64,000 nt of DNA from assembly GCA_024279425.1 (NCBI GenBank), contig JAJRRO010000031.1, positions 1 through 64,000 of the forward strand. Reading direction: 5' to 3'. Both the position numbers and the translations under genes were made by a program. The stretch comes from Bacteroidota bacterium. Its GTDB lineage: Bacteria; Bacteroidota; Bacteroidia; Flavobacteriales; Flavobacteriaceae. The notes below the pieces were generated by a model. That model did not search any database, was not told the origin of the DNA, and was given only the letters and a program-made list of their open reading frames with translations. Position 1 is the first letter of the stretch. Each line of letters starts with the position of its first letter. Below are positions 1 to 64,000 of the stretch, piece after piece.

Positions 1-138
1 CCACTTGTTCTTGAGCCAATAGTGATTTGTGCCTTGGCAACGATGGCAAATAACACCCTGTTGGTCGCGCTGTTCTTTAAAATGTAATCTGCAACTCTGC
101 TCATCGGTAAAGTGTACTCCAAAAGAAAATATATCCAT
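1..138 (-). CDS. IS1595-family transposase, N-terminal zinc-ribbon part (runs off the window edge)
   Basis: The first 46 codons of a gene that continues beyond base 1. They begin MDIFSFGVHFTDEQSC and include a CHRC pair (Cys-x2-Cys), the first half of a zinc ribbon, followed by HYWLKNKW. This start pattern, with its early Cys, the phrase HFKEQRDQQG and a CxxC, is characteristic of the zinc-ribbon domain of IS1595 (ISXO2-like) transposases, which move insertion sequences by DDE chemistry. The catalytic domain is outside the window, so whether the element is intact cannot be told. The ATG at 136-138 is the only reasonable start. A candidate terminal repeat lies upstream at 188-209. Confidence 0.75.
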   Translation of the reverse strand, partial: MDIFSFGVHFTDEQSCRLHFKEQRDQQGVICHRCQGTNHYWLKNKW

Positions 139-214
139 ATTTTTAACTAATTCATATTCAAGTAAATATACGAAAATTTATTCGATTTAGGGGTGTTTAC
201 GGATACACAAAAAT

Positions 215-1216
215 CTAATTAAAAAATAGCTTTGGAAATAAATTTTTGAGCTTCTTATTGCTAAAATTAATCCAAAACGTTGATTTAAGAAAACCGAATC
301 CATATCCGGCAAACTGAATGCCCACTGCAACAATTGAAAGAAATGCTACCGATATACTCTTATTTTTAAACAGGGAGTCGACAAAAACAAGTGACAAATA
401 AATACCATAGGCTATTATAGGCCAATAGATGGCACTAAATAACAACACTATAGCCCCTATAAGACCCAGACAGAACATTGTTGGGAACCAATAGGTGATT
501 TTTGCCGTTCCTGGATGCCATTTATTCAAAATGGGTCTGACCATTCCAAACTTATTCACTTGTATAAAAAACGTATACCAATCTATACGACGCTTGTGGT
601 ACACAAATGCATGGGGAATGAGCTTGGTTTCATATCCCTTGTTCCATATACGAATAGTAAGGTCAGGATCTTCACCAGGGTGAATTTTACCATACCCGCC
701 AACCGTGTCAAATACTTCCTTGGAAATTCCCATATTGAAACTTCTAGGTTGAAATTTGTTGATTGAGGACGCACTACCTCGTATTCCCCCAGTGGAAAAA
801 ATAGATGTCATGGCATAGTTAATGGCCTTTTGTACTACTGTAAATGATTCATGGGCCGCATCAGGTCCACCAAAACAATGCACAAAATCTTCTAGGAGAG
901 ACTTTTCCGCTTCTTTTAAATATTGGGGAGGCAGAATACAATCAGAGTCTAACACTATGAAATAATTGCCCGATGCCCTTTGCATTCCATAGTTTCGGGA
1001 GTCTCCCGGACCAGAGTTGTCCTTCTCCAAGTAATTGATATCCAATATTTTGAGAAAAGGCTCTATTACTTCCTTGGAACTAATGGTTGAACCATCCTCT
1101 ACAATAACCACTTCGAAAGGTTTATCATAGGTTTGTTGCAACAGACTTTCAAGGAGCTCCCTTATTTCATTGGGCCTATTGTAAACAGGTATGATAAATG
1201 AAAATGACAGGCTCAT
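215..1216 (-). CDS. family 2 glycosyltransferase with C-terminal membrane segments
   Basis: A 333-residue GT-A fold glycosyltransferase. The N-terminus FSFIIPVYNRPNEI is the usual nucleotide-binding strand, VEDGS (about 39-43) contacts the nucleotide sugar and the DSD at 90-92 is the metal-binding DxD motif. GEDPDL around residue 180 fits the acceptor/catalytic ED motif. Three hydrophobic stretches in the last 100 residues point to membrane anchoring. The family transfers sugars to lipid, polysaccharide or protein acceptors at the cytoplasmic membrane; the donor and acceptor cannot be read from sequence. It stands alone between the insertion element and fabI, with no polysaccharide cluster around it. 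A basic, Lys-rich C-terminal tail follows the last membrane segment. Confidence 0.85.
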   Translation of the reverse strand: MSLSFSFIIPVYNRPNEIRELLESLLQQTYDKPFEVVIVEDGSTISSKEVIEPFLKILDINYLEKDNSGPGDSRNYGMQRASGNYFIVLDSDCILPPQYLKEAEKSLLEDFVHCFGGPDAAHESFTVVQKAINYAMTSIFSTGGIRGSASSINKFQPRSFNMGISKEVFDTVGGYGKIHPGEDPDLTIRIWNKGYETKLIPHAFVYHKRRIDWYTFFIQVNKFGMVRPILNKWHPGTAKITYWFPTMFCLGLIGAIVLLFSAIYWPIIAYGIYLSLVFVDSLFKNKSISVAFLSIVAVGIQFAGYGFGFLKSTFWINFSNKKLKNLFPKLFFN

Positions 1217-1328
1217 GGTACGCTATTTGTTTTTTTGGAGGTCCTGTGTCAATTGACCATCTTTATAAGCCGATTTGAAAATAAACTTTATGCCAGATTT
1301 AGGACAAATGCAAATAAATTACCGCACC

Positions 1329-2138
1329 CTAAACAAAATGTTCCATAACCTCTTGACTTACTCCTGTGTTTGAAAACCCTCCATCATGAAACAGGTTTTG
1401 CATGGTCACTTTTTTGGTCAGGTCAGAGAATAACGTTAATGTATAATCAGCACACTCTAGCGCAGTGGCATTTCCTAAAGGAGACATTTTTTCAGCATAG
1501 CTTATAAAGCCATTAAATCCTTTTACTCCTAGGCCTGCTGTTGTAGGGGTCGGTGATTGGGATATTGTGTTTACCCGAACCTTTTTATCTTTTCCAAAGA
1601 AATACCCAAAACTACGTGCAACAGATTCTAAATAGGCCTTATTATCAGCCATGTCGTTATAATCTGGAAAAGATCTTTGCGCCGCCATATACGTCAACGC
1701 TACAATACTGCCCCATTCGTTCATGGCGTCAGCTTTATATAAACTCTGCATTACACGATGAAATGATAGTGCTGACACATCCCAGCCCTTATGTGAAAAG
1801 TCATAATTCTGATCGGTATACGCCCTACCCTTTCGAACATTGATCGACATTCCAATAGAGTGTAGTACAAAGTCTATCTTACCTCCTAGAATTTCAGTCG
1901 TTTTTACAACCAAATTGTCAAGGTCTTCCATGTTTGTTGCATCGGCGGGAACAATTTCAGATCCGGTTTTCTTGGCCAATTCATTTATCTGACCCATTCG
2001 CATAGCGATTGGAGCATTGGTCAAAACAAAAACCCCTCCTTCTTCATGTACTCTTTCTGCTGTTTTCCATGCGATTGAATTTTCATCAAGAGCTCCAAAA
2101 ATTATTCCTTTTTTACCTTTCAATAAATTGTAAGCCAT
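1329..2138 (-). CDS. fabI: enoyl-[acyl-carrier-protein] reductase (NADH), FabI type
   Basis: 269 residues, normal FabI length. It catalyses the last step of each fatty-acid elongation cycle, reducing trans-2-enoyl-ACP with NADH. The N-terminal GKKGIIFGALDENSIAWKTA matches the atypical nucleotide-binding loop of FabI (Gly-Ala-x4-Ser-Ile-Ala). The catalytic Tyr-x6-Lys of the family is seen as YNDMADNK after SFPD. SPTPTTAGLG corresponds to the substrate-binding loop. It is the last gene of the minus-strand run that begins at about 8760, but a 88-base gap to recN holds its own likely promoter element (2169-2176), so it is probably also transcribed alone. Confidence 0.96.
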   Translation of the reverse strand: MAYNLLKGKKGIIFGALDENSIAWKTAERVHEEGGVFVLTNAPIAMRMGQINELAKKTGSEIVPADATNMEDLDNLVVKTTEILGGKIDFVLHSIGMSINVRKGRAYTDQNYDFSHKGWDVSALSFHRVMQSLYKADAMNEWGSIVALTYMAAQRSFPDYNDMADNKAYLESVARSFGYFFGKDKKVRVNTISQSPTPTTAGLGVKGFNGFISYAEKMSPLGNATALECADYTLTLFSDLTKKVTMQNLFHDGGFSNTGVSQEVMEHFV

Positions 2139-2168
2139 GTTCTAGTTTTCTTTGGTTGATATTGCGAT

Positions 2169-2176
2169 CAAAGATA
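2169..2176 (-). promoter_or_regulatory. -7 promoter element upstream of fabI
   Basis: Reads TATCTTTG on the minus strand, matching the Bacteroidota -7 consensus TAnnTTTG. A start of transcription near 2162 would leave a leader of about 24 bases before the fabI ATG. No TTTG is seen 19 bases upstream, so the -33 element is weak or absent. Confidence 0.5.
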
Positions 2177-2226
2177 TTTAAAATAAGTTTAAAAAATGGA
2201 TTGTATTATTTCATCTGTTCAATAAG

Positions 2227-3879
2227 CTAATTCAACAATTGTCGTGCATGGGCCAAGGCAGAGTCTGACAAATCCTTCCCTCCTAACATTTCGGCCAACT
2301 CAATGACTCTTTCATCTTGGGAAAGTTCTTTCATATTGGTATGGGTCACATTGTCTTTATCTTCTTTGTATACCTTAAAATGATGGTTCCCTTTAGACGC
2401 AACCTGGGGCAAATGGGTAATGGCAAAGACCTGCATATTCTCGCTCATAACTCCCATGATATCTGCCATACGGTTAGAGATTTCTCCAGAAACCCCAGTG
2501 TCTATTTCATCGAACATCATAGTGGGCAAATTTTCATAGTTGGCCAAAATCGACTTTATAACCAACATTATTCGCGAAAGCTCGCCACCTGAAGCTACTT
2601 TTTTAAGCAACCCAAAATCAGCTCCTTTATTGGCTGAGAATAAGAACGATAATTCGTCCTTGCCCTTCGCCTTAAATTCTTTTGAGGTGCTTAAGCTTAT
2701 TTTAAAACGGGCACTTGACATACCCAGCATATTAAGTTTATTTTCTAACTGAGCTTTCAGATTTGGAATTGTTTTTTTACGCTTCAATGACATTGAACTT
2801 GCCATTTCTTCAAGTTTAAACTCTTGAGAAGTCAATTCTTTTCGCTTCTTTTCAATGGTTGCCTCAATGTTCTCAGAGGCATCAACCTTCTCATTAAGTT
2901 CTCTCTTTATTTTCAACAAATCTGAAATACTTTGCACACCATGTTTTTTTTGCAAATCGTAAAGCAATTGTAATTTGGTATTGACCTCTTCCAATACATG
3001 TGGGTTTAAATCGGCATTTTCCATTTGGGTTCGTAGTTCTTCCCCAATATCATCAACTTCTATATGGAGAGATTGTATTCTTTGGCTCAAAGATTCATAG
3101 GCATTTCCAAAATTGGAGAGTTTGAGTGAAACCTGCTTTAATTCTGAAAGCAAATTCAAAATACCAACATTCTCATCATGAAGTAACTGATGTCCCTTAG
3201 ACAAGTACTCAATAATCGTTTCAACATTGCTCAACTGCTGGTACTGTTCCTCCAACCGCTCTTGAATGCCTTCCTGCAGAGGTGCATCATTTAGCTCTTT
3301 CAGCAAAAAACTATTGTATTCGTGTTCTTTGATAGCTTTTCCTTGAAATTCAATCAATTGTGATAATTTCTTGGAAGTGTTCCTATAAACCTTCAGACAA
3401 TCTATATATTCATTTAATAAATCTTTATTACCCGCCAGCGAATCAATTACCATAAACTGAAAATCATTTTCTGCCAGTCTTAAGGTTTGGTTTTGGGAAT
3501 GCACATCGATCAATCTATCACCTAATTGAGATAATATATCCAAGGTAACCGGAGTGTCGTTGATAAACGCTCTTGATTTTCCACTGGGTAATATTTCGCG
3601 TCTGATAATGGTAGTATCCTCATAGTCTAGGTCATTATTGTCAAAAAAAGACCTTAAGCCGTAATTATTGATCAAGAATTCACCTTCTACGACGCACTTT
3701 TCTTCTTTGTTTCTCAAGGAGGACAAATCGGCACGTTTTCCCAATACCAAGGAAAGCCCCCCTAATAAAATCGATTTACCTGCACCTGTTTCCCCTGTTA
3801 TACAAGTAAACTTTGGGCCAAAAGAAACATTTAGCCTGTCGATGAGCGCGTAATTTTTAATAGAAAGGTTACTAAGCAA
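2227..3879 (-). CDS. recN: DNA repair protein RecN
   Basis: A 550-residue SMC-like ATPase for double-strand break repair. The Walker A motif GETGAGKS lies near residue 30, two coiled-coil arms occupy roughly 150-370 (Glu/Lys/Leu-rich), and the ABC signature VASGGELSRIM and Walker B MMFDEIDTGVSGEIS are in the last third, followed by the switch His in AITHLPQVAS. All ATP-binding parts are therefore intact and the length is standard. It follows porD by 60 bases on the same strand. The start MLSNLSIKNYALI gives the family's usual N-terminus. Confidence 0.97.
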   Translation of the reverse strand: MLSNLSIKNYALIDRLNVSFGPKFTCITGETGAGKSILLGGLSLVLGKRADLSSLRNKEEKCVVEGEFLINNYGLRSFFDNNDLDYEDTTIIRREILPSGKSRAFINDTPVTLDILSQLGDRLIDVHSQNQTLRLAENDFQFMVIDSLAGNKDLLNEYIDCLKVYRNTSKKLSQLIEFQGKAIKEHEYNSFLLKELNDAPLQEGIQERLEEQYQQLSNVETIIEYLSKGHQLLHDENVGILNLLSELKQVSLKLSNFGNAYESLSQRIQSLHIEVDDIGEELRTQMENADLNPHVLEEVNTKLQLLYDLQKKHGVQSISDLLKIKRELNEKVDASENIEATIEKKRKELTSQEFKLEEMASSMSLKRKKTIPNLKAQLENKLNMLGMSSARFKISLSTSKEFKAKGKDELSFLFSANKGADFGLLKKVASGGELSRIMLVIKSILANYENLPTMMFDEIDTGVSGEISNRMADIMGVMSENMQVFAITHLPQVASKGNHHFKVYKEDKDNVTHTNMKELSQDERVIELAEMLGGKDLSDSALAHARQLLN

Positions 3880-3939
3880 TGTAGTCCTGTTTATATTGCT
3901 GTAAAGATAATTTTTATTTCAATTGAAAAAAAATGAAGA

Positions 3940-4827
3940 TCAGTACTTTATCTCATTCCAAGTACTTGAGTACAAAGGAGCAATTCGGTTGAGTGTTTCC
4001 TTTAATTTAACTACATCAACCTTGGGGCCGTCAGAGAATATATTCCGTATTTCGTCTGATTTGGCGTCAAAAAAAGTTTGGATCAAAAAAGCGTTTGGCC
4101 TACGATTGATCATGGTCTCGAATAACCTCATAGTCCCTGATATGACTTGTTTTCCGGTACTATTGTTGTCACCAAGTATATCAATACCCTTCCTATGATA
4201 ATTGTACATCGCCACCCGATATTCCCTATACGTATTGGACATCAGATTATCAACCAATTCAAATCTACTACGGTCTGTAGACTGACTCCATCCGGCTGAA
4301 TTACTTCCTTGGGCCTGAATAACAATTTTTTGAGCTGTTCTAAAATATTCGCTACCACCCTCAAGTGCAAAAGTATCGGCGTCCAGCCCTAAAATGATGT
4401 ATACGTAGTATGATATTACGCTTACTAAATTAGATTCATAAACATTCTCGTTAAAGACCAATGGTTGAAATTCGATATACTCAAAATTGAATTGATTGTC
4501 TTTATAGTTGAAAATTGGAGTTTCATATGACGTATTGAAAACTGGACGGGATGATTGAATTTGAATGTTTCCTTTAAACCGGTTGGATTCATACTCAGTT
4601 ATAGTAATGAACATCTGGGCATTAACCCGCTCATTTTTTTTATAAACACTATTGGTCCATTTATTTTTATTCACAAAGTCGTTCAATGAACGTTCCAATG
4701 TTCTGAATATCTGCTGATTCGTTTGTGAAACCTGATCCGAATTTAAAGTTACCGTACAGTTCAGTTCTTGGGCCGAAATCACCTTGCAACAGGCAAGGAA
4801 CATAAAAACTAAAAGGAGATTACGCAT
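3940..4827 (-). CDS. porD: DUF4835 family protein, PorD-type type IX secretion component
   Basis: 295 residues with an N-terminal signal peptide (MRNLLLVFMFLACC...SAQ) and no other membrane helix, so it is exported to the periplasm or outer membrane. The sequence matches what I know as the DUF4835 family, named PorD in flavobacterial annotation because of its link to the type IX secretion system of Bacteroidota. Its mechanistic role is not established and I cannot see catalytic residues. Its ATG overlaps the end of coaBC by 8 bases, which implies translational coupling. The order coaBC-porD-recN is a recurrent flavobacterial arrangement as far as I recall it. The family call is fairly sure, the functional label less so. 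Confidence 0.72.
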   Translation of the reverse strand: MRNLLLVFMFLACCKVISAQELNCTVTLNSDQVSQTNQQIFRTLERSLNDFVNKNKWTNSVYKKNERVNAQMFITITEYESNRFKGNIQIQSSRPVFNTSYETPIFNYKDNQFNFEYIEFQPLVFNENVYESNLVSVISYYVYIILGLDADTFALEGGSEYFRTAQKIVIQAQGSNSAGWSQSTDRSRFELVDNLMSNTYREYRVAMYNYHRKGIDILGDNNSTGKQVISGTMRLFETMINRRPNAFLIQTFFDAKSDEIRNIFSDGPKVDVVKLKETLNRIAPLYSSTWNEIKY

Positions 4828-6025
4828 TTAACCGAATTAAGATCTCATTAAGAATATCCTGGGCCACCTTGGCCTTGGTCTTTAAATCAAACGCTATTAT
4901 CTGCGAATTCTTATCTATAAATGTTATTTTATTGGTGTCTCCGGCAAAACCGGCTCCCTCATCATTCAGGGAATTCAGGATTATGACATCGAGGTTCTTT
5001 TTTTTAAGCTTTGCCTTTGCATTTTCCAATTCGTTTTCGGTCTCTAATGCAAACCCTACCAGAAATTGGTGCTTTTTGTTGGTCCCCAATGACAATAGAA
5101 TATCTTTAGTCTTAACCAAATCAATGGTTAAACCATCTTCTTTCTTTTTGATTTTTTGGTTCGCCACGGTCTTTGGCCGATAATCTGCCACAGCTGCAGC
5201 ACATATGGCAATGTCAACTTTAGGGTAGTGGCTGTGGGCTTCTTGATACATCTCTTCTGCGGAAACAACCTTAATTACGGTTATTGAATCGTGTTTTAAT
5301 GATAGACTTGAAGGACCCGAGATCAAAATCACCTTTGCTCCTAGATTTGCTGCCGACTTGGCCAATTCATACCCCATTAACCCTGAAGAATGGTTTCCTA
5401 TAAAACGAACAGGGTCAATTGCTTCGTAGGTTGGTCCTGCAGTAACCATTACTTTTTTATCTTTCAAAGGCAAACCCTGAATCAAACATTCTTTTATAGC
5501 ACTTATAATATCCTCGGGTTCTGCCATTCTTCCTTCTCCATGAAGTCCACTTGCCAATTCGCCCGTGGTCACAGGTATCATGATATTCCCAAAAGATTCC
5601 AACTTTTTAATGGAATCTTTTGTTGACTCATGCCTATACATGTCCAAATCCATTGCAGGAGCGAAAAGAACTGGGCATTTTGCAGAAAGATAAGTTGCCA
5701 ACAATAAATTGTCACAATTACCTAGAGACATCTTAGACAGCGTATTTGCAGTAGCAGGGGCAACAACCATAAGATCTGCCCATAATCCCAACGCCACATG
5801 GTTATTCCAATCGGTGCTATTTTTCCCATCATTGACAAAAGAGGAAAGAACAGGGTTTTTTGAAAGTGTGGCCAGCGTAAGCGGAGAAACAAAAGAACTG
5901 GCACTCTCTGTTAAAATTACTTTAACGTTAGCGCCAGCTTTAATAAGTAAACGTACAAGAAAGGTAGTTTTATAAGCAGCAATTCCTCCGGTAATACCTA
6001 AAAGAATATTTTTGCCACCCAACAT
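4820..6025 (-). CDS. coaBC: bifunctional phosphopantothenoylcysteine decarboxylase / phosphopantothenate-cysteine ligase
   Basis: 401 residues covering both middle steps of coenzyme A synthesis. The N-terminal half is the flavoprotein decarboxylase CoaC: GGIAAYKT, the active-site His in WNHVALG, PATANTLSKMSLGNCDN, and APAMDLDMY, which resembles the conserved PxMNxxMW motif. The C-terminal half is the ligase CoaB: VMVTAGPTYEAIDPVRFIGN, the conserved AAVADYRP and the KIKK motif of the flexible flap. Length is normal. It starts one base after the stop of rpoZ and overlaps porD, so it sits in the middle of a tightly packed operon. Confidence 0.97.
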   Translation of the reverse strand: MLGGKNILLGITGGIAAYKTTFLVRLLIKAGANVKVILTESASSFVSPLTLATLSKNPVLSSFVNDGKNSTDWNNHVALGLWADLMVVAPATANTLSKMSLGNCDNLLLATYLSAKCPVLFAPAMDLDMYRHESTKDSIKKLESFGNIMIPVTTGELASGLHGEGRMAEPEDIISAIKECLIQGLPLKDKKVMVTAGPTYEAIDPVRFIGNHSSGLMGYELAKSAANLGAKVILISGPSSLSLKHDSITVIKVVSAEEMYQEAHSHYPKVDIAICAAAVADYRPKTVANQKIKKKEDGLTIDLVKTKDILLSLGTNKKHQFLVGFALETENELENAKAKLKKKNLDVIILNSLNDEGAGFAGDTNKITFIDKNSQIIAFDLKTKAKVAQDILNEILIRLNA

Positions 6026-6026
6026 A

Positions 6027-6362
6027 CTACTCTGTATCTTTTTCTGTATTTCTATGGTATATTTTATCCATCAACCATTCTTCTATCGCTAGGGCATGTG
6101 GTTTTGGCAATTTTTCATAAAATTTAGAAACCTCGATCTGCTCCTTGTTTTCAAAAACTTCCTCGAGGCTATCACTATATGTAGCAAACTCCTCAAGCTT
6201 TTCCAGAAGTTCCTTTTTAATCTCTGAGTTGATCTGAACAGCTCTTTTGGCAGTTATCGATATGGCTTCGTAAATATTGTCTGTTTTTTGATCAAACTCA
6301 TTTTTGTTGAGCGTCACAGTAGATACAGAAGCCTTTGAGTTTTTTAAATCGTTCATATTCAT
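6027..6362 (-). CDS. rpoZ: RNA polymerase omega subunit (Rpb6-like)
   Basis: 111 residues. The segment YEAISITAKRAVQINSEIKK is the conserved omega/Rpb6 core that clamps the beta-prime subunit and aids polymerase assembly. Position between bamD and coaBC agrees with the usual flavobacterial placement of the Bacteroidota omega gene, which is otherwise poorly conserved and often left as hypothetical. A second ATG two codons in (at 6356) is also possible. The gene lies 12 bases after bamD and 1 base before coaBC, in the same operon. Confidence 0.85.
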   Translation of the reverse strand: MNMNDLKNSKASVSTVTLNKNEFDQKTDNIYEAISITAKRAVQINSEIKKELLEKLEEFATYSDSLEEVFENKEQIEVSKFYEKLPKPHALAIEEWLMDKIYHRNTEKDTE

Positions 6363-6374
6363 AATTACAAAAAT

Positions 6375-7199
6375 TTATTTTGTCTCTTTTTCGACGTTGA
6401 AACTATTTACCTCCTTTTCAATCTTCTTAAGTAATTTGGCAACCTCATCTGCATATTTGGTCTCGGGAAATTGCTTTTTGAGAACATTGTATGCCGTTTT
6501 TGCCTTTTCCAATCGTTCTTGTTTCAATCTAGCAAAACTGTTTAAAGCAAACTCGGTGGCCGATTCAAACTTAAGGTACAAAGCTTCTTCGCGGTAGATA
6601 GATCCTGGATGGTCAGAAATAAAATTATCAAATGCCGCTAGTGCCGGTGTTAAAAAGGAATAATCGAAATGACCCAATTTATTAAATTGCTTGCCAATTT
6701 CAAATGCTTTTCTTTCTTTCTTGGTGGTTAAGTCTTTTGCCATTTGATTGGCTTCATCAAAGTATTCAGAATCGGGATATGTGTTTATAAAACTTTGAAG
6801 CTTAACCAAGGCCTTATCGGTATCCGTCTGATCCAACGAATGATCGGGTGAAAGCTCATAATAGCTTTTTGCTCCTAAAAATCCAGCTTCCGCTACTTTC
6901 TCACTCTTGGGATAGGATTTTATAAAACGTTCAAACTGATACCCCGACATATTATAATCCTTTCGCTGAAAATAGGTGTTGGCGAAAAAAAACATCACCC
7001 TTTCACCTTGAGGTTTGCCCACATACTTAGGTGCAATTTGCTCGAATAGGCGATTTGCCCTTTTATAGTCCTCTTCGTCATAGTATTTTTCGGCCAAATC
7101 ATACTTTGCCTTCACATCCTCGGCTTTTAGCACCTTTTGATACTCATTGCAGGACGACAATACAAGTATTAGCACAATAAATGAAATAAGCTTCCTCAT
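6375..7199 (-). CDS. bamD: outer membrane assembly lipoprotein BamD
   Basis: 274 residues with a lipoprotein signal MRKLISFIVLILVLSSC, so the mature protein starts at Cys and is anchored to the outer membrane. The rest is TPR-like helical repeats (KYDLAEKYYDEEDYKRA, FFANTYFQRKDY, SEKVAEAGFLGAKSYY, LYLKFESATEFAL), as in BamD/YfiO, which with BamA folds and inserts beta-barrel proteins. An upstream in-frame ATG at 7211 exists, but a TAATTTTG promoter element at 7216-7223 would place transcription initiation at about that ATG, so the start at 7199, which gives a clean signal peptide, is preferred. It leads into rpoZ, coaBC and porD. Confidence 0.93.
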   Translation of the reverse strand: MRKLISFIVLILVLSSCNEYQKVLKAEDVKAKYDLAEKYYDEEDYKRANRLFEQIAPKYVGKPQGERVMFFFANTYFQRKDYNMSGYQFERFIKSYPKSEKVAEAGFLGAKSYYELSPDHSLDQTDTDKALVKLQSFINTYPDSEYFDEANQMAKDLTTKKERKAFEIGKQFNKLGHFDYSFLTPALAAFDNFISDHPGSIYREEALYLKFESATEFALNSFARLKQERLEKAKTAYNVLKKQFPETKYADEVAKLLKKIEKEVNSFNVEKETK

Positions 7200-7215
7200 T
7201 TTTAAAAACATTTTG

Positions 7216-7223
7216 CAAAATTA
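7216..7223 (-). promoter_or_regulatory. -7 promoter element upstream of bamD
   Basis: Reads TAATTTTG on the minus strand (consensus TAnnTTTG). The base 19 positions upstream is TTTT rather than TTTG. Transcription would begin near 7210, which argues against the ATG at 7211 and for the one at 7199. It suggests that bamD-rpoZ-coaBC-porD-recN can be transcribed apart from dapA. Confidence 0.5.
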
Positions 7224-7333
7224 AGGATTCTGAACGGATATAAAAAAACAATTTTCACTGTGCTAAATTAGCTTGGTCCAAACACTAATAGCTACTATTT
7301 AGCTTAGATTTAACGTTCTTTTTAGGCAAACCG

Positions 7334-8224
7334 TTAAACCTGAAGACTCGTATACGGCTTTATAGATCCTTTGATTCTCTTTTTAAGGTCATCTGTAGCT
7401 TCCACCAATGGCAAGCGGACGGTACCCTCGGAAAGCCCTAAAGCTTCTAGAACCGATTTGATGCCCGCTGGGTTTCCCTCTTCAAAAACAAGGTGTATAA
7501 CCTCTAGTAAATCATATTGTAACTTGTATGCCGCATCAACCTGACCACTAAGACCGGCCTTAATCAAACTTGAGAATTCGTTCGGTACCCCTTGGCCCAA
7601 GACCGAAATAACACCTGAACCTCCGGCCAGGACAGTAGCCAGAGCGGTAGCATCGTCACCAGAAATCACCAGAAAATCCTTGGGCTTGTCTTTGATAATC
7701 TGCATGACTTGAACCAAATCGCCCGAAGCTTCCTTGATTCCTACAATATTTTTTGAATTTAGGGCCAGACGAACTACTGTTTCAGGCAAAACATTACTTG
7801 CAGTACGACCCGGTACATTATAAATTATTATGGGCAATGGGGAACTTTCAGCTATGGTCTTAAAATGCCGGTAAATACCTTCCTGACTTGGTTTGTTGTA
7901 ATATGGGGAAACGGAAAGAATAGCATCGAAATCCTCTAAGTTCTGATTTTTAATGGTTTCGATAATAGCCATTGTATTGTTCCCACCAATTCCTAAAACA
8001 AGCGGCAATCGACCTGCATTGGCACATACCACAGTCGAAATAACCAATTGTTTTTCAATATCGGAAAGCGTCGCAGCCTCTGCAGTAGTACCCAAAACGA
8101 CCAAATAATCAACACCACCATCTATGCAGTGGTTAACAACGCTTGTCAAAGCCATTGTATCTACTGAAATATCTTTTTTAAAGGGGGTGACCAAAGCAAC
8201 CCCAGTACCTACAAATTTATCCAT
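7334..8224 (-). CDS. dapA: 4-hydroxy-tetrahydrodipicolinate synthase
   Basis: 296 residues, standard for DapA. It condenses pyruvate with aspartate semialdehyde, the first committed step to diaminopimelate and lysine. Visible motifs: GTTAEAATL (the pyruvate-binding GTTGE equivalent), YYNKPSQEG with the catalytic Tyr, YNVPGRTA, and the Schiff-base Lys in [10 protein letters not shown]. The ATG shares one base with the stop of the upstream gene (TAATG type overlap), so the two are coupled. dapF, a later enzyme of the same pathway, is at 24897-25673. Confidence 0.97.
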
Positions 8225-8760
8225 TATTCAATTTCATTTAGAACTCTTAAATATTTCTTGAGTTCTAGTTTAAAAGTTTTAAAATCCTTTAAGGGCAGAC
8301 CCAGAATCAAGTCGTTCAAATTTTGATCCACCTCCTTAAACCCAACTTTTACCCGAGCCTTTGTCCTTACTGTCATCAATTGCATCAACAAGTTTTCCTT
8401 ATCATAATAATTGATCAAAAGATCGTAATCCCTGCTTAAAAATTCTAAGGAATAACTGTTTTCAATTTTCCCTTTCCAACCCAAATCCTTATCCGAAAAC
8501 ACGGGTGTGGAGTACGGCGAGTTTTTATCGTAATAACTTTTATACCCAATTATTTTGACCGCATTGGGTCTTAATTTATACTCATCAATAAATTCAAAAA
8601 AAAGATCGGACTTCTCGAAACTATCAAGATCAACGATACATCCAATTGAGCTTATTCCAGTACTCCTTTCAACTACAGCGGGAACTTTGGATAGTTCCTC
8701 CTTTAAAAATTTAAGGCCAGATTTGTGCTTGAATTTATCCTTAATTCTTTTTAAAAACAT
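8224..8760 (-). CDS. conserved flavobacterial protein, DUF6913-like
   Basis: 178 residues, no signal peptide and no membrane segment, Lys- and Asp-rich. I recognise it only as the small protein that precedes dapA in Flavobacteriaceae and believe it carries the DUF6913 label; the function is unknown. It contains a mixed alpha/beta pattern ([33 protein letters not shown]) without obvious catalytic motifs. It overlaps dapA by one base and has a good -7 element 18 bases upstream, so it is probably the first gene of the dapA transcript. Confidence 0.6.
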
Positions 8761-8777
8761 GTATTTTTACATTTACA

Positions 8778-8785
8778 CAAATGTA
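8778..8785 (-). promoter_or_regulatory. -7 promoter element for the DUF6913-like gene and dapA
   Basis: Reads TACATTTG on the minus strand, an exact TAnnTTTG match. Transcription would start at about 8772, leaving a 12-base leader. It lies in the short divergent region shared with the plus-strand nucleotidase gene at 8829. No clear -33 TTTG is present. Confidence 0.5.
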
Positions 8786-8828
8786 AATAATTAACACTCA
8801 TCTTTAGGTTGCTAAGATAAAAACTATA

Positions 8829-9593
8829 ATGCATTTAAAAATACAACATTTTGTTATATTTACAACTTTGTGCATGTCTGTGGCCTGCAAACAGGATTCC
8901 ATTGCCCTAACAAAAATTGAAGGGGAACAAATAAGCATCGATAGTACTCATGCAAAGAACGAGGCTATAGAAAGCTTCATTTCACCGTATAGAAATAGAA
9001 TCATCGCGATTTTGGACAGCACTTTGACCTATGCTCCAAATAAAATAACCAAGACGGATGGCATCTATAATACTTCTGCTGGTAATTTATTGGCCGATAT
9101 TGTGCTTTCGGAAGCCAATCCTATTTACAAATTGAGAACGGGCAGGGATATTGATTTTGTTTTATTGAACCATGGAGGCATTCGCTCAATACTATCTGCA
9201 GGTCCTGTGAGCGCAAGGCACGCTTTTGAGATTATGCCCTTTGAGAATGCCATTGTTGTTGCCGAGCTAAATGGTGGTGATGTCATTGAGCTGATATCAT
9301 TTTTGGTAAATTCGGGAAGAGCACACCCGATTTCAGGACTGCAAATTGTATTGGATAAACACAAAAAACTAAAGTTTGCCAAAGTCAACGGTGTGCCTAT
9401 TTCTGTGAATAGAAAATACTATGTGGCGACATCAGATTATTTGGTTTCCGGTGGGGACCAGATGGGATTTTTCAAAAACAATACCGACATAACCGATACG
9501 GACTATCTGATTCGTAATGCAATGATCGATTACTTCAAAAAGGTAGACACTTTAATCTCGGTAGTAGATGACCGATTTTACATTGAAAAGTAA
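8829..9593 (+). CDS. 5'-nucleotidase C-terminal-domain lipoprotein
   Basis: 254 residues with a lipoprotein-type signal (HFVIFTTLCMSVAC, Cys at about 20). The body is the C-terminal substrate-binding domain of the UshA/5'-nucleotidase family: TSAGNLLADIVL, DFVLLNHGGIRS, AFEIMPFENAIVVAEL and ATSDYLVSGGDQMGFF are the family's signature segments that hold the nucleoside base and ribose. No metallophosphatase domain is present in this gene; that half is the next gene, one base after this stop. Together they should make one periplasmic nucleotidase, assembled from two polypeptides. Confidence 0.88.
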   Translation: MHLKIQHFVIFTTLCMSVACKQDSIALTKIEGEQISIDSTHAKNEAIESFISPYRNRIIAILDSTLTYAPNKITKTDGIYNTSAGNLLADIVLSEANPIYKLRTGRDIDFVLLNHGGIRSILSAGPVSARHAFEIMPFENAIVVAELNGGDVIELISFLVNSGRAHPISGLQIVLDKHKKLKFAKVNGVPISVNRKYYVATSDYLVSGGDQMGFFKNNTDITDTDYLIRNAMIDYFKKVDTLISVVDDRFYIEK

Positions 9594-9594
9594 T

Positions 9595-10506
9595 ATGGAT
9601 AGAAGAAAATTCATAGCAAAAACGAGCGCAACTACTTCATTTATAGGCTTAGGCGGAATAACCTTGAGTTCCTGCCTAGAAGAAACCAAGAAACATATAA
9701 CCATATTGCACACCAACGACGTTCATAGCCATATTGATCCCTTCCCCAAAAGCCATTCGAGTTTTCCCAATTTAGGCGGCTTGGCCCGGAGAGCCTCTTT
9801 GGTTGAAAAAATTAGAAGAGAAAATCTCAATACCCTGTTATTGGATGCTGGCGATATCTTCCAAGGCACTCCTTATTTTAATTTTTATGGGGGTGAGTTG
9901 GAATTTAAATTGATGAGCCTGCTTAAATATGATGCCGCCACTATTGGAAACCACGATTTTGACAATGGTATTGATGGGCTTTATGCCCAATTACCACATG
10001 CTAATTTTGAATTACTATCGGCCAACTATAATTTTAGCAATACGATAATGAACGGGCATGTAAAACCCTATAAAATATATACCCTAAATAACTTTAAAAT
10101 TGGTATTTATGGGTTAGGTATTGCCCTTAAGGATTTGGTAATCAAAAAATTATACAAAGAAACACAGTATCTCGACCCGTATGAATTGGCCACAGATATT
10201 GAAACCGAACTAAAGGAGGAGGGAAAATGTGACTTAGTGATCTGTCTTTCCCACTTAGGCCACAATTACAAGTCGGAAAACAGACCCGATGACCTTAAAC
10301 TTGCTTCAAAAACGAGATATACCAACCTGATCATAGGAGGACATACCCATACGTTCCTGGATAAACCTACAGTTACCAAAAATGCAAGAGGAAATAATGT
10401 TTTAGTAAACCAAGTGGGGTGTTATGGTATAAATTTAGGGAGGATTGACTTCTATTTTGATTATCAAAAAAACTTAAAAGCCACAGGCACTAGTATTTTG
10501 GTTTAA
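9595..10506 (+). CDS. metallophosphatase half of a 5'-nucleotidase, Tat-exported lipoprotein
   Basis: 303 residues. The N-terminus MDRRKFIAKTSATTSF carries a twin-arginine signal followed by a lipobox LSSC, suggesting Tat export of a folded metalloprotein to a lipid anchor. All metal ligands of the calcineurin-like nucleotidase domain are visible: HTNDVHSH, DAGDIFQGT, GNHDFD, CLSHLGH and GGHTHT. The substrate domain is missing here and is supplied by the preceding gene. An earlier in-frame ATG at 9568 would bury the twin-arginine signal and overlap the previous gene, so 9595, one base after that gene's stop, was chosen. Confidence 0.9.
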   Translation: MDRRKFIAKTSATTSFIGLGGITLSSCLEETKKHITILHTNDVHSHIDPFPKSHSSFPNLGGLARRASLVEKIRRENLNTLLLDAGDIFQGTPYFNFYGGELEFKLMSLLKYDAATIGNHDFDNGIDGLYAQLPHANFELLSANYNFSNTIMNGHVKPYKIYTLNNFKIGIYGLGIALKDLVIKKLYKETQYLDPYELATDIETELKEEGKCDLVICLSHLGHNYKSENRPDDLKLASKTRYTNLIIGGHTHTFLDKPTVTKNARGNNVLVNQVGCYGINLGRIDFYFDYQKNLKATGTSILV

Positions 10507-10814
10507 ATATCTGAACCTAAAATAATAAATTCAACAATCTCCTTCAGTTCATCTTCCAAAGAAATCTTGGGATACGGTTTATTGGCTCTTCTATACCAAT
10601 AACCTGCATTCCATTCATCTCCCTCTTTTCTATGTAAATACCCATGAATACAACTTCCTAAAGAACTATGAATTTCTTGGGCAATGTCATGTGAGGCTTC
10701 CCAATTACCTTTGGCATCAAACCACAGTGCTTTCAAAGCCGGGGACCATTCAGCAGGTGGATTACTCTCTTTAAGGGTTCCACGGAATTGTTTATAATTA
10801 TTTAAAGTTATCAT
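10503..10814 (-). CDS. conserved hypothetical protein, 103 residues
   Basis: A small soluble protein rich in Trp, His and Tyr (EWSPALKALWFDAKGNW, SCIHGYLHRKEGDEWNAGYWYRRA). The pattern looks like a conserved flavobacterial hypothetical family, but I do not recognise a named domain. Its ATG overlaps the stop of the antiporter gene by 4 bases, so it is co-transcribed and coupled with it. It converges with the nucleotidase gene, overlapping that stop by 4 bases. Confidence 0.7.
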   Translation of the reverse strand: MITLNNYKQFRGTLKESNPPAEWSPALKALWFDAKGNWEASHDIAQEIHSSLGSCIHGYLHRKEGDEWNAGYWYRRANKPYPKISLEDELKEIVEFIILGSDI

Positions 10815-12046
10815 GAAAGTTTTTTGATCAATTTACTTACGGTTAAGCCCTGTATAATAATTGAAAATACCACAACGACGTAAGTAATCACCAAGAACAA
10901 ATCGCGGTGCATATCTTGGGTAAGTCCCAAGGCGAGGGCTATCGATATCCCTCCTCTTAGGCCTCCCCAGGTCATTATTAAATTGGTGTTCGGTACAAAA
11001 TCCAGTTTTTCCTTAAAAAAGTTGATAGGAAGCAACAATGACAAATACCTACAGATCAAAATTATGGGAATTGCCAGCAGACCTGCAAACACATAATTTA
11101 CCTCAAAGGCAAGTACCAGCATTTCCATGCCTATCAACACAAATAAAAGCGTATTCAAAAGAATATCTATCAATTCCCAAAACTTGTCGACATAGGTCTC
11201 TGTAATTTCAGACATAGCACTGTCTCTTAAGGTATCGTTACCTACCATTAATCCAGCTGTTACCATGGCCAAGGGCGCAGAAAGATGTAATTTTTGCGCG
11301 ATTACGGTTCCAACCATGACCGTGGCTAGGGTGATTATAACTTCGATATCATAATCATCTATCGATTTCATTAGGCGATAGGTAATCCAACCCAGAAGCA
11401 ACCCTAACATAATACCACCTATTACCTCAACTCCAAACAATTCCAATACTTCAATTGCTCTTACATTTTCACTTCCCGAAGAGGCAAATTGAAATATAGT
11501 CAGGAAAACAACTACCCCCACTCCATCATTAAAAAGAGATTCCCCTACGATTTTCGTTTCCAACTTTTTTGGAGCACCGGCCTTCTTCAATATACCCAAC
11601 ACCGCAATGGGATCTGTAGGTGAAATCAATGCCCCAAATAGTAAACAGTAAACATATGCCACATCCATCCCAAAAAGCAGTAATAGATAATAGATTGCCG
11701 TGCCCACTAAAAATGTCGATACCAGTACCCCAAGGGTAGAGAATACCAAAATAGGCCATCGTTGAACTTTGAGCTGCTGAAAATTGGTATGCAATGCTCC
11801 TGCGAATAGCAAAAAGCTTAGCATGATATCCAACAGAAGAGTTCTAAAATCAATCTGGGTAATGATGTATTTTTCTACATTCAACAAGGTATCGTCAAAA
11901 TAGCTTAGCGCAAAAACAGCCAATGTAAATGCTATGGTAATAACCATTAACCCAATGGCATTGGGTAATTTCAGAAAACGAACATTCAGAAATCCAAAGG
12001 CTGCAGAAAGAAATACTAGTATCGTGGTTATTAGGAAAAGATCCAT
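10811..12046 (-). CDS. CPA1-family Na+(K+)/H+ antiporter
   Basis: 411 residues with about 11-12 hydrophobic segments. The CPA1 ion-binding motif is seen in LLFGALISPTDPIAVLGILKK (Asp of the TDP motif) and in GESLFNDGVGVVVFL, where the ND pair is the conserved Asn-Asp of NhaP/NHE-type exchangers. GGLRGGISIALALGL near the C-terminus is the conserved Arg-containing helix. It exchanges Na+ or K+ for protons across the inner membrane. It lacks the cytosolic TrkA domain of some relatives. A TAnnTTTG element lies 28 bases upstream. Confidence 0.9.
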   Translation of the reverse strand: MDLFLITTILVFLSAAFGFLNVRFLKLPNAIGLMVITIAFTLAVFALSYFDDTLLNVEKYIITQIDFRTLLLDIMLSFLLFAGALHTNFQQLKVQRWPILVFSTLGVLVSTFLVGTAIYYLLLLFGMDVAYVYCLLFGALISPTDPIAVLGILKKAGAPKKLETKIVGESLFNDGVGVVVFLTIFQFASSGSENVRAIEVLELFGVEVIGGIMLGLLLGWITYRLMKSIDDYDIEVIITLATVMVGTVIAQKLHLSAPLAMVTAGLMVGNDTLRDSAMSEITETYVDKFWELIDILLNTLLFVLIGMEMLVLAFEVNYVFAGLLAIPIILICRYLSLLLPINFFKEKLDFVPNTNLIMTWGGLRGGISIALALGLTQDMHRDLFLVITYVVVVFSIIIQGLTVSKLIKKLS

Positions 12047-12073
12047 TGTGCTATCGGGTTTAAATCAATTTGC

Positions 12074-12081
12074 CAAAAGTA
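12074..12081 (-). promoter_or_regulatory. -7 promoter element upstream of the antiporter gene
   Basis: Reads TACTTTTG on the minus strand (TAnnTTTG). A start near 12068 would give a leader of about 22 bases. No -33 TTTG at the ideal spacing. Confidence 0.45.
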
Positions 12082-12150
12082 ATTATTTTAAGCAGAGGAC
12101 CATTAGACAGATGGAAAAGTTAAGCTATTTTTATCGACCACTCGACCCCG

Positions 12151-12171
12151 CTTCGACTGCGCTCAGCATGA
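12151..12171 (+). repeat. short GC-rich interspersed repeat, copy 1
   Basis: Contains TTCGACTGCGCTCAGCATGA. A related copy is at 12564-12583 (TCTCGACTGCGCTCGACC). The shared core TCGACTGCGCTC is nearly self-complementary with TCGA ends. Sequences of this look are common as dispersed intergenic repeats in flavobacterial genomes; that statement is from memory, not from this window. Confidence 0.5.
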
Positions 12172-12305
12172 CAAACTCAAGGGGGCAAAAACTTAAATAT
12201 TTTTCCCAAATACCGTATACAATCAGTAGAGTTATTATATCAATCTTAACCAAACATTCGGAAAGTAGATAAAACATTTTTTTCCATCCTTGAACAACTT
12301 CTGAG

Positions 12306-12455
12306 TCATACAAATGAAAATGTGGAAATGGTGAAGTAATGGCTAATGCAAATGTGGTGGTTTTCCCTTGGCGTTGCCCCATTAACAGGGATTATCATCT
12401 TCTGCGGAATAAAACACCCAATACCCTGAATCAGCAAGATAACCCAGAACCACAT
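12306..12455 (-). pseudogene. possible remnant of an exported or membrane protein gene (perhaps M23 peptidase)
   Basis: In the 576-base gap between the antiporter gene and ligA, the minus strand encodes MWFWVILLIQGIGCFIPQ followed by MIIPVNGATPREN, a hydrophobic signal-like stretch and an IPVxGAT phrase that resembles the start of flavobacterial M23 peptidases. No downstream peptidase domain follows; the frame ends 49 codons on. I read this as a decayed gene start. The rest of the gap holds GC-rich repeats (12151-12171, 12488-12536, 12564-12583) and no convincing gene. The identity is uncertain. Confidence 0.3.
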
Positions 12456-12487
12456 TTTGAAATACCTATGCCTTACCAAAAAGTCAA

Positions 12488-12536
12488 TTGACGATAACAA
12501 GGCGCGCCAAAAACGCCGCGTGGCGCTAGTTGTCAA
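12488..12536. repeat. GC-rich imperfect inverted repeat
   Basis: Outer arms TTGAC and GTCAA, then AAC/GTT and inner GCGC/GCGC pairs around AAAAACGCC. The GC content stands far above the surrounding AT-rich DNA. It could fold as a stem-loop on either strand and may be part of a dispersed palindromic element together with the neighbouring TCGACTGCGCTC repeats. Confidence 0.45.
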
Positions 12537-12563
12537 AAATGAATTTTCTTTGGACATATTAAG

Positions 12564-12583
12564 GTCTCGACTGCGCTCGACCA
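12564..12583 (+). repeat. short GC-rich interspersed repeat, copy 2
   Basis: Contains TCTCGACTGCGCTCGACC, sharing the core TCGACTGCGCTC with the copy at 12151-12171 and ending in TCGA on both sides, so it is close to an inverted repeat itself. Confidence 0.5.
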
Positions 12584-12622
12584 GACAGACCGTTTGAATG
12601 TTGAACAATTACTTCAACTCTC

Positions 12623-14620
<1,998 letters not shown>

Positions 14621-14638
14621 TTAAATTAACTGATGATT

Positions 14639-14746
14639 TTATAACTCCTTCAAAGCCGTTCCAGTGATTTTTATTTTACCACTAATAGGATTACTCCATT
14701 TAGGTAGGCCCTCTCCTGCCGTTATATATCTTTTCTTTGAAGTCAT
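14639..14746 (-). CDS. 35-residue ORF between prmC and ligA, uncertain
   Basis: A short ORF starting 2 bases after the prmC stop and ending 18 bases before the ligA ATG. It begins MTSKKRYITAGEGLPKWSNP and ends KITGTALKEL. The phrase GEGLPKWSNPIS resembles the N-terminus of RidA/YjgF-type proteins and the last ten residues could be such a protein's terminal strand, as if the middle were deleted. It fits the operon spacing neatly, so it may be translated. Either a small protein or a gene remnant; I cannot decide. Confidence 0.3.
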   Translation of the reverse strand: MTSKKRYITAGEGLPKWSNPISGKIKITGTALKEL

Positions 14747-14748
14747 TA

Positions 14749-15609
14749 TTATTGCTTCAAAGAAGATCCAATGGCTTTCAACAATCTATAATTCTCGTAT
14801 ATATCTTTTCGAAGCTCTATTTTAGAAAATTTTCCCTCCAAAAGTTCTTTTGTTTCTTTTGCCAAGTATTGGTTTATTTCAAAATAAAGCATTCCAACCT
14901 TTTTAAGGCTTGATAGGGCAAATTCAACAATTTTTCGATAAAAGATCAATGGATCGTCATCACTCACAAAAAGTGCCGTTTCTGGTTCGTATTCAACAAC
15001 ATTTGATCTCATTTTGTCTTTTTCCATCATTCTAACATAGGGAGGATTGGAAACAATGATGTCGAATTTGATTCCAAGTTCATCTAAAATCAAAATATCA
15101 GCCTGAACAAACTCAACATCTACCTGATTGTTGATTGCATTTTCCTTGGCAATTTCCAGTGCACCTTCAGAAATATCCAAGGCATATACCTTTGCGTTTT
15201 TCAAATTCTTGGCCAATGCAATCGCAATACATCCGCTACCCGTACCAATATCCAAGATATTGATTTTAGATGCTTGGTTTTCACAATCAGATATAATCCA
15301 CCGAACCAATTCCTCAGTTTCGGGTCGTGGAATCAATACATTTTCATTTACCTTAAAATCCAAATCCATAAACTGGGTCGTTCCCAATATATATTGAACA
15401 GGTCTTTCCAACTTCAACTGGGCCAATGTCTCAAACAATGGTTGTTCTTGCATCTTACTGATAACCAGATTTGGCTCCAAAGCCAAAACAAATCGTTCTA
15501 AATTCAAATAATGCCCAATAGCAAGATAAAAGAAACTATCCACCTCTTCCTTTGGATAAATGAGATCCAATTCAAGGTGAAATATATTTTTAATTTCTTT
15601 TAGGACCAT
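14749..15609 (-). CDS. prmC: peptide chain release factor N5-glutamine methyltransferase
   Basis: 286 residues. PrmC (HemK) methylates the Gln of the GGQ motif in release factors RF1 and RF2. The SAM-binding loop is ILDIGTGSGCIAIALA and the catalytic NPPY motif is in DIIVSNPPYVRM; PRPETEELV marks the substrate-binding region. A start 11 codons upstream (15642) would overlap the GNAT gene, whereas 15609 lies 2 bases after that gene's stop and gives the usual N-terminus MVLKEIKNIF. It belongs to the GNAT-prmC-ligA run on the minus strand. Confidence 0.95.
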   Translation of the reverse strand: MVLKEIKNIFHLELDLIYPKEEVDSFFYLAIGHYLNLERFVLALEPNLVISKMQEQPLFETLAQLKLERPVQYILGTTQFMDLDFKVNENVLIPRPETEELVRWIISDCENQASKINILDIGTGSGCIAIALAKNLKNAKVYALDISEGALEIAKENAINNQVDVEFVQADILILDELGIKFDIIVSNPPYVRMMEKDKMRSNVVEYEPETALFVSDDDPLIFYRKIVEFALSSLKKVGMLYFEINQYLAKETKELLEGKFSKIELRKDIYENYRLLKAIGSSLKQ

Positions 15610-15611
15610 AT

Positions 15612-16097
15612 TTATAATTGTTTCAACATCCAAACAAGGCACGAATAATGGCCGGTATCTCCCAAAGGTCCATCAATATATTCGAAACCGTTTATTTTAT
15701 ATAGCTTCTGTGCAGCTTTCATATATGGCATAGTCTCTAGATAGCACTTTTCAAAACCAAATTCCCTTGCACGATCTAGGCAAATTTTTATCATATTTGA
15801 ACCAAGACCACGACCTCTTGCCTCTTCCATGAAATACATCTTTTGAAGTTCACATATACTACCTTCATGATTCTCAAGTTGGGCTATCCCGGCACAGCCA
15901 ATTATCTCACCTTCATCTTCAACAACAAAATAAGTGGCCTTAGGCATATTATAATTCTCAAACATATGATTCAATGCCTCATCGGCATAAGCCGTACCAA
16001 CTTTTGGCACCCCTAAATCAACCAAGACCTTTCTAATAACATGGGCCACTTCGGTATTGTCATTGGGCTGTATTTCCCGTATTATCGCCGTTTCCAT
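15612..16097 (-). CDS. GNAT family N-acetyltransferase
   Basis: 161 residues. The acetyl-CoA pyrophosphate loop is seen as MYFMEEARGRGLGSNMIK (the R/Q-x-x-G-x-G/A motif) and the preceding strand as YFVVEDEGEIIGCAGIA. The C-terminal FEKCYLETMPYMKAAQKLYKINGFEYI is typical of the fold. The substrate is unknown. It is the first gene of the run into prmC and ligA, divergent from ribD. Confidence 0.9.
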   Translation of the reverse strand: METAIIREIQPNDNTEVAHVIRKVLVDLGVPKVGTAYADEALNHMFENYNMPKATYFVVEDEGEIIGCAGIAQLENHEGSICELQKMYFMEEARGRGLGSNMIKICLDRAREFGFEKCYLETMPYMKAAQKLYKINGFEYIDGPLGDTGHYSCLVWMLKQL

Positions 16098-16148
16098 ATA
16101 TTGTTGAACGGGTATATTTTAAAGTCCTATTTTTACGGAGTGAAGATA

Positions 16149-17192
16149 ATGGAAAAATACATTTCGCGTTGTATTCAATTGGCCAAAAATGGACTAGGGT
16201 CAACCTTTCCCAATCCTATGGTAGGTTGCGTAATTGTCCACAATGATTCAATAATTGGTGAAGGGTTCACAAGCGCATATGGCGGTAACCATGCCGAAGT
16301 GAATGCCATACATTCGGTCAAGGACAAAACTTTGCTATCAAAGTCAATACTGTATGTGACCTTAGAACCCTGTTCACACTATGGAAAGACACCACCTTGT
16401 TCCGATTTAATTATCAGGTTCAAAATTCCCCATGTAGTAATTGGCACTACCGATTCCAACAGCAAGGTTGCGGGTCGCGGAATTCAAAAGTTAAAAGATG
16501 CGGGCTGTAATGTGACTCTAGGCTTACTTCAAAAAGAATGCCAAAAGCATCATAAAAGGTTCCTGACTTTTCATCAAAAAAAAAGGCCGTATATCATCTT
16601 GAAATGGGCTGAAACTTTGGATCGTCTCATAGCCCCTGAGAAAGAAAAACGTAACGAAAAGGCCCAACCCTATTGGATTACCAACAAATATTCCCGACAA
16701 ATGGTTCATAAATGGAGGAGTGAGGAACAAGCAATTCTTGTAGGCACCAACACTGTGTTGGAAGACAACCCAAAGTTGAACGTTCGTACATGGAATGGCA
16801 AATCACCCACTCGGATAATATTGGATAAAGATTTAAAGGTAAAAGGAGATTATCATATTTTTGACCAATACACAAAGACCATCATAATAACCCAACAAAA
16901 CAACATGAGGCTTCAAGAAGAAGGTATTGATTATGAAATAATTGATTTTTCAAAAAATATTGGCCAGCAGGTTTGTGAGGTGTTACAAAAACAAGACATT
17001 ATAAGTGTTTTGATAGAAGGTGGGTCAAAAACCATTCAAACATTTATCGATGCCAATCTATGGGACGAGGCCAGGGTTTTTACAGGCTCAATTGCCTTTG
17101 GTAACGGTTTGAAAGCCCCAAGGCTTTCTAACAGAGTTGCCACTTCAAAACAAATTGAATCCGATACTTTAACAATTTATACGAATGATTAA
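16149..17192 (+). CDS. ribD: bifunctional riboflavin deaminase/reductase RibD
   Basis: 347 residues. It performs two steps of riboflavin synthesis: deamination of the pyrimidine, then reduction of the ribosyl side chain. The deaminase domain shows the zinc site GNHAEVNAI and PCSHYGKTPPCSDLI. The reductase domain shows KWAETLDRLIAP, AILVGTNTVLEDNPKLNVR and VLIEGGSKTIQTFID. A longer upstream frame reaches back to 16041 but would start inside the divergent GNAT gene; the ATG at 16149 follows a GGAGTGAAG stretch and gives the normal N-terminus MEKYISRCIQLAKNG. It overlaps the next gene by 8 bases. Confidence 0.96.
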   Translation: MEKYISRCIQLAKNGLGSTFPNPMVGCVIVHNDSIIGEGFTSAYGGNHAEVNAIHSVKDKTLLSKSILYVTLEPCSHYGKTPPCSDLIIRFKIPHVVIGTTDSNSKVAGRGIQKLKDAGCNVTLGLLQKECQKHHKRFLTFHQKKRPYIILKWAETLDRLIAPEKEKRNEKAQPYWITNKYSRQMVHKWRSEEQAILVGTNTVLEDNPKLNVRTWNGKSPTRIILDKDLKVKGDYHIFDQYTKTIIITQQNNMRLQEEGIDYEIIDFSKNIGQQVCEVLQKQDIISVLIEGGSKTIQTFIDANLWDEARVFTGSIAFGNGLKAPRLSNRVATSKQIESDTLTIYTND

Positions 17193-17787
17193 GAACATCA
17201 TTTTTGATTTTGGAGATATCTTCATTAATCTTGACAAGGGAGTCGTTTTTAGAGAAATGCAAAAACATGGAAACAATGGCCTAACTCCAGACTTACTTGC
17301 TCTCAACAATGATTTTGAAATAGGACATATAGAGCCCGAAACCTTTGTAAATGGACTTCGATCCTCCTTCCCTACCACATCTTCGCAAAAAATAATTGAC
17401 ATCTGGAATTCAATGCTCTTAGATTTTCCTGATTATAGATTGGAATTTATTGAGTCCCTAGCGAATGAAGGCAGTTATCGGCTATTTTTATTGAGCAACA
17501 CCAATGCTTTGCACATTCCTCATGTAATTAAAATAATGGGTAGGGATAAATACAAACGTTTTAAAAGCTGTTTTGAGAAATTTTACTTGTCCCATGAAAT
17601 ACATTTAAGAAAACCAAATGCAGAAATCTATCAGTTTGTTCTCGATGAAAACGGACTGAACCCTGCTAAAACCTTTTTTGTAGATGACACTTTGGAAAAT
17701 ACTGATGCAGCCAAAAAACTTGGGATTACCGTTTGGAACCTAATTGTAGGTCAAGAAGACATAATTCAGTTAAAGTCCAAATTATAA
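17185..17787 (+). CDS. HAD-superfamily hydrolase
   Basis: 200 residues with the four HAD motifs: IIFDFGDIFINLD with the nucleophile Asp, LFLLSNTN (motif II Ser/Thr), the Lys in HLRKPNAEIY, and FFVDDTLENTDAAKKLG with the acidic motif IV. The cap domain between motifs I and II is helical. Such IA-type HAD enzymes hydrolyse phosphate esters of small metabolites. It overlaps ribD by 8 bases and is tightly followed by the EamA gene. Being next to ribD it might dephosphorylate the riboflavin intermediate that follows the RibD reaction, but that is only inference. Confidence 0.9.
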   Translation: MIKNIIFDFGDIFINLDKGVVFREMQKHGNNGLTPDLLALNNDFEIGHIEPETFVNGLRSSFPTTSSQKIIDIWNSMLLDFPDYRLEFIESLANEGSYRLFLLSNTNALHIPHVIKIMGRDKYKRFKSCFEKFYLSHEIHLRKPNAEIYQFVLDENGLNPAKTFFVDDTLENTDAAKKLGITVWNLIVGQEDIIQLKSKL

Positions 17788-17788
17788 G

Positions 17789-18652
17789 ATGTCCTACCTA
17801 GTCCTCAGTGTATGTTGTTCTAGCTTAATATTTGTAATTTTCAAGCTCTTTGCGGTTTATAAGGTTGAGACTTTATATGCAATAGTCACCAATTATGTGG
17901 TGGCTTGCATTGTCGCCCTATTCTTTTATACTGAAGAGATCAATCTGGCAAAAATTGTCCAGGAATCTTGGTTTTTGGGCACTATATCTTTGGGAGTCCT
18001 ATTCATTATAGTGTTTAATTTGATAGCAAAAACATCGCAGAGTGCAGGTGTTTCTGTAGCCTCGGTCGCCACAAAGATGTCTTTGGTCATCCCGGTGGTC
18101 TTTGGGGTCTTTGTTTATAAAGAAGAGCTTGGAACACTAAAAGTAATTGGAATCCTATTGGCATTGGCCGCTGTTTATTTCACATCAATCAAAGAAAAAG
18201 GTGTGGCTATTAGAAAATCATCCCTTCTCTTGCCGATATTAGTATTTTTAGGTTCAGGGATTATTGATACCGCTATTAAATATGTGCAGGAAGTGCATAT
18301 TAATGAGAATGAATTCTCACTATTTTCAGCTACTGTATTTGGTTCTGCGGCCACGGTCGGCATAGTCTTCATTATTATGAAATCATCTAAAACACCCATT
18401 AAACTCAATCATAAAAACATTTTGGGAGGTATTGCCCTAGGTATCCCTAACTATTTTTCAATATACTATTTATTGCGAGCATTACAGCATCCCAGTCTAA
18501 ATAGTGCTTCGGTCTTCACCATTAATAATGTGGCCATTGTAATGCTATGTACCCTTTTGGGTATTCTTTTGTTCAAGGAACAAATTAGTCTTAAAAATTG
18601 GGGAGGTATTGCTTTGGCTGTAATCAGCATAATTTTGGTAGCATTGTTCTAA
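17789..18652 (+). CDS. EamA/DMT-family transporter
   Basis: 287 residues with ten predicted membrane helices in two repeats, the usual EamA arrangement. The end of the first repeat has the motif YKEELGTLKVIGILLALAAVYF and the second has FKEQISLKNWGGIALAVISI, the conserved E-x-L-x3-x-x-G phrases at the end of each repeat. The family exports or imports small metabolites; the substrate is unknown. It starts one base after the HAD stop and its stop overlaps the next ATG in a TAATG. Confidence 0.9.
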   Translation: MSYLVLSVCCSSLIFVIFKLFAVYKVETLYAIVTNYVVACIVALFFYTEEINLAKIVQESWFLGTISLGVLFIIVFNLIAKTSQSAGVSVASVATKMSLVIPVVFGVFVYKEELGTLKVIGILLALAAVYFTSIKEKGVAIRKSSLLLPILVFLGSGIIDTAIKYVQEVHINENEFSLFSATVFGSAATVGIVFIIMKSSKTPIKLNHKNILGGIALGIPNYFSIYYLLRALQHPSLNSASVFTINNVAIVMLCTLLGILLFKEQISLKNWGGIALAVISIILVALF

Positions 18653-19263
18653 TGGAAAGTATAGACATCTATAGAACACTGGGAAAACCCTCAACCTCAA
18701 TTCTGCACAAAGAGAAAAAAAGTAAATTTTTTGGTTATGCATTTCCCATAGCGTTTGAAAGCGAGGTTAAACCCATTATCGAAAACTTAAGGAAAAAACA
18801 TCATACCGCAAACCATGTATGTTATGCTTGGCAATTGGGGGAAACAGAGATTCGATATAGGGCCAATGATGATGGCGAACCTAATAATTCTGCCGGATTG
18901 CCTATTTATGGTCAAATAAAGTCCTTTAACGTAACGAACGTACTTGTTGCTGTAGTTCGAATATTTGGAGGCACCAAATTAGGTGTTGGGGGATTGATAA
19001 CCGCTTATCGTACTGCTGCCAAATTGACCTTGGAAAGTTCGGAAATTATTGAAAAAACAATTTATGAACAAATTACATTAGCATTCGGATACCCTGAAAT
19101 GGACAAAGTAATGCGGGTAATCAAACAAAATCAGTTGAATATAACTTCCCAACAATTGGAGATTGATTGCAGAATTATTGTAAGCGTACCTCAAAGTAAA
19201 TCCAAATTGATAGTTGGAATTTTTGAAGTTTTGAAAAACGTAGCCATTCAAATCCATAAATAA
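18652..19263 (+). CDS. YigZ/IMPACT family protein
   Basis: 203 residues. The N-terminal UPF0029 (IMPACT) domain shows KFFGYAFPI, ANHVCYAWQLGE, RANDDGEPNNSAGLPI and VVRIFGGTKLGVGGLITAYR, the family's highly conserved core; the C-terminal part is the ferredoxin-like DUF1949 domain. Relatives are linked to translation regulation and some are misnamed as proline dipeptidases. The ATG at 18652 overlaps the stop of the EamA gene (TAATG), which fixes the start. Confidence 0.93.
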   Translation: MESIDIYRTLGKPSTSILHKEKKSKFFGYAFPIAFESEVKPIIENLRKKHHTANHVCYAWQLGETEIRYRANDDGEPNNSAGLPIYGQIKSFNVTNVLVAVVRIFGGTKLGVGGLITAYRTAAKLTLESSEIIEKTIYEQITLAFGYPEMDKVMRVIKQNQLNITSQQLEIDCRIIVSVPQSKSKLIVGIFEVLKNVAIQIHK

Positions 19264-19268
19264 AAGGA

Positions 19269-19667
19269 TTAAAAATCAAGTTTTTCAAGAATATATTCAG
19301 GACATTTCATAGGTCTATTTTTCTCTGCGTCCATAAAAGCTAGAACCGTATTTGCCTCGGCCAATAATTCATTCGATTCGTTAAAGACCTGATAGTCAAA
19401 TTCTATCCTTACAAGGGGTGTCTTTTTCAATATGGTACGTACCGTAATCAGATCATCGTAAACCGCTGGTTTTTTGTAGTTTACATTCAATGAAACAACG
19501 GGAAGGATAATTCCATTATTTTCCATGTCTTTGTACGAAATTCCCAATGATCTTAACCATTCGACACGTCCCATCTCTAAATATTGCGGGTAGTTCCCAT
19601 GGTATACCACTCCCATCTGATCGGTTTCCCCATATCTGACCCTAAAAGAAATTTCACTAAAAACCAT
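19269..19667 (-). CDS. acyl-CoA thioesterase, 4HBT/YbgC type
   Basis: 132 residues of a single hotdog fold. RVRYGETDQMGVVYHGNY holds the catalytic Asp (DQMGVVYHxNY is the YbgC/4HBT signature) and MGRVEWLRSLGI follows as the central helix. The family hydrolyses acyl-CoA thioesters. An upstream ATG at 19715 adds 16 residues that look unrelated to the family, so MVFSEISF at 19667 is chosen. It is divergent from dnaA, a placement I recall as common in flavobacteria. Confidence 0.92.
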   Translation of the reverse strand: MVFSEISFRVRYGETDQMGVVYHGNYPQYLEMGRVEWLRSLGISYKDMENNGIILPVVSLNVNYKKPAVYDDLITVRTILKKTPLVRIEFDYQVFNESNELLAEANTVLAFMDAEKNRPMKCPEYILEKLDF

Positions 19668-19785
19668 AATTATTCGACTAATTATTATATATTTAAAAGG
19701 TTCTGAAATGAGCACTCTAACATGCGAAAAAAAAAGGGGAAATTCAATACCAAATCATTTTTTTTTTAGATTTTTTGTTCACATA

Positions 19786-19816
19786 TTTGTCAAACTTAAA
19801 TTGCACTTTCGTTTTG
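19786..19816 (+). promoter_or_regulatory. promoter of dnaA
   Basis: TTTG at 19786-19789, a spacer of exactly 19 bases, then TCGTTTTG at 19809-19816. This is one mismatch from the Bacteroidota consensus TTTG-N19-TAnnTTTG. Transcription would start near 19822 and leave a leader of about 55 bases. Confidence 0.55.
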
Positions 19817-19876
19817 TACAAACCTTTAGCTAATTATGCTAAAAAAACTAACCAATAAATAAGAGGATATTTTATA

Positions 19877-21301
19877 ATGAGTGTAACTGCAAATTCCGTT
19901 TGGAACAATTGTTTGGCTTTTATCCAAGATAACATCCAACCGCAGGCATTCAAAACATGGTTTGAGCCCATCAGACCCGTGAAGTTGTCGGAAAATGCCT
20001 TGAGCATACAGGTGCCCAGCAAGTTTTTCTACGAATGGTTGGAGGAACACTATGTTAAGCTTTTGAAAGTGGCGCTTACAAAAGAATTAGGGGAAACTGC
20101 CAAATTGGTTTATATCATTCGAATGGAAAACACCTACGGCAATCGGGAACCCTTTACTGAGAAAATACCAAGTTCTAATAGAGGCAATATAGCCCCACAG
20201 GAAATGGATGTACCCATTAAATCCAAAAATCCTGAGCTTAGAAACCCTTTTGTAATACCTGGCATTCGAAATATAAAAATTGAATCCCAGTTAAATCCTA
20301 ATTACAATTTCGATAATTTCCTAGAAGGTGATTCCAATAGATTGGCCCGTTCAGCTGGTATGGCCGTTGCTAACAAACCTGGCGGAACCTCATTCAACCC
20401 TTTACTGGTTTTTGGTGGTGTTGGATTAGGGAAAACCCACTTGGCCCATGCTATTGGTGTTGAAATAAAAGACAAATATCCGGAACGTACAGTACTCTAT
20501 ATTTCTGCGGAAAAATTTACCCAACAATATATTGAGTCGGTAAAAAAGAATACAAGAAATGATTTTATTCATTTTTATCAATTAATCGATGTTTTGATAA
20601 TTGATGATGTTCAATTCCTATCAGGCAAATCAGGAACACAGGATGTATTCTTTCACATTTTTAATCATTTGCACCAAAATGGCAAGCAAGTGATTTTGAC
20701 TTCAGACAAGGCCCCTGTTGATATGCAGGATATTGAACAAAGATTATTATCTCGATTCAAATGGGGATTATCGGCAGAATTGCAAAATCCTGATTATGAA
20801 ACCCGTATTTCAATCCTAAAAAACAAACTGTACAGAGACGGTGTTGAAATGCCGAATGATATTGTTGACTATGTTGCCAAGCACATAAAAACCAATATCC
20901 GTGAATTGGAAGGAGCGATTATTTCTTTGATTGCGCAATCATCATTCAATAAAAAGGAGGTAACCCTAGAGCTAGCGCAACAGGTAGTTGAGAAGTTCGT
21001 CAAGAATACAAAACGTGAAGTTTCTATAGATTACATTCAAAAAGTAGTTTCTGACTACTTCGAAATGGATGTTTCCACTTTACAATCCAAGACCAGGAAA
21101 AGACATATTGTTCAGGCCAGGCAATTGGCGATGTTCTTTGCCAAGAAATTCACAAAGGCTTCTCTAGCCAGTATAGGCTCACAAATTGGCAAAAGAGACC
21201 ACGCAACGGTATTGCATGCCTGTAAAACAGTTGACAACCTTGCGGAAACAGATAAGCAGTTTCGTAAATACATTGAAGATTTAACGAAAAAACTCTCCTG
21301 A
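19877..21301 (+). CDS. dnaA: chromosomal replication initiator protein DnaA
   Basis: 474 residues. Domain I begins WNNCLAFIQDNIQPQAFKTWF; the AAA+ domain has Walker A GGVGLGKTHLAHA, Walker B LIIDDVQFLSGK and the arginine-finger region LLSRFKWGL; domain IV ends with the DNA-binding signature RDHATVLHACKTV. DnaA binds the replication origin and opens it. All key residues are present and the length is normal. I did not find a convincing cluster of DnaA boxes beside the gene, so the origin may lie elsewhere. It heads a plus-strand group with a phosphatase and an RsmI-like methylase. Confidence 0.99.
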   Translation: MSVTANSVWNNCLAFIQDNIQPQAFKTWFEPIRPVKLSENALSIQVPSKFFYEWLEEHYVKLLKVALTKELGETAKLVYIIRMENTYGNREPFTEKIPSSNRGNIAPQEMDVPIKSKNPELRNPFVIPGIRNIKIESQLNPNYNFDNFLEGDSNRLARSAGMAVANKPGGTSFNPLLVFGGVGLGKTHLAHAIGVEIKDKYPERTVLYISAEKFTQQYIESVKKNTRNDFIHFYQLIDVLIIDDVQFLSGKSGTQDVFFHIFNHLHQNGKQVILTSDKAPVDMQDIEQRLLSRFKWGLSAELQNPDYETRISILKNKLYRDGVEMPNDIVDYVAKHIKTNIRELEGAIISLIAQSSFNKKEVTLELAQQVVEKFVKNTKREVSIDYIQKVVSDYFEMDVSTLQSKTRKRHIVQARQLAMFFAKKFTKASLASIGSQIGKRDHATVLHACKTVDNLAETDKQFRKYIEDLTKKLS

Positions 21302-21307
21302 TAGTTA

Positions 21308-21766
21308 ATGGTAATCAAGGTTTTAATGGTTTGCCTTGGAAATATCTGCAGGTCGCCATTGGCCGAAGGTATTTTAAAGAGCAAAGTCAATAGTGATACC
21401 CTTTATGTAGATTCTGCAGGTACAGGAAGTTATCACCTTGGTAATACTCCTGATAGACGCAGTATTGCTGTTGGGCGCAAGTACAACATAGATATTTCGA
21501 AACAACGCTGCAGAAAGTTTACGGTCCAAGATTTTAAGGATTTTGATTTAATCTATGTCATGGACCAGAGCAATTATAAAAACGTCATCGCTTTGGCACC
21601 CAATGATGATGAAATTGCAAAAGTCAACTTATTATTGGATGGGATTGATTCTGATTTGAAGGAGGTTCCGGATCCCTATTATGACGTAGAAGAAGGATTT
21701 GAACATGTTTTTCAATTAATCGATGAAGCCTGTAATGCAATTGCCAAAAAATTGGAAGCAAAATAA
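21308..21766 (+). CDS. low-molecular-weight protein-tyrosine phosphatase
   Basis: 152 residues. The phosphate loop CLGNICRS (C-x5-R-S) is at the N-terminus and the general-acid motif DPYY near residue 120, so it should be active. The family removes phosphate from tyrosine and sometimes from arginine or small molecules. It starts 6 bases after the dnaA stop and is followed by the methylase gene after 4 bases, so the three are one transcript. Confidence 0.94.
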   Translation: MVIKVLMVCLGNICRSPLAEGILKSKVNSDTLYVDSAGTGSYHLGNTPDRRSIAVGRKYNIDISKQRCRKFTVQDFKDFDLIYVMDQSNYKNVIALAPNDDEIAKVNLLLDGIDSDLKEVPDPYYDVEEGFEHVFQLIDEACNAIAKKLEAK

Positions 21767-21770
21767 ACCT

Positions 21771-22493
21771 ATGGAAGATATTAAAAAACCGTCTGGCAAG
21801 CTTTTTCTCATTCCCTGTACTTTGGGAGAAAACGAACCGTTGGAAGTTTTGCCAATATCGATAAAGAGGGCCATTGAGGAAATTGATTTTTATATTGTCG
21901 AAAATGAAAAATCGGCTAGACGTTTCATTAAAAAGATCAGTCCAAGAAAGCCACAACCTAATTTGCGGATTGAGGTTTTGAACAAATACACAGAACCAGA
22001 AACCATTCCCACTTTTTTACAACCTTGCTTCGAAGGCCATGATGTCGGTGTGATTTCTGAAGCAGGTTGCCCAGGGATTGCCGATCCAGGTGCCGATGTA
22101 GTAAAATTGGCCCATCAAAAAGGAGTACAGGTGGTCCCCCTTGTTGGTCCTTCATCAATTTTACTGGCATTAATGGCTAGCGGTTTAAACGGACAGAATT
22201 TCACCTTTAATGGATATTTACCTATAAACGATGCCGAGCGAAAAAAAGCAATTAAGTCCTTAGAGAAGAAATCAAGGGATTTTGGCCAATCCCAATTATT
22301 CATTGAAACACCCTATAGAAATGATAAGTTATTGGAAGAACTATTGAAAACATTATCAAAAGACACTTTGTTATGTGTAGCATGCGACATTACACTGAAT
22401 ACCGAATTCATTGCTACCAAAAGCGTTTTCTCCTGGAAGACTACTACGGTTGAGTTGAACAAGAGACCCGCAATATTCATCATTCAAGGATAA
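21771..22493 (+). CDS. tetrapyrrole-methylase-fold SAM methyltransferase, RsmI-related
   Basis: 240 residues. GKLFLIPCTLGE at the N-terminus and SEAGCPGIADPGADVV, PLVGPSSILLALMASGLNG and FIETPYRNDKLLEELL are the signature segments of the RsmI branch of tetrapyrrole methylases. RsmI itself 2'-O-methylates C1402 of 16S rRNA; this protein is a sister form common in Bacteroidota whose target I cannot confirm. A longer start at 21723 overlaps the phosphatase; 21771, four bases after its stop, is preferred. Confidence 0.87.
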   Translation: MEDIKKPSGKLFLIPCTLGENEPLEVLPISIKRAIEEIDFYIVENEKSARRFIKKISPRKPQPNLRIEVLNKYTEPETIPTFLQPCFEGHDVGVISEAGCPGIADPGADVVKLAHQKGVQVVPLVGPSSILLALMASGLNGQNFTFNGYLPINDAERKKAIKSLEKKSRDFGQSQLFIETPYRNDKLLEELLKTLSKDTLLCVACDITLNTEFIATKSVFSWKTTTVELNKRPAIFIIQG

Positions 22494-22560
22494 AAATAAA
22501 CCTTGACATCCCGATAGTTATCTGGAGCAGGGCCTACCATTTTCATATGTAAATAAAATT

Positions 22561-23190
22561 TTAAACCTTAGGGTTGCGCCTTGGGAGAACGGGTGAAAGG
22601 TCATACCCCGAAAATGTCTGGATATACCTGGAGATTGTTGCACCATAGGCATCCTTGGTATTTAACTTACCTAAAGAACGCAAATATTTGATTACATTCC
22701 CTGGTCCTGCCAAATGGGCTGCAGCCAACATCCCAGATTCCGTAATCTCAACTCCATGGATTTTTTTTCCAGCATATTTTTCAATATCCCTTCGAAGAAT
22801 CCACTTATTTCGGGCAATATTCGTTTCAAATGCCTTTTCTTGAAGTATGGGGTCGTTTAAAAATCTTGTTGCATTGTAAACACCCATAAGCTGAAGGGTT
22901 CCTACACCAAATTGGTATTTACCCAGATACCCGAGGGTATTGGTGACAAAGTAATTTCCTGATGACTCCTTAAAAGCCAGAGCCTCTTTAAAACCAAAAT
23001 AGGAACTACCTAAAAACGGTGGCTCCACCATTGTTTTAGCCAAAAAAGTTTTGTTTTCGGGGAACAAAACTTTAGTAGGCTCGTCGACCTTTAAGCTTGC
23101 GGGCACTCTCTGATTTAAGAAAAAGCCATCAAAACTTACAAAGACCAACAACATGATAAGTGAGCAAAAAAAGATAATACATCTTCTCAT
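22561..23190 (-). CDS. exported lysozyme-fold (SLT-like) protein
   Basis: 209 residues with an N-terminal membrane anchor or signal peptide (IIFFCSLIMLLVFVSF). The centre reads FKEALAFKESSGNY, which matches the E-S-x-G-x-Y motif with the catalytic Glu of family 23 lytic transglycosylases, then LGYLGKYQFGVGTLQLMG and GMLAAAHLAGPGNVIKYL. It may cleave peptidoglycan glycan strands. In many genomes this family is labelled a LysM or peptidoglycan-binding protein, but no LysM repeat is seen here. It lies beside mltG, another glycan-strand lyase, on the same strand. Confidence 0.75.
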   Translation of the reverse strand: MRRCIIFFCSLIMLLVFVSFDGFFLNQRVPASLKVDEPTKVLFPENKTFLAKTMVEPPFLGSSYFGFKEALAFKESSGNYFVTNTLGYLGKYQFGVGTLQLMGVYNATRFLNDPILQEKAFETNIARNKWILRRDIEKYAGKKIHGVEITESGMLAAAHLAGPGNVIKYLRSLGKLNTKDAYGATISRYIQTFSGYDLSPVLPRRNPKV

Positions 23191-23338
23191 ATCTCTGTTT
23201 TCTTAAGACTTAAAACCAAAATAAAGGCTTGCTTAAATTTCACTTGACAAAGATATAGTGGTCATTCTGTAAGTGTATCAAAGACTTGTTAAAAAATTCA
23301 AAATTTAGTTAACAAGTCTTAAAATTTCGATTAATAGT

Positions 23339-24382
23339 CTATCTTTTGATGTTTTGGCTATTAATCCATCGGACATATTGCACTTTGTTTCGGTTGTGCT
23401 GCGCCAATGATTCAGCAAATTTGTGGTATCCAAAATTCTCTACATTTGCTACCATATAGAAATAATCATGCTTTTCAGGGTTTAAAACAGACTCCACTGC
23501 CGTGATATCAGGCATAGTTATGGGTCCAGGAGGTATCCCGGGATATTTGTACGTGTTATAGGGAGAATCAAGTTCTAAATCTTTGTACAAAACCCTTTTT
23601 ATTATCGTATCAAAATTGTCAAAATGTTTTTTGAGTGCATAAATAACGGTCGGGTCTGCCTGCAACTTCATGTTCTTCTTAAGCCTATTTAAATAAAGTC
23701 CGGCCACTCTCGGCCTTTCCTCTACCTTAGCTGTTTCCTTATGTACTATTGAAGCAATAGATACAGCTTCATTTGGAGTGAGGCCTTGTGCCTTAGCCTT
23801 TTTTCTTCTTTCGAGGTTCCAAAACCGGTTATATTCTTTTAACATTCGATCTCTAAACTTTTCAGGAGAGGTGTTCCAAAAAAACTCATAACTGTTGGGG
23901 ATGAACATTACAATTTTGGTAGCATCGTTGAATCCGTTGGCAGCCAAAAACTCCTTATCCTCAAAAGCAGACAATAAACCAACACTATCAGCTTCTATCT
24001 GCTTAGAAACCCTTCCGGCCAAATCGGCCAAAGTTTCCTGGTTATTAAAAGCTACATTCACAGGGACATTCCCACTTCGCAATGAGTTGACAATCTCATT
24101 ATTGTTCATTCCCTTCCTAATAACGTACTTGCCCCCTTTGACATTGGTAGAATAACCTTTCCGTTCAGCCACCTTTGCAAAAGAATTGGTATCCTCTAGC
24201 AATGGGTCCAATAACTTCTGAACCTCCATTATACGGGCATTGGACGTTATAAATATAAAAGCTTCGTCATTATTGAACTTGGTATTTGGCAAGAAGATAG
24301 CACTATATACCATATATGCGAAAAAGCCCCCTACAACCAGACCCAAAACTGAAATTGCCAATAAAATTTTCTTGATATACAT
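23339..24382 (-). CDS. mltG: endolytic murein transglycosylase MltG
   Basis: 347 residues: one N-terminal membrane helix (ILLAISVLGLVVGGFFAYMV), a LysM-like region, then the YceG catalytic domain with SIASIVHKETAKVEERPRVAG (catalytic Glu in the HKET segment), LYLNRLKKNMKLQADPTVIY and SPYNTYKYPGIPPGPI. MltG cuts nascent glycan strands and sets their length. The ATG touches the stop of the following GNAT gene on the same strand (24382 shared), so the two are coupled. Confidence 0.96.
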   Translation of the reverse strand: MYIKKILLAISVLGLVVGGFFAYMVYSAIFLPNTKFNNDEAFIFITSNARIMEVQKLLDPLLEDTNSFAKVAERKGYSTNVKGGKYVIRKGMNNNEIVNSLRSGNVPVNVAFNNQETLADLAGRVSKQIEADSVGLLSAFEDKEFLAANGFNDATKIVMFIPNSYEFFWNTSPEKFRDRMLKEYNRFWNLERRKKAKAQGLTPNEAVSIASIVHKETAKVEERPRVAGLYLNRLKKNMKLQADPTVIYALKKHFDNFDTIIKRVLYKDLELDSPYNTYKYPGIPPGPITMPDITAVESVLNPEKHDYFYMVANVENFGYHKFAESLAQHNRNKVQYVRWINSQNIKR

Positions 24383-24903
24383 TACGATTTTATCTTTTGG
24401 AACAAAATTTCATTTTTATAGGATCCGTTTGAAAATATCCAATCCTTTTTGATTCCTACCTGCAAAAATCCCATTTTTTGGAATAGATGAACACTTGCGA
24501 CATTATCCTCCACAACATTGGCAAACAATTGCCTGAGACCTAGCGTCGTAAAAGCATAATCGCACAACAACGCAATAGCTTGGGTTCCTATCCCGTTATT
24601 TCGTTCATTTTCCTCCAAAACAACAATTCCAACCCCTGCCCTATGGTTTTGTGGATCAAAGTCAAATAAATCTATGAGACCTAAGACCGTATCCTTTTTA
24701 CAAATACATAAACGTAATTGTTTAACGTCATATATATCTCTATGTGCATTATCCAAATACTGCTTCAGAACATGTTTGGAGTAGGGAGTGGTCGTTCCAC
24801 TAATCTCCCATACGCTTGGGTTATTCTCTAACGTATATAAGAAATCCAAGTCTTCAGGCTCAAGGGCCTTTAGGTGAATATCCTTTCCTTCTAAACTCAA
24901 CAT
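24382..24903 (-). CDS. GNAT acetyltransferase, RimJ/RimL type
   Basis: 173 residues. LKALEPEDLDFLYTLENNPSVW at the start is typical of RimJ/L-like acetyltransferases, and VVLEENERNNGIGTQAIALL holds the acetyl-CoA loop (R-x-x-G-x-G). LRQLFANVVEDNVASVHLFQKMGF completes the fold. The substrate could be a protein N-terminus or a small amine. It overlaps dapF by 7 bases and mltG by 1 base. Confidence 0.9.
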   Translation of the reverse strand: MLSLEGKDIHLKALEPEDLDFLYTLENNPSVWEISGTTTPYSKHVLKQYLDNAHRDIYDVKQLRLCICKKDTVLGLIDLFDFDPQNHRAGVGIVVLEENERNNGIGTQAIALLCDYAFTTLGLRQLFANVVEDNVASVHLFQKMGFLQVGIKKDWIFSNGSYKNEILFQKIKS

Positions 24904-25673
24904 TTAATTTCTCCTTTAAAAACCAGCTTGGCCGGTCCTATTAAACTAACGTTGCTGTAACCCTGGGCGTCAACATTAAAACTAACCTTCAAATCACCTC
25001 CTTTGGTTCGTATATTTACTGTATTGCCCTCTACTCTGTTTGCTTTGTGCATGGCAATGGCTACTGCTGTCACACCAGTGCCACAGGACAAGGTTTCGTC
25101 TTCAACACCACGTTCATAGGTCCTTACCGAAAATTCGGACTTGTTCAGTGATTCCACAAAGTTGATATTACTTCCTTTTTCACCGTAAAGTCCATATCTT
25201 AATTTGGCTCCTTCTTTATATACGTTGAATTGGTCCAACTCTTCCACGAGTTGTACATGATGTGGCGAACCGGTGTCCAGAAAAAAGGAATTGGGTTTGG
25301 CGTGAATTTCTTTTACATTGTTCATTTTAAGGTCAACCTCATCCTTATCTATCGTTGCAGTATGTAAACCATCAACAGCATTAAAAGAGGCTTCCTTTGA
25401 AATTATTCCAAGAAACCGGGCAAAAGCAACCAAGCATCTGCCACCATTGCCGCACAGTGAACTTTGATTACCATCCGAATTAAAATAAACCATTTTAAAA
25501 TCGGCCAACTCATCATTTTCCAACAAAATGAGTCCATCTGCGCCAATTCCAAACCTTCTATCGCAAAGCAAGGCGACTAGTTGTACGTTTTCAACCGGAA
25601 ACGATTTGTTGCGATTATCAACCATTATAAAGTCGTTCCCTGTTCCCTGATATTTATAAAATGTAAGTTGCAT
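24897..25673 (-). CDS. dapF: diaminopimelate epimerase
   Basis: 258 residues. It converts LL- to meso-diaminopimelate for cell wall and lysine. The two catalytic cysteines are present in SLCGNGGRCLVAFA and in ETLSCGTGVTAVA, and the start QLTFYKYQGTGNDFI is the family's N-terminus. An upstream ATG at 25745 adds a hydrophobic 24-residue piece that is not part of the enzyme; a TATCTTTG promoter element at 25690-25697 also lies downstream of that ATG, supporting 25673. Confidence 0.97.
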   Translation of the reverse strand: MQLTFYKYQGTGNDFIMVDNRNKSFPVENVQLVALLCDRRFGIGADGLILLENDELADFKMVYFNSDGNQSSLCGNGGRCLVAFARFLGIISKEASFNAVDGLHTATIDKDEVDLKMNNVKEIHAKPNSFFLDTGSPHHVQLVEELDQFNVYKEGAKLRYGLYGEKGSNINFVESLNKSEFSVRTYERGVEDETLSCGTGVTAVAIAMHKANRVEGNTVNIRTKGGDLKVSFNVDAQGYSNVSLIGPAKLVFKGEIKC

Positions 25674-25689
25674 GCTAAAAGTTAAACCA

Positions 25690-25697
25690 CAAAGATA
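25690..25697 (-). promoter_or_regulatory. -7 promoter element upstream of dapF
   Basis: Reads TATCTTTG on the minus strand (TAnnTTTG). Transcription would start near 25684, about ten bases before the ATG at 25673, and excludes the longer start at 25745. Confidence 0.5.
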
Positions 25698-25816
25698 GAA
25701 TAATATTAAGAGTTTTTTGGCAGTTAAAAAGTAGTTAAACTCCAAAAAACTAATTCCAAAATGCTTTAATTTTACACTCAGCTATTATGTAGAATAATCA
25801 AAATTACAATTTACTT

Positions 25817-27211
25817 ATGAAAAAAATAGGAGGTTTATTGCTAGTTGCCGTTTTTGCAGGAGCCATTACTTTAGGGGCTTATAAATTGTTTATTGAAGAG
25901 ACCAATTATGCTATTATCAGCAATGAGAATGGTGCATCCATCATAAATACAAGTTTAACGCCCTCATCTGTAAAAGGTTCTGGAATCAATGAGGTTGATT
26001 TTACGTCGGCCGCCGAAACAACGGTAAATGCCGTGGTACACGTAAAGAATGTCTCAATAAGCAAAGGGCCGACGAGTATTTTGGGTATCTTTTATGGCTA
26101 TGATGGAGGTCAAAAATCTCAAGTGGGTACAGGTTCCGGTGTCATTATTTCATCGGATGGGTATATTGTTACCAATAACCATGTAATAAAAAACGCCACT
26201 CAATTGCAGGTTACCCTGAACAACAATAAATCGTATGAGGCTGAATTGATAGGAACTGACCCAAATTCAGATATTGCCTTATTGAAGATTGATGCAAATA
26301 GACAATTGCCTTATCTGGCCTTTGGAGATTCTGACAATGTTGAGATCGGTGAATGGGTCTTGGCCGTAGGCAATCCATTTAACCTGACCTCAACAGTTAC
26401 TGCAGGAATTGTGAGCGCCAAGGCGAGAGCATTGATGAACGCCAATCAATCGTTCATACAAACTGATGCGGCTGTTAACCCGGGAAATAGTGGAGGAGCT
26501 TTGGTTAATACCAATGGTGACTTGATAGGCATAAACACGGCTATTTCTTCCCAAACAGGTTCTTATGTGGGTTACTCTTTTGCGGTTCCCAGCAATAATG
26601 CCAAAAAGGTCATTGACGATATCATGGAATATGGCAATGTGCAAACAGGGGTTATAGGCATAGAATCTCTCAGCATTAATTCTCCCTATGCTATCGAAAA
26701 TGGCTTGAATGAAATTGAAGGGGTTTATATTAACAATGTCCAGGAGGATTCTGGAGCTGCCGATGCCAAATTAAGGGAAGGTGACATTATTAAAAAAGTT
26801 GATGATATAAAAGTGCAGCGATTTGCCGACCTTACCGGTTATATTTCCACAAAACGACCAGGAGATTCAGTTAGATTGGATATTGAACGTGATGGTGAAA
26901 TCATGACCGTTCCTATTCGATTAAAAAAGAATCAAACAATAACATTGCCGACAATGCCGCTTGAGGTTAAAAACTTAAATGAAAAAGATCAAAAACGCTT
27001 TAAAACCAAAAAAGGAGTTAAAATCGTCAGAGTGCCAGAGGTCTATAGGGATTATGGTCTTTATGGAAAAGTAATCGTTGAAGTAGATGGGAAGAAAGTA
27101 GATGACATACAAGATGCAAAGATGATTTTTGGGCGTATTTCGAGATACGGAAAAACAAGTATTACCATGCTAAATGATAAGGGCGAACGCGAACGTCTCA
27201 TATTCCAATAG
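25817..27211 (+). CDS. HtrA/DegP-type periplasmic serine protease
   Basis: 464 residues. A membrane anchor or signal peptide (GGLLLVAVFAGAITLGAY) leads to a trypsin-like domain with the triad His in VTNNHVIKN, Asp in NSDIALLKID and Ser in NPGNSGGALVN. A PDZ domain follows (about 285-375, EGVYINNVQEDSGAADAKLREGDII), and the last 80 residues look like a shorter, degenerate second PDZ. These proteases degrade or refold misfolded envelope proteins. It stands alone with a terminator at 27228-27257. Confidence 0.95.
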   Translation: MKKIGGLLLVAVFAGAITLGAYKLFIEETNYAIISNENGASIINTSLTPSSVKGSGINEVDFTSAAETTVNAVVHVKNVSISKGPTSILGIFYGYDGGQKSQVGTGSGVIISSDGYIVTNNHVIKNATQLQVTLNNNKSYEAELIGTDPNSDIALLKIDANRQLPYLAFGDSDNVEIGEWVLAVGNPFNLTSTVTAGIVSAKARALMNANQSFIQTDAAVNPGNSGGALVNTNGDLIGINTAISSQTGSYVGYSFAVPSNNAKKVIDDIMEYGNVQTGVIGIESLSINSPYAIENGLNEIEGVYINNVQEDSGAADAKLREGDIIKKVDDIKVQRFADLTGYISTKRPGDSVRLDIERDGEIMTVPIRLKKNQTITLPTMPLEVKNLNEKDQKRFKTKKGVKIVRVPEVYRDYGLYGKVIVEVDGKKVDDIQDAKMIFGRISRYGKTSITMLNDKGERERLIFQ

Positions 27212-27227
27212 ATAAAATACCAAGTTG

Positions 27228-27257
27228 AAAAAGCGCCTTTTAAAGGTGCTTTTTTTT
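27228..27257 (+). terminator. intrinsic terminator of the HtrA gene
   Basis: AAAAGCGCCTTT pairs with AAAGGTGCTTTT (one G-T wobble), followed by a run of eight T. It begins 17 bases after the stop codon. Confidence 0.8.
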
Positions 27258-27320
27258 ACTAAATAGTGCTACTATAACGTTTGAAATATATAATTTGCAA
27301 AAATATCTAACCAAAAATAA

Positions 27321-28772
27321 ATGATGGGACATATTACATCCTATGAAAAAGAATTGGCTTTTCAGGCGGATAGAAGAAAGGCCACCACGGAGTTCATTAA
27401 GATAACCAGCGATCTTTGGTATGATAAATCCATAGAGATTGTTTTGTTCAAAAATCAAATCATCGATAAAAATGTGAGTGACATCATTCACCTGCATGAA
27501 TACGCTGGAGAGTTTGTACAAAAGCCCATATCAATTTTCGATTCTGTCGAAATTCTCAGAGCGATAAATGACATTAAATTGCCCCCTTCAAAATTAGATA
27601 TTGGCAAGCTTGCCTACGAATATCATTCTGACGACAATAACTTTAATGATGTAAAGGCCTTTGTGATTGATAAGCTCAACAATGCCAATGACACCAAAGA
27701 CTTTAAACCCAGAGATGTGGTATTATATGGATTTGGAAGAATCGGTAGGCTCTTGGCCAGGGAATTGATGGCCAAAACCGGCAAGGGAAATCAGTTAAGA
27801 TTAAGGGCAGTTGTTACCAGAGGTGAAATAAATGAAGACATACTTGAGAAAAGGGCGAACTTATTGCGAACAGATTCGGTTCATGGAAGATTCATGGGAA
27901 CCGTTGATACTGATGTAAAAAATAGCTCGTTGATAATCAATGGGACCACGGTACATATTATTAGTGCTTCGAAGCCAGAAGATATTGATTATACTGTATT
28001 CGGAATTAAAAACGCACTATTGATCGATAATTCAGGTGCTTTTAGAAACCAAGAACAACTGGCAAGACATTTAAAATCCAAAGGTATCTCCAGAGTTCTA
28101 TTGACCGCTCCGGGAAAAGAAGTACCGAATATTGTTCATGGTGTCAATCATTTGGAATATAACCCGGATAGCACTCAAATATTCTCGGCTGCATCATGTA
28201 CCACCAATGCCATTACTCCAATTCTTAAAGTCATTGAAGATTCCTTGGGCATAAAAAAAGGCCACTTGGAAACAATTCACGCGTATACCAACGACCAGAA
28301 CCTTGTTGACAACCTACATGGAAAATATAGACGTGGAAGGGCTGCAGCCTTGAACATGGTAATTACCGAAACCGGTGCGGGAAAAGCCGTTGTAAAAGCA
28401 CTTCCGTCTCTACATGGCAAATTAACCTCAAATGCCATTAGAGTTCCTGTACCCAATGGTTCCCTGGCGATTCTCAACCTAGAAATAAAAAATAAGACCT
28501 CTTTAGATGGTATCAATACAATTCTGAAGAAATATGCCTTGGAGGGAGATTTGGTAGAACAGATAAAATATTCATTGAGCAAAGAAATGGTGTCTTCGGA
28601 TATTGTTGGTACCTCCGCCCCGTCTATTTACGACAGCATGGCCACCATAGTTTCTGACAACGGAAAGAATATAGTCCTTTATATTTGGTACGACAATGAA
28701 TATGGTTATTCACATCAGGTAATACGCTTGGCAAAATACATTGCCAAAGTGCGAAGATTTACCTATTATTAA
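27321..28772 (+). CDS. glyceraldehyde-3-phosphate dehydrogenase, long form
   Basis: 483 residues, about 150 longer than ordinary GAPDH. The extra part is an N-terminal helical domain (about 1-125). The nucleotide-binding motif VVLYGFGRIGRLLAREL follows, then the catalytic Cys in SAASCTTNAITPIL, the helper His in HAYTNDQNLVD and WYDNEYGYSHQVIRLA at the end. It should interconvert glyceraldehyde-3-phosphate and 1,3-bisphosphoglycerate. Bacteroidota often carry this long form besides a standard one; the role of the extension is unknown to me. Confidence 0.93.
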   Translation: MMGHITSYEKELAFQADRRKATTEFIKITSDLWYDKSIEIVLFKNQIIDKNVSDIIHLHEYAGEFVQKPISIFDSVEILRAINDIKLPPSKLDIGKLAYEYHSDDNNFNDVKAFVIDKLNNANDTKDFKPRDVVLYGFGRIGRLLARELMAKTGKGNQLRLRAVVTRGEINEDILEKRANLLRTDSVHGRFMGTVDTDVKNSSLIINGTTVHIISASKPEDIDYTVFGIKNALLIDNSGAFRNQEQLARHLKSKGISRVLLTAPGKEVPNIVHGVNHLEYNPDSTQIFSAASCTTNAITPILKVIEDSLGIKKGHLETIHAYTNDQNLVDNLHGKYRRGRAAALNMVITETGAGKAVVKALPSLHGKLTSNAIRVPVPNGSLAILNLEIKNKTSLDGINTILKKYALEGDLVEQIKYSLSKEMVSSDIVGTSAPSIYDSMATIVSDNGKNIVLYIWYDNEYGYSHQVIRLAKYIAKVRRFTYY

Positions 28773-28920
28773 ATGTTAATCAACCAAAAACACCTGTGGT
28801 AAGGTGCATATATGCTGATAAATAATCATTAGGTTGCAATCGATTTTTTTTATTAATCAATAATATTGAATTACTTTAGTCCCCTCTAAATCATTAACTA
28901 GCACCTAGAATCACTTAACA

Positions 28921-29544
28921 ATGAAAGGTTTAAAAACACTATTGATTGCGTTGGCCATGTTTGCATTCAATCTCCAAAATGCACAAAACCAAGAAACTAC
29001 CAAAGAGGAATTGTCTTTGGACAAAGGGCCTATATATAGCCAATTTGAATATCTCTATAAGAAATCAGGTAATTATAGATCGGAAGGTAAAAGATATGAA
29101 GTGGTTCGCGTTATATCTTTGGATAAATTGCGTAAAAATGTATTGGATTCACTCAATGCATCCTCAAAAAAAGCTGCCGAACTGAATGCCACGATCTATG
29201 GCCATGAAGCTACCATTACATCGCTCAATAAAAAATTGGAAGAGACCACCAACAATCTGTCCGTTGTGACAAACGAAAAGGATAGCATGTCTTTTTTGGG
29301 TATTTTGGTGTCTAAAGGCACTTATAATTTTATTCTCTGGACCATTATCAGCGGGCTACTTTTGCTATTCCTGCTTTTTGTATTTAAATTTAGAAGGAGT
29401 AACACATTAACACAAGAAGCTAAAACGGCACTTTCCGAAGTTGAGATTGAATATGAGAACCACCGCCGTAGAGCTCTTGAAAGAGAACAAAAAATAAGCA
29501 GGCAATTGCAAGATGAGATAAACAAGTACAAAAAATCAAAATAA
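28921..29544 (+). CDS. coiled-coil single-pass membrane protein upstream of trmD (not a tRNA methyltransferase)
   Basis: 207 residues in this order: signal peptide (LKTLLIALAMFAFNLQNAQ), a short conserved soluble part (FEYLYKKSGNYRSEGKRYEVV), a coiled coil (about 75-120), one membrane helix (FILWTIISGLLLLFLLFVFKF) and a basic C-terminal coiled coil (EYENHRRRALEREQKISRQL). No SAM-binding or SPOUT motif is present. I recall that close relatives are often labelled tRNA (guanine-N1)-methyltransferase merely because they sit before trmD. Real function unknown; the architecture suggests a scaffold linking envelope and cytoplasm. Confidence 0.8.
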   Translation: MKGLKTLLIALAMFAFNLQNAQNQETTKEELSLDKGPIYSQFEYLYKKSGNYRSEGKRYEVVRVISLDKLRKNVLDSLNASSKKAAELNATIYGHEATITSLNKKLEETTNNLSVVTNEKDSMSFLGILVSKGTYNFILWTIISGLLLLFLLFVFKFRRSNTLTQEAKTALSEVEIEYENHRRRALEREQKISRQLQDEINKYKKSK

Positions 29545-29570
29545 AAAAAAGCTCCATCTGAAGCTTTTTT
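29545..29570 (+). terminator. terminator after the coiled-coil membrane protein
   Basis: AAAAAAGCT, a loop CCATCTGA, then AGCTTTTTT, directly at the end of the gene. The A-run before and T-run after make it potentially active in both directions. Confidence 0.75.
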
Positions 29571-29595
29571 ATCACTTCTTCCAAACCATGATAAA

Positions 29596-29708
29596 GATAA
29601 AGGTTTGGCATTGGAAACCGCAGTAGATAATCCGGCTCAAAATTATATGAAAAATTAGGTTGGGTAAAAGATATGGACTATTACCACTACTTTTGGGAGG
29701 CCAAATAA
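29596..29708 (+). pseudogene. C-terminal remnant of a GNAT acetyltransferase gene
   Basis: Two abutting frames read DKGLALETAVDNPAQN and [20 protein letters not shown] followed by TAA at 29706-29708. Joined, they give the classic end of a GNAT protein (LETAVDNPAQxLYEKLGW). The junction near 29643-29646 needs one extra base (a T) to restore QNLYEKLGW, so there is a one-base deletion. The N-terminal half of the gene is absent: the sequence upstream is the terminator of the previous gene. The remnant ends 20 bases before the trmD ATG. Confidence 0.65.
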
Positions 29709-29728
29709 TCAAGAAAATACAACCATCA

Positions 29729-30406
29729 ATGAGAATTGACATTATTACCGTTCTACCGGAATTGTTAAAAAGTCCATTTGAGGCATCGATCATGAAAAGG
29801 TCCATTGAAAAAGGCTTGGTCGAAGTCTACATGCATAATCTAAGGGATTATACAGACAAAAGCTACAATCAAGTCGATGATTACCAATTTGGAGGAGGGG
29901 CTGGAATGGTTTTGATGATAGAACCCATTGATAAATGTATATCTGGTTTACTGGCCGATCGCACTTATGACGAAGTTATTTATATGTCCCCAGATGCCCA
30001 CACTCTAGATCAAAAAATGGCAAATAGCTTATCGTTGGTTGAAAATATAATAATTCTGTGCGGTCATTACAAAGGGGTTGATCAAAGGGTTCGGGATGCA
30101 TACATTACAAAAGAAATCTCCGTTGGCGATTATGTTCTATCTGGTGGTGAACTTGCAGCTGCTATTTTGTGTGATTCTATAATACGGTTGATCCCTGGTG
30201 TGCTGAACAATGAGACCTCAGCCCTTACAGATACTTTTCAGGATAACCTTTTAGCTCCCCCGGTGTATACCAGACCATCTGAATATAAAGGCATGAAGGT
30301 CCCTGATATACTTTTAAGTGGTAATTTTCCGGAAATTGAAAAATGGCGCGAAGAGGAAGCTTATAAACGGACCGAGGAACTGCGTCCTGATCTATTGAAG
30401 AAATAA
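29729..30406 (+). CDS. trmD: tRNA (guanine-N1)-methyltransferase
   Basis: 225 residues. TrmD methylates G37 next to the anticodon and prevents frameshifting. It has the SPOUT knot signatures [44 protein letters not shown] and [14 protein letters not shown], all intact. A longer frame reaches 29660 but runs through the GNAT remnant; [12 protein letters not shown] at 29729 is the usual start. It is followed by rplS, an association common in bacteria, although here rplS has its own strong promoter. Confidence 0.97.
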
Positions 30407-30451
30407 GGAAGCCCAGAAGTATCCCGTTTTAATGAAAAAATAAAAAAAATG

Positions 30452-30482
30452 CTTGCGGATTCTATTTTATGCGCTATTTTTG
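30452..30482 (+). promoter_or_regulatory. promoter of rplS
   Basis: CTTG at 30452-30455, exactly 19 bases, then TATTTTTG at 30475-30482, a perfect -7 and near-perfect -33 for the Bacteroidota primary sigma factor. Transcription should begin near 30488. Confidence 0.75.
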
Positions 30483-30487
30483 CACAC

Positions 30488-30549
30488 TGTTAAATTAACC
30501 TCTGACGAAAATCGTGAATGTTGATTGCTTATAATCATAAATCAAAGTA
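30488..30549 (+). promoter_or_regulatory. candidate L19 leader RNA
   Basis: The 62-base leader of rplS holds two simple hairpins: ACGA-AAA-TCGT (30505-30515) and TTGATT...AATCAA (30521-30545), the second ending five bases before the ATG, where it could cover the ribosome-binding region. Ribosomal protein genes often have autoregulatory leaders, and I recall a proposed L19 leader motif in Flavobacteria. Whether this is that motif cannot be settled from one sequence. Confidence 0.4.
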
Positions 30550-30900
30550 ATGGAATCATTAATCAATTTCGTAGAAAACGAGTTTATCTCAAAAAAAGAA
30601 TTTCCTGATTTTTCTGCAGGAGATACAATTACGGTTTACTATGAAATCAAGGAAGGTGAGAAGACACGTACACAGTTTTTTAAAGGTGTGGTCATTCAAC
30701 GAAGAGGTTCAGGTGCAACCGAAACCTTTACAATACGTAAAATGTCTGGTACAGTAGGTGTTGAGCGTATATTCCCGATCAATATGCCAGCTTTGCAAAA
30801 GGTTGAGGTCAATAAAAGAGGTAAAGTACGTAGAGCAAGAATTTACTACTTCAGAGGTCTTACTGGTAAAAAAGCTAGAATCAAGGAGATACGTTCGTAA
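30550..30900 (+). CDS. rplS: 50S ribosomal protein L19
   Basis: 116 residues, normal length. It lies at the 30S-50S interface. FPDFSAGDTITVYYEIKEG, FKGVVIQRRGSG, FTIRKMSGTVGVERIFPIN and KRGKVRRARIYYFRGLTGKKARIKE are the L19 signature segments. The gene is bounded by its own promoter and a strong terminator, so it forms a single-gene unit although trmD lies just upstream. Confidence 0.99.
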   Translation: MESLINFVENEFISKKEFPDFSAGDTITVYYEIKEGEKTRTQFFKGVVIQRRGSGATETFTIRKMSGTVGVERIFPINMPALQKVEVNKRGKVRRARIYYFRGLTGKKARIKEIRS

Positions 30901-30920
30901 AACCTTAGCGAAAATATCAT

Positions 30921-30955
30921 AAAAAAGCATCCTGTACATATGGATGCTTTTTTTT
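30921..30955 (+). terminator. terminator of rplS
   Basis: AAAAAAGCATCC pairs with GGATGCTTTTTT around the loop TGTACATAT, followed by further T residues. It begins 21 bases after the stop codon. Confidence 0.85.
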
Positions 30956-31004
30956 ATGAACAATTGTTGACAACCGAAGTTCATAATATGTTGATTCTTA
31001 AATC

Positions 31005-31035
31005 TTTGTATATTCAGATTTTTTCCTTATATTTA
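31005..31035 (+). promoter_or_regulatory. promoter of the candidate RNA gene
   Basis: TTTG at 31005-31008, exactly 19 bases, then TATATTTA at 31028-31035, one mismatch (last base) from TTTG-N19-TAnnTTTG. No protein gene follows it; the next landmark is the terminator at 31413-31456. Transcription would start near 31040. Confidence 0.6.
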
Positions 31036-31039
31036 GTAC

Positions 31040-31456
31040 ATGGTTTAAGAAACGTCCTCTAGGGATAGTAGGATTAAATCGTTATAGAGTTTACGTTCTT
31101 TATATTGTTGTTCAGTCTTTTAAAAAGTTACGGTAGGATCTGATCAGACCGATATGGATTAAAACGATGAGCATATTGCCAAAAGGCTGTCGCTTTTCCG
31201 GTCAGTATGTGGGTGATTTTGCGTTAAATATAAAACCTAGGTTCTATACTTAAGATGGAAACACTAAAACAATAAGAAGAAATACAATGGAGTTGCTTGG
31301 TTGAAGGATTAAGAACAACAACGTATTTCAAACGTGGAAAGGGTTCTATGGATGCAATCAATGGTTGCGGTTTTGTTGTAAATACAAAATAAAAATCTGT
31401 AGGTCATTTCTAAAAAGCCATATCAACTGTACTCGTACAATGATATGGCTTTTGTT
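31040..31456 (+). ncRNA. candidate structured non-coding RNA, about 415 bases
   Basis: The 698-base gap between rplS and icd has a promoter (31005-31035), a strong orphan terminator (31413-31456) and no sizeable ORF between them. The interval folds consistently: a long-range helix in three blocks, ATAGAG/TTCTAT (31084-31089 with 31344-31349), ACGTT/AACGT (31093-31097 with 31331-31335) and TTGTTGTTC/GAACAACAA (31105-31113 with 31313-31321); an inner arm GACCG/CGGTC (31147-31151 with 31199-31203) around the hairpin AAAAG-CTTTT; and a 3' hairpin GCAA...TTGC (31354-31368). The size is in the range of tmRNA or RNase P RNA, but I see neither family's hallmarks. Identity unknown. Confidence 0.55.
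31413..31456 (+). terminator. orphan terminator ending the candidate RNA
   Basis: A perfect 13-base stem, AAAAGCCATATCA (31413-31425) with TGATATGGCTTTT (31441-31453), and T-rich sequence after it. No protein gene ends just upstream; rplS already has its own terminator 450 bases earlier. Confidence 0.8.
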
Positions 31457-31561
31457 TGTTATAAAACCATCCTCTACCCTCTTTTTTTATCTTGACGAAA
31501 AATATACCCACCCTATACAAATTATGTATATTTTACTGGTAATTAGGAGACCATAAAATTG

Positions 31562-31569
31562 TATATTTG
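31562..31569 (+). promoter_or_regulatory. -7 promoter element of icd
   Basis: TATATTTG, an exact TAnnTTTG match, 29 bases before the ATG. Transcription would start near 31575. The -33 position has no TTTG. Confidence 0.5.
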
Positions 31570-31598
31570 CAGCTTTAAATAAAAAACTACATTTATAG

Positions 31599-33818
<2,220 letters not shown>

Positions 33819-33840
33819 GAAAGACGCTTATAAAATATCC

Positions 33841-33873
33841 AAGACCTCTGCTTTAAAAGCAGAGGTCTTTTTG
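33841..33873 (+). terminator. terminator of icd
   Basis: AAGACCTCTGCTTT pairs with AAAGCAGAGGTCTT at full complementarity, followed by TTTG TTTT. It begins about 22 bases after the stop codon. Confidence 0.9.
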
Positions 33874-33939
33874 TTTTAAATTAATAGTAACATGTTATGG
33901 CAGAGGGTATTCTTTTTACATTTACCAAAAATTGATTTA

Positions 33940-36315
33940 ATGAATTTGCGGGTTTCCACTTTATGTATTGTCTTTCTTGCATTTTCGTTATTTGCATTCT
34001 CCCAACAAAAATTTACACTAAGCGGCACGGTTTTAGAGGTTTCAAGCAATGAGACCATGATTGGTCTCACCATTGCCTTTCCCGATTTAGGGACTGGCGT
34101 TACCACCAATGAATATGGCTTTTATTCAATTACATTGCCAGAAGGTGAATACCAAATTCAAATCAGCTATCTAGGATTTCAAAATCAAGTTCAGAAAATC
34201 AGCCTAACCGAAGATATCAAATTAAATTTTTTGATGGTTGAGGAAGTGGAGCAATTGGAAGAAGTTGTCATAACCGATAACAGCGGAGCACTAGATATTA
34301 GAAACCCTCAAATGAGTGTGAATACCTTGGCTATTGAAACTATTAAAAAGATTCCAGTAATTCTGGGCGAAGCCGATGTTATCAGGTCAATTTTATTACT
34401 ACCCGGGGTTACAAATGCCGGGGAGGGGGCCTCTGGTTATAATGTAAGGGGTGGCGCTGTAGATCAAAACCTCATTTTGCTCGATGAGGCCACAATTTTC
34501 AACTCTTCGCATCTGTTTGGTTTTTTCTCGGTATTTAATCCCGACGCTATAAAGGATATCAAACTCTATAAGGGTGGCATTCCGTCAAGGTACGGCGGAC
34601 GTGTTTCCTCTGTCTTGGATATTTTTCAAAAGGAGGGCAACAGTAAAAAATTTGGGATCAAAGGTGGTATCGGAGTTATTGCAAGCCGATTATTGGTCGA
34701 AGGGCCTATAAAAAAGGAGCAAGCTGCTTTTTTGGTTGGTGGACGGGCCTCCTATGCACATTTATTCCTCCCACTTTTCGACAATGATAACACCGTGTAT
34801 TTTTATGACCTTAACACTAAACTCAATTACAAAATCAATACCAATAACAATATTTTCCTGTCAGGTTATTTTGGGAGAGATGTATTTGGTATAAGCGATA
34901 GTTTTGTAAATACATATGGTAATGCTGTTGGCAATTTCCGTTGGAACCATTTGTTTTCAGATAAACTATTCTCTAACCTTTCTTTAATTTATTCTGACTA
35001 TTATTATGGTTTAAAACTTGACTTTGTTGGTTTTAATTGGAATTCGGGAATACAGAACTTCAATGTAAAATATGATTTAAAACATTATCTGAATGATAAA
35101 TTTCAGATCAACTACGGCATTAACACTATTTATTATCAATTTAATCCTGGGAAAATAGAACCCAGTAACCCCAACTCAGGCATTTTGGAAAAACAGTTGA
35201 CGCAAAAATATGCCAATGAATTTGCGGCCTATGTCGATGTAGCACATAACATTAGCGACGCTTTGAGTTTGGGCTATGGCCTACGCTTCAGTAGTTTTAA
35301 TCGCTTGGGACAAGACGAACTTAATGTTTATGAAAATGACAACCCTGTTGATTTTAATACAATTTTACAGATTTATCAAGAGGCCAAACCCATAAATACG
35401 ATACGGTCGGGAAGAAATAAGAGTTTGGCAAGGTTCAATAATTTAGAACCTCGCGTTTCACTATCCTATATTTTAGATCAAAAAAGTTCATTTAAAGCCA
35501 GTTATACCAGATTGGCACAGTATCTTCATCTTATTTCCAATACCAATTCCCCTACCCCCTTGGATGTTTGGACACCAAGTGGCCCTTTCATTAAACCCCA
35601 ACTTTTAGATCAATACGCCTTAGGATATTTTAAGAATATCAGTGAAGGGGAATATGCCCTTGAGACCGAAGTTTTTTATAAAGACCTTCAAAACAGAATC
35701 GATTACATCGATGGTGCCAATTTAATAGCCAACGAAGCCATTGAACAGGTTATTTTGAATGGTAAGGCCAGAGCATACGGTTTGGAATTGCTGTTGAGGA
35801 AGAACGAGGGTAGAATTCAAGGTTGGTTGGCCTATACACTTTCAAAATCTGAGCAAAAAACCCCTGGTAGGAATTTTGGGGAAACGGGGATCAACTCGGG
35901 GAAATGGTATAACACACCCTATGATAAAACACACGATTTTTCTCTGTATGCCAGTTATGAACTTAATAAGAAGTGGAGCTTCAATACCAATTTTGTATAC
36001 CAAACGGGCCAACCAACCAACTATCCCATCGGACAATTTGAGTTTCAAGGGGTGACCGTCCCTTATTACGGATTTCGCAATCAAGAACGGTTACCAAATT
36101 ATCATAGAATCGATGTATCGGCGACTATGACCCCGACGAAGAATTTGAGCAAGAAATTGAAAAGTGAATGGGTGTTTAGCATATATAATATTTACAATAG
36201 AAAAAATGCCGCCTCAATATCTTTTAGTCGAAATCAAGACACAAACATGAATGAGGCGTTAAGAACGGCCATATTCGGTATTGTGCCGGCAGTTACCTAT
36301 AATTTTAAGTTTTAG
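33940..36315 (+). CDS. TonB-dependent receptor with carboxypeptidase-like N-terminal domain
   Basis: 791 residues. After a signal peptide (LCIVFLAFSLFAFSQ) comes a CarboxypepD-regulatory-like domain (FTLSGTVLEVSSNETMIGLTI ... YLGFQNQVQ), then the plug domain (LLLPGVTNAGEGASGYNVRGG, DEATIFNSSHLFGFFSVFNPD) and a 22-strand barrel ending in YNFKF with the terminal aromatic residue. It imports a large ligand across the outer membrane with TonB energy. An upstream ATG at 33892 lies within terminator-proximal sequence; 33940 gives the proper signal peptide. It is paired with the DUF4249 lipoprotein gene 2 bases downstream, with no SusD partner. Confidence 0.93.
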   Translation: MNLRVSTLCIVFLAFSLFAFSQQKFTLSGTVLEVSSNETMIGLTIAFPDLGTGVTTNEYGFYSITLPEGEYQIQISYLGFQNQVQKISLTEDIKLNFLMVEEVEQLEEVVITDNSGALDIRNPQMSVNTLAIETIKKIPVILGEADVIRSILLLPGVTNAGEGASGYNVRGGAVDQNLILLDEATIFNSSHLFGFFSVFNPDAIKDIKLYKGGIPSRYGGRVSSVLDIFQKEGNSKKFGIKGGIGVIASRLLVEGPIKKEQAAFLVGGRASYAHLFLPLFDNDNTVYFYDLNTKLNYKINTNNNIFLSGYFGRDVFGISDSFVNTYGNAVGNFRWNHLFSDKLFSNLSLIYSDYYYGLKLDFVGFNWNSGIQNFNVKYDLKHYLNDKFQINYGINTIYYQFNPGKIEPSNPNSGILEKQLTQKYANEFAAYVDVAHNISDALSLGYGLRFSSFNRLGQDELNVYENDNPVDFNTILQIYQEAKPINTIRSGRNKSLARFNNLEPRVSLSYILDQKSSFKASYTRLAQYLHLISNTNSPTPLDVWTPSGPFIKPQLLDQYALGYFKNISEGEYALETEVFYKDLQNRIDYIDGANLIANEAIEQVILNGKARAYGLELLLRKNEGRIQGWLAYTLSKSEQKTPGRNFGETGINSGKWYNTPYDKTHDFSLYASYELNKKWSFNTNFVYQTGQPTNYPIGQFEFQGVTVPYYGFRNQERLPNYHRIDVSATMTPTKNLSKKLKSEWVFSIYNIYNRKNAASISFSRNQDTNMNEALRTAIFGIVPAVTYNFKF

Positions 36316-36317
36316 CA

Positions 36318-37127
36318 ATGAATAAATTTATAATCTATATCGTATTGGCCTTGCTCCTATTTTCGGGTTGTCAAGATGTAATTGAGGTAGAAGTGCCAAA
36401 TGATAAACCCCGATTATCAATTGATGGGCTGATACGTGTGAATGTAAATGAACCCGTGGTACAAATTAAGGTCAAGGCCACGGAAACAGCCTCTTTCTTT
36501 GAGGAAATAAGTCCTGCCCATTTATCCGAAGTATATATTGCAAATACAACCAACAATTCCCAAATAGATCTTGTTGAAGAACCTTTAGGCTCAGGAATAT
36601 ATATTTCAGAATGGCCCATTACCAATATACTTCAAGATGAATTGCAACTAACGATCATCTTCAAGGGTGAAGTCTATACGGCAAAAACATCATACATTCC
36701 CACTGTGCCGTTAGATGCCATCCATCAAGGAGATGGCACATTATTCTCTGGGGAAGAAACGGAGGTTGTACTTTCATTTACAGATGAGCCAAATCGAGAG
36801 GATTTTTATCTTTTTGATTTAGATTTCAACGAATATTTGGTTTCGGAAGACACCTTTTATCCAGGACAATCATTTGAATTTTCCTATTTTTATGAAGACG
36901 GACTTGAATCTGGTCGAGAACTCAATATAAGTATCATAGGGGTCGACGAGTCCTTTTACAACTACATGAATCAACTGATTGTTCAAAGCGGTGGAGACCA
37001 AGGACCTTTTCAAACACCTTCCGCAACCGTAAAAGGAAATATTGTAAACACCACAAATGCCGATAATTTTGCCTTAGGATACTTTGCCGTTTGCCAAACC
37101 TATACCAATATTTTTGTCATTGAATAA
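36318..37127 (+). CDS. DUF4249 family lipoprotein
   Basis: 269 residues with a lipoprotein signal (FIIYIVLALLLFSGC, Cys at about 18) followed by the DUF4249 start QDVIEVEVPNDKPRLSIDGLI. The rest is beta-rich with no catalytic motif. DUF4249 genes very often follow TonB-dependent receptors in Bacteroidota, so the product probably acts as the surface or periplasmic partner of that receptor. The transported ligand is unknown. The two genes are separated by 2 bases and must be co-transcribed. Confidence 0.88.
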   Translation: MNKFIIYIVLALLLFSGCQDVIEVEVPNDKPRLSIDGLIRVNVNEPVVQIKVKATETASFFEEISPAHLSEVYIANTTNNSQIDLVEEPLGSGIYISEWPITNILQDELQLTIIFKGEVYTAKTSYIPTVPLDAIHQGDGTLFSGEETEVVLSFTDEPNREDFYLFDLDFNEYLVSEDTFYPGQSFEFSYFYEDGLESGRELNISIIGVDESFYNYMNQLIVQSGGDQGPFQTPSATVKGNIVNTTNADNFALGYFAVCQTYTNIFVIE

Positions 37128-37152
37128 AACAATTTGCTTTTAGTGTCACAGG

Positions 37153-38277
37153 TTATAATTTGTTCAAATAATCACCTATAGCCCTCTTTGTCAATACATA
37201 AGCATTTTCTATACTAAATTGAATTGGTTTTGAAACATCCCGGATTTCAATTATTTTCAGTAAGCCCAGGCTTTCAGAATTATCTTCTTTAATTTCCGAT
37301 TGCCCACAAACTGCAATCACTGGGATATTGTATTTGGCACCTAAATCTACAACCCCTTTTATCAATTTGCCATTTAGGGTCTGACGATCTAGTTTACCCT
37401 CTCCTGTTATTATGAAATCAAATTCATGTTCTTCCAATACTTTGGTAGCATCCGATAGATTCAATACAAAATCAATTCCAGCTATGAACTCAGCATTTAA
37501 GAAGGCCTTTAAACCAAACCCTGTGCCCCCTGCCGCTCCCGAGCCACCCAACAAGGCTACATCTTTGTCTAAATGGGTTGTAACAACCCTATCGAGATTC
37601 CTTAGCCCTTCATCCAGTTCTTGTATTTCGTCCGAGCTAGCGCCCTTTTGCTGCGCATAGATGTGGGCTGCTCCATTTTTTCCATACAATGGATTATCAA
37701 CATCATTTATGGCTATAATGGAAATTGAATCGAAGTCTGGCCCATCTCCCTTTTGTATGTGTTGAATTCGTGATAGGTTTTCTCCATTGGGCTTAAGTTC
37801 ATCTTGCGAACCGTCTAAAAAACTATATCCTAGAGCAGCTGCAATCCCAATTCCTCCATCATTGGTTGCACTTCCTCCAAGTCCTATATATATAGTTTTG
37901 GCACCCCTATCAATTGCATGTCTTATCTCCACGCCGGTACCATAGGTCGAAGTAAGCATGGCATTTCTTTCATCTTCAGAAAGCATTTCTACCCCAGAAG
38001 CTTTGGCTAGTTCAATGTATGCTACATTCTCTACTGGGTCATATAAGTAATACGATGCTATGTCTCTTCCCAAAGGATCAAAAGTCTCTGTATCGATTTG
38101 CTGACAGCTTACGTTTTGGGAGACCGCATTTAAAAACCCGTCACCACCATCCGAAGCAATAATCGATGAAATTTTGGCGTTGGGACATTCTTCAAGAATT
38201 CCATATTTAAGGGCCTCAATTACCTCGTTTGTGGTAAGGGATCCTTTAAATTTATCAGGCATTAGCAGTATCCTCAT
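37153..38277 (-). CDS. glycerate kinase (type 1, GlxK/GarK family)
   Basis: 374 residues. The start RILLMPDKFKGSLTTNEV contains the family's nucleotide-loop phrase (PDxFKGSL), followed by ASDGGDGFLNA, YIGLGGSATNDGGIGIAAALG, GGSGAAGGTGFGLKAFL and DFIITGEGKLDRQTLNGK. It phosphorylates D-glycerate to 2- or 3-phosphoglycerate. An ATG four codons earlier (38289) lies inside a TAATTTTG promoter element, so 38277 is taken as the start; it also matches relatives better. It is a single gene convergent with the DUF4249 gene. Confidence 0.95.
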   Translation of the reverse strand: MRILLMPDKFKGSLTTNEVIEALKYGILEECPNAKISSIIASDGGDGFLNAVSQNVSCQQIDTETFDPLGRDIASYYLYDPVENVAYIELAKASGVEMLSEDERNAMLTSTYGTGVEIRHAIDRGAKTIYIGLGGSATNDGGIGIAAALGYSFLDGSQDELKPNGENLSRIQHIQKGDGPDFDSISIIAINDVDNPLYGKNGAAHIYAQQKGASSDEIQELDEGLRNLDRVVTTHLDKDVALLGGSGAAGGTGFGLKAFLNAEFIAGIDFVLNLSDATKVLEEHEFDFIITGEGKLDRQTLNGKLIKGVVDLGAKYNIPVIAVCGQSEIKEDNSESLGLLKIIEIRDVSKPIQFSIENAYVLTKRAIGDYLNKL

Positions 38278-38286
38278 GGGAGTATT

Positions 38287-38294
38287 CAAAATTA
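38287..38294 (-). promoter_or_regulatory. -7 promoter element of the glycerate kinase gene
   Basis: Reads TAATTTTG on the minus strand. Because it overlaps the upstream ATG at 38289, transcription could not include that codon, which supports the start at 38277. Confidence 0.45.
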
Positions 38295-38361
38295 AGTTTC
38301 TGTTTAAGGGCCTAAATATAGGATTTAATAGGTAATTTTAAGGCTACTAAATTTAGCCATA

Positions 38362-38598
38362 ATGAGAACAGACAGGGACTTAATAGTTAAGGGCTTAAAA
38401 CATTTTGCATACACAATAATACTTATGTTCACAGCTCCGATTGTTTTGCATCAGGCCTTTAAAAATGAAGGACACACCTATTATATTCCAGTATTGATTG
38501 CGGGTATTGTCCTTGCATTTGCGGCCATCGCCATGGGCTTTTACAGCGTTCGCCTAATTGTGAATGCATTTTTTGGCACCAAGGTAAAACAAAGATAA
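38362..38598 (+). CDS. small two-helix membrane protein, DUF6095-like
   Basis: 78 residues with two membrane helices (TIILMFTAPIVLHQAF and IPVLIAGIVLAFAAIAMGFYSVRLI) and a basic tail. The start MRTDRDLIVKGLKHFAYTI matches what I know as the flavobacterial DUF6095 family. Function unknown. It lies between two minus-strand genes with its own short upstream region, so it is a single-gene unit. Confidence 0.75.
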   Translation: MRTDRDLIVKGLKHFAYTIILMFTAPIVLHQAFKNEGHTYYIPVLIAGIVLAFAAIAMGFYSVRLIVNAFFGTKVKQR

Positions 38599-38614
38599 AA
38601 ACCTGTTGCAAGGA

Positions 38615-39301
38615 TCAATCTCCATCTCTTTTCTTTGAACCCCATTTGTTTTCGAGATCCAAGTAACTGAAATCCAATGCAGACTTCTGGCGTTCCAAGC
38701 GGGTCGATGCAAAAGCCCTTTGTAAAATATCCTCGATAAGATAATCTTCCTGGACCAATTCAGGTTTAAATTCTTCCTTAAGACTTATTTTAAACATTTT
38801 GGCCGTTGTACTATACCAAAAGGCACGCCAACCGCTCCTTAATTCCTTCACCAAGCCAAAGGCAGTCTTACCCGTCTGTCTGTAAATCAATTTTATTAGA
38901 ATTTGTCCTTCGGTCCTAGTCATCTTTTTCAATTCATCGGAAAATTCTCCTTCGATATACTTTTGCACTTCTTTAGTATACCTCTTGCGATGTCGTTTTT
39001 TTTTAATATCGGAAAGACTGTCGTTAAGTTCACTTAAACGTTCTGCAGCCATCTTTGCATAAGGAAATACTTTTATGGTCTTGCGCCTAAGAATATAGTA
39101 ACGGAGCTTCTCTCTATAGGTCGGGAACTTAAGCTTACTAAATACATATACCTCATCCAAAGGAATTGAATGGTACATTATTGAATCACCTTCAATTATA
39201 ATCATCTTTTCAGCAATGGAATCCATGGGTTGCTCCTCCACCTGGGAAGATGCAAAATATCCCAACAAGTAAAATGTAATAAATAAAATTCCTTTTTTCA
39301 T
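38615..39301 (-). CDS. exported DUF4294 family protein
   Basis: 228 residues with a signal peptide (GILFITFYLLGYFASSQ). The mature part, highly basic and helical (REKLRYYILRRKTIKVFPYAKMAAERLSEL, KRHRKRYTKEVQKYIEGEFSDELKKMTRTEGQILIKLIYRQTG), fits DUF4294, a periplasmic protein family of Bacteroidota without known function. It is divergent from the M42 peptidase gene, with which I recall it being neighbours elsewhere. A TAATTTTG element lies 27 bases upstream. Confidence 0.8.
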   Translation of the reverse strand: MKKGILFITFYLLGYFASSQVEEQPMDSIAEKMIIIEGDSIMYHSIPLDEVYVFSKLKFPTYREKLRYYILRRKTIKVFPYAKMAAERLSELNDSLSDIKKKRHRKRYTKEVQKYIEGEFSDELKKMTRTEGQILIKLIYRQTGKTAFGLVKELRSGWRAFWYSTTAKMFKISLKEEFKPELVQEDYLIEDILQRAFASTRLERQKSALDFSYLDLENKWGSKKRDGD

Positions 39302-39327
39302 TTATTCAGTAAAAACAAAATCCTTTC

Positions 39328-39335
39328 CAAAATTA
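39328..39335 (-). promoter_or_regulatory. -7 promoter element of the DUF4294 gene
   Basis: Reads TAATTTTG on the minus strand; a start near 39322 leaves a leader of about 20 bases. Confidence 0.45.
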
Positions 39336-39379
39336 ACGATTATTCAGCACTGTTATTACAAATTAAAAGTGAATATTGT

Positions 39380-39387
39380 TAAGTTTG
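39380..39387 (+). promoter_or_regulatory. -7 promoter element of the M42 peptidase gene
   Basis: TAAGTTTG (TAnnTTTG). Transcription would begin near 39393, downstream of the ATG at 39376, so the ATG at 39406 must be used. Confidence 0.5.
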
Positions 39388-39405
39388 TATTTAAATACGA
39401 TATCA

Positions 39406-40494
39406 ATGAATACGAAGAAATTGCTCAACAAAAAATCAATGGATTTTTTAGAAAACTATTTAAATAATGCAGCACCGACCGGCTACGAATGGGAAGGCCA
39501 AAAAATATGGATGGACTACCTTAAACCGTATGTAGATACGTTCATTACTGACACCTATGGCTCTGCCGTTGGGGTCATAAATCCTGATGCCCAATTCAAA
39601 GTGGTTATTGAAGGGCATTCTGATGAGATTTCTTGGTATGTAAATTATATTACCGATAACGGACTTCTTTATGTAATTCGCAATGGTGGTAGTGACCATC
39701 AAATCGCCCCTTCAAAATGGGTGAACATCCATACCAAAAATGGAATGGTCAAAGGTGTTTTTGGCTGGCCGGCCATTCATACCAGAAACAAGGCCAAGGA
39801 AGAACCACCGAAGTTAGATAATATTTTCATTGATATAGGAGCAAAAGACAAGGAAGAAGTAGAAAAAATGGGCGTTCATGTTGGATGTGTCATTACATAT
39901 CCTGATGAATTCCAAATACTTAACAAAGACAAATTTGTATGTCGCGCCATAGATAATAGGGTGGGTGGATTTATGATAGCCGAAGTGGCCAGACTGCTTC
40001 ATGAGAACAAAAAACAGCTTCCTTTCGGCTTGTATATAACCAATGCCGTACAGGAAGAAATCGGTTTACGAGGTGCTGAGATGATCACCCAAACCATAAA
40101 ACCCAATGTGGCCATCATCACCGATGTTTGCCACGATACCACGACGCCCATGATAGAGAAGAAAACACAAGGGCATACCGAGATGGGTGCTGGTCCGGTT
40201 ATCTCCTATGCGCCAGCTGTACAGAATAACTTAAGAGAGCGCATTATTGAAACTGCCGAGGACAAGAAAATCCCTTTCCAACGCATGGCTGCTTCAAGGT
40301 CTACTGGGACAGATACTGACGCCTTTGCGTACAGCAATGGTGGGGTTGCTTCTGCATTGATATCATTACCCTTACGTTACATGCATACGACGGTTGAAAC
40401 CGTTCATAAAGACGATGTTGAAAATGTGATTCGATTGATTTATGAAACGCTACTTACCATTAAGGAGGGTGAGACGTTCAGTTATTTTGAGTAG
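39406..40494 (+). CDS. M42 family metallopeptidase
   Basis: 362 residues of a cytosolic, self-compartmentalising aminopeptidase of the FrvX/TET type. The metal ligands are visible: His and Asp in EGHSDEIS, Asp in CRAIDNRVGG, the catalytic Glu pair in VQEEIGLRGA, Asp in DVCHDTT and His in YMHTTVETVHKDD. Relatives are sometimes misnamed endoglucanases. The start at 39406 is chosen because a promoter element at 39380 would exclude the ATG at 39376. Confidence 0.95.
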   Translation: MNTKKLLNKKSMDFLENYLNNAAPTGYEWEGQKIWMDYLKPYVDTFITDTYGSAVGVINPDAQFKVVIEGHSDEISWYVNYITDNGLLYVIRNGGSDHQIAPSKWVNIHTKNGMVKGVFGWPAIHTRNKAKEEPPKLDNIFIDIGAKDKEEVEKMGVHVGCVITYPDEFQILNKDKFVCRAIDNRVGGFMIAEVARLLHENKKQLPFGLYITNAVQEEIGLRGAEMITQTIKPNVAIITDVCHDTTTPMIEKKTQGHTEMGAGPVISYAPAVQNNLRERIIETAEDKKIPFQRMAASRSTGTDTDAFAYSNGGVASALISLPLRYMHTTVETVHKDDVENVIRLIYETLLTIKEGETFSYFE

Positions 40495-40592
40495 GCATCG
40501 CCTACTTCTATTATATCATAGTCTGTATTGGAACGGGCTTGAAAACTAGATATCTGGTTTCGACCCCGATCGACCAAACAAAAAAATCAATA

Positions 40593-41141
40593 ATGGACGA
40601 ACTATTGGATGTTTTAGATACCGATGGAAACTTCACAGGCAAAACAGCGATGAAATCAGTTGCGCACAAAAATGGACTGTTTCATCCCACCGTACATGTT
40701 TGGGTCTATACTCAAAGTGGTCAAATTTTAATTCAGCAAAGGGGAAGGGAAAAAGACACCCATCCGCTATACTGGGATGTATCAGTAGCTGGACATATAG
40801 GGGCTGGGGAAGATTTTGAGACTTCAGCCATACGTGAGGTTTTAGAAGAAATAGGGCTTGAAATCACCAGAGCGGAACTGCATAAAATGGGCGTTTTCAA
40901 ATCTGTTCACTATCACCACGATAATTTAATTGATTGTGAATACCATCATAGCTATATATGTGAACTTAAAGTGCCTTTTGAACGTCTTACCAAACAGGAT
41001 AGTGAGGTTGAAGCTCTTCACCTTATACCTTTATCTCAATTTTCAGAAGAAATCTCACATAAGAATACCCTAAAAAAATACGTGCCTTATAAGGAGGATT
41101 ACTACCAACTGGTAGTTAAATTAATCCAAGAAAAATTATAA
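40593..41141 (+). CDS. NUDIX hydrolase, YfcD/IPP-isomerase-like
   Basis: 182 residues. The NUDIX box is complete: G-HIGAG-E-DFETSAI-REVLEEIGL fits G-x5-E-x7-REUxEExGU in every fixed position. The start MDELLDVLDTDGNFTGK and HPTVHVWVYTQSGQILIQQRG are typical of NUDIX proteins related to isopentenyl-diphosphate isomerase, but the substrate is not evident. A longer frame from 40539 adds an unrelated N-terminus, so 40593 is preferred. The gene converges on hisS and overlaps its stop by 6 bases. Confidence 0.9.
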   Translation: MDELLDVLDTDGNFTGKTAMKSVAHKNGLFHPTVHVWVYTQSGQILIQQRGREKDTHPLYWDVSVAGHIGAGEDFETSAIREVLEEIGLEITRAELHKMGVFKSVHYHHDNLIDCEYHHSYICELKVPFERLTKQDSEVEALHLIPLSQFSEEISHKNTLKKYVPYKEDYYQLVVKLIQEKL

Positions 41142-42512
41142 AGCCCCGATAAATGCTTGAGGGGTTTTTAGACTATAGGTGTGCTGCTCTCCGCTATTCA
41201 TATTCTTTACCACAAACGAGTTGGTTTCCAACTCCTTGTCCCCTATTAAAATAACATAGGGCACTTTACGGCTATTGGCATATTTCATCTGCTTTTGCAT
41301 TTTGGCAGCTGTTGGGTATACATCGGCCTTTATACTCCCCTTTCTAAGCTCACCAGCCAATTTCAAAGCGGCCATGGACTCCCTATCCCCAAAATTAATA
41401 CAGAGTACGTCCAAGGACTTGTCTAGGGTTTCTGGGAACAATCCCAATTCTTCCAATACCAAATAACTACGATCTAATCCGAACGAAATACCTACCCCAC
41501 TTACATCCTTTAGGCCAAAGATACCCGTAAGGTCATCATAACGACCGCCGCCGCCAATCGATCCCATTTTTACTGTCTCTGGGGCAGATACCTCAAATAT
41601 GGCTCCAGTATAATAATTCAATCCTCTAGCTAAGGTAACATCAATGGAAAGTTTAGCTGATGCCAACCCTAATTCATCAATAGCGTTTATAATGTATTCT
41701 AATTCCTCAACACCTTTACTACCTTGCTCAGACACTAATAGAAGGTCACGAAGAGTATCAATCTGTTCAGAATTGCTACCAGACAATTCAAATAAAGGTG
41801 CTGCTTTGGCAATGGATTCTTCAGAAATACCTTTTGCCAGCATTTCCTTTTTAACCCCCTCTACTCCAACTTTGTCCAATTTGTCCAAAGCCACGGTAAA
41901 ATGGACCAAATTGTTCTGCGCACCTATAACTTCTGCAATTCCCGCGAGTATTTTGCGATTATTGAGTTTTATGGTCACTCCTTCCAATTTTAAATCAGCA
42001 AATACAGCATCATACAATTGTATCAATTCTACTTCCTGTAAAAGCGAATTAGCACCCACCACATCGGCATCACATTGATAAAACTCTCTAAAACGCCCTT
42101 TTTGTGGCCGGTCTGCCCGCCAAACAGGCTGTATTTGATAGCGTTTAAACGGAAAATCGATCTCGTTCTGATGCATTACCACATAACGGGCAAAAGGTAC
42201 TGTTAAATCATAGCGGAGTGCCTTTTCAGAAATTTTAGGGGTTAATGATTTTGAATCTTTTGAATTGTAGGTCACATCATCAACTTTGCCTATAAAATCT
42301 CCCGAATTCAATATTTTAAATATCAACCGATCACCTTCATCCCCATATTTTCCCATTAAGGTCTCAGAATTTTCAAAAGAAGGGGTTTCTATAGGCTGAA
42401 AACCAAATACCCTAAAGTGCTTCTTTACTACATTAAAAATGTAATCCCGTTTTGTTATTTCGGCAGGTGAAAAATCCCTGGTTCCTTTAGGTATGCTTGG
42501 TTTTTGTGCCAT
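41136..42512 (-). CDS. hisS: histidyl-tRNA synthetase
   Basis: 458 residues. Class II motifs: KPSIPKGTRDFSP at the start, motif 2 PVWRADRPQKGRFREFYQCDADVVG, the histidine-binding ARGLNYYTGAIFEV, motif 3 GGGRYDDLTGIFG and GVGISFGLDRSY, and a C-terminal anticodon-binding domain. All are intact. It charges tRNA-His. A TATATTTG element lies 18 bases upstream (42530-42537), giving it its own promoter. Confidence 0.98.
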   Translation of the reverse strand: MAQKPSIPKGTRDFSPAEITKRDYIFNVVKKHFRVFGFQPIETPSFENSETLMGKYGDEGDRLIFKILNSGDFIGKVDDVTYNSKDSKSLTPKISEKALRYDLTVPFARYVVMHQNEIDFPFKRYQIQPVWRADRPQKGRFREFYQCDADVVGANSLLQEVELIQLYDAVFADLKLEGVTIKLNNRKILAGIAEVIGAQNNLVHFTVALDKLDKVGVEGVKKEMLAKGISEESIAKAAPLFELSGSNSEQIDTLRDLLLVSEQGSKGVEELEYIINAIDELGLASAKLSIDVTLARGLNYYTGAIFEVSAPETVKMGSIGGGGRYDDLTGIFGLKDVSGVGISFGLDRSYLVLEELGLFPETLDKSLDVLCINFGDRESMAALKLAGELRKGSIKADVYPTAAKMQKQMKYANSRKVPYVILIGDKELETNSFVVKNMNSGEQHTYSLKTPQAFIGAL

Positions 42513-42529
42513 TTGGTTGAATTCTGGTG

Positions 42530-42537
42530 CAAATATA
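42530..42537 (-). promoter_or_regulatory. -7 promoter element of hisS
   Basis: Reads TATATTTG on the minus strand (TAnnTTTG), with initiation near 42524 and a leader of about 12 bases. No clear -33 element. Confidence 0.45.
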
Positions 42538-42578
42538 AAGTTTTGTAGATTCTGGTTTGTCCTAGAATGACAATAAAA

Positions 42579-43049
42579 TTACTCGATCATACTATCAAAC
42601 CATTTGTACAGATCACCTTTGGTAATTACCGCACCCTGCTTTATTAAATTAAATTTATCCAGGTTCTTATCCGAGGTATAGGACTTTGATGCAGTAAGGT
42701 ACTCCACAAAATCGGATTGCCAATTTTTCTTGAACCAGCTAAACCCAACTTCGGTAGTCAAATCAATATCAGGATTCATGACTTTGACCGATATCAATTT
42801 CATTTCCCTATCTGTCAATTTAAAAAGATGCATTTGCTGTGCCGAAACATTTTCAAGATGAGCTACCTTGGAAAGAACGCCTTCCCATATCAAATCGCTA
42901 AAAACATCCAATTCTTCCTCGACTACCTCAGGTTTTTCCACTTTTAACTTTGTCCACTCGTCACTTGTAATTGATTGTGTGGCCAAAAAGTTTATGAACT
43001 CGGGATGCAATTCTTCCAATTGTTGTTTGGTCAATCTTGTATATTTCAT
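42579..43049 (-). CDS. conserved flavobacterial protein, DUF6495-like
   Basis: 156 residues, acidic, soluble and helical (LTKQQLEELHPEFINFLATQ, EEELDVFSDLIWEGVL, EVGFSWFKKNWQSDFVEYL). I associate it with the DUF6495 family of Flavobacteriia, but the label is from memory. No catalytic motif is seen. It lies downstream of the rpsF-rpsR-rplI operon, separated from it by a terminator at 43064-43090. The ATG at 43049 gives MKYTRLTKQQL; an ATG three codons earlier is possible. Confidence 0.65.
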   Translation of the reverse strand: MKYTRLTKQQLEELHPEFINFLATQSITSDEWTKLKVEKPEVVEEELDVFSDLIWEGVLSKVAHLENVSAQQMHLFKLTDREMKLISVKVMNPDIDLTTEVGFSWFKKNWQSDFVEYLTASKSYTSDKNLDKFNLIKQGAVITKGDLYKWFDSMIE

Positions 43050-43063
43050 TGGTAACAATAAAA

Positions 43064-43090
43064 AAGCCTTTCAGAAAAGGCTGAAAGGCT
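43064..43090 (-). terminator. terminator of the rpsF-rpsR-rplI operon
   Basis: AGCCTTTCAG (43065-43074) pairs with CTGAAAGGCT (43081-43090). Read on the minus strand it is followed by a T-run (plus-strand AAAAAA at 43059-43064). It lies 23 bases after the rplI stop. Confidence 0.85.
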
Positions 43091-43112
43091 TATAATTATA
43101 AAACTTGGATTG

Positions 43113-43565
43113 CTATTTCTTTTCAGCCACAACTTCAAATGCGAAATCTATTACAACATCTCTGTGTAATCTAATCTGGGCATTGCAAGGGCCTGTTCTT
43201 TTAATAGATCCACCAAGAATTGTGATGAATTTTTTATCAATATCATGACCTTCTTTTTCAAAGGCCGCGGCCAAATCTATAGCGGTTACAGATCCAAAAA
43301 GTTTATCACCAGCACCAGTTTTTGCTTTTATTTTAAGTTCAAGTGCCTTAAGAGCCTCTCCAATCTTATTGGCCGCATCAACCACTTTCTTTTCTTTATG
43401 GGCCCTTTGTCTTAAGTTCTCCGCCAATACCTTTCTAGCTGAGGGAGTTGCCATCATGGCTAAACCCTTAGGGATAAGAAAGTTTCTACCGTAACCGTTC
43501 TTAACACTTACCACATCGTCTTTAAAACCTAAGTTTTGTACGTCTTCTTTTAATATAAGTTCCAT
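43113..43565 (-). CDS. rplI: 50S ribosomal protein L9
   Basis: 150 residues. The N-terminal domain MELILKEDVQNLGFKDDVVSVKNGYGRNFLIPKGLA is the L9 signature, followed by the long connecting helix and the C-terminal domain (KLFGSVTAIDLAAAFEKEGHDID). L9 binds 23S rRNA near the L1 stalk. Last gene of the rpsF-rpsR-rplI operon, 12 bases after rpsR. Confidence 0.99.
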   Translation of the reverse strand: MELILKEDVQNLGFKDDVVSVKNGYGRNFLIPKGLAMMATPSARKVLAENLRQRAHKEKKVVDAANKIGEALKALELKIKAKTGAGDKLFGSVTAIDLAAAFEKEGHDIDKKFITILGGSIKRTGPCNAQIRLHRDVVIDFAFEVVAEKK

Positions 43566-43577
43566 GGTTCGTTTCTT

Positions 43578-43874
43578 TTATTTTAATAAATCACCAACAT
43601 ACGGCATAAGCGCCAAATGACGTGCCCTTTTTACAGCTTGAGCTACCTTTCTCTGATATTTCAGGGAAGTTCCGGTAAGCCTTCTCGGAAGAAGTTTTCC
43701 TTGCTCATTAACCAATTTCATCAAAAAATCAGGGTCTTTATAATCAATATACTTAATACCTGATTTCTTGAAACGACAATATTTCTTTTTGGTATTGGTT
43801 TCGATATTCAATGGGGTCAAATATCTAATCTCCCCATCTTTTTTGCCTTTTGCCTGTTGTTCTATAGATGCCAT
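43578..43874 (-). CDS. rpsR: 30S ribosomal protein S18
   Basis: 98 residues. The S18 core [53 protein letters not shown] is clear; S18 pairs with S6 on the platform of the small subunit. It carries an N-terminal extension usual for Bacteroidota ([21 protein letters not shown]). It lies 5 bases after rpsF. Confidence 0.99.
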
Positions 43875-43879
43875 AGTAC

Positions 43880-44218
43880 TTACGCTTTAGTTTTTAACCT
43901 TGTTCTTCTTTTCTCAGCCCATTCAATGGCATGCTTGTCCAACTTTACAGTTATAAAGCGCATAACACGCTCTTCTCTTCTGAATTCCTGCTCGTAAGGT
44001 CCAACTACTTCGCCAGAAGCCGTAAATTCAAACAAATGGTAAAAACCACTTTTTTTGTTCTGTATTGGATAAGCCAATTTTTTTAGCCCCCAATTTTCTT
44101 TTGACACCATTTTGGCACCATTCTTAATTAAGAAATCTTCAAATTTCTTAACTGTTTCCTCTATCTGATCATCAGATAGAACGGGATTCAAAATGAAAAC
44201 AGTTTCGTAATTGTTCAT
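43880..44218 (-). CDS. rpsF: 30S ribosomal protein S6
   Basis: 112 residues. Start [21 protein letters not shown] and [52 protein letters not shown] are the S6 signatures. S6 dimerises with S18 and often autoregulates this operon. It has a convincing promoter 24 bases upstream. Confidence 0.99.
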
Positions 44219-44241
44219 AAAATATTTTGTTTTAAGGAGCG

Positions 44242-44273
44242 CAAAAATAAGAATATTTGCGACTATTCACAAG
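44242..44273 (-). promoter_or_regulatory. promoter of the rpsF operon
   Basis: On the minus strand CTTG (plus 44270-44273), 20 bases, then TATTTTTG (plus 44242-44249). It nearly equals the rplS promoter, which has CTTG, 19 bases and the same TATTTTTG. Initiation near 44236 leaves a leader of about 18 bases. Confidence 0.7.
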
Positions 44274-44451
44274 AAAATGAAAAAATCTTCGTTATAGTTA
44301 GGATAATCATAAAAAATGAACTTAACCTAATCTTAAATTTATAATCATTGCAAGCTATACAGGATTTAATACATTGTTTACAACTTTAATTGCAGTTCAG
44401 CGTGTTTTTTCGGTAATTTGTCGATGATTTAACCCCACAAATCAACCCATT

Positions 44452-45144
44452 ATGAAATTAAGAAGTATTATCGTTGACGATTCGTCCATGCAAAGGATGG
44501 CCGTGGCTAAATTGGTGAACAACCATCCCAATCTTGCTATGGTAGCCGAGTACAGCAACGCCATTGAGGCGAAGAGCGGCATTAAAAATCACGAGATCGA
44601 TTTGATCTTTCTAGATGTTGAAATGCCCATTATCAATGGATTTGACCTACTCGAATCCTTAGAAAACAGTCCGCAGGTAATTTTAATTACTGGAAAGCCG
44701 GATTATGCACTAAAAGCATTTGATTACGACGTAACAGATTATCTGCACAAGCCTATTACTATGGCACGTTTCGATGCCTCTGTTAAAAGAGCTGTGGCTA
44801 AGTACGAACAAATGCACAGGATTCATGAAGATGAGGAACATATCTTCGTGAAAAGTAACCTTAAAAAGAGAAAAGTTATCTTAAGCGATATCAAATGGAT
44901 AGAAGCTTTAGGTGATTACATTAAATTGGTAACCGATGAGGCCAATATCGTAATTTTATCAACAATGAAATCTTTCGAAAAGCAGTTGCCTGAAGAAAAA
45001 TTTCTGAGAATTCACAAATCCTACATTGTGAATTTGGAAAAAGTTGAGAAATTCAATAGTAAAAATGTTGAAGTAAGCGGAAGGTCTATACCTTTAAGTA
45101 GAAATAAAAAGACCGAATTGGCCGAAGCGCTAAGTAACGTCTAA
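44452..45144 (+). CDS. LytTR-family response regulator
   Basis: 230 residues. An N-terminal receiver domain with the acidic pair VDD, the phospho-acceptor Asp55 in LIFLDVEMP, the switch Thr in VILITGKPD and the Lys in YLHKPI, then a C-terminal LytTR DNA-binding domain (about 130-228; HIFVKSNLKKRKVILSDIKWIEALGDYIKL, FLRIHKSYIVNLEKVEKF). It should bind promoter direct repeats when phosphorylated. No sensor kinase gene is adjacent: it is followed by the convergent priA and preceded by the divergent ribosomal operon, so it is an orphan regulator. Confidence 0.95.
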   Translation: MKLRSIIVDDSSMQRMAVAKLVNNHPNLAMVAEYSNAIEAKSGIKNHEIDLIFLDVEMPIINGFDLLESLENSPQVILITGKPDYALKAFDYDVTDYLHKPITMARFDASVKRAVAKYEQMHRIHEDEEHIFVKSNLKKRKVILSDIKWIEALGDYIKLVTDEANIVILSTMKSFEKQLPEEKFLRIHKSYIVNLEKVEKFNSKNVEVSGRSIPLSRNKKTELAEALSNV

Positions 45145-45145
45145 A

Positions 45146-47602
45146 CTATATGTGGTCTACATTGTAGATTACACGTACGCTTTTGAACTGCGAAATAGCA
45201 TTAAAAGATCTATGGATTCTTTTAATGCTATTTTTTGTTTGGGGTAAAGATTGCCTTAATGGGACCTTAACCATCACATTTTTCAGGTATTGATTCCGAA
45301 TACGGGCGATCGGCGGATATTCAGGACCTAAAATCCCACTGCCAAATACGTTTCTTAATGACTTGGCAAACCATTCGGACGCCTCATTCAATCTATTATA
45401 GTCTTTATGTTTAAACGTTATTTTAATAATTCGGTTAATTGGGGGATATAAAAATTGTTCCCTTTCATACAATTGTTCCTTGAACATCTCCTCATAATCA
45501 TTGTTCGAAACTTGTTTTAGTATTTGATGATACGGGTTATAACTCTGAATGATGACCTTTCCTCTCTTTTTGGTGCGCCCTGCCCTACCTGATACTTGTG
45601 TCAACAACTGGAAACTTCGTTCATGTGCCCTATAATCGGGAAAGTTCAACAATGAATCGGCATTCATGATTCCCACTAAATTTACATTTCGAAAGTCCAA
45701 CCCCTTGGTCAACATTTGTGTACCTACCAGAACATCCAATTCTTGTTGCTCAAACGCGTTGATTATCTTTTCATAGCCATATTTACCCCTTGTGGTATCC
45801 AAATCCATACGTCCCACTTTCGCTTGAGGAAACAGGGTTTTAAGCTCTTGTTCCACTTGTTCGGTACCAAAACCCTTGGTATCTAAAGTAGCACTACCAC
45901 AAGCCTCACAGCTTTCTGGTAAGGCTACATGGTGTGAACAATAATGGCATCGCAGTTGTTTTTTATATTGATGATAGGTTAAACTTACATCGCAATTGGG
46001 GCATTGGGGTGAATGACCACAGGTAGTACATTCAACTATAGGTGCAAATCCTCTGCGATTTTGAAAAAGTATGACCTGTTCCCCATTATCCAGCGTTTCA
46101 CTTATTTCTTCCATTAACCGTTCTGAAAAATGTCCCTTCATTCTTCTTTTTCGAGTTTGCTCCTTTATATCTACAAGCTCAATATCAGGCATTAGAACAT
46201 TCCCGTAGCGTTTATTGATGTGGGCATACCCATATTTTCCTGTTTGTGAATTATTATAACTTTCAATACTTGGGGTAGCAGACCCCAGTAATACGCTAGA
46301 TCGATGTAGATTGGATAATACAATCGCGGCATCACGGGCATGATATCTTGGGGCAGGATCAAATTGTTTGAATGAGCCTTCATGCTCTTCATCGACGATT
46401 ATCAGTCCCAAATTGGAATAAGGTAAAAACAGTGCTGAACGGGCACCAATCACTATTTGAGCCTTTGCTCTTTTCGCCAGCACATTATTCCATACCTCTA
46501 CCCTTTCATGAACGCTATACTTTGAATGGTATACCGATACTTTCTCGCCAAAATAATCCTGCAATCTTGATATCAATTGCGTTGTCAACGCGATTTCGGG
46601 GAGTAAATATAATGCCTGTTTACCAGTGTTGATACAATCTTCAATCAATTTCACATATACCTCGGTCTTGCCAGATGAAGTTACACCGTGCAATAATGTA
46701 ACTTTATCATTATCGAAACTTTGCAATACATCATCTAAAGCTTTTTGCTGGTGTTCGTTCAATGATTTTAGGTCAAAACTTCCTCCACTCCCTTCATAGG
46801 TCACCCGATCGGTCTGAATATGATATTCTTCTAAAATCTCTTTATTAATCAAAGCTTTTATTACGGCCTTGGAAGTGCCACTTGCGTTTTCGAGGTCCGA
46901 TATTTTAATTGGCTTTTTGTCAGTTGCCTGCAATTGAAATAATGATAAGACAACCTGGCCCTGTTTGGGAGCCCTTGTAAGCGATTCCAATAATTCCTCG
47001 AGCTTATCCTCGGAGCGGTATGCCGCTCCAAGTTGTACATAACGAATATATTTAGGTTTGTACCGTTCATAAATCTCATCTTTTAAAAGGATTACATTTT
47101 TCTCCAATAATCGATTCAATATGGGCAAAACGTTTTTTCTATCAACAATGGCACTGACTTCGTGCACTTTTAACATGGATTGATATTGAAGCGCTTCAAA
47201 TACCAAAAACTCATCGTCTTTCAAATCGTTTTCATTAATATTTGCCCTTTCATTCCTTATGATCAAAGTTTCACTTTCCAATAAGAAAGCACTTGGCATG
47301 GCACTTCTAAATACCTCACCAAGGGTACACATATAGTAATCCGATATCCATTGCCAATGTCGTAGTTGTTTTGGGTTTACAACGGGTTGTTCATCCAATA
47401 TTTTATGGATATCCTTTGCCTCATAGATAACAGGTGGATTGGTATGAACCTCATAAACCAATGCAGTATATATCTTGGATTTTCCAAAGGGCACTGCAAC
47501 CCGTATTCCAGGTTGCAATACTTCGGCATCGGATTCAGAAATACGGTAAGTGAAAAGTTTTTCTAAGGGAATGGGTAATATGACATTAATGAACTTTTGC
47601 AT
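45146..47602 (-). CDS. priA: primosomal protein N', replication restart helicase PriA
   Basis: 818 residues. Order: N-terminal DNA-binding region (FINVILPIPLEKLFTYRI), helicase Walker A GVTSSGKTEVYV, DEEH box in IIVDEEHEGSFK, SATPSIESY, the zinc-binding insertion with paired cysteines (CTTCGHSPQCPNC, CHYC, CEACGS), and motifs V-VI in GTQMLTKGLDFRNV and QVSGRAGRTKKRG. It reloads the replication fork machinery at stalled forks. Everything needed is present. It runs convergent to the LytTR gene with one base between the stops. Confidence 0.97.
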   Translation of the reverse strand: MQKFINVILPIPLEKLFTYRISESDAEVLQPGIRVAVPFGKSKIYTALVYEVHTNPPVIYEAKDIHKILDEQPVVNPKQLRHWQWISDYYMCTLGEVFRSAMPSAFLLESETLIIRNERANINENDLKDDEFLVFEALQYQSMLKVHEVSAIVDRKNVLPILNRLLEKNVILLKDEIYERYKPKYIRYVQLGAAYRSEDKLEELLESLTRAPKQGQVVLSLFQLQATDKKPIKISDLENASGTSKAVIKALINKEILEEYHIQTDRVTYEGSGGSFDLKSLNEHQQKALDDVLQSFDNDKVTLLHGVTSSGKTEVYVKLIEDCINTGKQALYLLPEIALTTQLISRLQDYFGEKVSVYHSKYSVHERVEVWNNVLAKRAKAQIVIGARSALFLPYSNLGLIIVDEEHEGSFKQFDPAPRYHARDAAIVLSNLHRSSVLLGSATPSIESYNNSQTGKYGYAHINKRYGNVLMPDIELVDIKEQTRKRRMKGHFSERLMEEISETLDNGEQVILFQNRRGFAPIVECTTCGHSPQCPNCDVSLTYHQYKKQLRCHYCSHHVALPESCEACGSATLDTKGFGTEQVEQELKTLFPQAKVGRMDLDTTRGKYGYEKIINAFEQQELDVLVGTQMLTKGLDFRNVNLVGIMNADSLLNFPDYRAHERSFQLLTQVSGRAGRTKKRGKVIIQSYNPYHQILKQVSNNDYEEMFKEQLYEREQFLYPPINRIIKITFKHKDYNRLNEASEWFAKSLRNVFGSGILGPEYPPIARIRNQYLKNVMVKVPLRQSLPQTKNSIKRIHRSFNAISQFKSVRVIYNVDHI

Positions 47603-47616
47603 ACTATTATCACTAT

Positions 47617-48054
47617 CTAACCTTCAACCCGTAACCAAGTTTGCGTTCTATAGATAAACAACAAGTACCCCCTAACCTTCAACTCGTTGTAGTTTTCGGG
47701 ATTCAACCAAATCTTACATCTAAAAGTCATGGCCTGTTGTGGGTCAAAAAGTTTTTTGCCTTTCCATTCGCCGTCTTCATTCTCCTTTGCCGCCTCGATA
47801 ATAGTCATACCCAATACCGGTTGGTCTTTGAGTTCTCCATCACATTTAGTACATAGGGCATTTTCCATACCTTCTTCCAAAATCTCAACAACATGCCCGT
47901 ACATTAAGCCCTCTTTCTTATAAATGTCAATTATCGCCTTTGGCTTCCCTGTCCTGTCATCAATGGTCTTCCATCTTCCGAAAACACTTTGTGATTGCAC
48001 TGTACATGGGAGTATAAGCAAGATTCCCAATAAAATCAATTTACTTAATCCCAT
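47617..48054 (-). CDS. exported DUF2147 family protein
   Basis: 145 residues with a signal peptide (LILLGILLILPCTVQSQ). The mature part is a DUF2147 domain: VFGRWKTIDDRTGKPKAIIDIYKKEG, GHVVEILEEG, CTKCDGELKDQPVLGMTII and a C-terminal YRTQTWLRV, a lipocalin-like beta barrel. A CxxC pair is present. Function unknown. Its ATG overlaps the end of the yihY-like gene by 14 bases, making nadC, the YihY gene and this gene one coupled operon. Confidence 0.9.
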   Translation of the reverse strand: MGLSKLILLGILLILPCTVQSQSVFGRWKTIDDRTGKPKAIIDIYKKEGLMYGHVVEILEEGMENALCTKCDGELKDQPVLGMTIIEAAKENEDGEWKGKKLFDPQQAMTFRCKIWLNPENYNELKVRGYLLFIYRTQTWLRVEG

Positions 48055-49021
48055 CTTCTTTATTGATATTTTTTCGTAATGCGTTGAGTGACGCGTTCAA
48101 TTCAAACCCAAGTAGCAATATATTGGAATTCAACCAAATGAACACCATCAATATCAATAACCCTGCTAAAGCTCCATATAATTCATTGTATCTCGCAAAT
48201 TTTTCAATATAAACACTAAAAAGATAGGATGTCGCCATGAAGAGCGAAGTGGTCATCAAGGCACCAATGGAAAAGAACTTGGCTTGTTTTCCTTCTGCCG
48301 TACCAAAGTAGTAAAGTATAGCTGTGGTAAAATAGGATAATATGACAAAGAACACTACCTGCACAATCTTTAACAGGTAAATATCTTCATTGTTCAATAC
48401 AACGCCGGATACTTTCTCCATAAAATCACGGTAAAATTGGGCCGTATAGAATTCAAAATAAACATATACTACAGCTCCTATAATCAATAAAGTAGACAAC
48501 ATCAACCCAATGCCAAGCGCATAAGCATATTGTCTGAAAAAATTACGGGTAAGATCCACATGATAAGATGTCTCGAACCCACCAAAAATTGCATTCACCC
48601 CGTTGGCCATTAGAAATATGGAAATGGCAAAAGTCGATGATAATATTCCGCCACTTTTTTGGTTCTTGATTTGCTCATATATTTCCTCAAAATAATCACT
48701 GGTCGTAACCGGTAAAAAGGATTCGAGAAAGGTCAGAAACTGTACATCAAAATTTTCTGTACCGACACTTATATAAGGAGCTAAAATCGGAACCAAGGTC
48801 ACCAAAAAAATGAGCAGCGGAAACAGTGCCATAAACAAACTAAAAGCAATAGAACTGGCCCTTGTGGATAATGCACCTTGCACAATGCCAAGCACGTACA
48901 TTTCAATCAAATCATATAGCGAAAGTCCCTCGAGGGCAGGTAACCTAACTTTTTTCAAAAGCACCATCAACCAATTTACGATGGGTATTTTCTTAAGTTT
49001 AGATTCTATTTCTACCGACAT
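48041..49021 (-). CDS. YihY/BrkB family inner-membrane protein
   Basis: 326 residues with about six membrane segments. STRASSIAFSLFMALFPLLIFL, GVNAIFGGFETSYHV, GALMTTSLFMATSYLFSVYIEKFARYNELYGALAGLLILMVFIWLNSNILLLGFELNA are the conserved regions of this family, once annotated as ribonuclease BN in error. Function is not settled; proposals include lipid transport. It starts directly at the stop of nadC and overlaps the DUF2147 gene. Confidence 0.92.
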   Translation of the reverse strand: MSVEIESKLKKIPIVNWLMVLLKKVRLPALEGLSLYDLIEMYVLGIVQGALSTRASSIAFSLFMALFPLLIFLVTLVPILAPYISVGTENFDVQFLTFLESFLPVTTSDYFEEIYEQIKNQKSGGILSSTFAISIFLMANGVNAIFGGFETSYHVDLTRNFFRQYAYALGIGLMLSTLLIIGAVVYVYFEFYTAQFYRDFMEKVSGVVLNNEDIYLLKIVQVVFFVILSYFTTAILYYFGTAEGKQAKFFSIGALMTTSLFMATSYLFSVYIEKFARYNELYGALAGLLILMVFIWLNSNILLLGFELNASLNALRKNINKEDGIK

Positions 49022-49882
49022 TTATACTGCTTTAAGGCTTAGGTCCATATTATAGACTGAATGGGTCAATGCACCAGAGGAGATATAGTCAACCCCGCAT
49101 TCGGCATATTTTCGAATGGTTTTTTCATTGATACCTCCAGAAGATTCGGTCAAACACTGATCACCGATCATGGTCACAGCCTTCTTGGTGTTCTCATAAT
49201 TGAAATTATCTATCAATATTCGATAAATACCATCGTTTTTCAGAATTTCTTGAATCTCTTCTAAAGTTCGGGCCTCCACGATGATCTTCAAATCCCTATC
49301 GGCTTCCCTTAAATACTGCTGGGTTTTTTTAATGGCATTGGTTATTCCTCCTGCAAAGTCAATATGATTGTCTTTGAGCATTATCAAGTCATACAAGGCA
49401 AATCGATGATTTTCTCCACCACCGATCTTAACCGCCCATTTTTCCATGGCCCTTACTCCAGGTGTCGTTTTTCGGGTATCCAAGATTTTGGTATTTGTAC
49501 CTTCCAGTAATTTCGTAAATGTATTAGTCTTGGTTGCAATGGCACTCATACGCTGCATTGCATTCAGCACCAAACGTTCTGCCTTTAAGATACTTTGAGA
49601 ACTCCCGGAAACATTAAAAGCAATTTCCCCATACTTCACCTCCGAACCATCTTCAATAAGGGTTTCTACCAGCAATTGGTTATCAACATAGGCAAAAACC
49701 CGTTTTGCAAATTCAATACCCGCAATCACACCTTCATCCTTTACCAAAAGTTTCGCCTTTCCCATAGCCGTTTTAGGTATACAGGCAAGGGAACTGTGAT
49801 CACCATCTCCCACATCTTCCCGAATGGCATTGGTAATAATCAAATCTATTTCATGTTGAAATTGCTCTTCTGTAATCATCAA
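49022..49882 (-). CDS. nadC: nicotinate-nucleotide pyrophosphorylase (carboxylating)
   Basis: 286 residues. It turns quinolinate and PRPP into nicotinate mononucleotide in de novo NAD synthesis. Motifs: DVGDGDHSS near the start, LNAMQRMSAIATKTN, LDTRKTTPGVRAMEKWAVKIGGGENHRFALYDLIMLKDNHI (PRPP and quinolinate binding), and ESSGGINEKTIRKYAECGVDYIS. Intact. The start may be either of two adjacent ATGs at 49882 and 49879. First gene of the operon with the YihY and DUF2147 genes; nadA and nadB are not in the window. Confidence 0.97.
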   Translation of the reverse strand: MMITEEQFQHEIDLIITNAIREDVGDGDHSSLACIPKTAMGKAKLLVKDEGVIAGIEFAKRVFAYVDNQLLVETLIEDGSEVKYGEIAFNVSGSSQSILKAERLVLNAMQRMSAIATKTNTFTKLLEGTNTKILDTRKTTPGVRAMEKWAVKIGGGENHRFALYDLIMLKDNHIDFAGGITNAIKKTQQYLREADRDLKIIVEARTLEEIQEILKNDGIYRILIDNFNYENTKKAVTMIGDQCLTESSGGINEKTIRKYAECGVDYISSGALTHSVYNMDLSLKAV

Positions 49883-49961
49883 ATAATTTGGTTTGCGCTA
49901 ATTTACTAAAAACAAAATCCAATAATGACATCCTATAACTTGAAAGTTTTAAATTTGAAAT

Positions 49962-50435
49962 ATGATGATAAAACTAATTGCCATTGGCAAAACGGACAAC
50001 GTCCAATTGCAGGATCTTATTAATGAATATAGTAACCGACTAAAGCATTATGTCCGATTCGAACTTGAAATCATACCTGATATAAAAACTGCCAAAAATC
50101 TCTCCGAAACCCAACAAAAAGAAAAGGAGGGTGGTTTTATATTGAAAAAATTGACTAGTTCGGACGTTTTGATTCTTTTGGACGAAAACGGAAAACAATT
50201 CACCTCAATAGAGTTTTCAAGCTATCTCCAAAAAAAAATGAATTCTGGCATAAAACAATTGGTTCTCGCTATTGGCGGACCATATGGGTTCAGTAATGAG
50301 GTCTATGCCAAAGCACAAGGAAAAATTAGTTTATCCAAAATGACATTTTCGCACCAAATGGTCCGCCTATTTGTAGTGGAACAATTGTACAGGAGCTTCA
50401 CCATTTTAAAAAACGAGCCCTATCACCATCGATAG
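49962..50435 (+). CDS. rlmH: 23S rRNA (pseudouridine1915-N3)-methyltransferase
   Basis: 157 residues. A small SPOUT methyltransferase: MIKLIAIGKTDN at the start, LLDENGKQFTSIEFS, VLAIGGPYGFSNEVY (knot loop) and the C-terminal FSHQMVRLFVVEQLYRSFTILKNEPYHH, which is diagnostic of RlmH. It methylates pseudouridine 1915 in helix 69 of 23S rRNA. Two adjacent ATGs (49962 and 49965) are possible. Confidence 0.98.
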   Translation: MMIKLIAIGKTDNVQLQDLINEYSNRLKHYVRFELEIIPDIKTAKNLSETQQKEKEGGFILKKLTSSDVLILLDENGKQFTSIEFSSYLQKKMNSGIKQLVLAIGGPYGFSNEVYAKAQGKISLSKMTFSHQMVRLFVVEQLYRSFTILKNEPYHHR

Positions 50436-50478
50436 AAACACGTTTCTTTCTATAATAACTGTTAGTAAATTATCAACT

Positions 50479-52371
50479 TTAGTATAACACTCTAAATTTA
50501 ATCGTGTTTTCAACCTTTTTAAGGGCTTTGATAACTTCTTTGTTATATTCCTTATCCAAATCGGTGATTACATAACCAACATCACTATCTGTTGAAAGAT
50601 ACTGTCCCATTATATTCATTTCGTACTTGGCCAACACTTCATTGATCTTTGCCATAATACCTGGAATGTTTTTATGGATATGCAAGAATCTGTGCGCATT
50701 GGTTTGTTTGGGCAACCTAATGTTAGGGAAGTTAACGGCATCCACTGTATTCCCTGCATTGATATAATCCATAATCTTATTGGGTACAAAGTCCGCAATA
50801 TTGCGTTGCGCTTCTTCAGTACTGCCTCCAATATGGGGTGTAAGAATAACATTGGGCAGCCCCTGAAGTTCTGTAACAAAATCTCCATTCTTTCTGGGCT
50901 CATCAGGGTACACATCTATTGCCGCTCCAGCCAATTTTCCATTTTTCAATGCATTTACCAAGGCTTGGATATCAACGACGAATCCTCTCGATAAATTAAT
51001 AAGCATTGCTCCATTCTTCATCCGGTTCACCTCCCTTTCACCAATAAAATTTTTGTTTGCCTTATTATCATCAATATGTAATGTTACTACATCAGAGACA
51101 CTAAGTAAATCCTCCAAGGTTTCACATCTCACTGCATTTCCCAGGGCGAGCTTGTCATCAATATCATAGTAATAAACACGCATCCCAAGAGCCTCTGCCA
51201 AAACAGATAGTTGCTTGCCAATATTGCCGTATCCTACAATGCCAAGATTTTTGCCCCTTACTTCTCTTGAGTTAACGGCAGATTTGTTCCATTGCCCTCC
51301 ATGAAGTTCTGTACTCTTGGTAAAGACGTTCCGCATCAACATAATGATATGGCCTATAGCCAGTTCTACAACGGAACGGGTATTGCTATAGGGCGCGTTG
51401 AAAACGGCAACACCTTTCTTTCTGCTATAATCCAAGTCTATTTGTGTAGTCCCAATACAAAAGGCCCCAACAACCAATAATTTATTGGCGGCATCCAATA
51501 CTTTTTGGGTTACCTGCGTCTTTGAGCGGATTCCTAATACGTGTACTCCTTTTATCTTTTCAATCAGTTGTTCCTCTGAAAGACTGGTTTTAATCAATTC
51601 GACCGAAAAGCCATCTTCGGAAAGATTGTCAAAAGCAGCAGGGTGCACATCTTCCAATAAAAGAATCTTGATTCTGTTTTTGGGGTACGATATATTTCTC
51701 GGCAAATCGTTCACAAATAGAAATTCATCAAGATTTGGAGTAACATGGTCTGCATTGTCCGCTGCCTTATCCCGATGAACATTTTCAGTATAGGCAAAAA
51801 ATTTGTGGGCTATACCCGCTTCACGCATTACATAATCGCTATACCCATCACCTATCACCTGCACTTCCCCATCCAGGTCCAAATTTTTAAGACATTGTAT
51901 TTTACCATTGTGTGTGGCCAATACATTATTTTCATCAAACCCTGTGATATTGCCTTCTTCATCAAATTCAAATGTGTTGGCATACACCCTATCGGATGGA
52001 ATATTATATTCCAAAACGATGGGGTCAATAAACTCTTTGAACCCGCAGGAAATCACATAAATGTCTTCTGAGAATTTTTCAAAAAACTCTTTATTCGATG
52101 CTATCGATTTAGATATTTTTTTACGAAGTTCTTGTACAAGTCCTTCTAGGTCATTTTTATGAGCCTTCAATAATTTTATACGTCGCTCCAAGGACTCTGT
52201 AAAGGAAATATCACCGTCTATTCCAAGATTGGTGATTTTCTGTATCTCATAGATTATTTCTTCTTTGTTCGATTTTCCCTGTAAGGTCATTTCCGCCAAC
52301 ACATCCAAAGCCTCAACTCTGGTTAACGTACTATCAAAATCAAAAACGTATTTCCTCCCCACTTTAATCAT
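50479..52371 (-). CDS. serA: phosphoserine phosphatase-like HAD domain fused to D-3-phosphoglycerate dehydrogenase
   Basis: 630 residues, about 220 longer than ordinary SerA. Residues 1-215 form a SerB-like HAD domain: FDFDSTLTRVEALD (nucleophile DxD), SCGF and the acidic motif in VIGDGYSDYVM. Residues about 230-545 are the dehydrogenase: KLLVVGAFCIGTTQID, NAD-binding GIVGYGNIGKQLS, catalytic Arg in NLSRGFVVD, Glu in DVYPDEP, His in TPHIGGSTEEAQ. Residues about 555-630 are an ACT domain (HKNIPGIMAKINEVLAKYEMN), the usual serine sensor. The protein should perform the first and possibly the last step of serine synthesis. A promoter element is at 52455. Confidence 0.93.
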   Translation of the reverse strand: MIKVGRKYVFDFDSTLTRVEALDVLAEMTLQGKSNKEEIIYEIQKITNLGIDGDISFTESLERRIKLLKAHKNDLEGLVQELRKKISKSIASNKEFFEKFSEDIYVISCGFKEFIDPIVLEYNIPSDRVYANTFEFDEEGNITGFDENNVLATHNGKIQCLKNLDLDGEVQVIGDGYSDYVMREAGIAHKFFAYTENVHRDKAADNADHVTPNLDEFLFVNDLPRNISYPKNRIKILLLEDVHPAAFDNLSEDGFSVELIKTSLSEEQLIEKIKGVHVLGIRSKTQVTQKVLDAANKLLVVGAFCIGTTQIDLDYSRKKGVAVFNAPYSNTRSVVELAIGHIIMLMRNVFTKSTELHGGQWNKSAVNSREVRGKNLGIVGYGNIGKQLSVLAEALGMRVYYYDIDDKLALGNAVRCETLEDLLSVSDVVTLHIDDNKANKNFIGEREVNRMKNGAMLINLSRGFVVDIQALVNALKNGKLAGAAIDVYPDEPRKNGDFVTELQGLPNVILTPHIGGSTEEAQRNIADFVPNKIMDYINAGNTVDAVNFPNIRLPKQTNAHRFLHIHKNIPGIMAKINEVLAKYEMNIMGQYLSTDSDVGYVITDLDKEYNKEVIKALKKVENTIKFRVLY

Positions 52372-52454
52372 TATTTAAGGCCCCCAACTTGACAGGAACT
52401 ATATTTTATATTTGGCCAGACCCAAAAGTCAACACCTTTATTAAAATCAGGTTG

Positions 52455-52462
52455 CAAAAATA
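52455..52462 (-). promoter_or_regulatory. -7 promoter element upstream of serA
   Basis: Reads TATTTTTG on the minus strand, identical to the -7 of rplS and rpsF. A CTTG lies 21 bases upstream, two more than ideal. It would give a leader of about 78 bases. Confidence 0.45.
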
Positions 52463-52543
52463 AAGATTAATACTATCAGATTTCAAGAGATTATCAAAAT
52501 AAAACAAAATGATTTTGTTATAGGGAAAATTTTAATGTAGTAC

Positions 52544-53332
52544 CTAATATGTAAAACCTATTCCCTTTTCGATCAATTTATGATACGCATCTTTGTCAAA
52601 GCTATACAGATAGGGAGCCTTATTGGCGGCTCCAGTAAGTTGCTTTTCATGTCGGTTAAAAATACCCAAATTCAGCATTTTACGTTGAAAGTTGCTCCGT
52701 TCCAAGGGCTTCAGCAGAATACCCTCATACAGTTTTTGCAAATCAAGCATGGTGAATTTGTTGGGTAAAAGTGAAATGCCAATAGGTAAATAATTTAACT
52801 GAATCCTTAAATGTTCTAGGGCCTTGTCAACAATTGCCCTATGATCCATAATAAGTCCCGGCAAGCTATCCACAGGTTTCCACTCGCATGTTTCGCTAAG
52901 ATAATCTGGATGAGGTTTAGCTTTGGCAATATCCACCAATGCAAAATAGCCCGTGGTGATGAACCTTTTTTGTATCCAATCGATAAAACCAGGATTTTCA
53001 GTCTCCAATATTTTTTGCAACTTTTCTTTTCTTTTGGCCTGAAAGACACCATTTTCGTGTGAACGCTCGCTACTTCCAAAAGTATAAAACTGATTTAAAA
53101 AAACAGATCGTAGACCGGTTCGCTCTTCAAGAATTCGATATGCGGCATTGTCCATATCCTCGTCCTTTTTAATGAACCCTCCAGGAAGTGTCCACTCTTG
53201 ACTATACTTCCATTGAAGAAGTAATATTTTCAACTGTTGATTCCCATAGCCCAAAATAACGCAGTCAATAGAATTTCCCTGGAGACAATCATCCACTATT
53301 TGTGATGTAAGATCAATTAAATTTTGGTTCAT
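52544..53332 (-). CDS. NUDIX-fold transcriptional regulator (NrtR/AraR type)
   Basis: 262 residues: an N-terminal NUDIX domain (about 20-170) and a C-terminal winged helix (about 180-255; FTMLDLQKLYEGILLKPLERSNFQRKMLNLGIF), the NrtR layout. The NUDIX box reads G-FIKKD-E-DMDNAAY-RILEERTGL, so two of the catalytic Glu of REUxEE are replaced (by Ile and Arg). It is therefore more likely a ligand-sensing repressor or activator than an enzyme. In Bacteroides, relatives regulate sugar use. It is divergent from a GH3 gene, and the 88 bases between them hold two palindromes that look like its operators. Confidence 0.88.
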   Translation of the reverse strand: MNQNLIDLTSQIVDDCLQGNSIDCVILGYGNQQLKILLLQWKYSQEWTLPGGFIKKDEDMDNAAYRILEERTGLRSVFLNQFYTFGSSERSHENGVFQAKRKEKLQKILETENPGFIDWIQKRFITTGYFALVDIAKAKPHPDYLSETCEWKPVDSLPGLIMDHRAIVDKALEHLRIQLNYLPIGISLLPNKFTMLDLQKLYEGILLKPLERSNFQRKMLNLGIFNRHEKQLTGAANKAPYLYSFDKDAYHKLIEKGIGFTY

Positions 53333-53337
53333 AAAGG

Positions 53338-53345
53338 CAAATGTA
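53338..53345 (-). promoter_or_regulatory. -7 promoter element of the NUDIX regulator
   Basis: Reads TACATTTG on the minus strand, immediately upstream of the regulator start and 6 bases from the first palindrome (53352-53374), so binding there would block initiation. Confidence 0.45.
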
Positions 53346-53351
53346 AAATTT

Positions 53352-53374
53352 TATTGTGTCAAAATAGCACAATA
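53352..53374. promoter_or_regulatory. palindromic operator candidate 1
   Basis: Perfect 7-base arms TATTGTG (53352-53358) and CACAATA (53368-53374) around a 9-base centre. The size, 23 bases, suits a dimeric NrtR-type regulator. It shares the 15-base sequence TATTGTGTCAAAATA with candidate 2 (53352-53366 and 53391-53405). Confidence 0.6.
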
Positions 53375-53379
53375 TAAAA

Positions 53380-53406
53380 TTATTTTGTACTATTGTGTCA
53401 AAATAA
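53380..53406. promoter_or_regulatory. palindromic operator candidate 2
   Basis: Perfect 8-base arms TTATTTTG (53380-53387) and CAAAATAA (53399-53406) around 11 bases. It ends 14 bases before the GH3 start codon. It contains the second copy of TATTGTGTCAAAATA, offset 39 bases from the first. Confidence 0.6.
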
Positions 53407-53420
53407 CAAATTAAGATAAA

Positions 53421-55379
53421 ATGAGAAAAGCGTGGAAGGTATTAAAGTACTTATTGTTGGGCGTTTTGGCTATTCTAGTCGTAGGCTATGCTGTAATCTA
53501 TTTGAGCAAAAAAAGTAAATCGAATAGCAATATGGAACTTTTAGGAGTAGAGGCGCCTACCCTAGAGCAGACTGGTATTTCTTATAGGGATTTGAACAAG
53601 AACGGAAAAATGGACCCCTACGAAAATCCGAATGCGAGCATTGATGCTAGAGTAAACGACTTGGTAGGTCAAATGAATTTGGAAGAAAAAGCGGGTTCAA
53701 TGTACATTACTATGATCGGAACCACACCAGATGGCAAGCCTATGGAAACTCCGGTTCTGTCAACCGAACCTATTAATATAATGATGTCTTTTATGCTGCC
53801 ATCGAACTCGGAAATGATTGCTAAAAAGAAAATGAACAGCTTCAATATTCTAGCTTCTATCGATGCCGATAAGCAGGCAAAATATAACAATACGATACAA
53901 AAAATGGCCGAGCGTACCCGGCTTGGCATTCCCATCACTATAGCCTCAGACCCTAGACATGGTACGGAAAATAATCCGGGAGCAGCTCTTTTTACTCCTT
54001 CATTTTCGCAATGGCCCAGTTCATTGGGCTTAGCGGCTACAAGGGATACCCTTTTGGTTAGGGAATTTGGTGATATTGCTCGCCAAGAATACAATGCTGT
54101 CGGTATTCGCCTGGCTCTGCACCCCATGGCGGATTTGGCCACAGAACCACGTTGGGGCCGAGCCAATGGCACTTTTGGTGAAGATGCATATCTGTCGGCA
54201 ATAATGACAAAGGCATACGTCTTAGGTTTTCAAGGAGATTCCTTGGACGCGAACAGTGTGGCCTGTATGACCAAGCACTTTTCTGGAGGTGGGCCCCAAA
54301 AAGATGGTGAGGACGCGCATTTCCCTTATGGAAAGGAACAAGTTTATCCTGGAGATAATTTCGATTATCATGTCATTCCTTTTACAGAAGGAGCTTTTGA
54401 GGCCCATACCGCCCAAATTATGCCCTATTATGGCATTCCAGTGGATCAAACCACTGAAAATGTCGCTTTTGGTTTCAATAGGGATATCATCCAAGGGCTA
54501 CTTCGGGATTCGTTGAATTTTCAAGGTGTTGTCTGTACAGACTGGAATATTATTTCGGACTCCAAAATAGGAGAAGGTCGTGCCTGGGGCGTTGAAAATT
54601 TAACACCCAAGGAACGCATAAAAAAGGTACTCGACGCGGGTTGTGACCAGTTTGGTGGAGAAAATAATCCGGAATTAATCATTGAATTGGTGAAGGAAGG
54701 TCTGCTTGATGAGAAAAGACTGGATATTTCTGTAAAACGAATAATGATAGACAAATTTCGTCTAGGGCTTTTTGACAATCCATATGTGGATGAAAAAATG
54801 GCAAATAAAATTACCAGTAAGGCCGAATTTATAACTAAAGGAAAAATCGCCCAAGGCAAATCCATGGTTCTGCTTAAAAACGAAGGGGTGCTACCTTTGA
54901 AAAAAGGAACCAAGATATATGTAGAGGGAATGGTTGATCCAGAGGTTTTCGCCACTCAGGGAAGTTTAGTGAAAAATCCTGAAGATGCCGATGTAATCGT
55001 AAAAAGGATACGGACACCTTTCGATGAACGATCTGAATATTTTTTGGAAAGCTTTTTCCATCAAGGACGTCTTTACTATTCTGAGGAAGAGAAAAAAGAA
55101 ATATTGGATATGATTTCACAAAAACCATCCATAGTTGTTGCCAATTTGGAACGTCCTGCAATCCTAACTGAAATTGCCCAAACGAGTGGTGCTCTTTTTG
55201 CAGAATTCGGCACTAGTGATGAAGTATTGGTCGATGTCCTATTCGGAAAAATAAACCCTTCAGGGAAATTGCCCTTTGAGTTACCAGCGTCATGGGAAGC
55301 CGTTGAAAACCAAAAGGAAGATGTACCTTATGATTCTAAAGACCCTTTATATCCTTTCGGACATGGATTAAGTTATTGA
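53421..55379 (+). CDS. glycoside hydrolase family 3 beta-glucosidase-like protein
   Basis: 652 residues with an N-terminal membrane anchor or signal (LLLGVLAILVVGYAVIYL). GH3 signatures: LVGQMNLEEKAGSMY, IASDPRHG, MADLATEPRWGRANGTFGED, ACMTKHFSGGGPQKDGEDAHFPYG, and the nucleophile Asp in FQGVVCTDWNII. The C-terminal (alpha/beta)6 domain ends PLYPFGHGLSY, and the usual fibronectin-III domain is missing because the gene stops there. It probably trims beta-linked glucose or xylose from oligosaccharides outside the cytoplasm. Two operators upstream suggest control by the divergent NUDIX regulator. Confidence 0.93.
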   Translation: MRKAWKVLKYLLLGVLAILVVGYAVIYLSKKSKSNSNMELLGVEAPTLEQTGISYRDLNKNGKMDPYENPNASIDARVNDLVGQMNLEEKAGSMYITMIGTTPDGKPMETPVLSTEPINIMMSFMLPSNSEMIAKKKMNSFNILASIDADKQAKYNNTIQKMAERTRLGIPITIASDPRHGTENNPGAALFTPSFSQWPSSLGLAATRDTLLVREFGDIARQEYNAVGIRLALHPMADLATEPRWGRANGTFGEDAYLSAIMTKAYVLGFQGDSLDANSVACMTKHFSGGGPQKDGEDAHFPYGKEQVYPGDNFDYHVIPFTEGAFEAHTAQIMPYYGIPVDQTTENVAFGFNRDIIQGLLRDSLNFQGVVCTDWNIISDSKIGEGRAWGVENLTPKERIKKVLDAGCDQFGGENNPELIIELVKEGLLDEKRLDISVKRIMIDKFRLGLFDNPYVDEKMANKITSKAEFITKGKIAQGKSMVLLKNEGVLPLKKGTKIYVEGMVDPEVFATQGSLVKNPEDADVIVKRIRTPFDERSEYFLESFFHQGRLYYSEEEKKEILDMISQKPSIVVANLERPAILTEIAQTSGALFAEFGTSDEVLVDVLFGKINPSGKLPFELPASWEAVENQKEDVPYDSKDPLYPFGHGLSY

Positions 55380-56533
55380 GATTTACCGGTAATCTTTTGG
55401 ATAAATCCCACTTCTTCCGATGAATAAGGGGTTCCATCTTTACGTAATATATCGTGATGCCAGGTTTTAGGCTCACTCGTGAAGGTGGAATCCCAGCTTT
55501 TCCATGGATAAATTGTGTTGCTTTTGCCTGAAACGAAACCCCAATTTATAGCTGCTATTTTGTCTTTCTTGAAAATAGGCATTACAGCTTCGAATGTATT
55601 GCCGACACCTCGGGCCAAATATTCGGTACATACAAGTGGTCGGCCATATTTCTTAAGTTCTGTGATTTTTCTCCGAACATCGTTCATCTTTCCATCGTAG
55701 GCGTGAAAAGAAATCACATCTGAATTCTCAATCATATATTTATCAATTTCCGGCAAGTTGCCTGGATTGCCCCAGTCATCTATGTTGCCGCGCCAGATGC
55801 CGCACGTCAAAGGCTGTTTTGGATTAACTTCCCTTACCCATCCTATTACTTTCTTCAACAAAATCAGTGAATATTTCTGCTTATCCTTTACCTCAAGCTC
55901 TCTCCTACCTGGCTGTCCTGCAACATTATCTGGTTCATTATAAACATCCCAAAGCAATACCCGCTCATCGTTCGCAAAATGTCCTGTAACTCCTTTTATG
56001 TAACTCTCCAACTCTTGGTGCCTGGTTGTATCAGCCAAAATCTCGGCTCCTGGAGCTTGTACCCATCCAGAATTATGTACATGAGGAATAGGCTCAGGTT
56101 GTTTCCCTAACTTCGGGATTGGATGCCACACGTCATCCAATAAAACGAACATGGTCTTGATGTAATAGGCCTCTGCCAAGGAAAGATAGGTGTCCAAACG
56201 GTCAAGAAATCCAACGGAATCTTGCTTCCACAATAGATTATGAAGATATACGCGATGCAGGTTCATGCCCAAATCGGCTGACCATTTTAATTCCCTGTTG
56301 ATGGTCTCCGAATCAAAAGTGTCTTCTTGCCAAAATTCCAATTGGTTTATTGAAGTACTGGGATTAAAATTAGCCCCTACCAACCAAGGTTGTTCGCTAT
56401 ACCAGTCCCAGGTCTTCTGCTTTGACCACGGCTTCGCGTTTTTTGTGGTTTCCTCACTCCTCGTTTCTTTGTTTTTTACATCTTTACATGTAATGGCCAA
56501 GATTGCCAAAATCATCAGAAGTACTCTTTTCAT
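55373..56533 (-). CDS. GH5-like glycoside hydrolase lipoprotein
   Basis: 386 residues with a lipoprotein signal (RVLLMILAILAITC, Cys at about 16). A TIM-barrel hydrolase of clan GH-A: PWLVGANFNPSTSINQLEFW at the start, LGMNLHRVYLHNLLW, the acid-base Glu in LLWDVYNEPDN and the nucleophile Glu in PLVCTEYLARG. Relatives are called cellulase or 1,4-beta-xylanase without proof; substrate uncertain. It converges on the GH3 gene with a 7-base overlap of their ends, so the two form a small glycoside-degrading pair. It lies 15 bases after the DUF3307 gene and may be read through from it. Confidence 0.85.
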   Translation of the reverse strand: MKRVLLMILAILAITCKDVKNKETRSEETTKNAKPWSKQKTWDWYSEQPWLVGANFNPSTSINQLEFWQEDTFDSETINRELKWSADLGMNLHRVYLHNLLWKQDSVGFLDRLDTYLSLAEAYYIKTMFVLLDDVWHPIPKLGKQPEPIPHVHNSGWVQAPGAEILADTTRHQELESYIKGVTGHFANDERVLLWDVYNEPDNVAGQPGRRELEVKDKQKYSLILLKKVIGWVREVNPKQPLTCGIWRGNIDDWGNPGNLPEIDKYMIENSDVISFHAYDGKMNDVRRKITELKKYGRPLVCTEYLARGVGNTFEAVMPIFKKDKIAAINWGFVSGKSNTIYPWKSWDSTFTSEPKTWHHDILRKDGTPYSSEEVGFIQKITGKSQ

Positions 56534-56548
56534 AGTTTCACCTTTGTG

Positions 56549-57247
56549 TTATCCGAGACCAGTATATATAATTCCAGCACTAATGGCAATGCCAAAACTA
56601 AGCAATGTCCCGATTAAAATATATTCAGTAAGTTTTCGATTGTTACCTTCCTTTAGATCATTGAAGCGAAATACCGATTTAGCTGCAATCAATAACCCTA
56701 TGGCATCCCATCTTCCCAAAATAACGAATATAAACACAAAAAGACGTTCAATAATGCCAATATACTTTCCCGCATTGGGCAAGGACTTGTGGTCTAATTC
56801 AATCTTTTGGGACATTCCTTCCAATAACTTGCCCATAATGATTGCTGCTGGAAAACTAACAAATACCAATGCAGTTACTAAAGGCCAATCTATATTTTCA
56901 ATTAGAAAAATGGTATGTTCCATTATATTTTCATGGTATGCGCAAGCGTACAGAACGACGAGGTGTAATAACTGATCTATAAAAAACGGAATGCTTTTGT
57001 TCTTGAGAAGAGGTGTCACATAGAGTTTTCCGAGGTCTATAAAGTAGTGTGATACCATTATGATCAAAGCCAATTTCCAATAGCTCAAATCCCATAACAA
57101 GACCATACTAACCACAAAATGTACTACAATATGCAGGTACAGATACTTGGATGTTATTTTATTGGCTTCTTTGTGAGTTACCCATCGTGTAGTTTGAAAT
57201 AAAAAATCCCCTAAAAGGTGGGCTAAAAAGAGTTTGGTAAATAGCAT
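56549..57247 (-). CDS. DUF3307 family polytopic membrane protein
   Basis: 232 residues with about six to seven membrane helices. LAHLLGDFLFQTTRWVTHKEA is the characteristic DUF3307 start (H-x2-GDF-x-x-Q), then HIVVHFVVSMVLL, MVSHYFIDLGKLY and FFIDQLLHLVVLY with intramembrane His/Asp pairs reminiscent of a metal or hydrolase site. Function unknown. Its ATG shares a base with the stop of the SatD-like gene (TAATG), so the two are translated together. Such pairs seem to recur in other bacteria. Confidence 0.85.
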   Translation of the reverse strand: MLFTKLFLAHLLGDFLFQTTRWVTHKEANKITSKYLYLHIVVHFVVSMVLLWDLSYWKLALIIMVSHYFIDLGKLYVTPLLKNKSIPFFIDQLLHLVVLYACAYHENIMEHTIFLIENIDWPLVTALVFVSFPAAIIMGKLLEGMSQKIELDHKSLPNAGKYIGIIERLFVFIFVILGRWDAIGLLIAAKSVFRFNDLKEGNNRKLTEYILIGTLLSFGIAISAGIIYTGLG

Positions 57248-57858
57248 TATTCTTCAATTTCATTAATGGTCTCCTCGTAATATGCCAAAAGTTCCCGAAC
57301 CAAGTCCAATCGTGCCCTTTTCTGGCGTTGGCTAATCGCTGATTGCTTTATATAGAGCTCTTCTGCCAACATTTGTTGGGAAGCATTCGGATTTCTCAGA
57401 TTCATTGATACTATCTCCGCTGAAACCGGACTCCAATTATCCATAAAATTCAAGGCCATTTTTAATAGTAAATTAAATGTTTTATCATATTTTTCATCAC
57501 CAGTTGCGAGCATTAAATTTGCCTTATTCTTCTTTAATCTTTCCAACCCTCTTCCTGATCGCTGATATGCTGTTCCGTTTGATTCGCTTACACTGTGACC
57601 GACATGGCTTTCATCACCAATTCCGATACTCAGTCTAATATCCAATCCTTTTACAGACCTCATCAATGCTTTCAATTGAATGGCTGCTTGTAAAGCATCG
57701 GCGGTTGCTATTCTTAGCTGAACTTCATCTCCACGATAAATCTCCCAAACTGAAGGTGAATTTCCCCAGTTAGACAGATAGGTCTTTAGTTTTGTCATCC
57801 ATTCCGATGCACTATATTTTGCCGAATTAATAATATCCCCCGTGATTATCGCAATCAT
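57247..57858 (-). CDS. SatD-like protein: cyclase-like domain plus helix-turn-helix
   Basis: 203 residues. The N-terminal part (about 1-130) shows AIITGDIINSAKYS, IYRGDEVQLRI, AIQLKALM and RLSIGIGDESHVGH, the pattern of the SatD family. The order Asp-Ile, then Gly-Asp-Glu, then Ser-Ile-Gly-Ile-Gly resembles GGDEF and class III cyclase palm domains. The C-terminal part (ASQQMLAEELYIKQSAISQRQKRAR) is a helix-turn-helix. It is coupled to the DUF3307 membrane gene. I infer a nucleotide-sensing or nucleotide-making regulator; its biochemical function is not known to me. Repeated boxes upstream suggest autoregulation. Confidence 0.72.
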   Translation of the reverse strand: MIAIITGDIINSAKYSASEWMTKLKTYLSNWGNSPSVWEIYRGDEVQLRIATADALQAAIQLKALMRSVKGLDIRLSIGIGDESHVGHSVSESNGTAYQRSGRGLERLKKNKANLMLATGDEKYDKTFNLLLKMALNFMDNWSPVSAEIVSMNLRNPNASQQMLAEELYIKQSAISQRQKRARLDLVRELLAYYEETINEIEE

Positions 57859-57862
57859 ATAA

Positions 57863-57908
57863 TATAAGTTAAAATGCTAATATATAAAATTATAAGTATA
57901 TATGCTAA
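57863..57908 (-). promoter_or_regulatory. repeated boxes upstream of the SatD-like/DUF3307 operon
   Basis: Two 18-base copies, TATAAGTTAAAATGCTAA (57863-57880) and TATAAGTATATATGCTAA (57891-57908), 15 of 18 identical and offset 28 bases. A shortened third, TATAAGCTAA, is at 57919-57928. They start 5 bases before the ATG of the SatD-like gene and could be binding sites for its helix-turn-helix. The region is extremely AT-rich, so chance similarity must be kept in mind. Confidence 0.5.
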
Positions 57909-57968
57909 TATTTTAAAGTATAAGCTAAAAAAGGAATATATTGGTTTAAACACTATTGAATCTCCTTA

Positions 57969-58421
57969 TTAAAACCAACGTCTTACCTGTTTGCTATACT
58001 GTTGATATTCCTTTCCGAACATAGCTGTCAGGGCTTCCTCCTCCGGGAAGATTTGAAATTTGTTCATATACCCCACAAAACCTGCCGCCAATAAAGTATT
58101 AAAAGCATTACCAAGCCATAGTCCTCAAGCCAATAATAGCAGCAACAAGGCCAAATACAAAGGGTTTCTCGAAAATTTATAGACTCCATCAGTCACCAAT
58201 TTTGAAACTTTGGACGGTGATCTTGGATCAATTGTGGTCTTAGACCTAAAAAATTGAAGTACGGAAATGAGCGTAATCAATATGGCACTACCCAATAGGG
58301 TAAATATCAAATATTTACTTCCAAAAAATTCAAACTCGCCTATGGGCAAATACTTTGACAAAAACCACATCAGCCCTAAAAAAATAACAAAAATGAGGAG
58401 CGGTGGTAGTTTTAACTTCAT
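57969..58421 (-). pseudogene. isoprenylcysteine carboxyl methyltransferase-family gene with one in-frame stop
   Basis: A 151-codon frame starting MKLKLPPLLIFVIFLGLMWF and ending QQYSKQVRRWF, interrupted only by TGA at 58125-58127. The upstream part has membrane helices and VTDGVYKFSRNPLYLALLLL, the SAM-binding RNPxYL motif of small ICMT/PEMT-type methyltransferases. The downstream part (GLWLGNAFNTLLAAGFVGY, MNKFQIFPEEEAL, FGKEYQQYSKQV) is the rest of the same family. The stop sits where Trp (TGG) is expected, so a single G to A change broke it. Everything else is preserved, suggesting a recent loss or a sequencing error. Confidence 0.8.
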
Positions 58422-58590
58422 TGTACAACAAATTATTAGCAAATAAAATTACTATTTTTACTCCATTAAATGCCCTACCAAATCTTTTCCGGACTTTTGT
58501 ATCTATGCAAATTCCATAACCCTTAAATATTCAAAGGCATTTCTAAATTTAGAGATCAATAAATCGATTACTAAAATTACAATTGGAGAA

Positions 58591-59166
58591 ATGAAATTGG
58601 TTTTCGCCACACATAACCAGAATAAGGTAAAAGAGGTGCAGGAAATGTTCCCAACCCAAATAACACTTTTATCCTTGAATGATATTGATTGCACTGAAGA
58701 TATCCCCGAAACGGCCCACACTTTGGAAGGGAATGCAATTCTCAAAGCTGATTATGTTTTCAAAAAATATGGTTATCCCTGTTTTGCTGATGATACAGGA
58801 TTGCTGGTAGATGCACTGAATGGTGCTCCAGGTGTATATTCAGCCCGCTACGCTGGCGAACAAAGAGATGCAGGGGACAATGTACACAAGCTATTGGAAG
58901 AATTGAAAGGATACGCAAAAAGGACGGCCAGATTTGAGACCGTAATAGCCTTAAACCTTAACGATGAACAACATTTGTTCATGGGACAGGTCCAAGGTGA
59001 GATCACTACAAAAAAGAGTGGACAAAAAGGGTTTGGATATGATCCTATTTTCAGGCCAAAAGGCTACCACCAGACCTTTGCCGAACTACCCCTCGCAATT
59101 AAAAACAAAATTAGCCACCGCGGCAAAGCTATAAATCAATTAGTTACCTATTTAAACAGCTTGTAA
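58591..59166 (+). CDS. rdgB: non-canonical purine NTP pyrophosphatase (ITPase)
   Basis: 191 residues. LVFATHNQNKVKEVQEMFP and DIPETAHTLEGNAILKADYV, CFADDTGLLVDALNGAPGVYSARYAG, GQKGFGYDPIFRPKGYHQTFAEL and KISHRGKA are the Ham1/RdgB signature motifs. It hydrolyses dITP, ITP and XTP to keep damaged purines out of nucleic acids. Intact and of normal length. It is followed after one base by the DUF4337-like gene. Confidence 0.97.
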   Translation: MKLVFATHNQNKVKEVQEMFPTQITLLSLNDIDCTEDIPETAHTLEGNAILKADYVFKKYGYPCFADDTGLLVDALNGAPGVYSARYAGEQRDAGDNVHKLLEELKGYAKRTARFETVIALNLNDEQHLFMGQVQGEITTKKSGQKGFGYDPIFRPKGYHQTFAELPLAIKNKISHRGKAINQLVTYLNSL

Positions 59167-59167
59167 T

Positions 59168-59812
59168 ATGCTACATGATGAAAAAAACAAGAAGACAATG
59201 GAAGTATCCGTGGCATCAGAAAATGCCGAGGCCATTGGAGGAGTTTTGATTGCATTTTTTGCAGCTCTTATGGCAATCTCCCAAATGGTCAATGGCGAAT
59301 TAGAGGAAGACATGATGATTGCCCACAATAAGGTCTCCAATTATTCCAATTGGTATCAATCAAAAAGTATCAAAGGAAGTTTAAGGGAGAGTGAACTTAA
59401 CTATCTCGAAACGATATTAGGCACCACAATGGTTTCTGAAAATGAAAAAGCCACTATTCTTAACAAAATTCAAGGAACAAAGGATAAAATCAAAAAGTAT
59501 AACGCTGAAAAAAAGGAAATACTTGTTGGCTCATCCAATATCCCAAAAGAAGAGTGGGCTCAAGACTTGGATGGTGAAATGGGAGTGATCGTTGGCGTCA
59601 ACGAATGGAGAAAATTAGCTATAGAATATGATATTGCCACTAAAAAATTTGACATTGGCATGCTTTTTTTCCAGATCAGTATTGTCCTAGGTGCTGTCTG
59701 TATTATCATTTATGATAACGCCAGATTACAGAAATGGTTCATTAAATTAATGGTTATTTTTGGCTTATTAGGTATTGCATTGTCTACATACGGCTATACT
59801 TTGGCACCATAA
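59168..59812 (+). CDS. DUF4337-like membrane protein
   Basis: 214 residues with an N-terminal membrane helix (IGGVLIAFFAALMAISQMV), a central helical coiled-coil part (about 50-150) and two C-terminal helices (GMLFFQISIVLGAVCIIIY and KLMVIFGLLGIALSTYGYTL). The layout and the start ENAEAIGGVLIAFFAALMAIS suggest the DUF4337 family; function unknown. It begins one base after the rdgB stop, so both are likely on one transcript. Confidence 0.72.
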   Translation: MLHDEKNKKTMEVSVASENAEAIGGVLIAFFAALMAISQMVNGELEEDMMIAHNKVSNYSNWYQSKSIKGSLRESELNYLETILGTTMVSENEKATILNKIQGTKDKIKKYNAEKKEILVGSSNIPKEEWAQDLDGEMGVIVGVNEWRKLAIEYDIATKKFDIGMLFFQISIVLGAVCIIIYDNARLQKWFIKLMVIFGLLGIALSTYGYTLAP

Positions 59813-59853
59813 ACGTAAAGTGCCTCGCAAAATCCCATATAAATAAATAATAG

Positions 59854-59861
59854 TACCTTTG
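59854..59861 (+). promoter_or_regulatory. -7 promoter element of the DEAD-box helicase gene
   Basis: TACCTTTG (TAnnTTTG). The -33 position is not TTTG. Initiation near 59867 would leave a leader of about 104 bases before the helicase ATG. Confidence 0.5.
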
Positions 59862-59867
59862 CGCCTT

Positions 59868-59970
59868 TAATAATTGCCGCCGGTATGGCAGGTGTTGCGC
59901 TGAGTCTAATGGGTTATGTACGATAATCGCTCTATACAACACACATATTTGCGATTAAGTAACACACATT
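59868..59970 (+). promoter_or_regulatory. long leader of the helicase gene, candidate cis-regulatory RNA
   Basis: A leader of about 100 bases whose first half (59876-59925) is much richer in GC than its surroundings and can fold, for example TGCC...GGCA around GCCGGTAT and GCGC/GCGC pairing. It also encodes a short frame MAGVALSLMGYVR ending in TAA. DEAD-box helicases of this type are commonly cold-induced, and long structured leaders are usual for such genes. Whether RNA structure or the mini-frame matters is open. Confidence 0.4.
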
Positions 59971-61773
59971 ATGACAAAATTTGAAGCACTCGGACTGCAG
60001 AAGTCCTTATTGGATGCTGTGACCGATTTGGGGTTTGAAAGCCCATCTGAAGTCCAGGAAAAAACGATTCCCATTTTATTGGAAGGCGAAACCGATTTGG
60101 TTGCCCTGGCCCAAACAGGAACTGGAAAAACGGCTGCGTTTGGTTTTCCCCTGATTCAAAAAATAGATAGCACTAGTAGAACCACACAAGGGTTGATCCT
60201 ATCCCCTACCCGGGAACTTTGTTTGCAGCTCACCAACGAACTCAAATTGTACGCAAAGTATGAGAAGAGCATCAATGTAGTTGCAATTTATGGAGGGGCA
60301 AGCATTACAGACCAAGCAAGACAGGTAAAAAAGGGGGCACAGATCGTTGTTGCGACCCCAGGTCGTATGAAAGATATGATCAATCGGGGATTGGTCAACA
60401 TTGGCAAAATCGACTATTGCATTTTGGATGAAGCCGATGAAATGTTGAACATGGGCTTTTTTGAAGATATAAAGGATATTCTTTCAAATACACCGAAGGA
60501 AAAATCCACTTGGCTATTTTCCGCTACCATGCCTAAGGAAGTATCGGTAATAGCAAAAAAATTCATGCATAGCCCACAAGAGATTACCATAGGCGATAAA
60601 AACTCAGGGGCAACAACAGTTCGACACGAATACTACGTTGTAGGTGGTAGGGATAGGTACCCCGCTTTAAAAAGATTGGCGGATACCAATCCTGATATTT
60701 TTTCAGTCATTTTCTGTAGAACCAAAAGAGATACCCAAAAAGTTGCCGAAAAATTAATTGAAGATGGGTACAATGCAGGTGCTCTGCATGGGGATTTAAG
60801 CCAAAACCAGAGAGATTTGGTAATGAATTCCTTCCGTAAGAAACAAATCCAGATGCTAGTTGCTACCGATGTGGCAGCACGTGGGATAGACGTTGAGGAT
60901 ATCACTCATGTAATAAATTACCAATTACCCGATGAAATCGAAACCTATACGCACCGTAGTGGCCGAACTGGCCGTGCCGGTAAATCGGGTATTTCAATGG
61001 TTATTGTTACCAGAAGTGAGTTGCGTAAAATAAAAGCCATTGAAAATAAGATAAAGCAAAAGTTCGTTGCCAAAACAATTCCTACGGGAATGGAAATTTG
61101 CGAGATACAGCTTTATCATTTGGCCAATAAAATAAAGGATACGGAAATTAATGAAGAGGTAGAAAACTTTTTACCCGCCATTAATGACGTATTTCAAGGA
61201 ATAGACCGTGAAGAACTTATTAAAAAAATAGTTTCAGTAGAATTTACTAGATTCTATAATTATTACAATAAGACCAGGGATTTGAATATCCAGGACTCTG
61301 GAGAACGACGTGAACGAAGAGGTGAACGCGGGGGAGACGTTCCAACCAGTGGCTCTGTTCGTTACTTCATTAATGTCGGGGAAAAAGATGGTTATGATTG
61401 GATGTCGCTGAAAGATTTTATTCGAGATACCGTTGATCTTGGAAAAGATGATGTTTTTAAGGTTGATGTAAAAGATAGTTTTTCATTCTTCAATACAGAT
61501 GCTGACGTAACTGAAAGAATCTTGTCGACGTTCACCGAATTCAAAGTAGACGGAAGGTTTGTAAACGTTGAAGTATCCAAAAATCCGGGTGGCGGAGGTG
61601 GTCGTGGAAGAAGGGATAGAAAAAAAGGTTCCTTTGAAAGGAGTGGTGAACGTGGTTCGAGCAGCCGAAGAGACCGTGGGTCTTCCAGAAAGAGAAACGA
61701 AAAAAGATCATCTGGTGGCAATTCCCCCTATTCGGGTAAGAGAAGAGGAGAAAGAAAAAGTGATTTCTTTTAG
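59971..61773 (+). CDS. DEAD-box ATP-dependent RNA helicase with DbpA-type RNA-binding domain
   Basis: 600 residues. Q motif SPSEVQEKTIP, motif I AQTGTGKTAA, motif Ia PTRELCLQL, motif II LDEADEML, motif III SATMP, motif V ATDVAARGIDV and motif VI HRSGRTGRAGK are all intact. After a linker, residues about 465-530 (VRYFINVGEKDGYDWMSLKDFIRD ... RFVNVEVSKN) form a DbpA-like RNA-binding domain, followed by an Arg/Gly/Ser/Lys-rich tail (GGGGRGRRDRKKGSF ... SRKRNEKRSSGG), a disordered RNA-binding region. It should unwind structured RNA, perhaps in ribosome assembly or the cold response. Confidence 0.96.
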   Translation: MTKFEALGLQKSLLDAVTDLGFESPSEVQEKTIPILLEGETDLVALAQTGTGKTAAFGFPLIQKIDSTSRTTQGLILSPTRELCLQLTNELKLYAKYEKSINVVAIYGGASITDQARQVKKGAQIVVATPGRMKDMINRGLVNIGKIDYCILDEADEMLNMGFFEDIKDILSNTPKEKSTWLFSATMPKEVSVIAKKFMHSPQEITIGDKNSGATTVRHEYYVVGGRDRYPALKRLADTNPDIFSVIFCRTKRDTQKVAEKLIEDGYNAGALHGDLSQNQRDLVMNSFRKKQIQMLVATDVAARGIDVEDITHVINYQLPDEIETYTHRSGRTGRAGKSGISMVIVTRSELRKIKAIENKIKQKFVAKTIPTGMEICEIQLYHLANKIKDTEINEEVENFLPAINDVFQGIDREELIKKIVSVEFTRFYNYYNKTRDLNIQDSGERRERRGERGGDVPTSGSVRYFINVGEKDGYDWMSLKDFIRDTVDLGKDDVFKVDVKDSFSFFNTDADVTERILSTFTEFKVDGRFVNVEVSKNPGGGGGRGRRDRKKGSFERSGERGSSSRRDRGSSRKRNEKRSSGGNSPYSGKRRGERKSDFF

Positions 61774-61848
61774 TTAATTGTATATTAAAAATATGGCCAC
61801 ACCCATTTTTGACTTTGATTAGTGTCTTTTTATTCGGATTTTAGACCA

Positions 61849-62622
61849 ATGGGAAAATATTTTGTTTTTTTATTGATTATATGTGGCTTCGCAGGGTTTT
61901 CACAAGAGACCGACCAAGAAACGCTGAGTTTTAGTGCTGTTGTTGTAAATGCTCAGACACAGCGACCTATGGAAAGTGTGCATATTGTAAACCTTAATAA
62001 AGTACACGGTACCATTACGAATAAAAAAGGGGAGTTTGCGATACATGCATCGGTCAACGATACTTTGTATTTTTCATTCCTTGGATTTAAGTCCCAAAAA
62101 ATAAGAGTCACCAATGACATGTTCAAGTTCAAGGAAACTCAAATTGCGCTTACAGAACTCGCATATGCTCTTGAAGAAGTAATCGTAAGGCCTTTTCAGC
62201 TAACTGGCTATCTTGAGATTGATGTAAAAAATTTACCCATTAACACGGCTTATCGATACAGTATATCAGGGCTTAGTGTAGGTTATGAAGCCGGTCGCAA
62301 AAATCCTAGTGCCGTCACTAAAGTACTGGGCGCAATATTAAATCCCGCGGATCTATTACGTAATCTCTTTGGTAAAAAACCCAATCAAATGAGAAAATTA
62401 AGAATGGTAAAGGAAGATGATGCTATTCGTGACCTTCTTGCCTCCAAGTTTGATCGTGAAACGCTTACTGAATTGCTTCAAATAGAAAAGGTAGATATTG
62501 AGGACATTCTTAATAACTGCAGTTATTCAAAATCATTTATTACCACAGCTAACGATCTTCAGATTTTAGATGCAATCAGCAGTTGTTATGAAGAATTCAA
62601 GGTATTGAATAGAAGAAGATAA
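61849..62622 (+). CDS. exported protein with carboxypeptidase-like regulatory domain
   Basis: 257 residues. A signal peptide (YFVFLLIICGFAGFSQ) precedes a CarboxypepD-regulatory-like domain (FSAVVVNAQTQRPMESVHIVN, GTITNKKGEFAIHASVNDTLYFSFLGFKSQKI ... LEEVIVRP), the same fold found in front of TonB receptors, here without a barrel. The C-terminal half is helical and basic (NPADLLRNLFGKKPNQMRKLRMVKEDD). Periplasmic or outer-membrane location expected, function unknown. An ATG at 61822 is upstream but 61849 gives the clean signal peptide. Confidence 0.85.
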   Translation: MGKYFVFLLIICGFAGFSQETDQETLSFSAVVVNAQTQRPMESVHIVNLNKVHGTITNKKGEFAIHASVNDTLYFSFLGFKSQKIRVTNDMFKFKETQIALTELAYALEEVIVRPFQLTGYLEIDVKNLPINTAYRYSISGLSVGYEAGRKNPSAVTKVLGAILNPADLLRNLFGKKPNQMRKLRMVKEDDAIRDLLASKFDRETLTELLQIEKVDIEDILNNCSYSKSFITTANDLQILDAISSCYEEFKVLNRRR

Positions 62623-62666
62623 ATTTTCAATTTCCCATTTCATTTTATAGCTTTAAACCAAAATAG

Positions 62667-64000
62667 ATGAAAATGCATAAACTGTTGCCCTTAGTTTTTA
62701 TTCTTACCCTTTTTAGTGGTTGCAAAGAAGAAAAAAAAGAAACAGTTAGCCAATCTGTCACTCTTTCTTCTAAAAACAGTACGAAATCAGAACCAAATAG
62801 GCCTTTCGTATGGGAAGGTGCCAATATCTATTTTTTGTTGACCGATCGTTTTAACAACGGAAATAAAGCCAACGACTTAAATTTTGAAAGAACTAATGAA
62901 ACTGGTGTGCTTAGAGGTTTTATGGGAGGTGATTTGGAAGGAATTACCCAAAAAATCCAAGAAGGTTACTTCAACAAGTTGGGGGTAAGTGCAATTTGGT
63001 TCACTCCGGTGGTTGAACAAGTACACGGGGACACAGATGAGTTGACAGGAAATACATATGGGTATCATGGTTATTGGACAAAAGATTGGACAGCCCTAGA
63101 TCCTAATTTCGGGACCAAAAAAGATCTGGAGATATTGGTGAAAACCGCCCATAAAAATGGAATTCGTGTGTTAATGGACGTTGTACTCAATCATACTGGT
63201 CCAGTAACGGATATAGATTCCGTTTGGCCGAGTGAATGGGTACGTACTTCGCCCACTTGTGAATTTACAACATACCAAAATACAACAGCCTGTACTTTAG
63301 TGGATAACTTACCCGACATCATTACAGAATCAGAGGAACCTGTAGAATTGCCTGATGCCCTTTTGGCTAAATGGAAAGAAGAAGGTAGATTGAGCAATGA
63401 GTTAGATGAACTTCAGCTATTTTTTGAACGTACTGACTATCCAAGGGCTCCCAGATTCTATATAATAAAATGGTTGACTGACTATGTGAACGATTTAGGT
63501 ATCGATGGCTTTAGGGTAGATACTGTAAAACATGTCAATGAAAATGCCTGGGCAGAGCTCTATAAAGAAGCTTCTACAGCATTTGATACCTGGAAAAAAA
63601 AACATCCTAATGATGTTTTAGATGATAATTCCTTTTATATGGTTGGTGAAGTTTATAACTATGGGGCGTCAGGTGGCAGGGAATTTGATTTCGGTGACAA
63701 AAAGGTAGATTTTTTTAACTATGGCTTTAAGGGATTGATCAATTTTGAACTAAAGAAAGATGCAGATTGGGATTATGAATCCATATTCAAAAAATATAGT
63801 AAACTGCTGTATAACCAACTTAAGGGTAAAAGCGTTGTCAATTATCTCACCTCTCACGACGACGGGGACCCTTATGATAAAGAAAGGAAAAAGCCCATAA
63901 GGTCTGCTAATGTTTTGTTACTTACTCCAGGAGCGTCTCAAATCTATTATGGCGATGAGTCTTCAAGAAATTTGACCATTGAAGGCACCCAAGGTGACGC
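62667..64000 (+). CDS. GH13 alpha-amylase family lipoprotein (runs off the right edge)
   Basis: 444 codons, open at base 64000. A lipoprotein signal ends LFSGCKEE (Cys19), so it is probably displayed on a membrane surface. The (beta/alpha)8 barrel motifs of GH13 are present: MDVVLNHTGP (region I), GFRVDTVKH with the nucleophile Asp285 (region II), MVGEVYN with the acid-base Glu328 (region III) and LTSHDDGD with His397-Asp398 (region IV). It should cleave alpha-1,4 glucans such as starch or maltodextrin. It lies 44 bases after the preceding gene. No SusC/SusD genes are visible in the window, but the right side is cut off. Confidence 0.93.
   Translation, partial: MKMHKLLPLVFILTLFSGCKEEKKETVSQSVTLSSKNSTKSEPNRPFVWEGANIYFLLTDRFNNGNKANDLNFERTNETGVLRGFMGGDLEGITQKIQEGYFNKLGVSAIWFTPVVEQVHGDTDELTGNTYGYHGYWTKDWTALDPNFGTKKDLEILVKTAHKNGIRVLMDVVLNHTGPVTDIDSVWPSEWVRTSPTCEFTTYQNTTACTLVDNLPDIITESEEPVELPDALLAKWKEEGRLSNELDELQLFFERTDYPRAPRFYIIKWLTDYVNDLGIDGFRVDTVKHVNENAWAELYKEASTAFDTWKKKHPNDVLDDNSFYMVGEVYNYGASGGREFDFGDKKVDFFNYGFKGLINFELKKDADWDYESIFKKYSKLLYNQLKGKSVVNYLTSHDDGDPYDKERKKPIRSANVLLLTPGASQIYYGDESSRNLTIEGTQGD

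Follow-up and report, generated by a model that had tools for sequence, protein, structure and literature searches.

The question raised by this locus is what lies in the 698 bases between rplS, which ends at 30900 (Pfam Ribosomal_L19), and icd, which starts at 31599 (Pfam monomeric isocitrate dehydrogenase), in the 64,000-nucleotide stretch of flavobacterial DNA analysed here (the window). A preliminary description had proposed an undescribed structured non-coding RNA of about 415 bases, preceded by a promoter with exact spacing and followed by an orphan terminator, with no gene between the two. In keeping with the last point, the longest ORF lying wholly within 31029-31460 encodes 31 aa on the plus strand and 45 aa on the minus strand. 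A hairpin with a T run is visible by eye 3' of rplS (~30922-30956). Further upstream in the window, a 207-aa ORF (28921-29541) ahead of a trmD-like gene has no Pfam match at E <= 0.001.

The promoter-like sequence was present with the spacing described, and its elements recur in relatives. A TAnnTT box occupies the same position in all 37 homologues that we aligned; TTTG stands 17-22 bases ahead of it in 26 of them and TTG in 4 more, and neither motif was seen in 7. A regular expression recovered a similar pair of promoter boxes in 12 of the 14 sequences of a second, diverged group treated below. The 13-base-pair terminator could also be confirmed in the sequence, with further inner pairs and a T-rich tail. 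A general scanner, which seeks another promoter type and terminator loops of 3-8 bases, reported neither element, and its sole terminator-like site on the plus strand was 31353-31369.

The letters of the terminator stem are nearly fixed. Its first seven letters take four forms in the 37 homologues and two in the 14 second-group sequences, compared with 47 forms in 55 for the neighbouring rplS terminator, which varies freely. The forms of the RNA's own stem were recounted at fixed columns; an earlier terminator pattern detects CCAT-like forms only, and some loci had been chosen by it. Such constancy appears to exceed the need of termination alone, and the stem would therefore either be read by a protein or lend one of its arms to pairing. 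All features are collected in Table 1.

Table 1. Predicted features of the rplS-icd interval in window coordinates, with the basis of each
Feature	Position	Strand	Basis
Promoter TTTG-N19-TATATTTA	31005-31035	+	sequence; TTTG 31005-31008, TATATTTA 31028-31035
Candidate RNA gene, ~415 bases	31042-31456	+	conservation and covariation; ends predicted from the promoter and terminator positions
P1, 5' hairpin (31040-31048/31074-31082)	31040-31082	+	90.7% of cells, 6/9 pairs compensated, 12 chosen sequences
Hairpin A (31084-31089/31098-31103), ACGUU in loop	31084-31103	+	98.2% of cells in 37 homologues; 90.4% in second group
Probable pseudoknot, ACGUU 31093-31097/AACGU 31331-31335	31093-31335	+	98.4% of cells, 1 compensated pair, window's group
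P2, long-range helix (31106-31112/31268-31274)	31106-31274	+	95.6% of cells, 7/7 compensated; second group 11 pairs, 98.0%
Middle domain, fast-changing; one hairpin 31171-31175/31206-31210 plus 31181-31185/31193-31197, another 31224-31253	31171-31253	+	79.3-91.7% of cells, 12 chosen sequences
P3 (31279-31285/31323-31329) and inner hairpin 31292-31316	31279-31329	+	91.9% and 87.7% of cells, 13/13 pairs compensated
P4 domain	31337-31410	+	31337-31344/31403-31410, 92.2%; 31348-31352/31396-31400, 95.6%
P4 hairpins	31354-31359/31363-31368; 31372-31375/31385-31388	+	100% and 86.5% of cells
Terminator hairpin, stem letters nearly fixed	31413-31453	+	arms 31413-31425/31441-31453

The fold predicted for 31035-31460 is stabler than those of 100 out of 100 dinucleotide shuffles (z -3.39). 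When the homologues from the same interval of related Flavobacteriaceae were aligned, as the preliminary description had suggested, many compensatory changes became apparent. RNAalifold returned 66 pairs from the 37 sequences, 44 of them with at least one compensated sequence; removing the first P2 pair and adding one P6 pair and the five ACGUU/AACGU pairs gave a fold of 71 pairs, which forms in 95.3% of 2608 cells. In this fold 45 pairs have changed on both sides, giving 147 such cells compared with 37.1 +/- 5.8 in shuffles, counts that favour the structure in so far as it was derived from the very same alignment and that retain one sequence with an insertion (L047) and one short sequence (L048). 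When the partners were slid by 1-3 columns, pairing dropped to 42-48%. Among cells that are not Watson-Crick pairs, G-U outnumbered A-C by 259 to 15 in the 37 homologues and by 156 to 26 in the second group, which identifies the plus strand as the folding strand. P1 and the middle hairpins were paired in 89.4% of cells, with 13 of 30 pairs compensated, in a set of 12 sequences chosen from the 37 (L007 being omitted among those of the genus), a choice that biases the numbers in favour of the fold. For the poorly conserved middle domain, the fold was checked on these 12 sequences only.

The structure drawn earlier agreed with conservation in parts. As a whole it was paired in 72.2% of cells compared with 69.3% +/- 0.7 in shuffles. 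The five-pair block ACGTT/AACGT held up well (one of five pairs compensated, two invariant) and is probably a pseudoknot, and the 3' hairpin at 31354-31368 was paired in every cell. The nine-pair block TTGTTGTTC/GAACAACAA was paired in 81.7% of cells with seven of nine pairs compensated, but one of its pairs is gapped in 27 of the 37 sequences, and its 5' strand pairs better with AACAATA, the partner that forms P2. The AAAAG/CTTTT hairpin was kept in part (71.1% of cells). Neither the six-pair block (50.9% of cells) nor the inner arm 31147-31151/31199-31203 (50.0% and 37.9%) was conserved.

A second group of diverged relatives was analysed on its own alignment, in which 14 of 15 sequences were kept; L124, which gave no match to the fixed hairpin motif, was dropped. 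The resulting 120 pairs form in 93.1% of 1635 cells, and 63 of them show changes on both sides, with 191 such cells compared with 67.7 +/- 7.4 in shuffles; this structure was likewise derived from the alignment on which it was counted. In both groups the parts follow one another in the same sequence, from hairpin A and its ACGUU loop through the long-range P2, P3 and P4 to the terminator. We sought a consistent partner for the ACGUU loop in the second group and saw none. By eye, the inner domain of these sequences (L118:1811-2259 and 13 relatives) is larger and contains several GNRA-like loops, as in RNAs with tertiary contacts. Three loci that are still more diverged (L149, L145 and L156) retain an ACGTTCTTT hairpin together with a terminator stem of the GCCATAAT type, and their intervals may constitute a third group. 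Judged by comparison of the homologues, which gives gene, strand, fold and spread, the rplS-icd interval almost certainly holds a conserved structured RNA gene.

Within the genus, long DNA matches were found in 10 of 12 genomes; the remaining two, with completeness of 68% and 83%, gave chance-level matches only. A covariance model of the 3' part (R1), built from 35 of the 37 sequences and leaving out L047 and L048, recovered the same 10 of 12 genomes, including all 9 of the good ones. Each had a single strong match, and the model's second matches in the genus were the palindromic terminator read backwards. Across the family, DNA similarity alone identified 85 of 299 Flavobacteriaceae genomes (E <= 0.001). 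R1 reported 129 of the 299, with 46 at >= 64 bits; the model is drawn to palindromic terminators, and its lower matches mix diverged relatives with chance palindromes. Inspection of 20 loci scoring <= 81 bits with R1, five of them among the 46 strong ones, identified 18 that have rplS and whose architecture looks right by eye, 16 of which also had icd; the other two, L126 and L127, came from the phylum search described below and are false.

A model made from 15 of the diverged relatives with the terminator excluded (R2) matched 98 of the 299 family genomes, 97 of them at >= 58 bits. The strong R1 set and the R2 set overlap in one genome, which places the RNA in no fewer than 143 of the 299 family genomes. 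There are further carriers that both models miss: L129, L130, L145, L154 and L156 have the hairpin or terminator motif behind rplS in genomes without a strong match to either. Named relatives with the RNA include Maribacter, Arenibacter, Zobellia, Cellulophaga, Flagellimonas, Eudoraea and Kriegella. Among the 80 stretches (named loci) listed from the 88 of a pattern scan, 79 were confirmed by the model. A Gilliamella locus (L191) was a chance pattern match that fails the covariance model.

Searches beyond these lineages gave no convincing match outside Flavobacteriaceae when R1 was run over 395 genomes of the phylum. Fourteen genomes were matched, three of them outside the family at 40.6, 35.2 and 32 bits; of these, L127 was inspected and rejected, and G343 and G576 are known by score only. 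A fourth doubtful match, L126, is inside the family; like L127 it lacks rplS and the right architecture and is false. With filters off, R1 gave at best 38.3 bits on 28 loci, with many weak palindromes. In 15 genomes from four other families of the order R2 scored no higher than 31.1 bits, and in 25 genomes of the large genus g127 no higher than 28.5 bits; R2 also misses the window's own group, so that these scores by themselves do not prove absence. A short hairpin motif occurred in 70 of 395 genomes across the order; its backward control also matches many genomes, and the motif therefore cannot show presence outside the family. Viral contigs gave no match to one motif and two matches to a second at 17.6 bits, resembling the start of another gene, and a viral origin was rejected.

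The genus g127 we infer to be Flavobacterium, as it fills most of the family rows in the phylum and order scans. In 6 of the 9 g127 loci that were read icd follows rplS by 251-310 bases, too close for the RNA, and in the other three no monomeric icd was seen in the stretch. The RNA is therefore not indispensable in the whole family.

No family among the 4227 of Rfam 15 reached its gathering score over 31042-31456, in agreement with the claim that the RNA is undescribed. A permissive scan of 30700-31700 gave 10 matches up to E 5, all below gathering, and the same kind of scan of a second-group homologue (L118:1700-2300) gave none at E <= 1. At gathering level eight homologous loci matched nothing but RF03130, the L19-Flavobacteria leader, which was found in all eight and served as a positive control. 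In the window, too, RF03130 was the one match, at 30496-30523 (47.6 bits). This leader shares the neighbourhood, just upstream of rplS, and is a 29-position cis element, a feature separate from the RNA.

The preliminary description had also seen no features of tmRNA or RNase P RNA, and both of these genes are indeed encoded elsewhere in the genome: tmRNA (RF00023) at C114:7344-7742 with 142.8 bits and RNase P RNA (RF00010) at C120:32366-32684 with 190.7 bits. The 6S-Flavo RNA (RF01685) was found at C51:48916-49025 with 102.2 bits, and none of the three has a match in the window. All three are stand-alone RNAs, as is proposed here, and the first two are of similar length; in contrast to the rplS-icd RNA, each exceeds its family cut-off elsewhere in the same genome. 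OLE, GOLLD and ROOL are likewise long, multi-branched bacterial RNAs kept by structure, and large ornate bacterial RNAs are described as forming homo-oligomeric complexes (PMC12286853). These three appear to differ from the rplS-icd RNA in lineage and in ground plan; the rplS-icd RNA itself gave no gathering-level match of any kind in the Rfam search, which may or may not have included these three families.

Among flavobacterial RNAs, 85 new ones are reported from Flavobacterium psychrophilum (PMC9723704). These RNAs (Rfp1-89) resemble the present candidate in being non-coding and unmatched in Rfam, and for some of them a strong structure is predicted; their median length is 176 compared with ~415 here. 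The main text of that report does not mention rplS or icd, and overlap of the rplS-icd RNA with an Rfp RNA is unlikely because g127 is without this interval. A literature search found no description of the RNA in the text it covered, including parts of PMC9723704 and PMC2864571, with supplementary sequences and most subscription papers outside its scope; a word search of PMC11109978 gave no occurrence. The absence of an Rfam match, the homologues and the covariation all support the proposal of an undescribed structured flavobacterial non-coding RNA of ~415 bases. The candidate is called new in the sense that it matches no known RNA family, and the novelty claim does not extend to mechanism.

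We propose that transcription from its own promoter on the plus strand to its own terminator would yield a free-standing RNA of ~415 bases. This RNA would fold into a 5' hairpin followed by hairpin A, whose loop sequence ACGUU is probably paired with AACGU next to the 3' domain as a pseudoknot. The long-range helix would enclose the fast-changing middle domain, and two conserved 3' helical domains and the near-fixed terminator stem would complete the fold. The RNA would then act in trans as a component of a ribonucleoprotein with a housekeeping role, its fixed loops and terminator stem providing protein-binding or docking sites and its middle domain a lineage-specific arm. In favour of this reading as a whole we counted the covariation in two groups on separate alignments, the excess of G-U over A-C cells, the TAnnTT box in all 37 homologues, the replaceability of either neighbour, the single strong match in each carrier genome of the genus and the constancy of the terminator stem; against it we counted the missing pseudoknot partner in the second group, the 7 of 37 homologues without a recognisable -33 box, the poor conservation of the middle domain and the lack of the RNA at this place in g127. 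A free transcript is very probable, and action in trans is also probable, if slightly less so. That the RNA is a scaffold bound by a putative protein partner, rather than a regulator that pairs with mRNAs, is close to an even call, and the whole chain, from free-standing RNA to housekeeping ribonucleoprotein, falls a little short of that.

The main rival is a large trans-acting regulator that pairs with mRNAs through a conserved loop or an arm of the terminator, which we consider rather unlikely. The 3' arm UGAUAUGGCUUUU contains AUG-GC, so that the complementary sequence AAAAGCCAUAUCA might in principle cover start regions reading AUAUGGC. Such a role would account for stem letters that are more constant than termination requires, and there is a flavobacterial precedent in the sRNA Rfp18, reported to affect metalloprotease mRNA levels (PMC9723704); the length and the many conserved helices, however, would exceed what an antisense RNA needs. 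It is improbable that the RNA belongs to a known class and has diverged so far as to fall below the Rfam thresholds. The length does resemble that of tmRNA and RNase P RNA, and remote relatives get lost in Rfam searches, but tmRNA, RNase P RNA and 6S-Flavo RNA are all accounted for elsewhere in the same genome, the L19 leader was detected in each of the eight homologous loci that otherwise had no gathering-level match, as in the window, and the L118 homologue remained without a match even at the permissive threshold.

Genomic position could suggest that the RNA is a leader or trailer acting in cis on icd or rplS. Both genes flank it in 29 of the 37 loci, and in 16 of the 20 weaker loci inspected; every true locus that was read has the RNA beside at least one of them. 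The RNA nevertheless has its own promoter-like site and terminator, and its neighbours can differ: six of the 37 loci have icd with another gene upstream, within 1.5 kb or so, where rplS would stand, and two have rplS with another gene downstream. Neither rplS nor icd is therefore obligatory, and rplS and icd stand adjacent without the RNA in six of nine g127 loci, which makes a cis element very unlikely. In L034, L035, L037, L041, L051 and L052 the place of rplS directly upstream of the RNA is taken by a large ORF that by eye is carboxypeptidase-regulatory-domain-like. A decayed protein gene, a mobile element or an element acting at the DNA level might be expected from a long intergenic interval, but is extremely improbable. 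Compensatory changes lie far above the shuffled and slid controls and admit G-U but not A-C. In 14 homologues examined by eye the longest ORF was common only to the near-identical pair L008/L009, and the longest of all (93 aa, minus strand) occurs in L005 alone. Carrier genomes of the genus contain a single strong match each, which also counts against this group of readings.

Few large RNAs have complex conserved folds, and known examples such as rRNA, RNase P RNA and tmRNA carry out central tasks. The rplS-icd RNA may be the first record of a new large structured bacterial RNA class, old within Flavobacteriaceae and built from a pseudoknotted core, a rapidly evolving inner domain and a near-fixed terminator stem, that serves a ribonucleoprotein or an RNA-only complex and is not an antisense regulator, a reading to which we give roughly equal chances of being right or wrong. 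Lineages with rplS and icd side by side but without the RNA would offer a natural comparison. Relatives in Maribacter, Zobellia and Cellulophaga carry the RNA, and deletion and pull-down are therefore thinkable. If the proposal is true, an RNA of 400-500 bases that many genera within a major bacterial family have kept, and without a match in Rfam, would represent a new RNA class.
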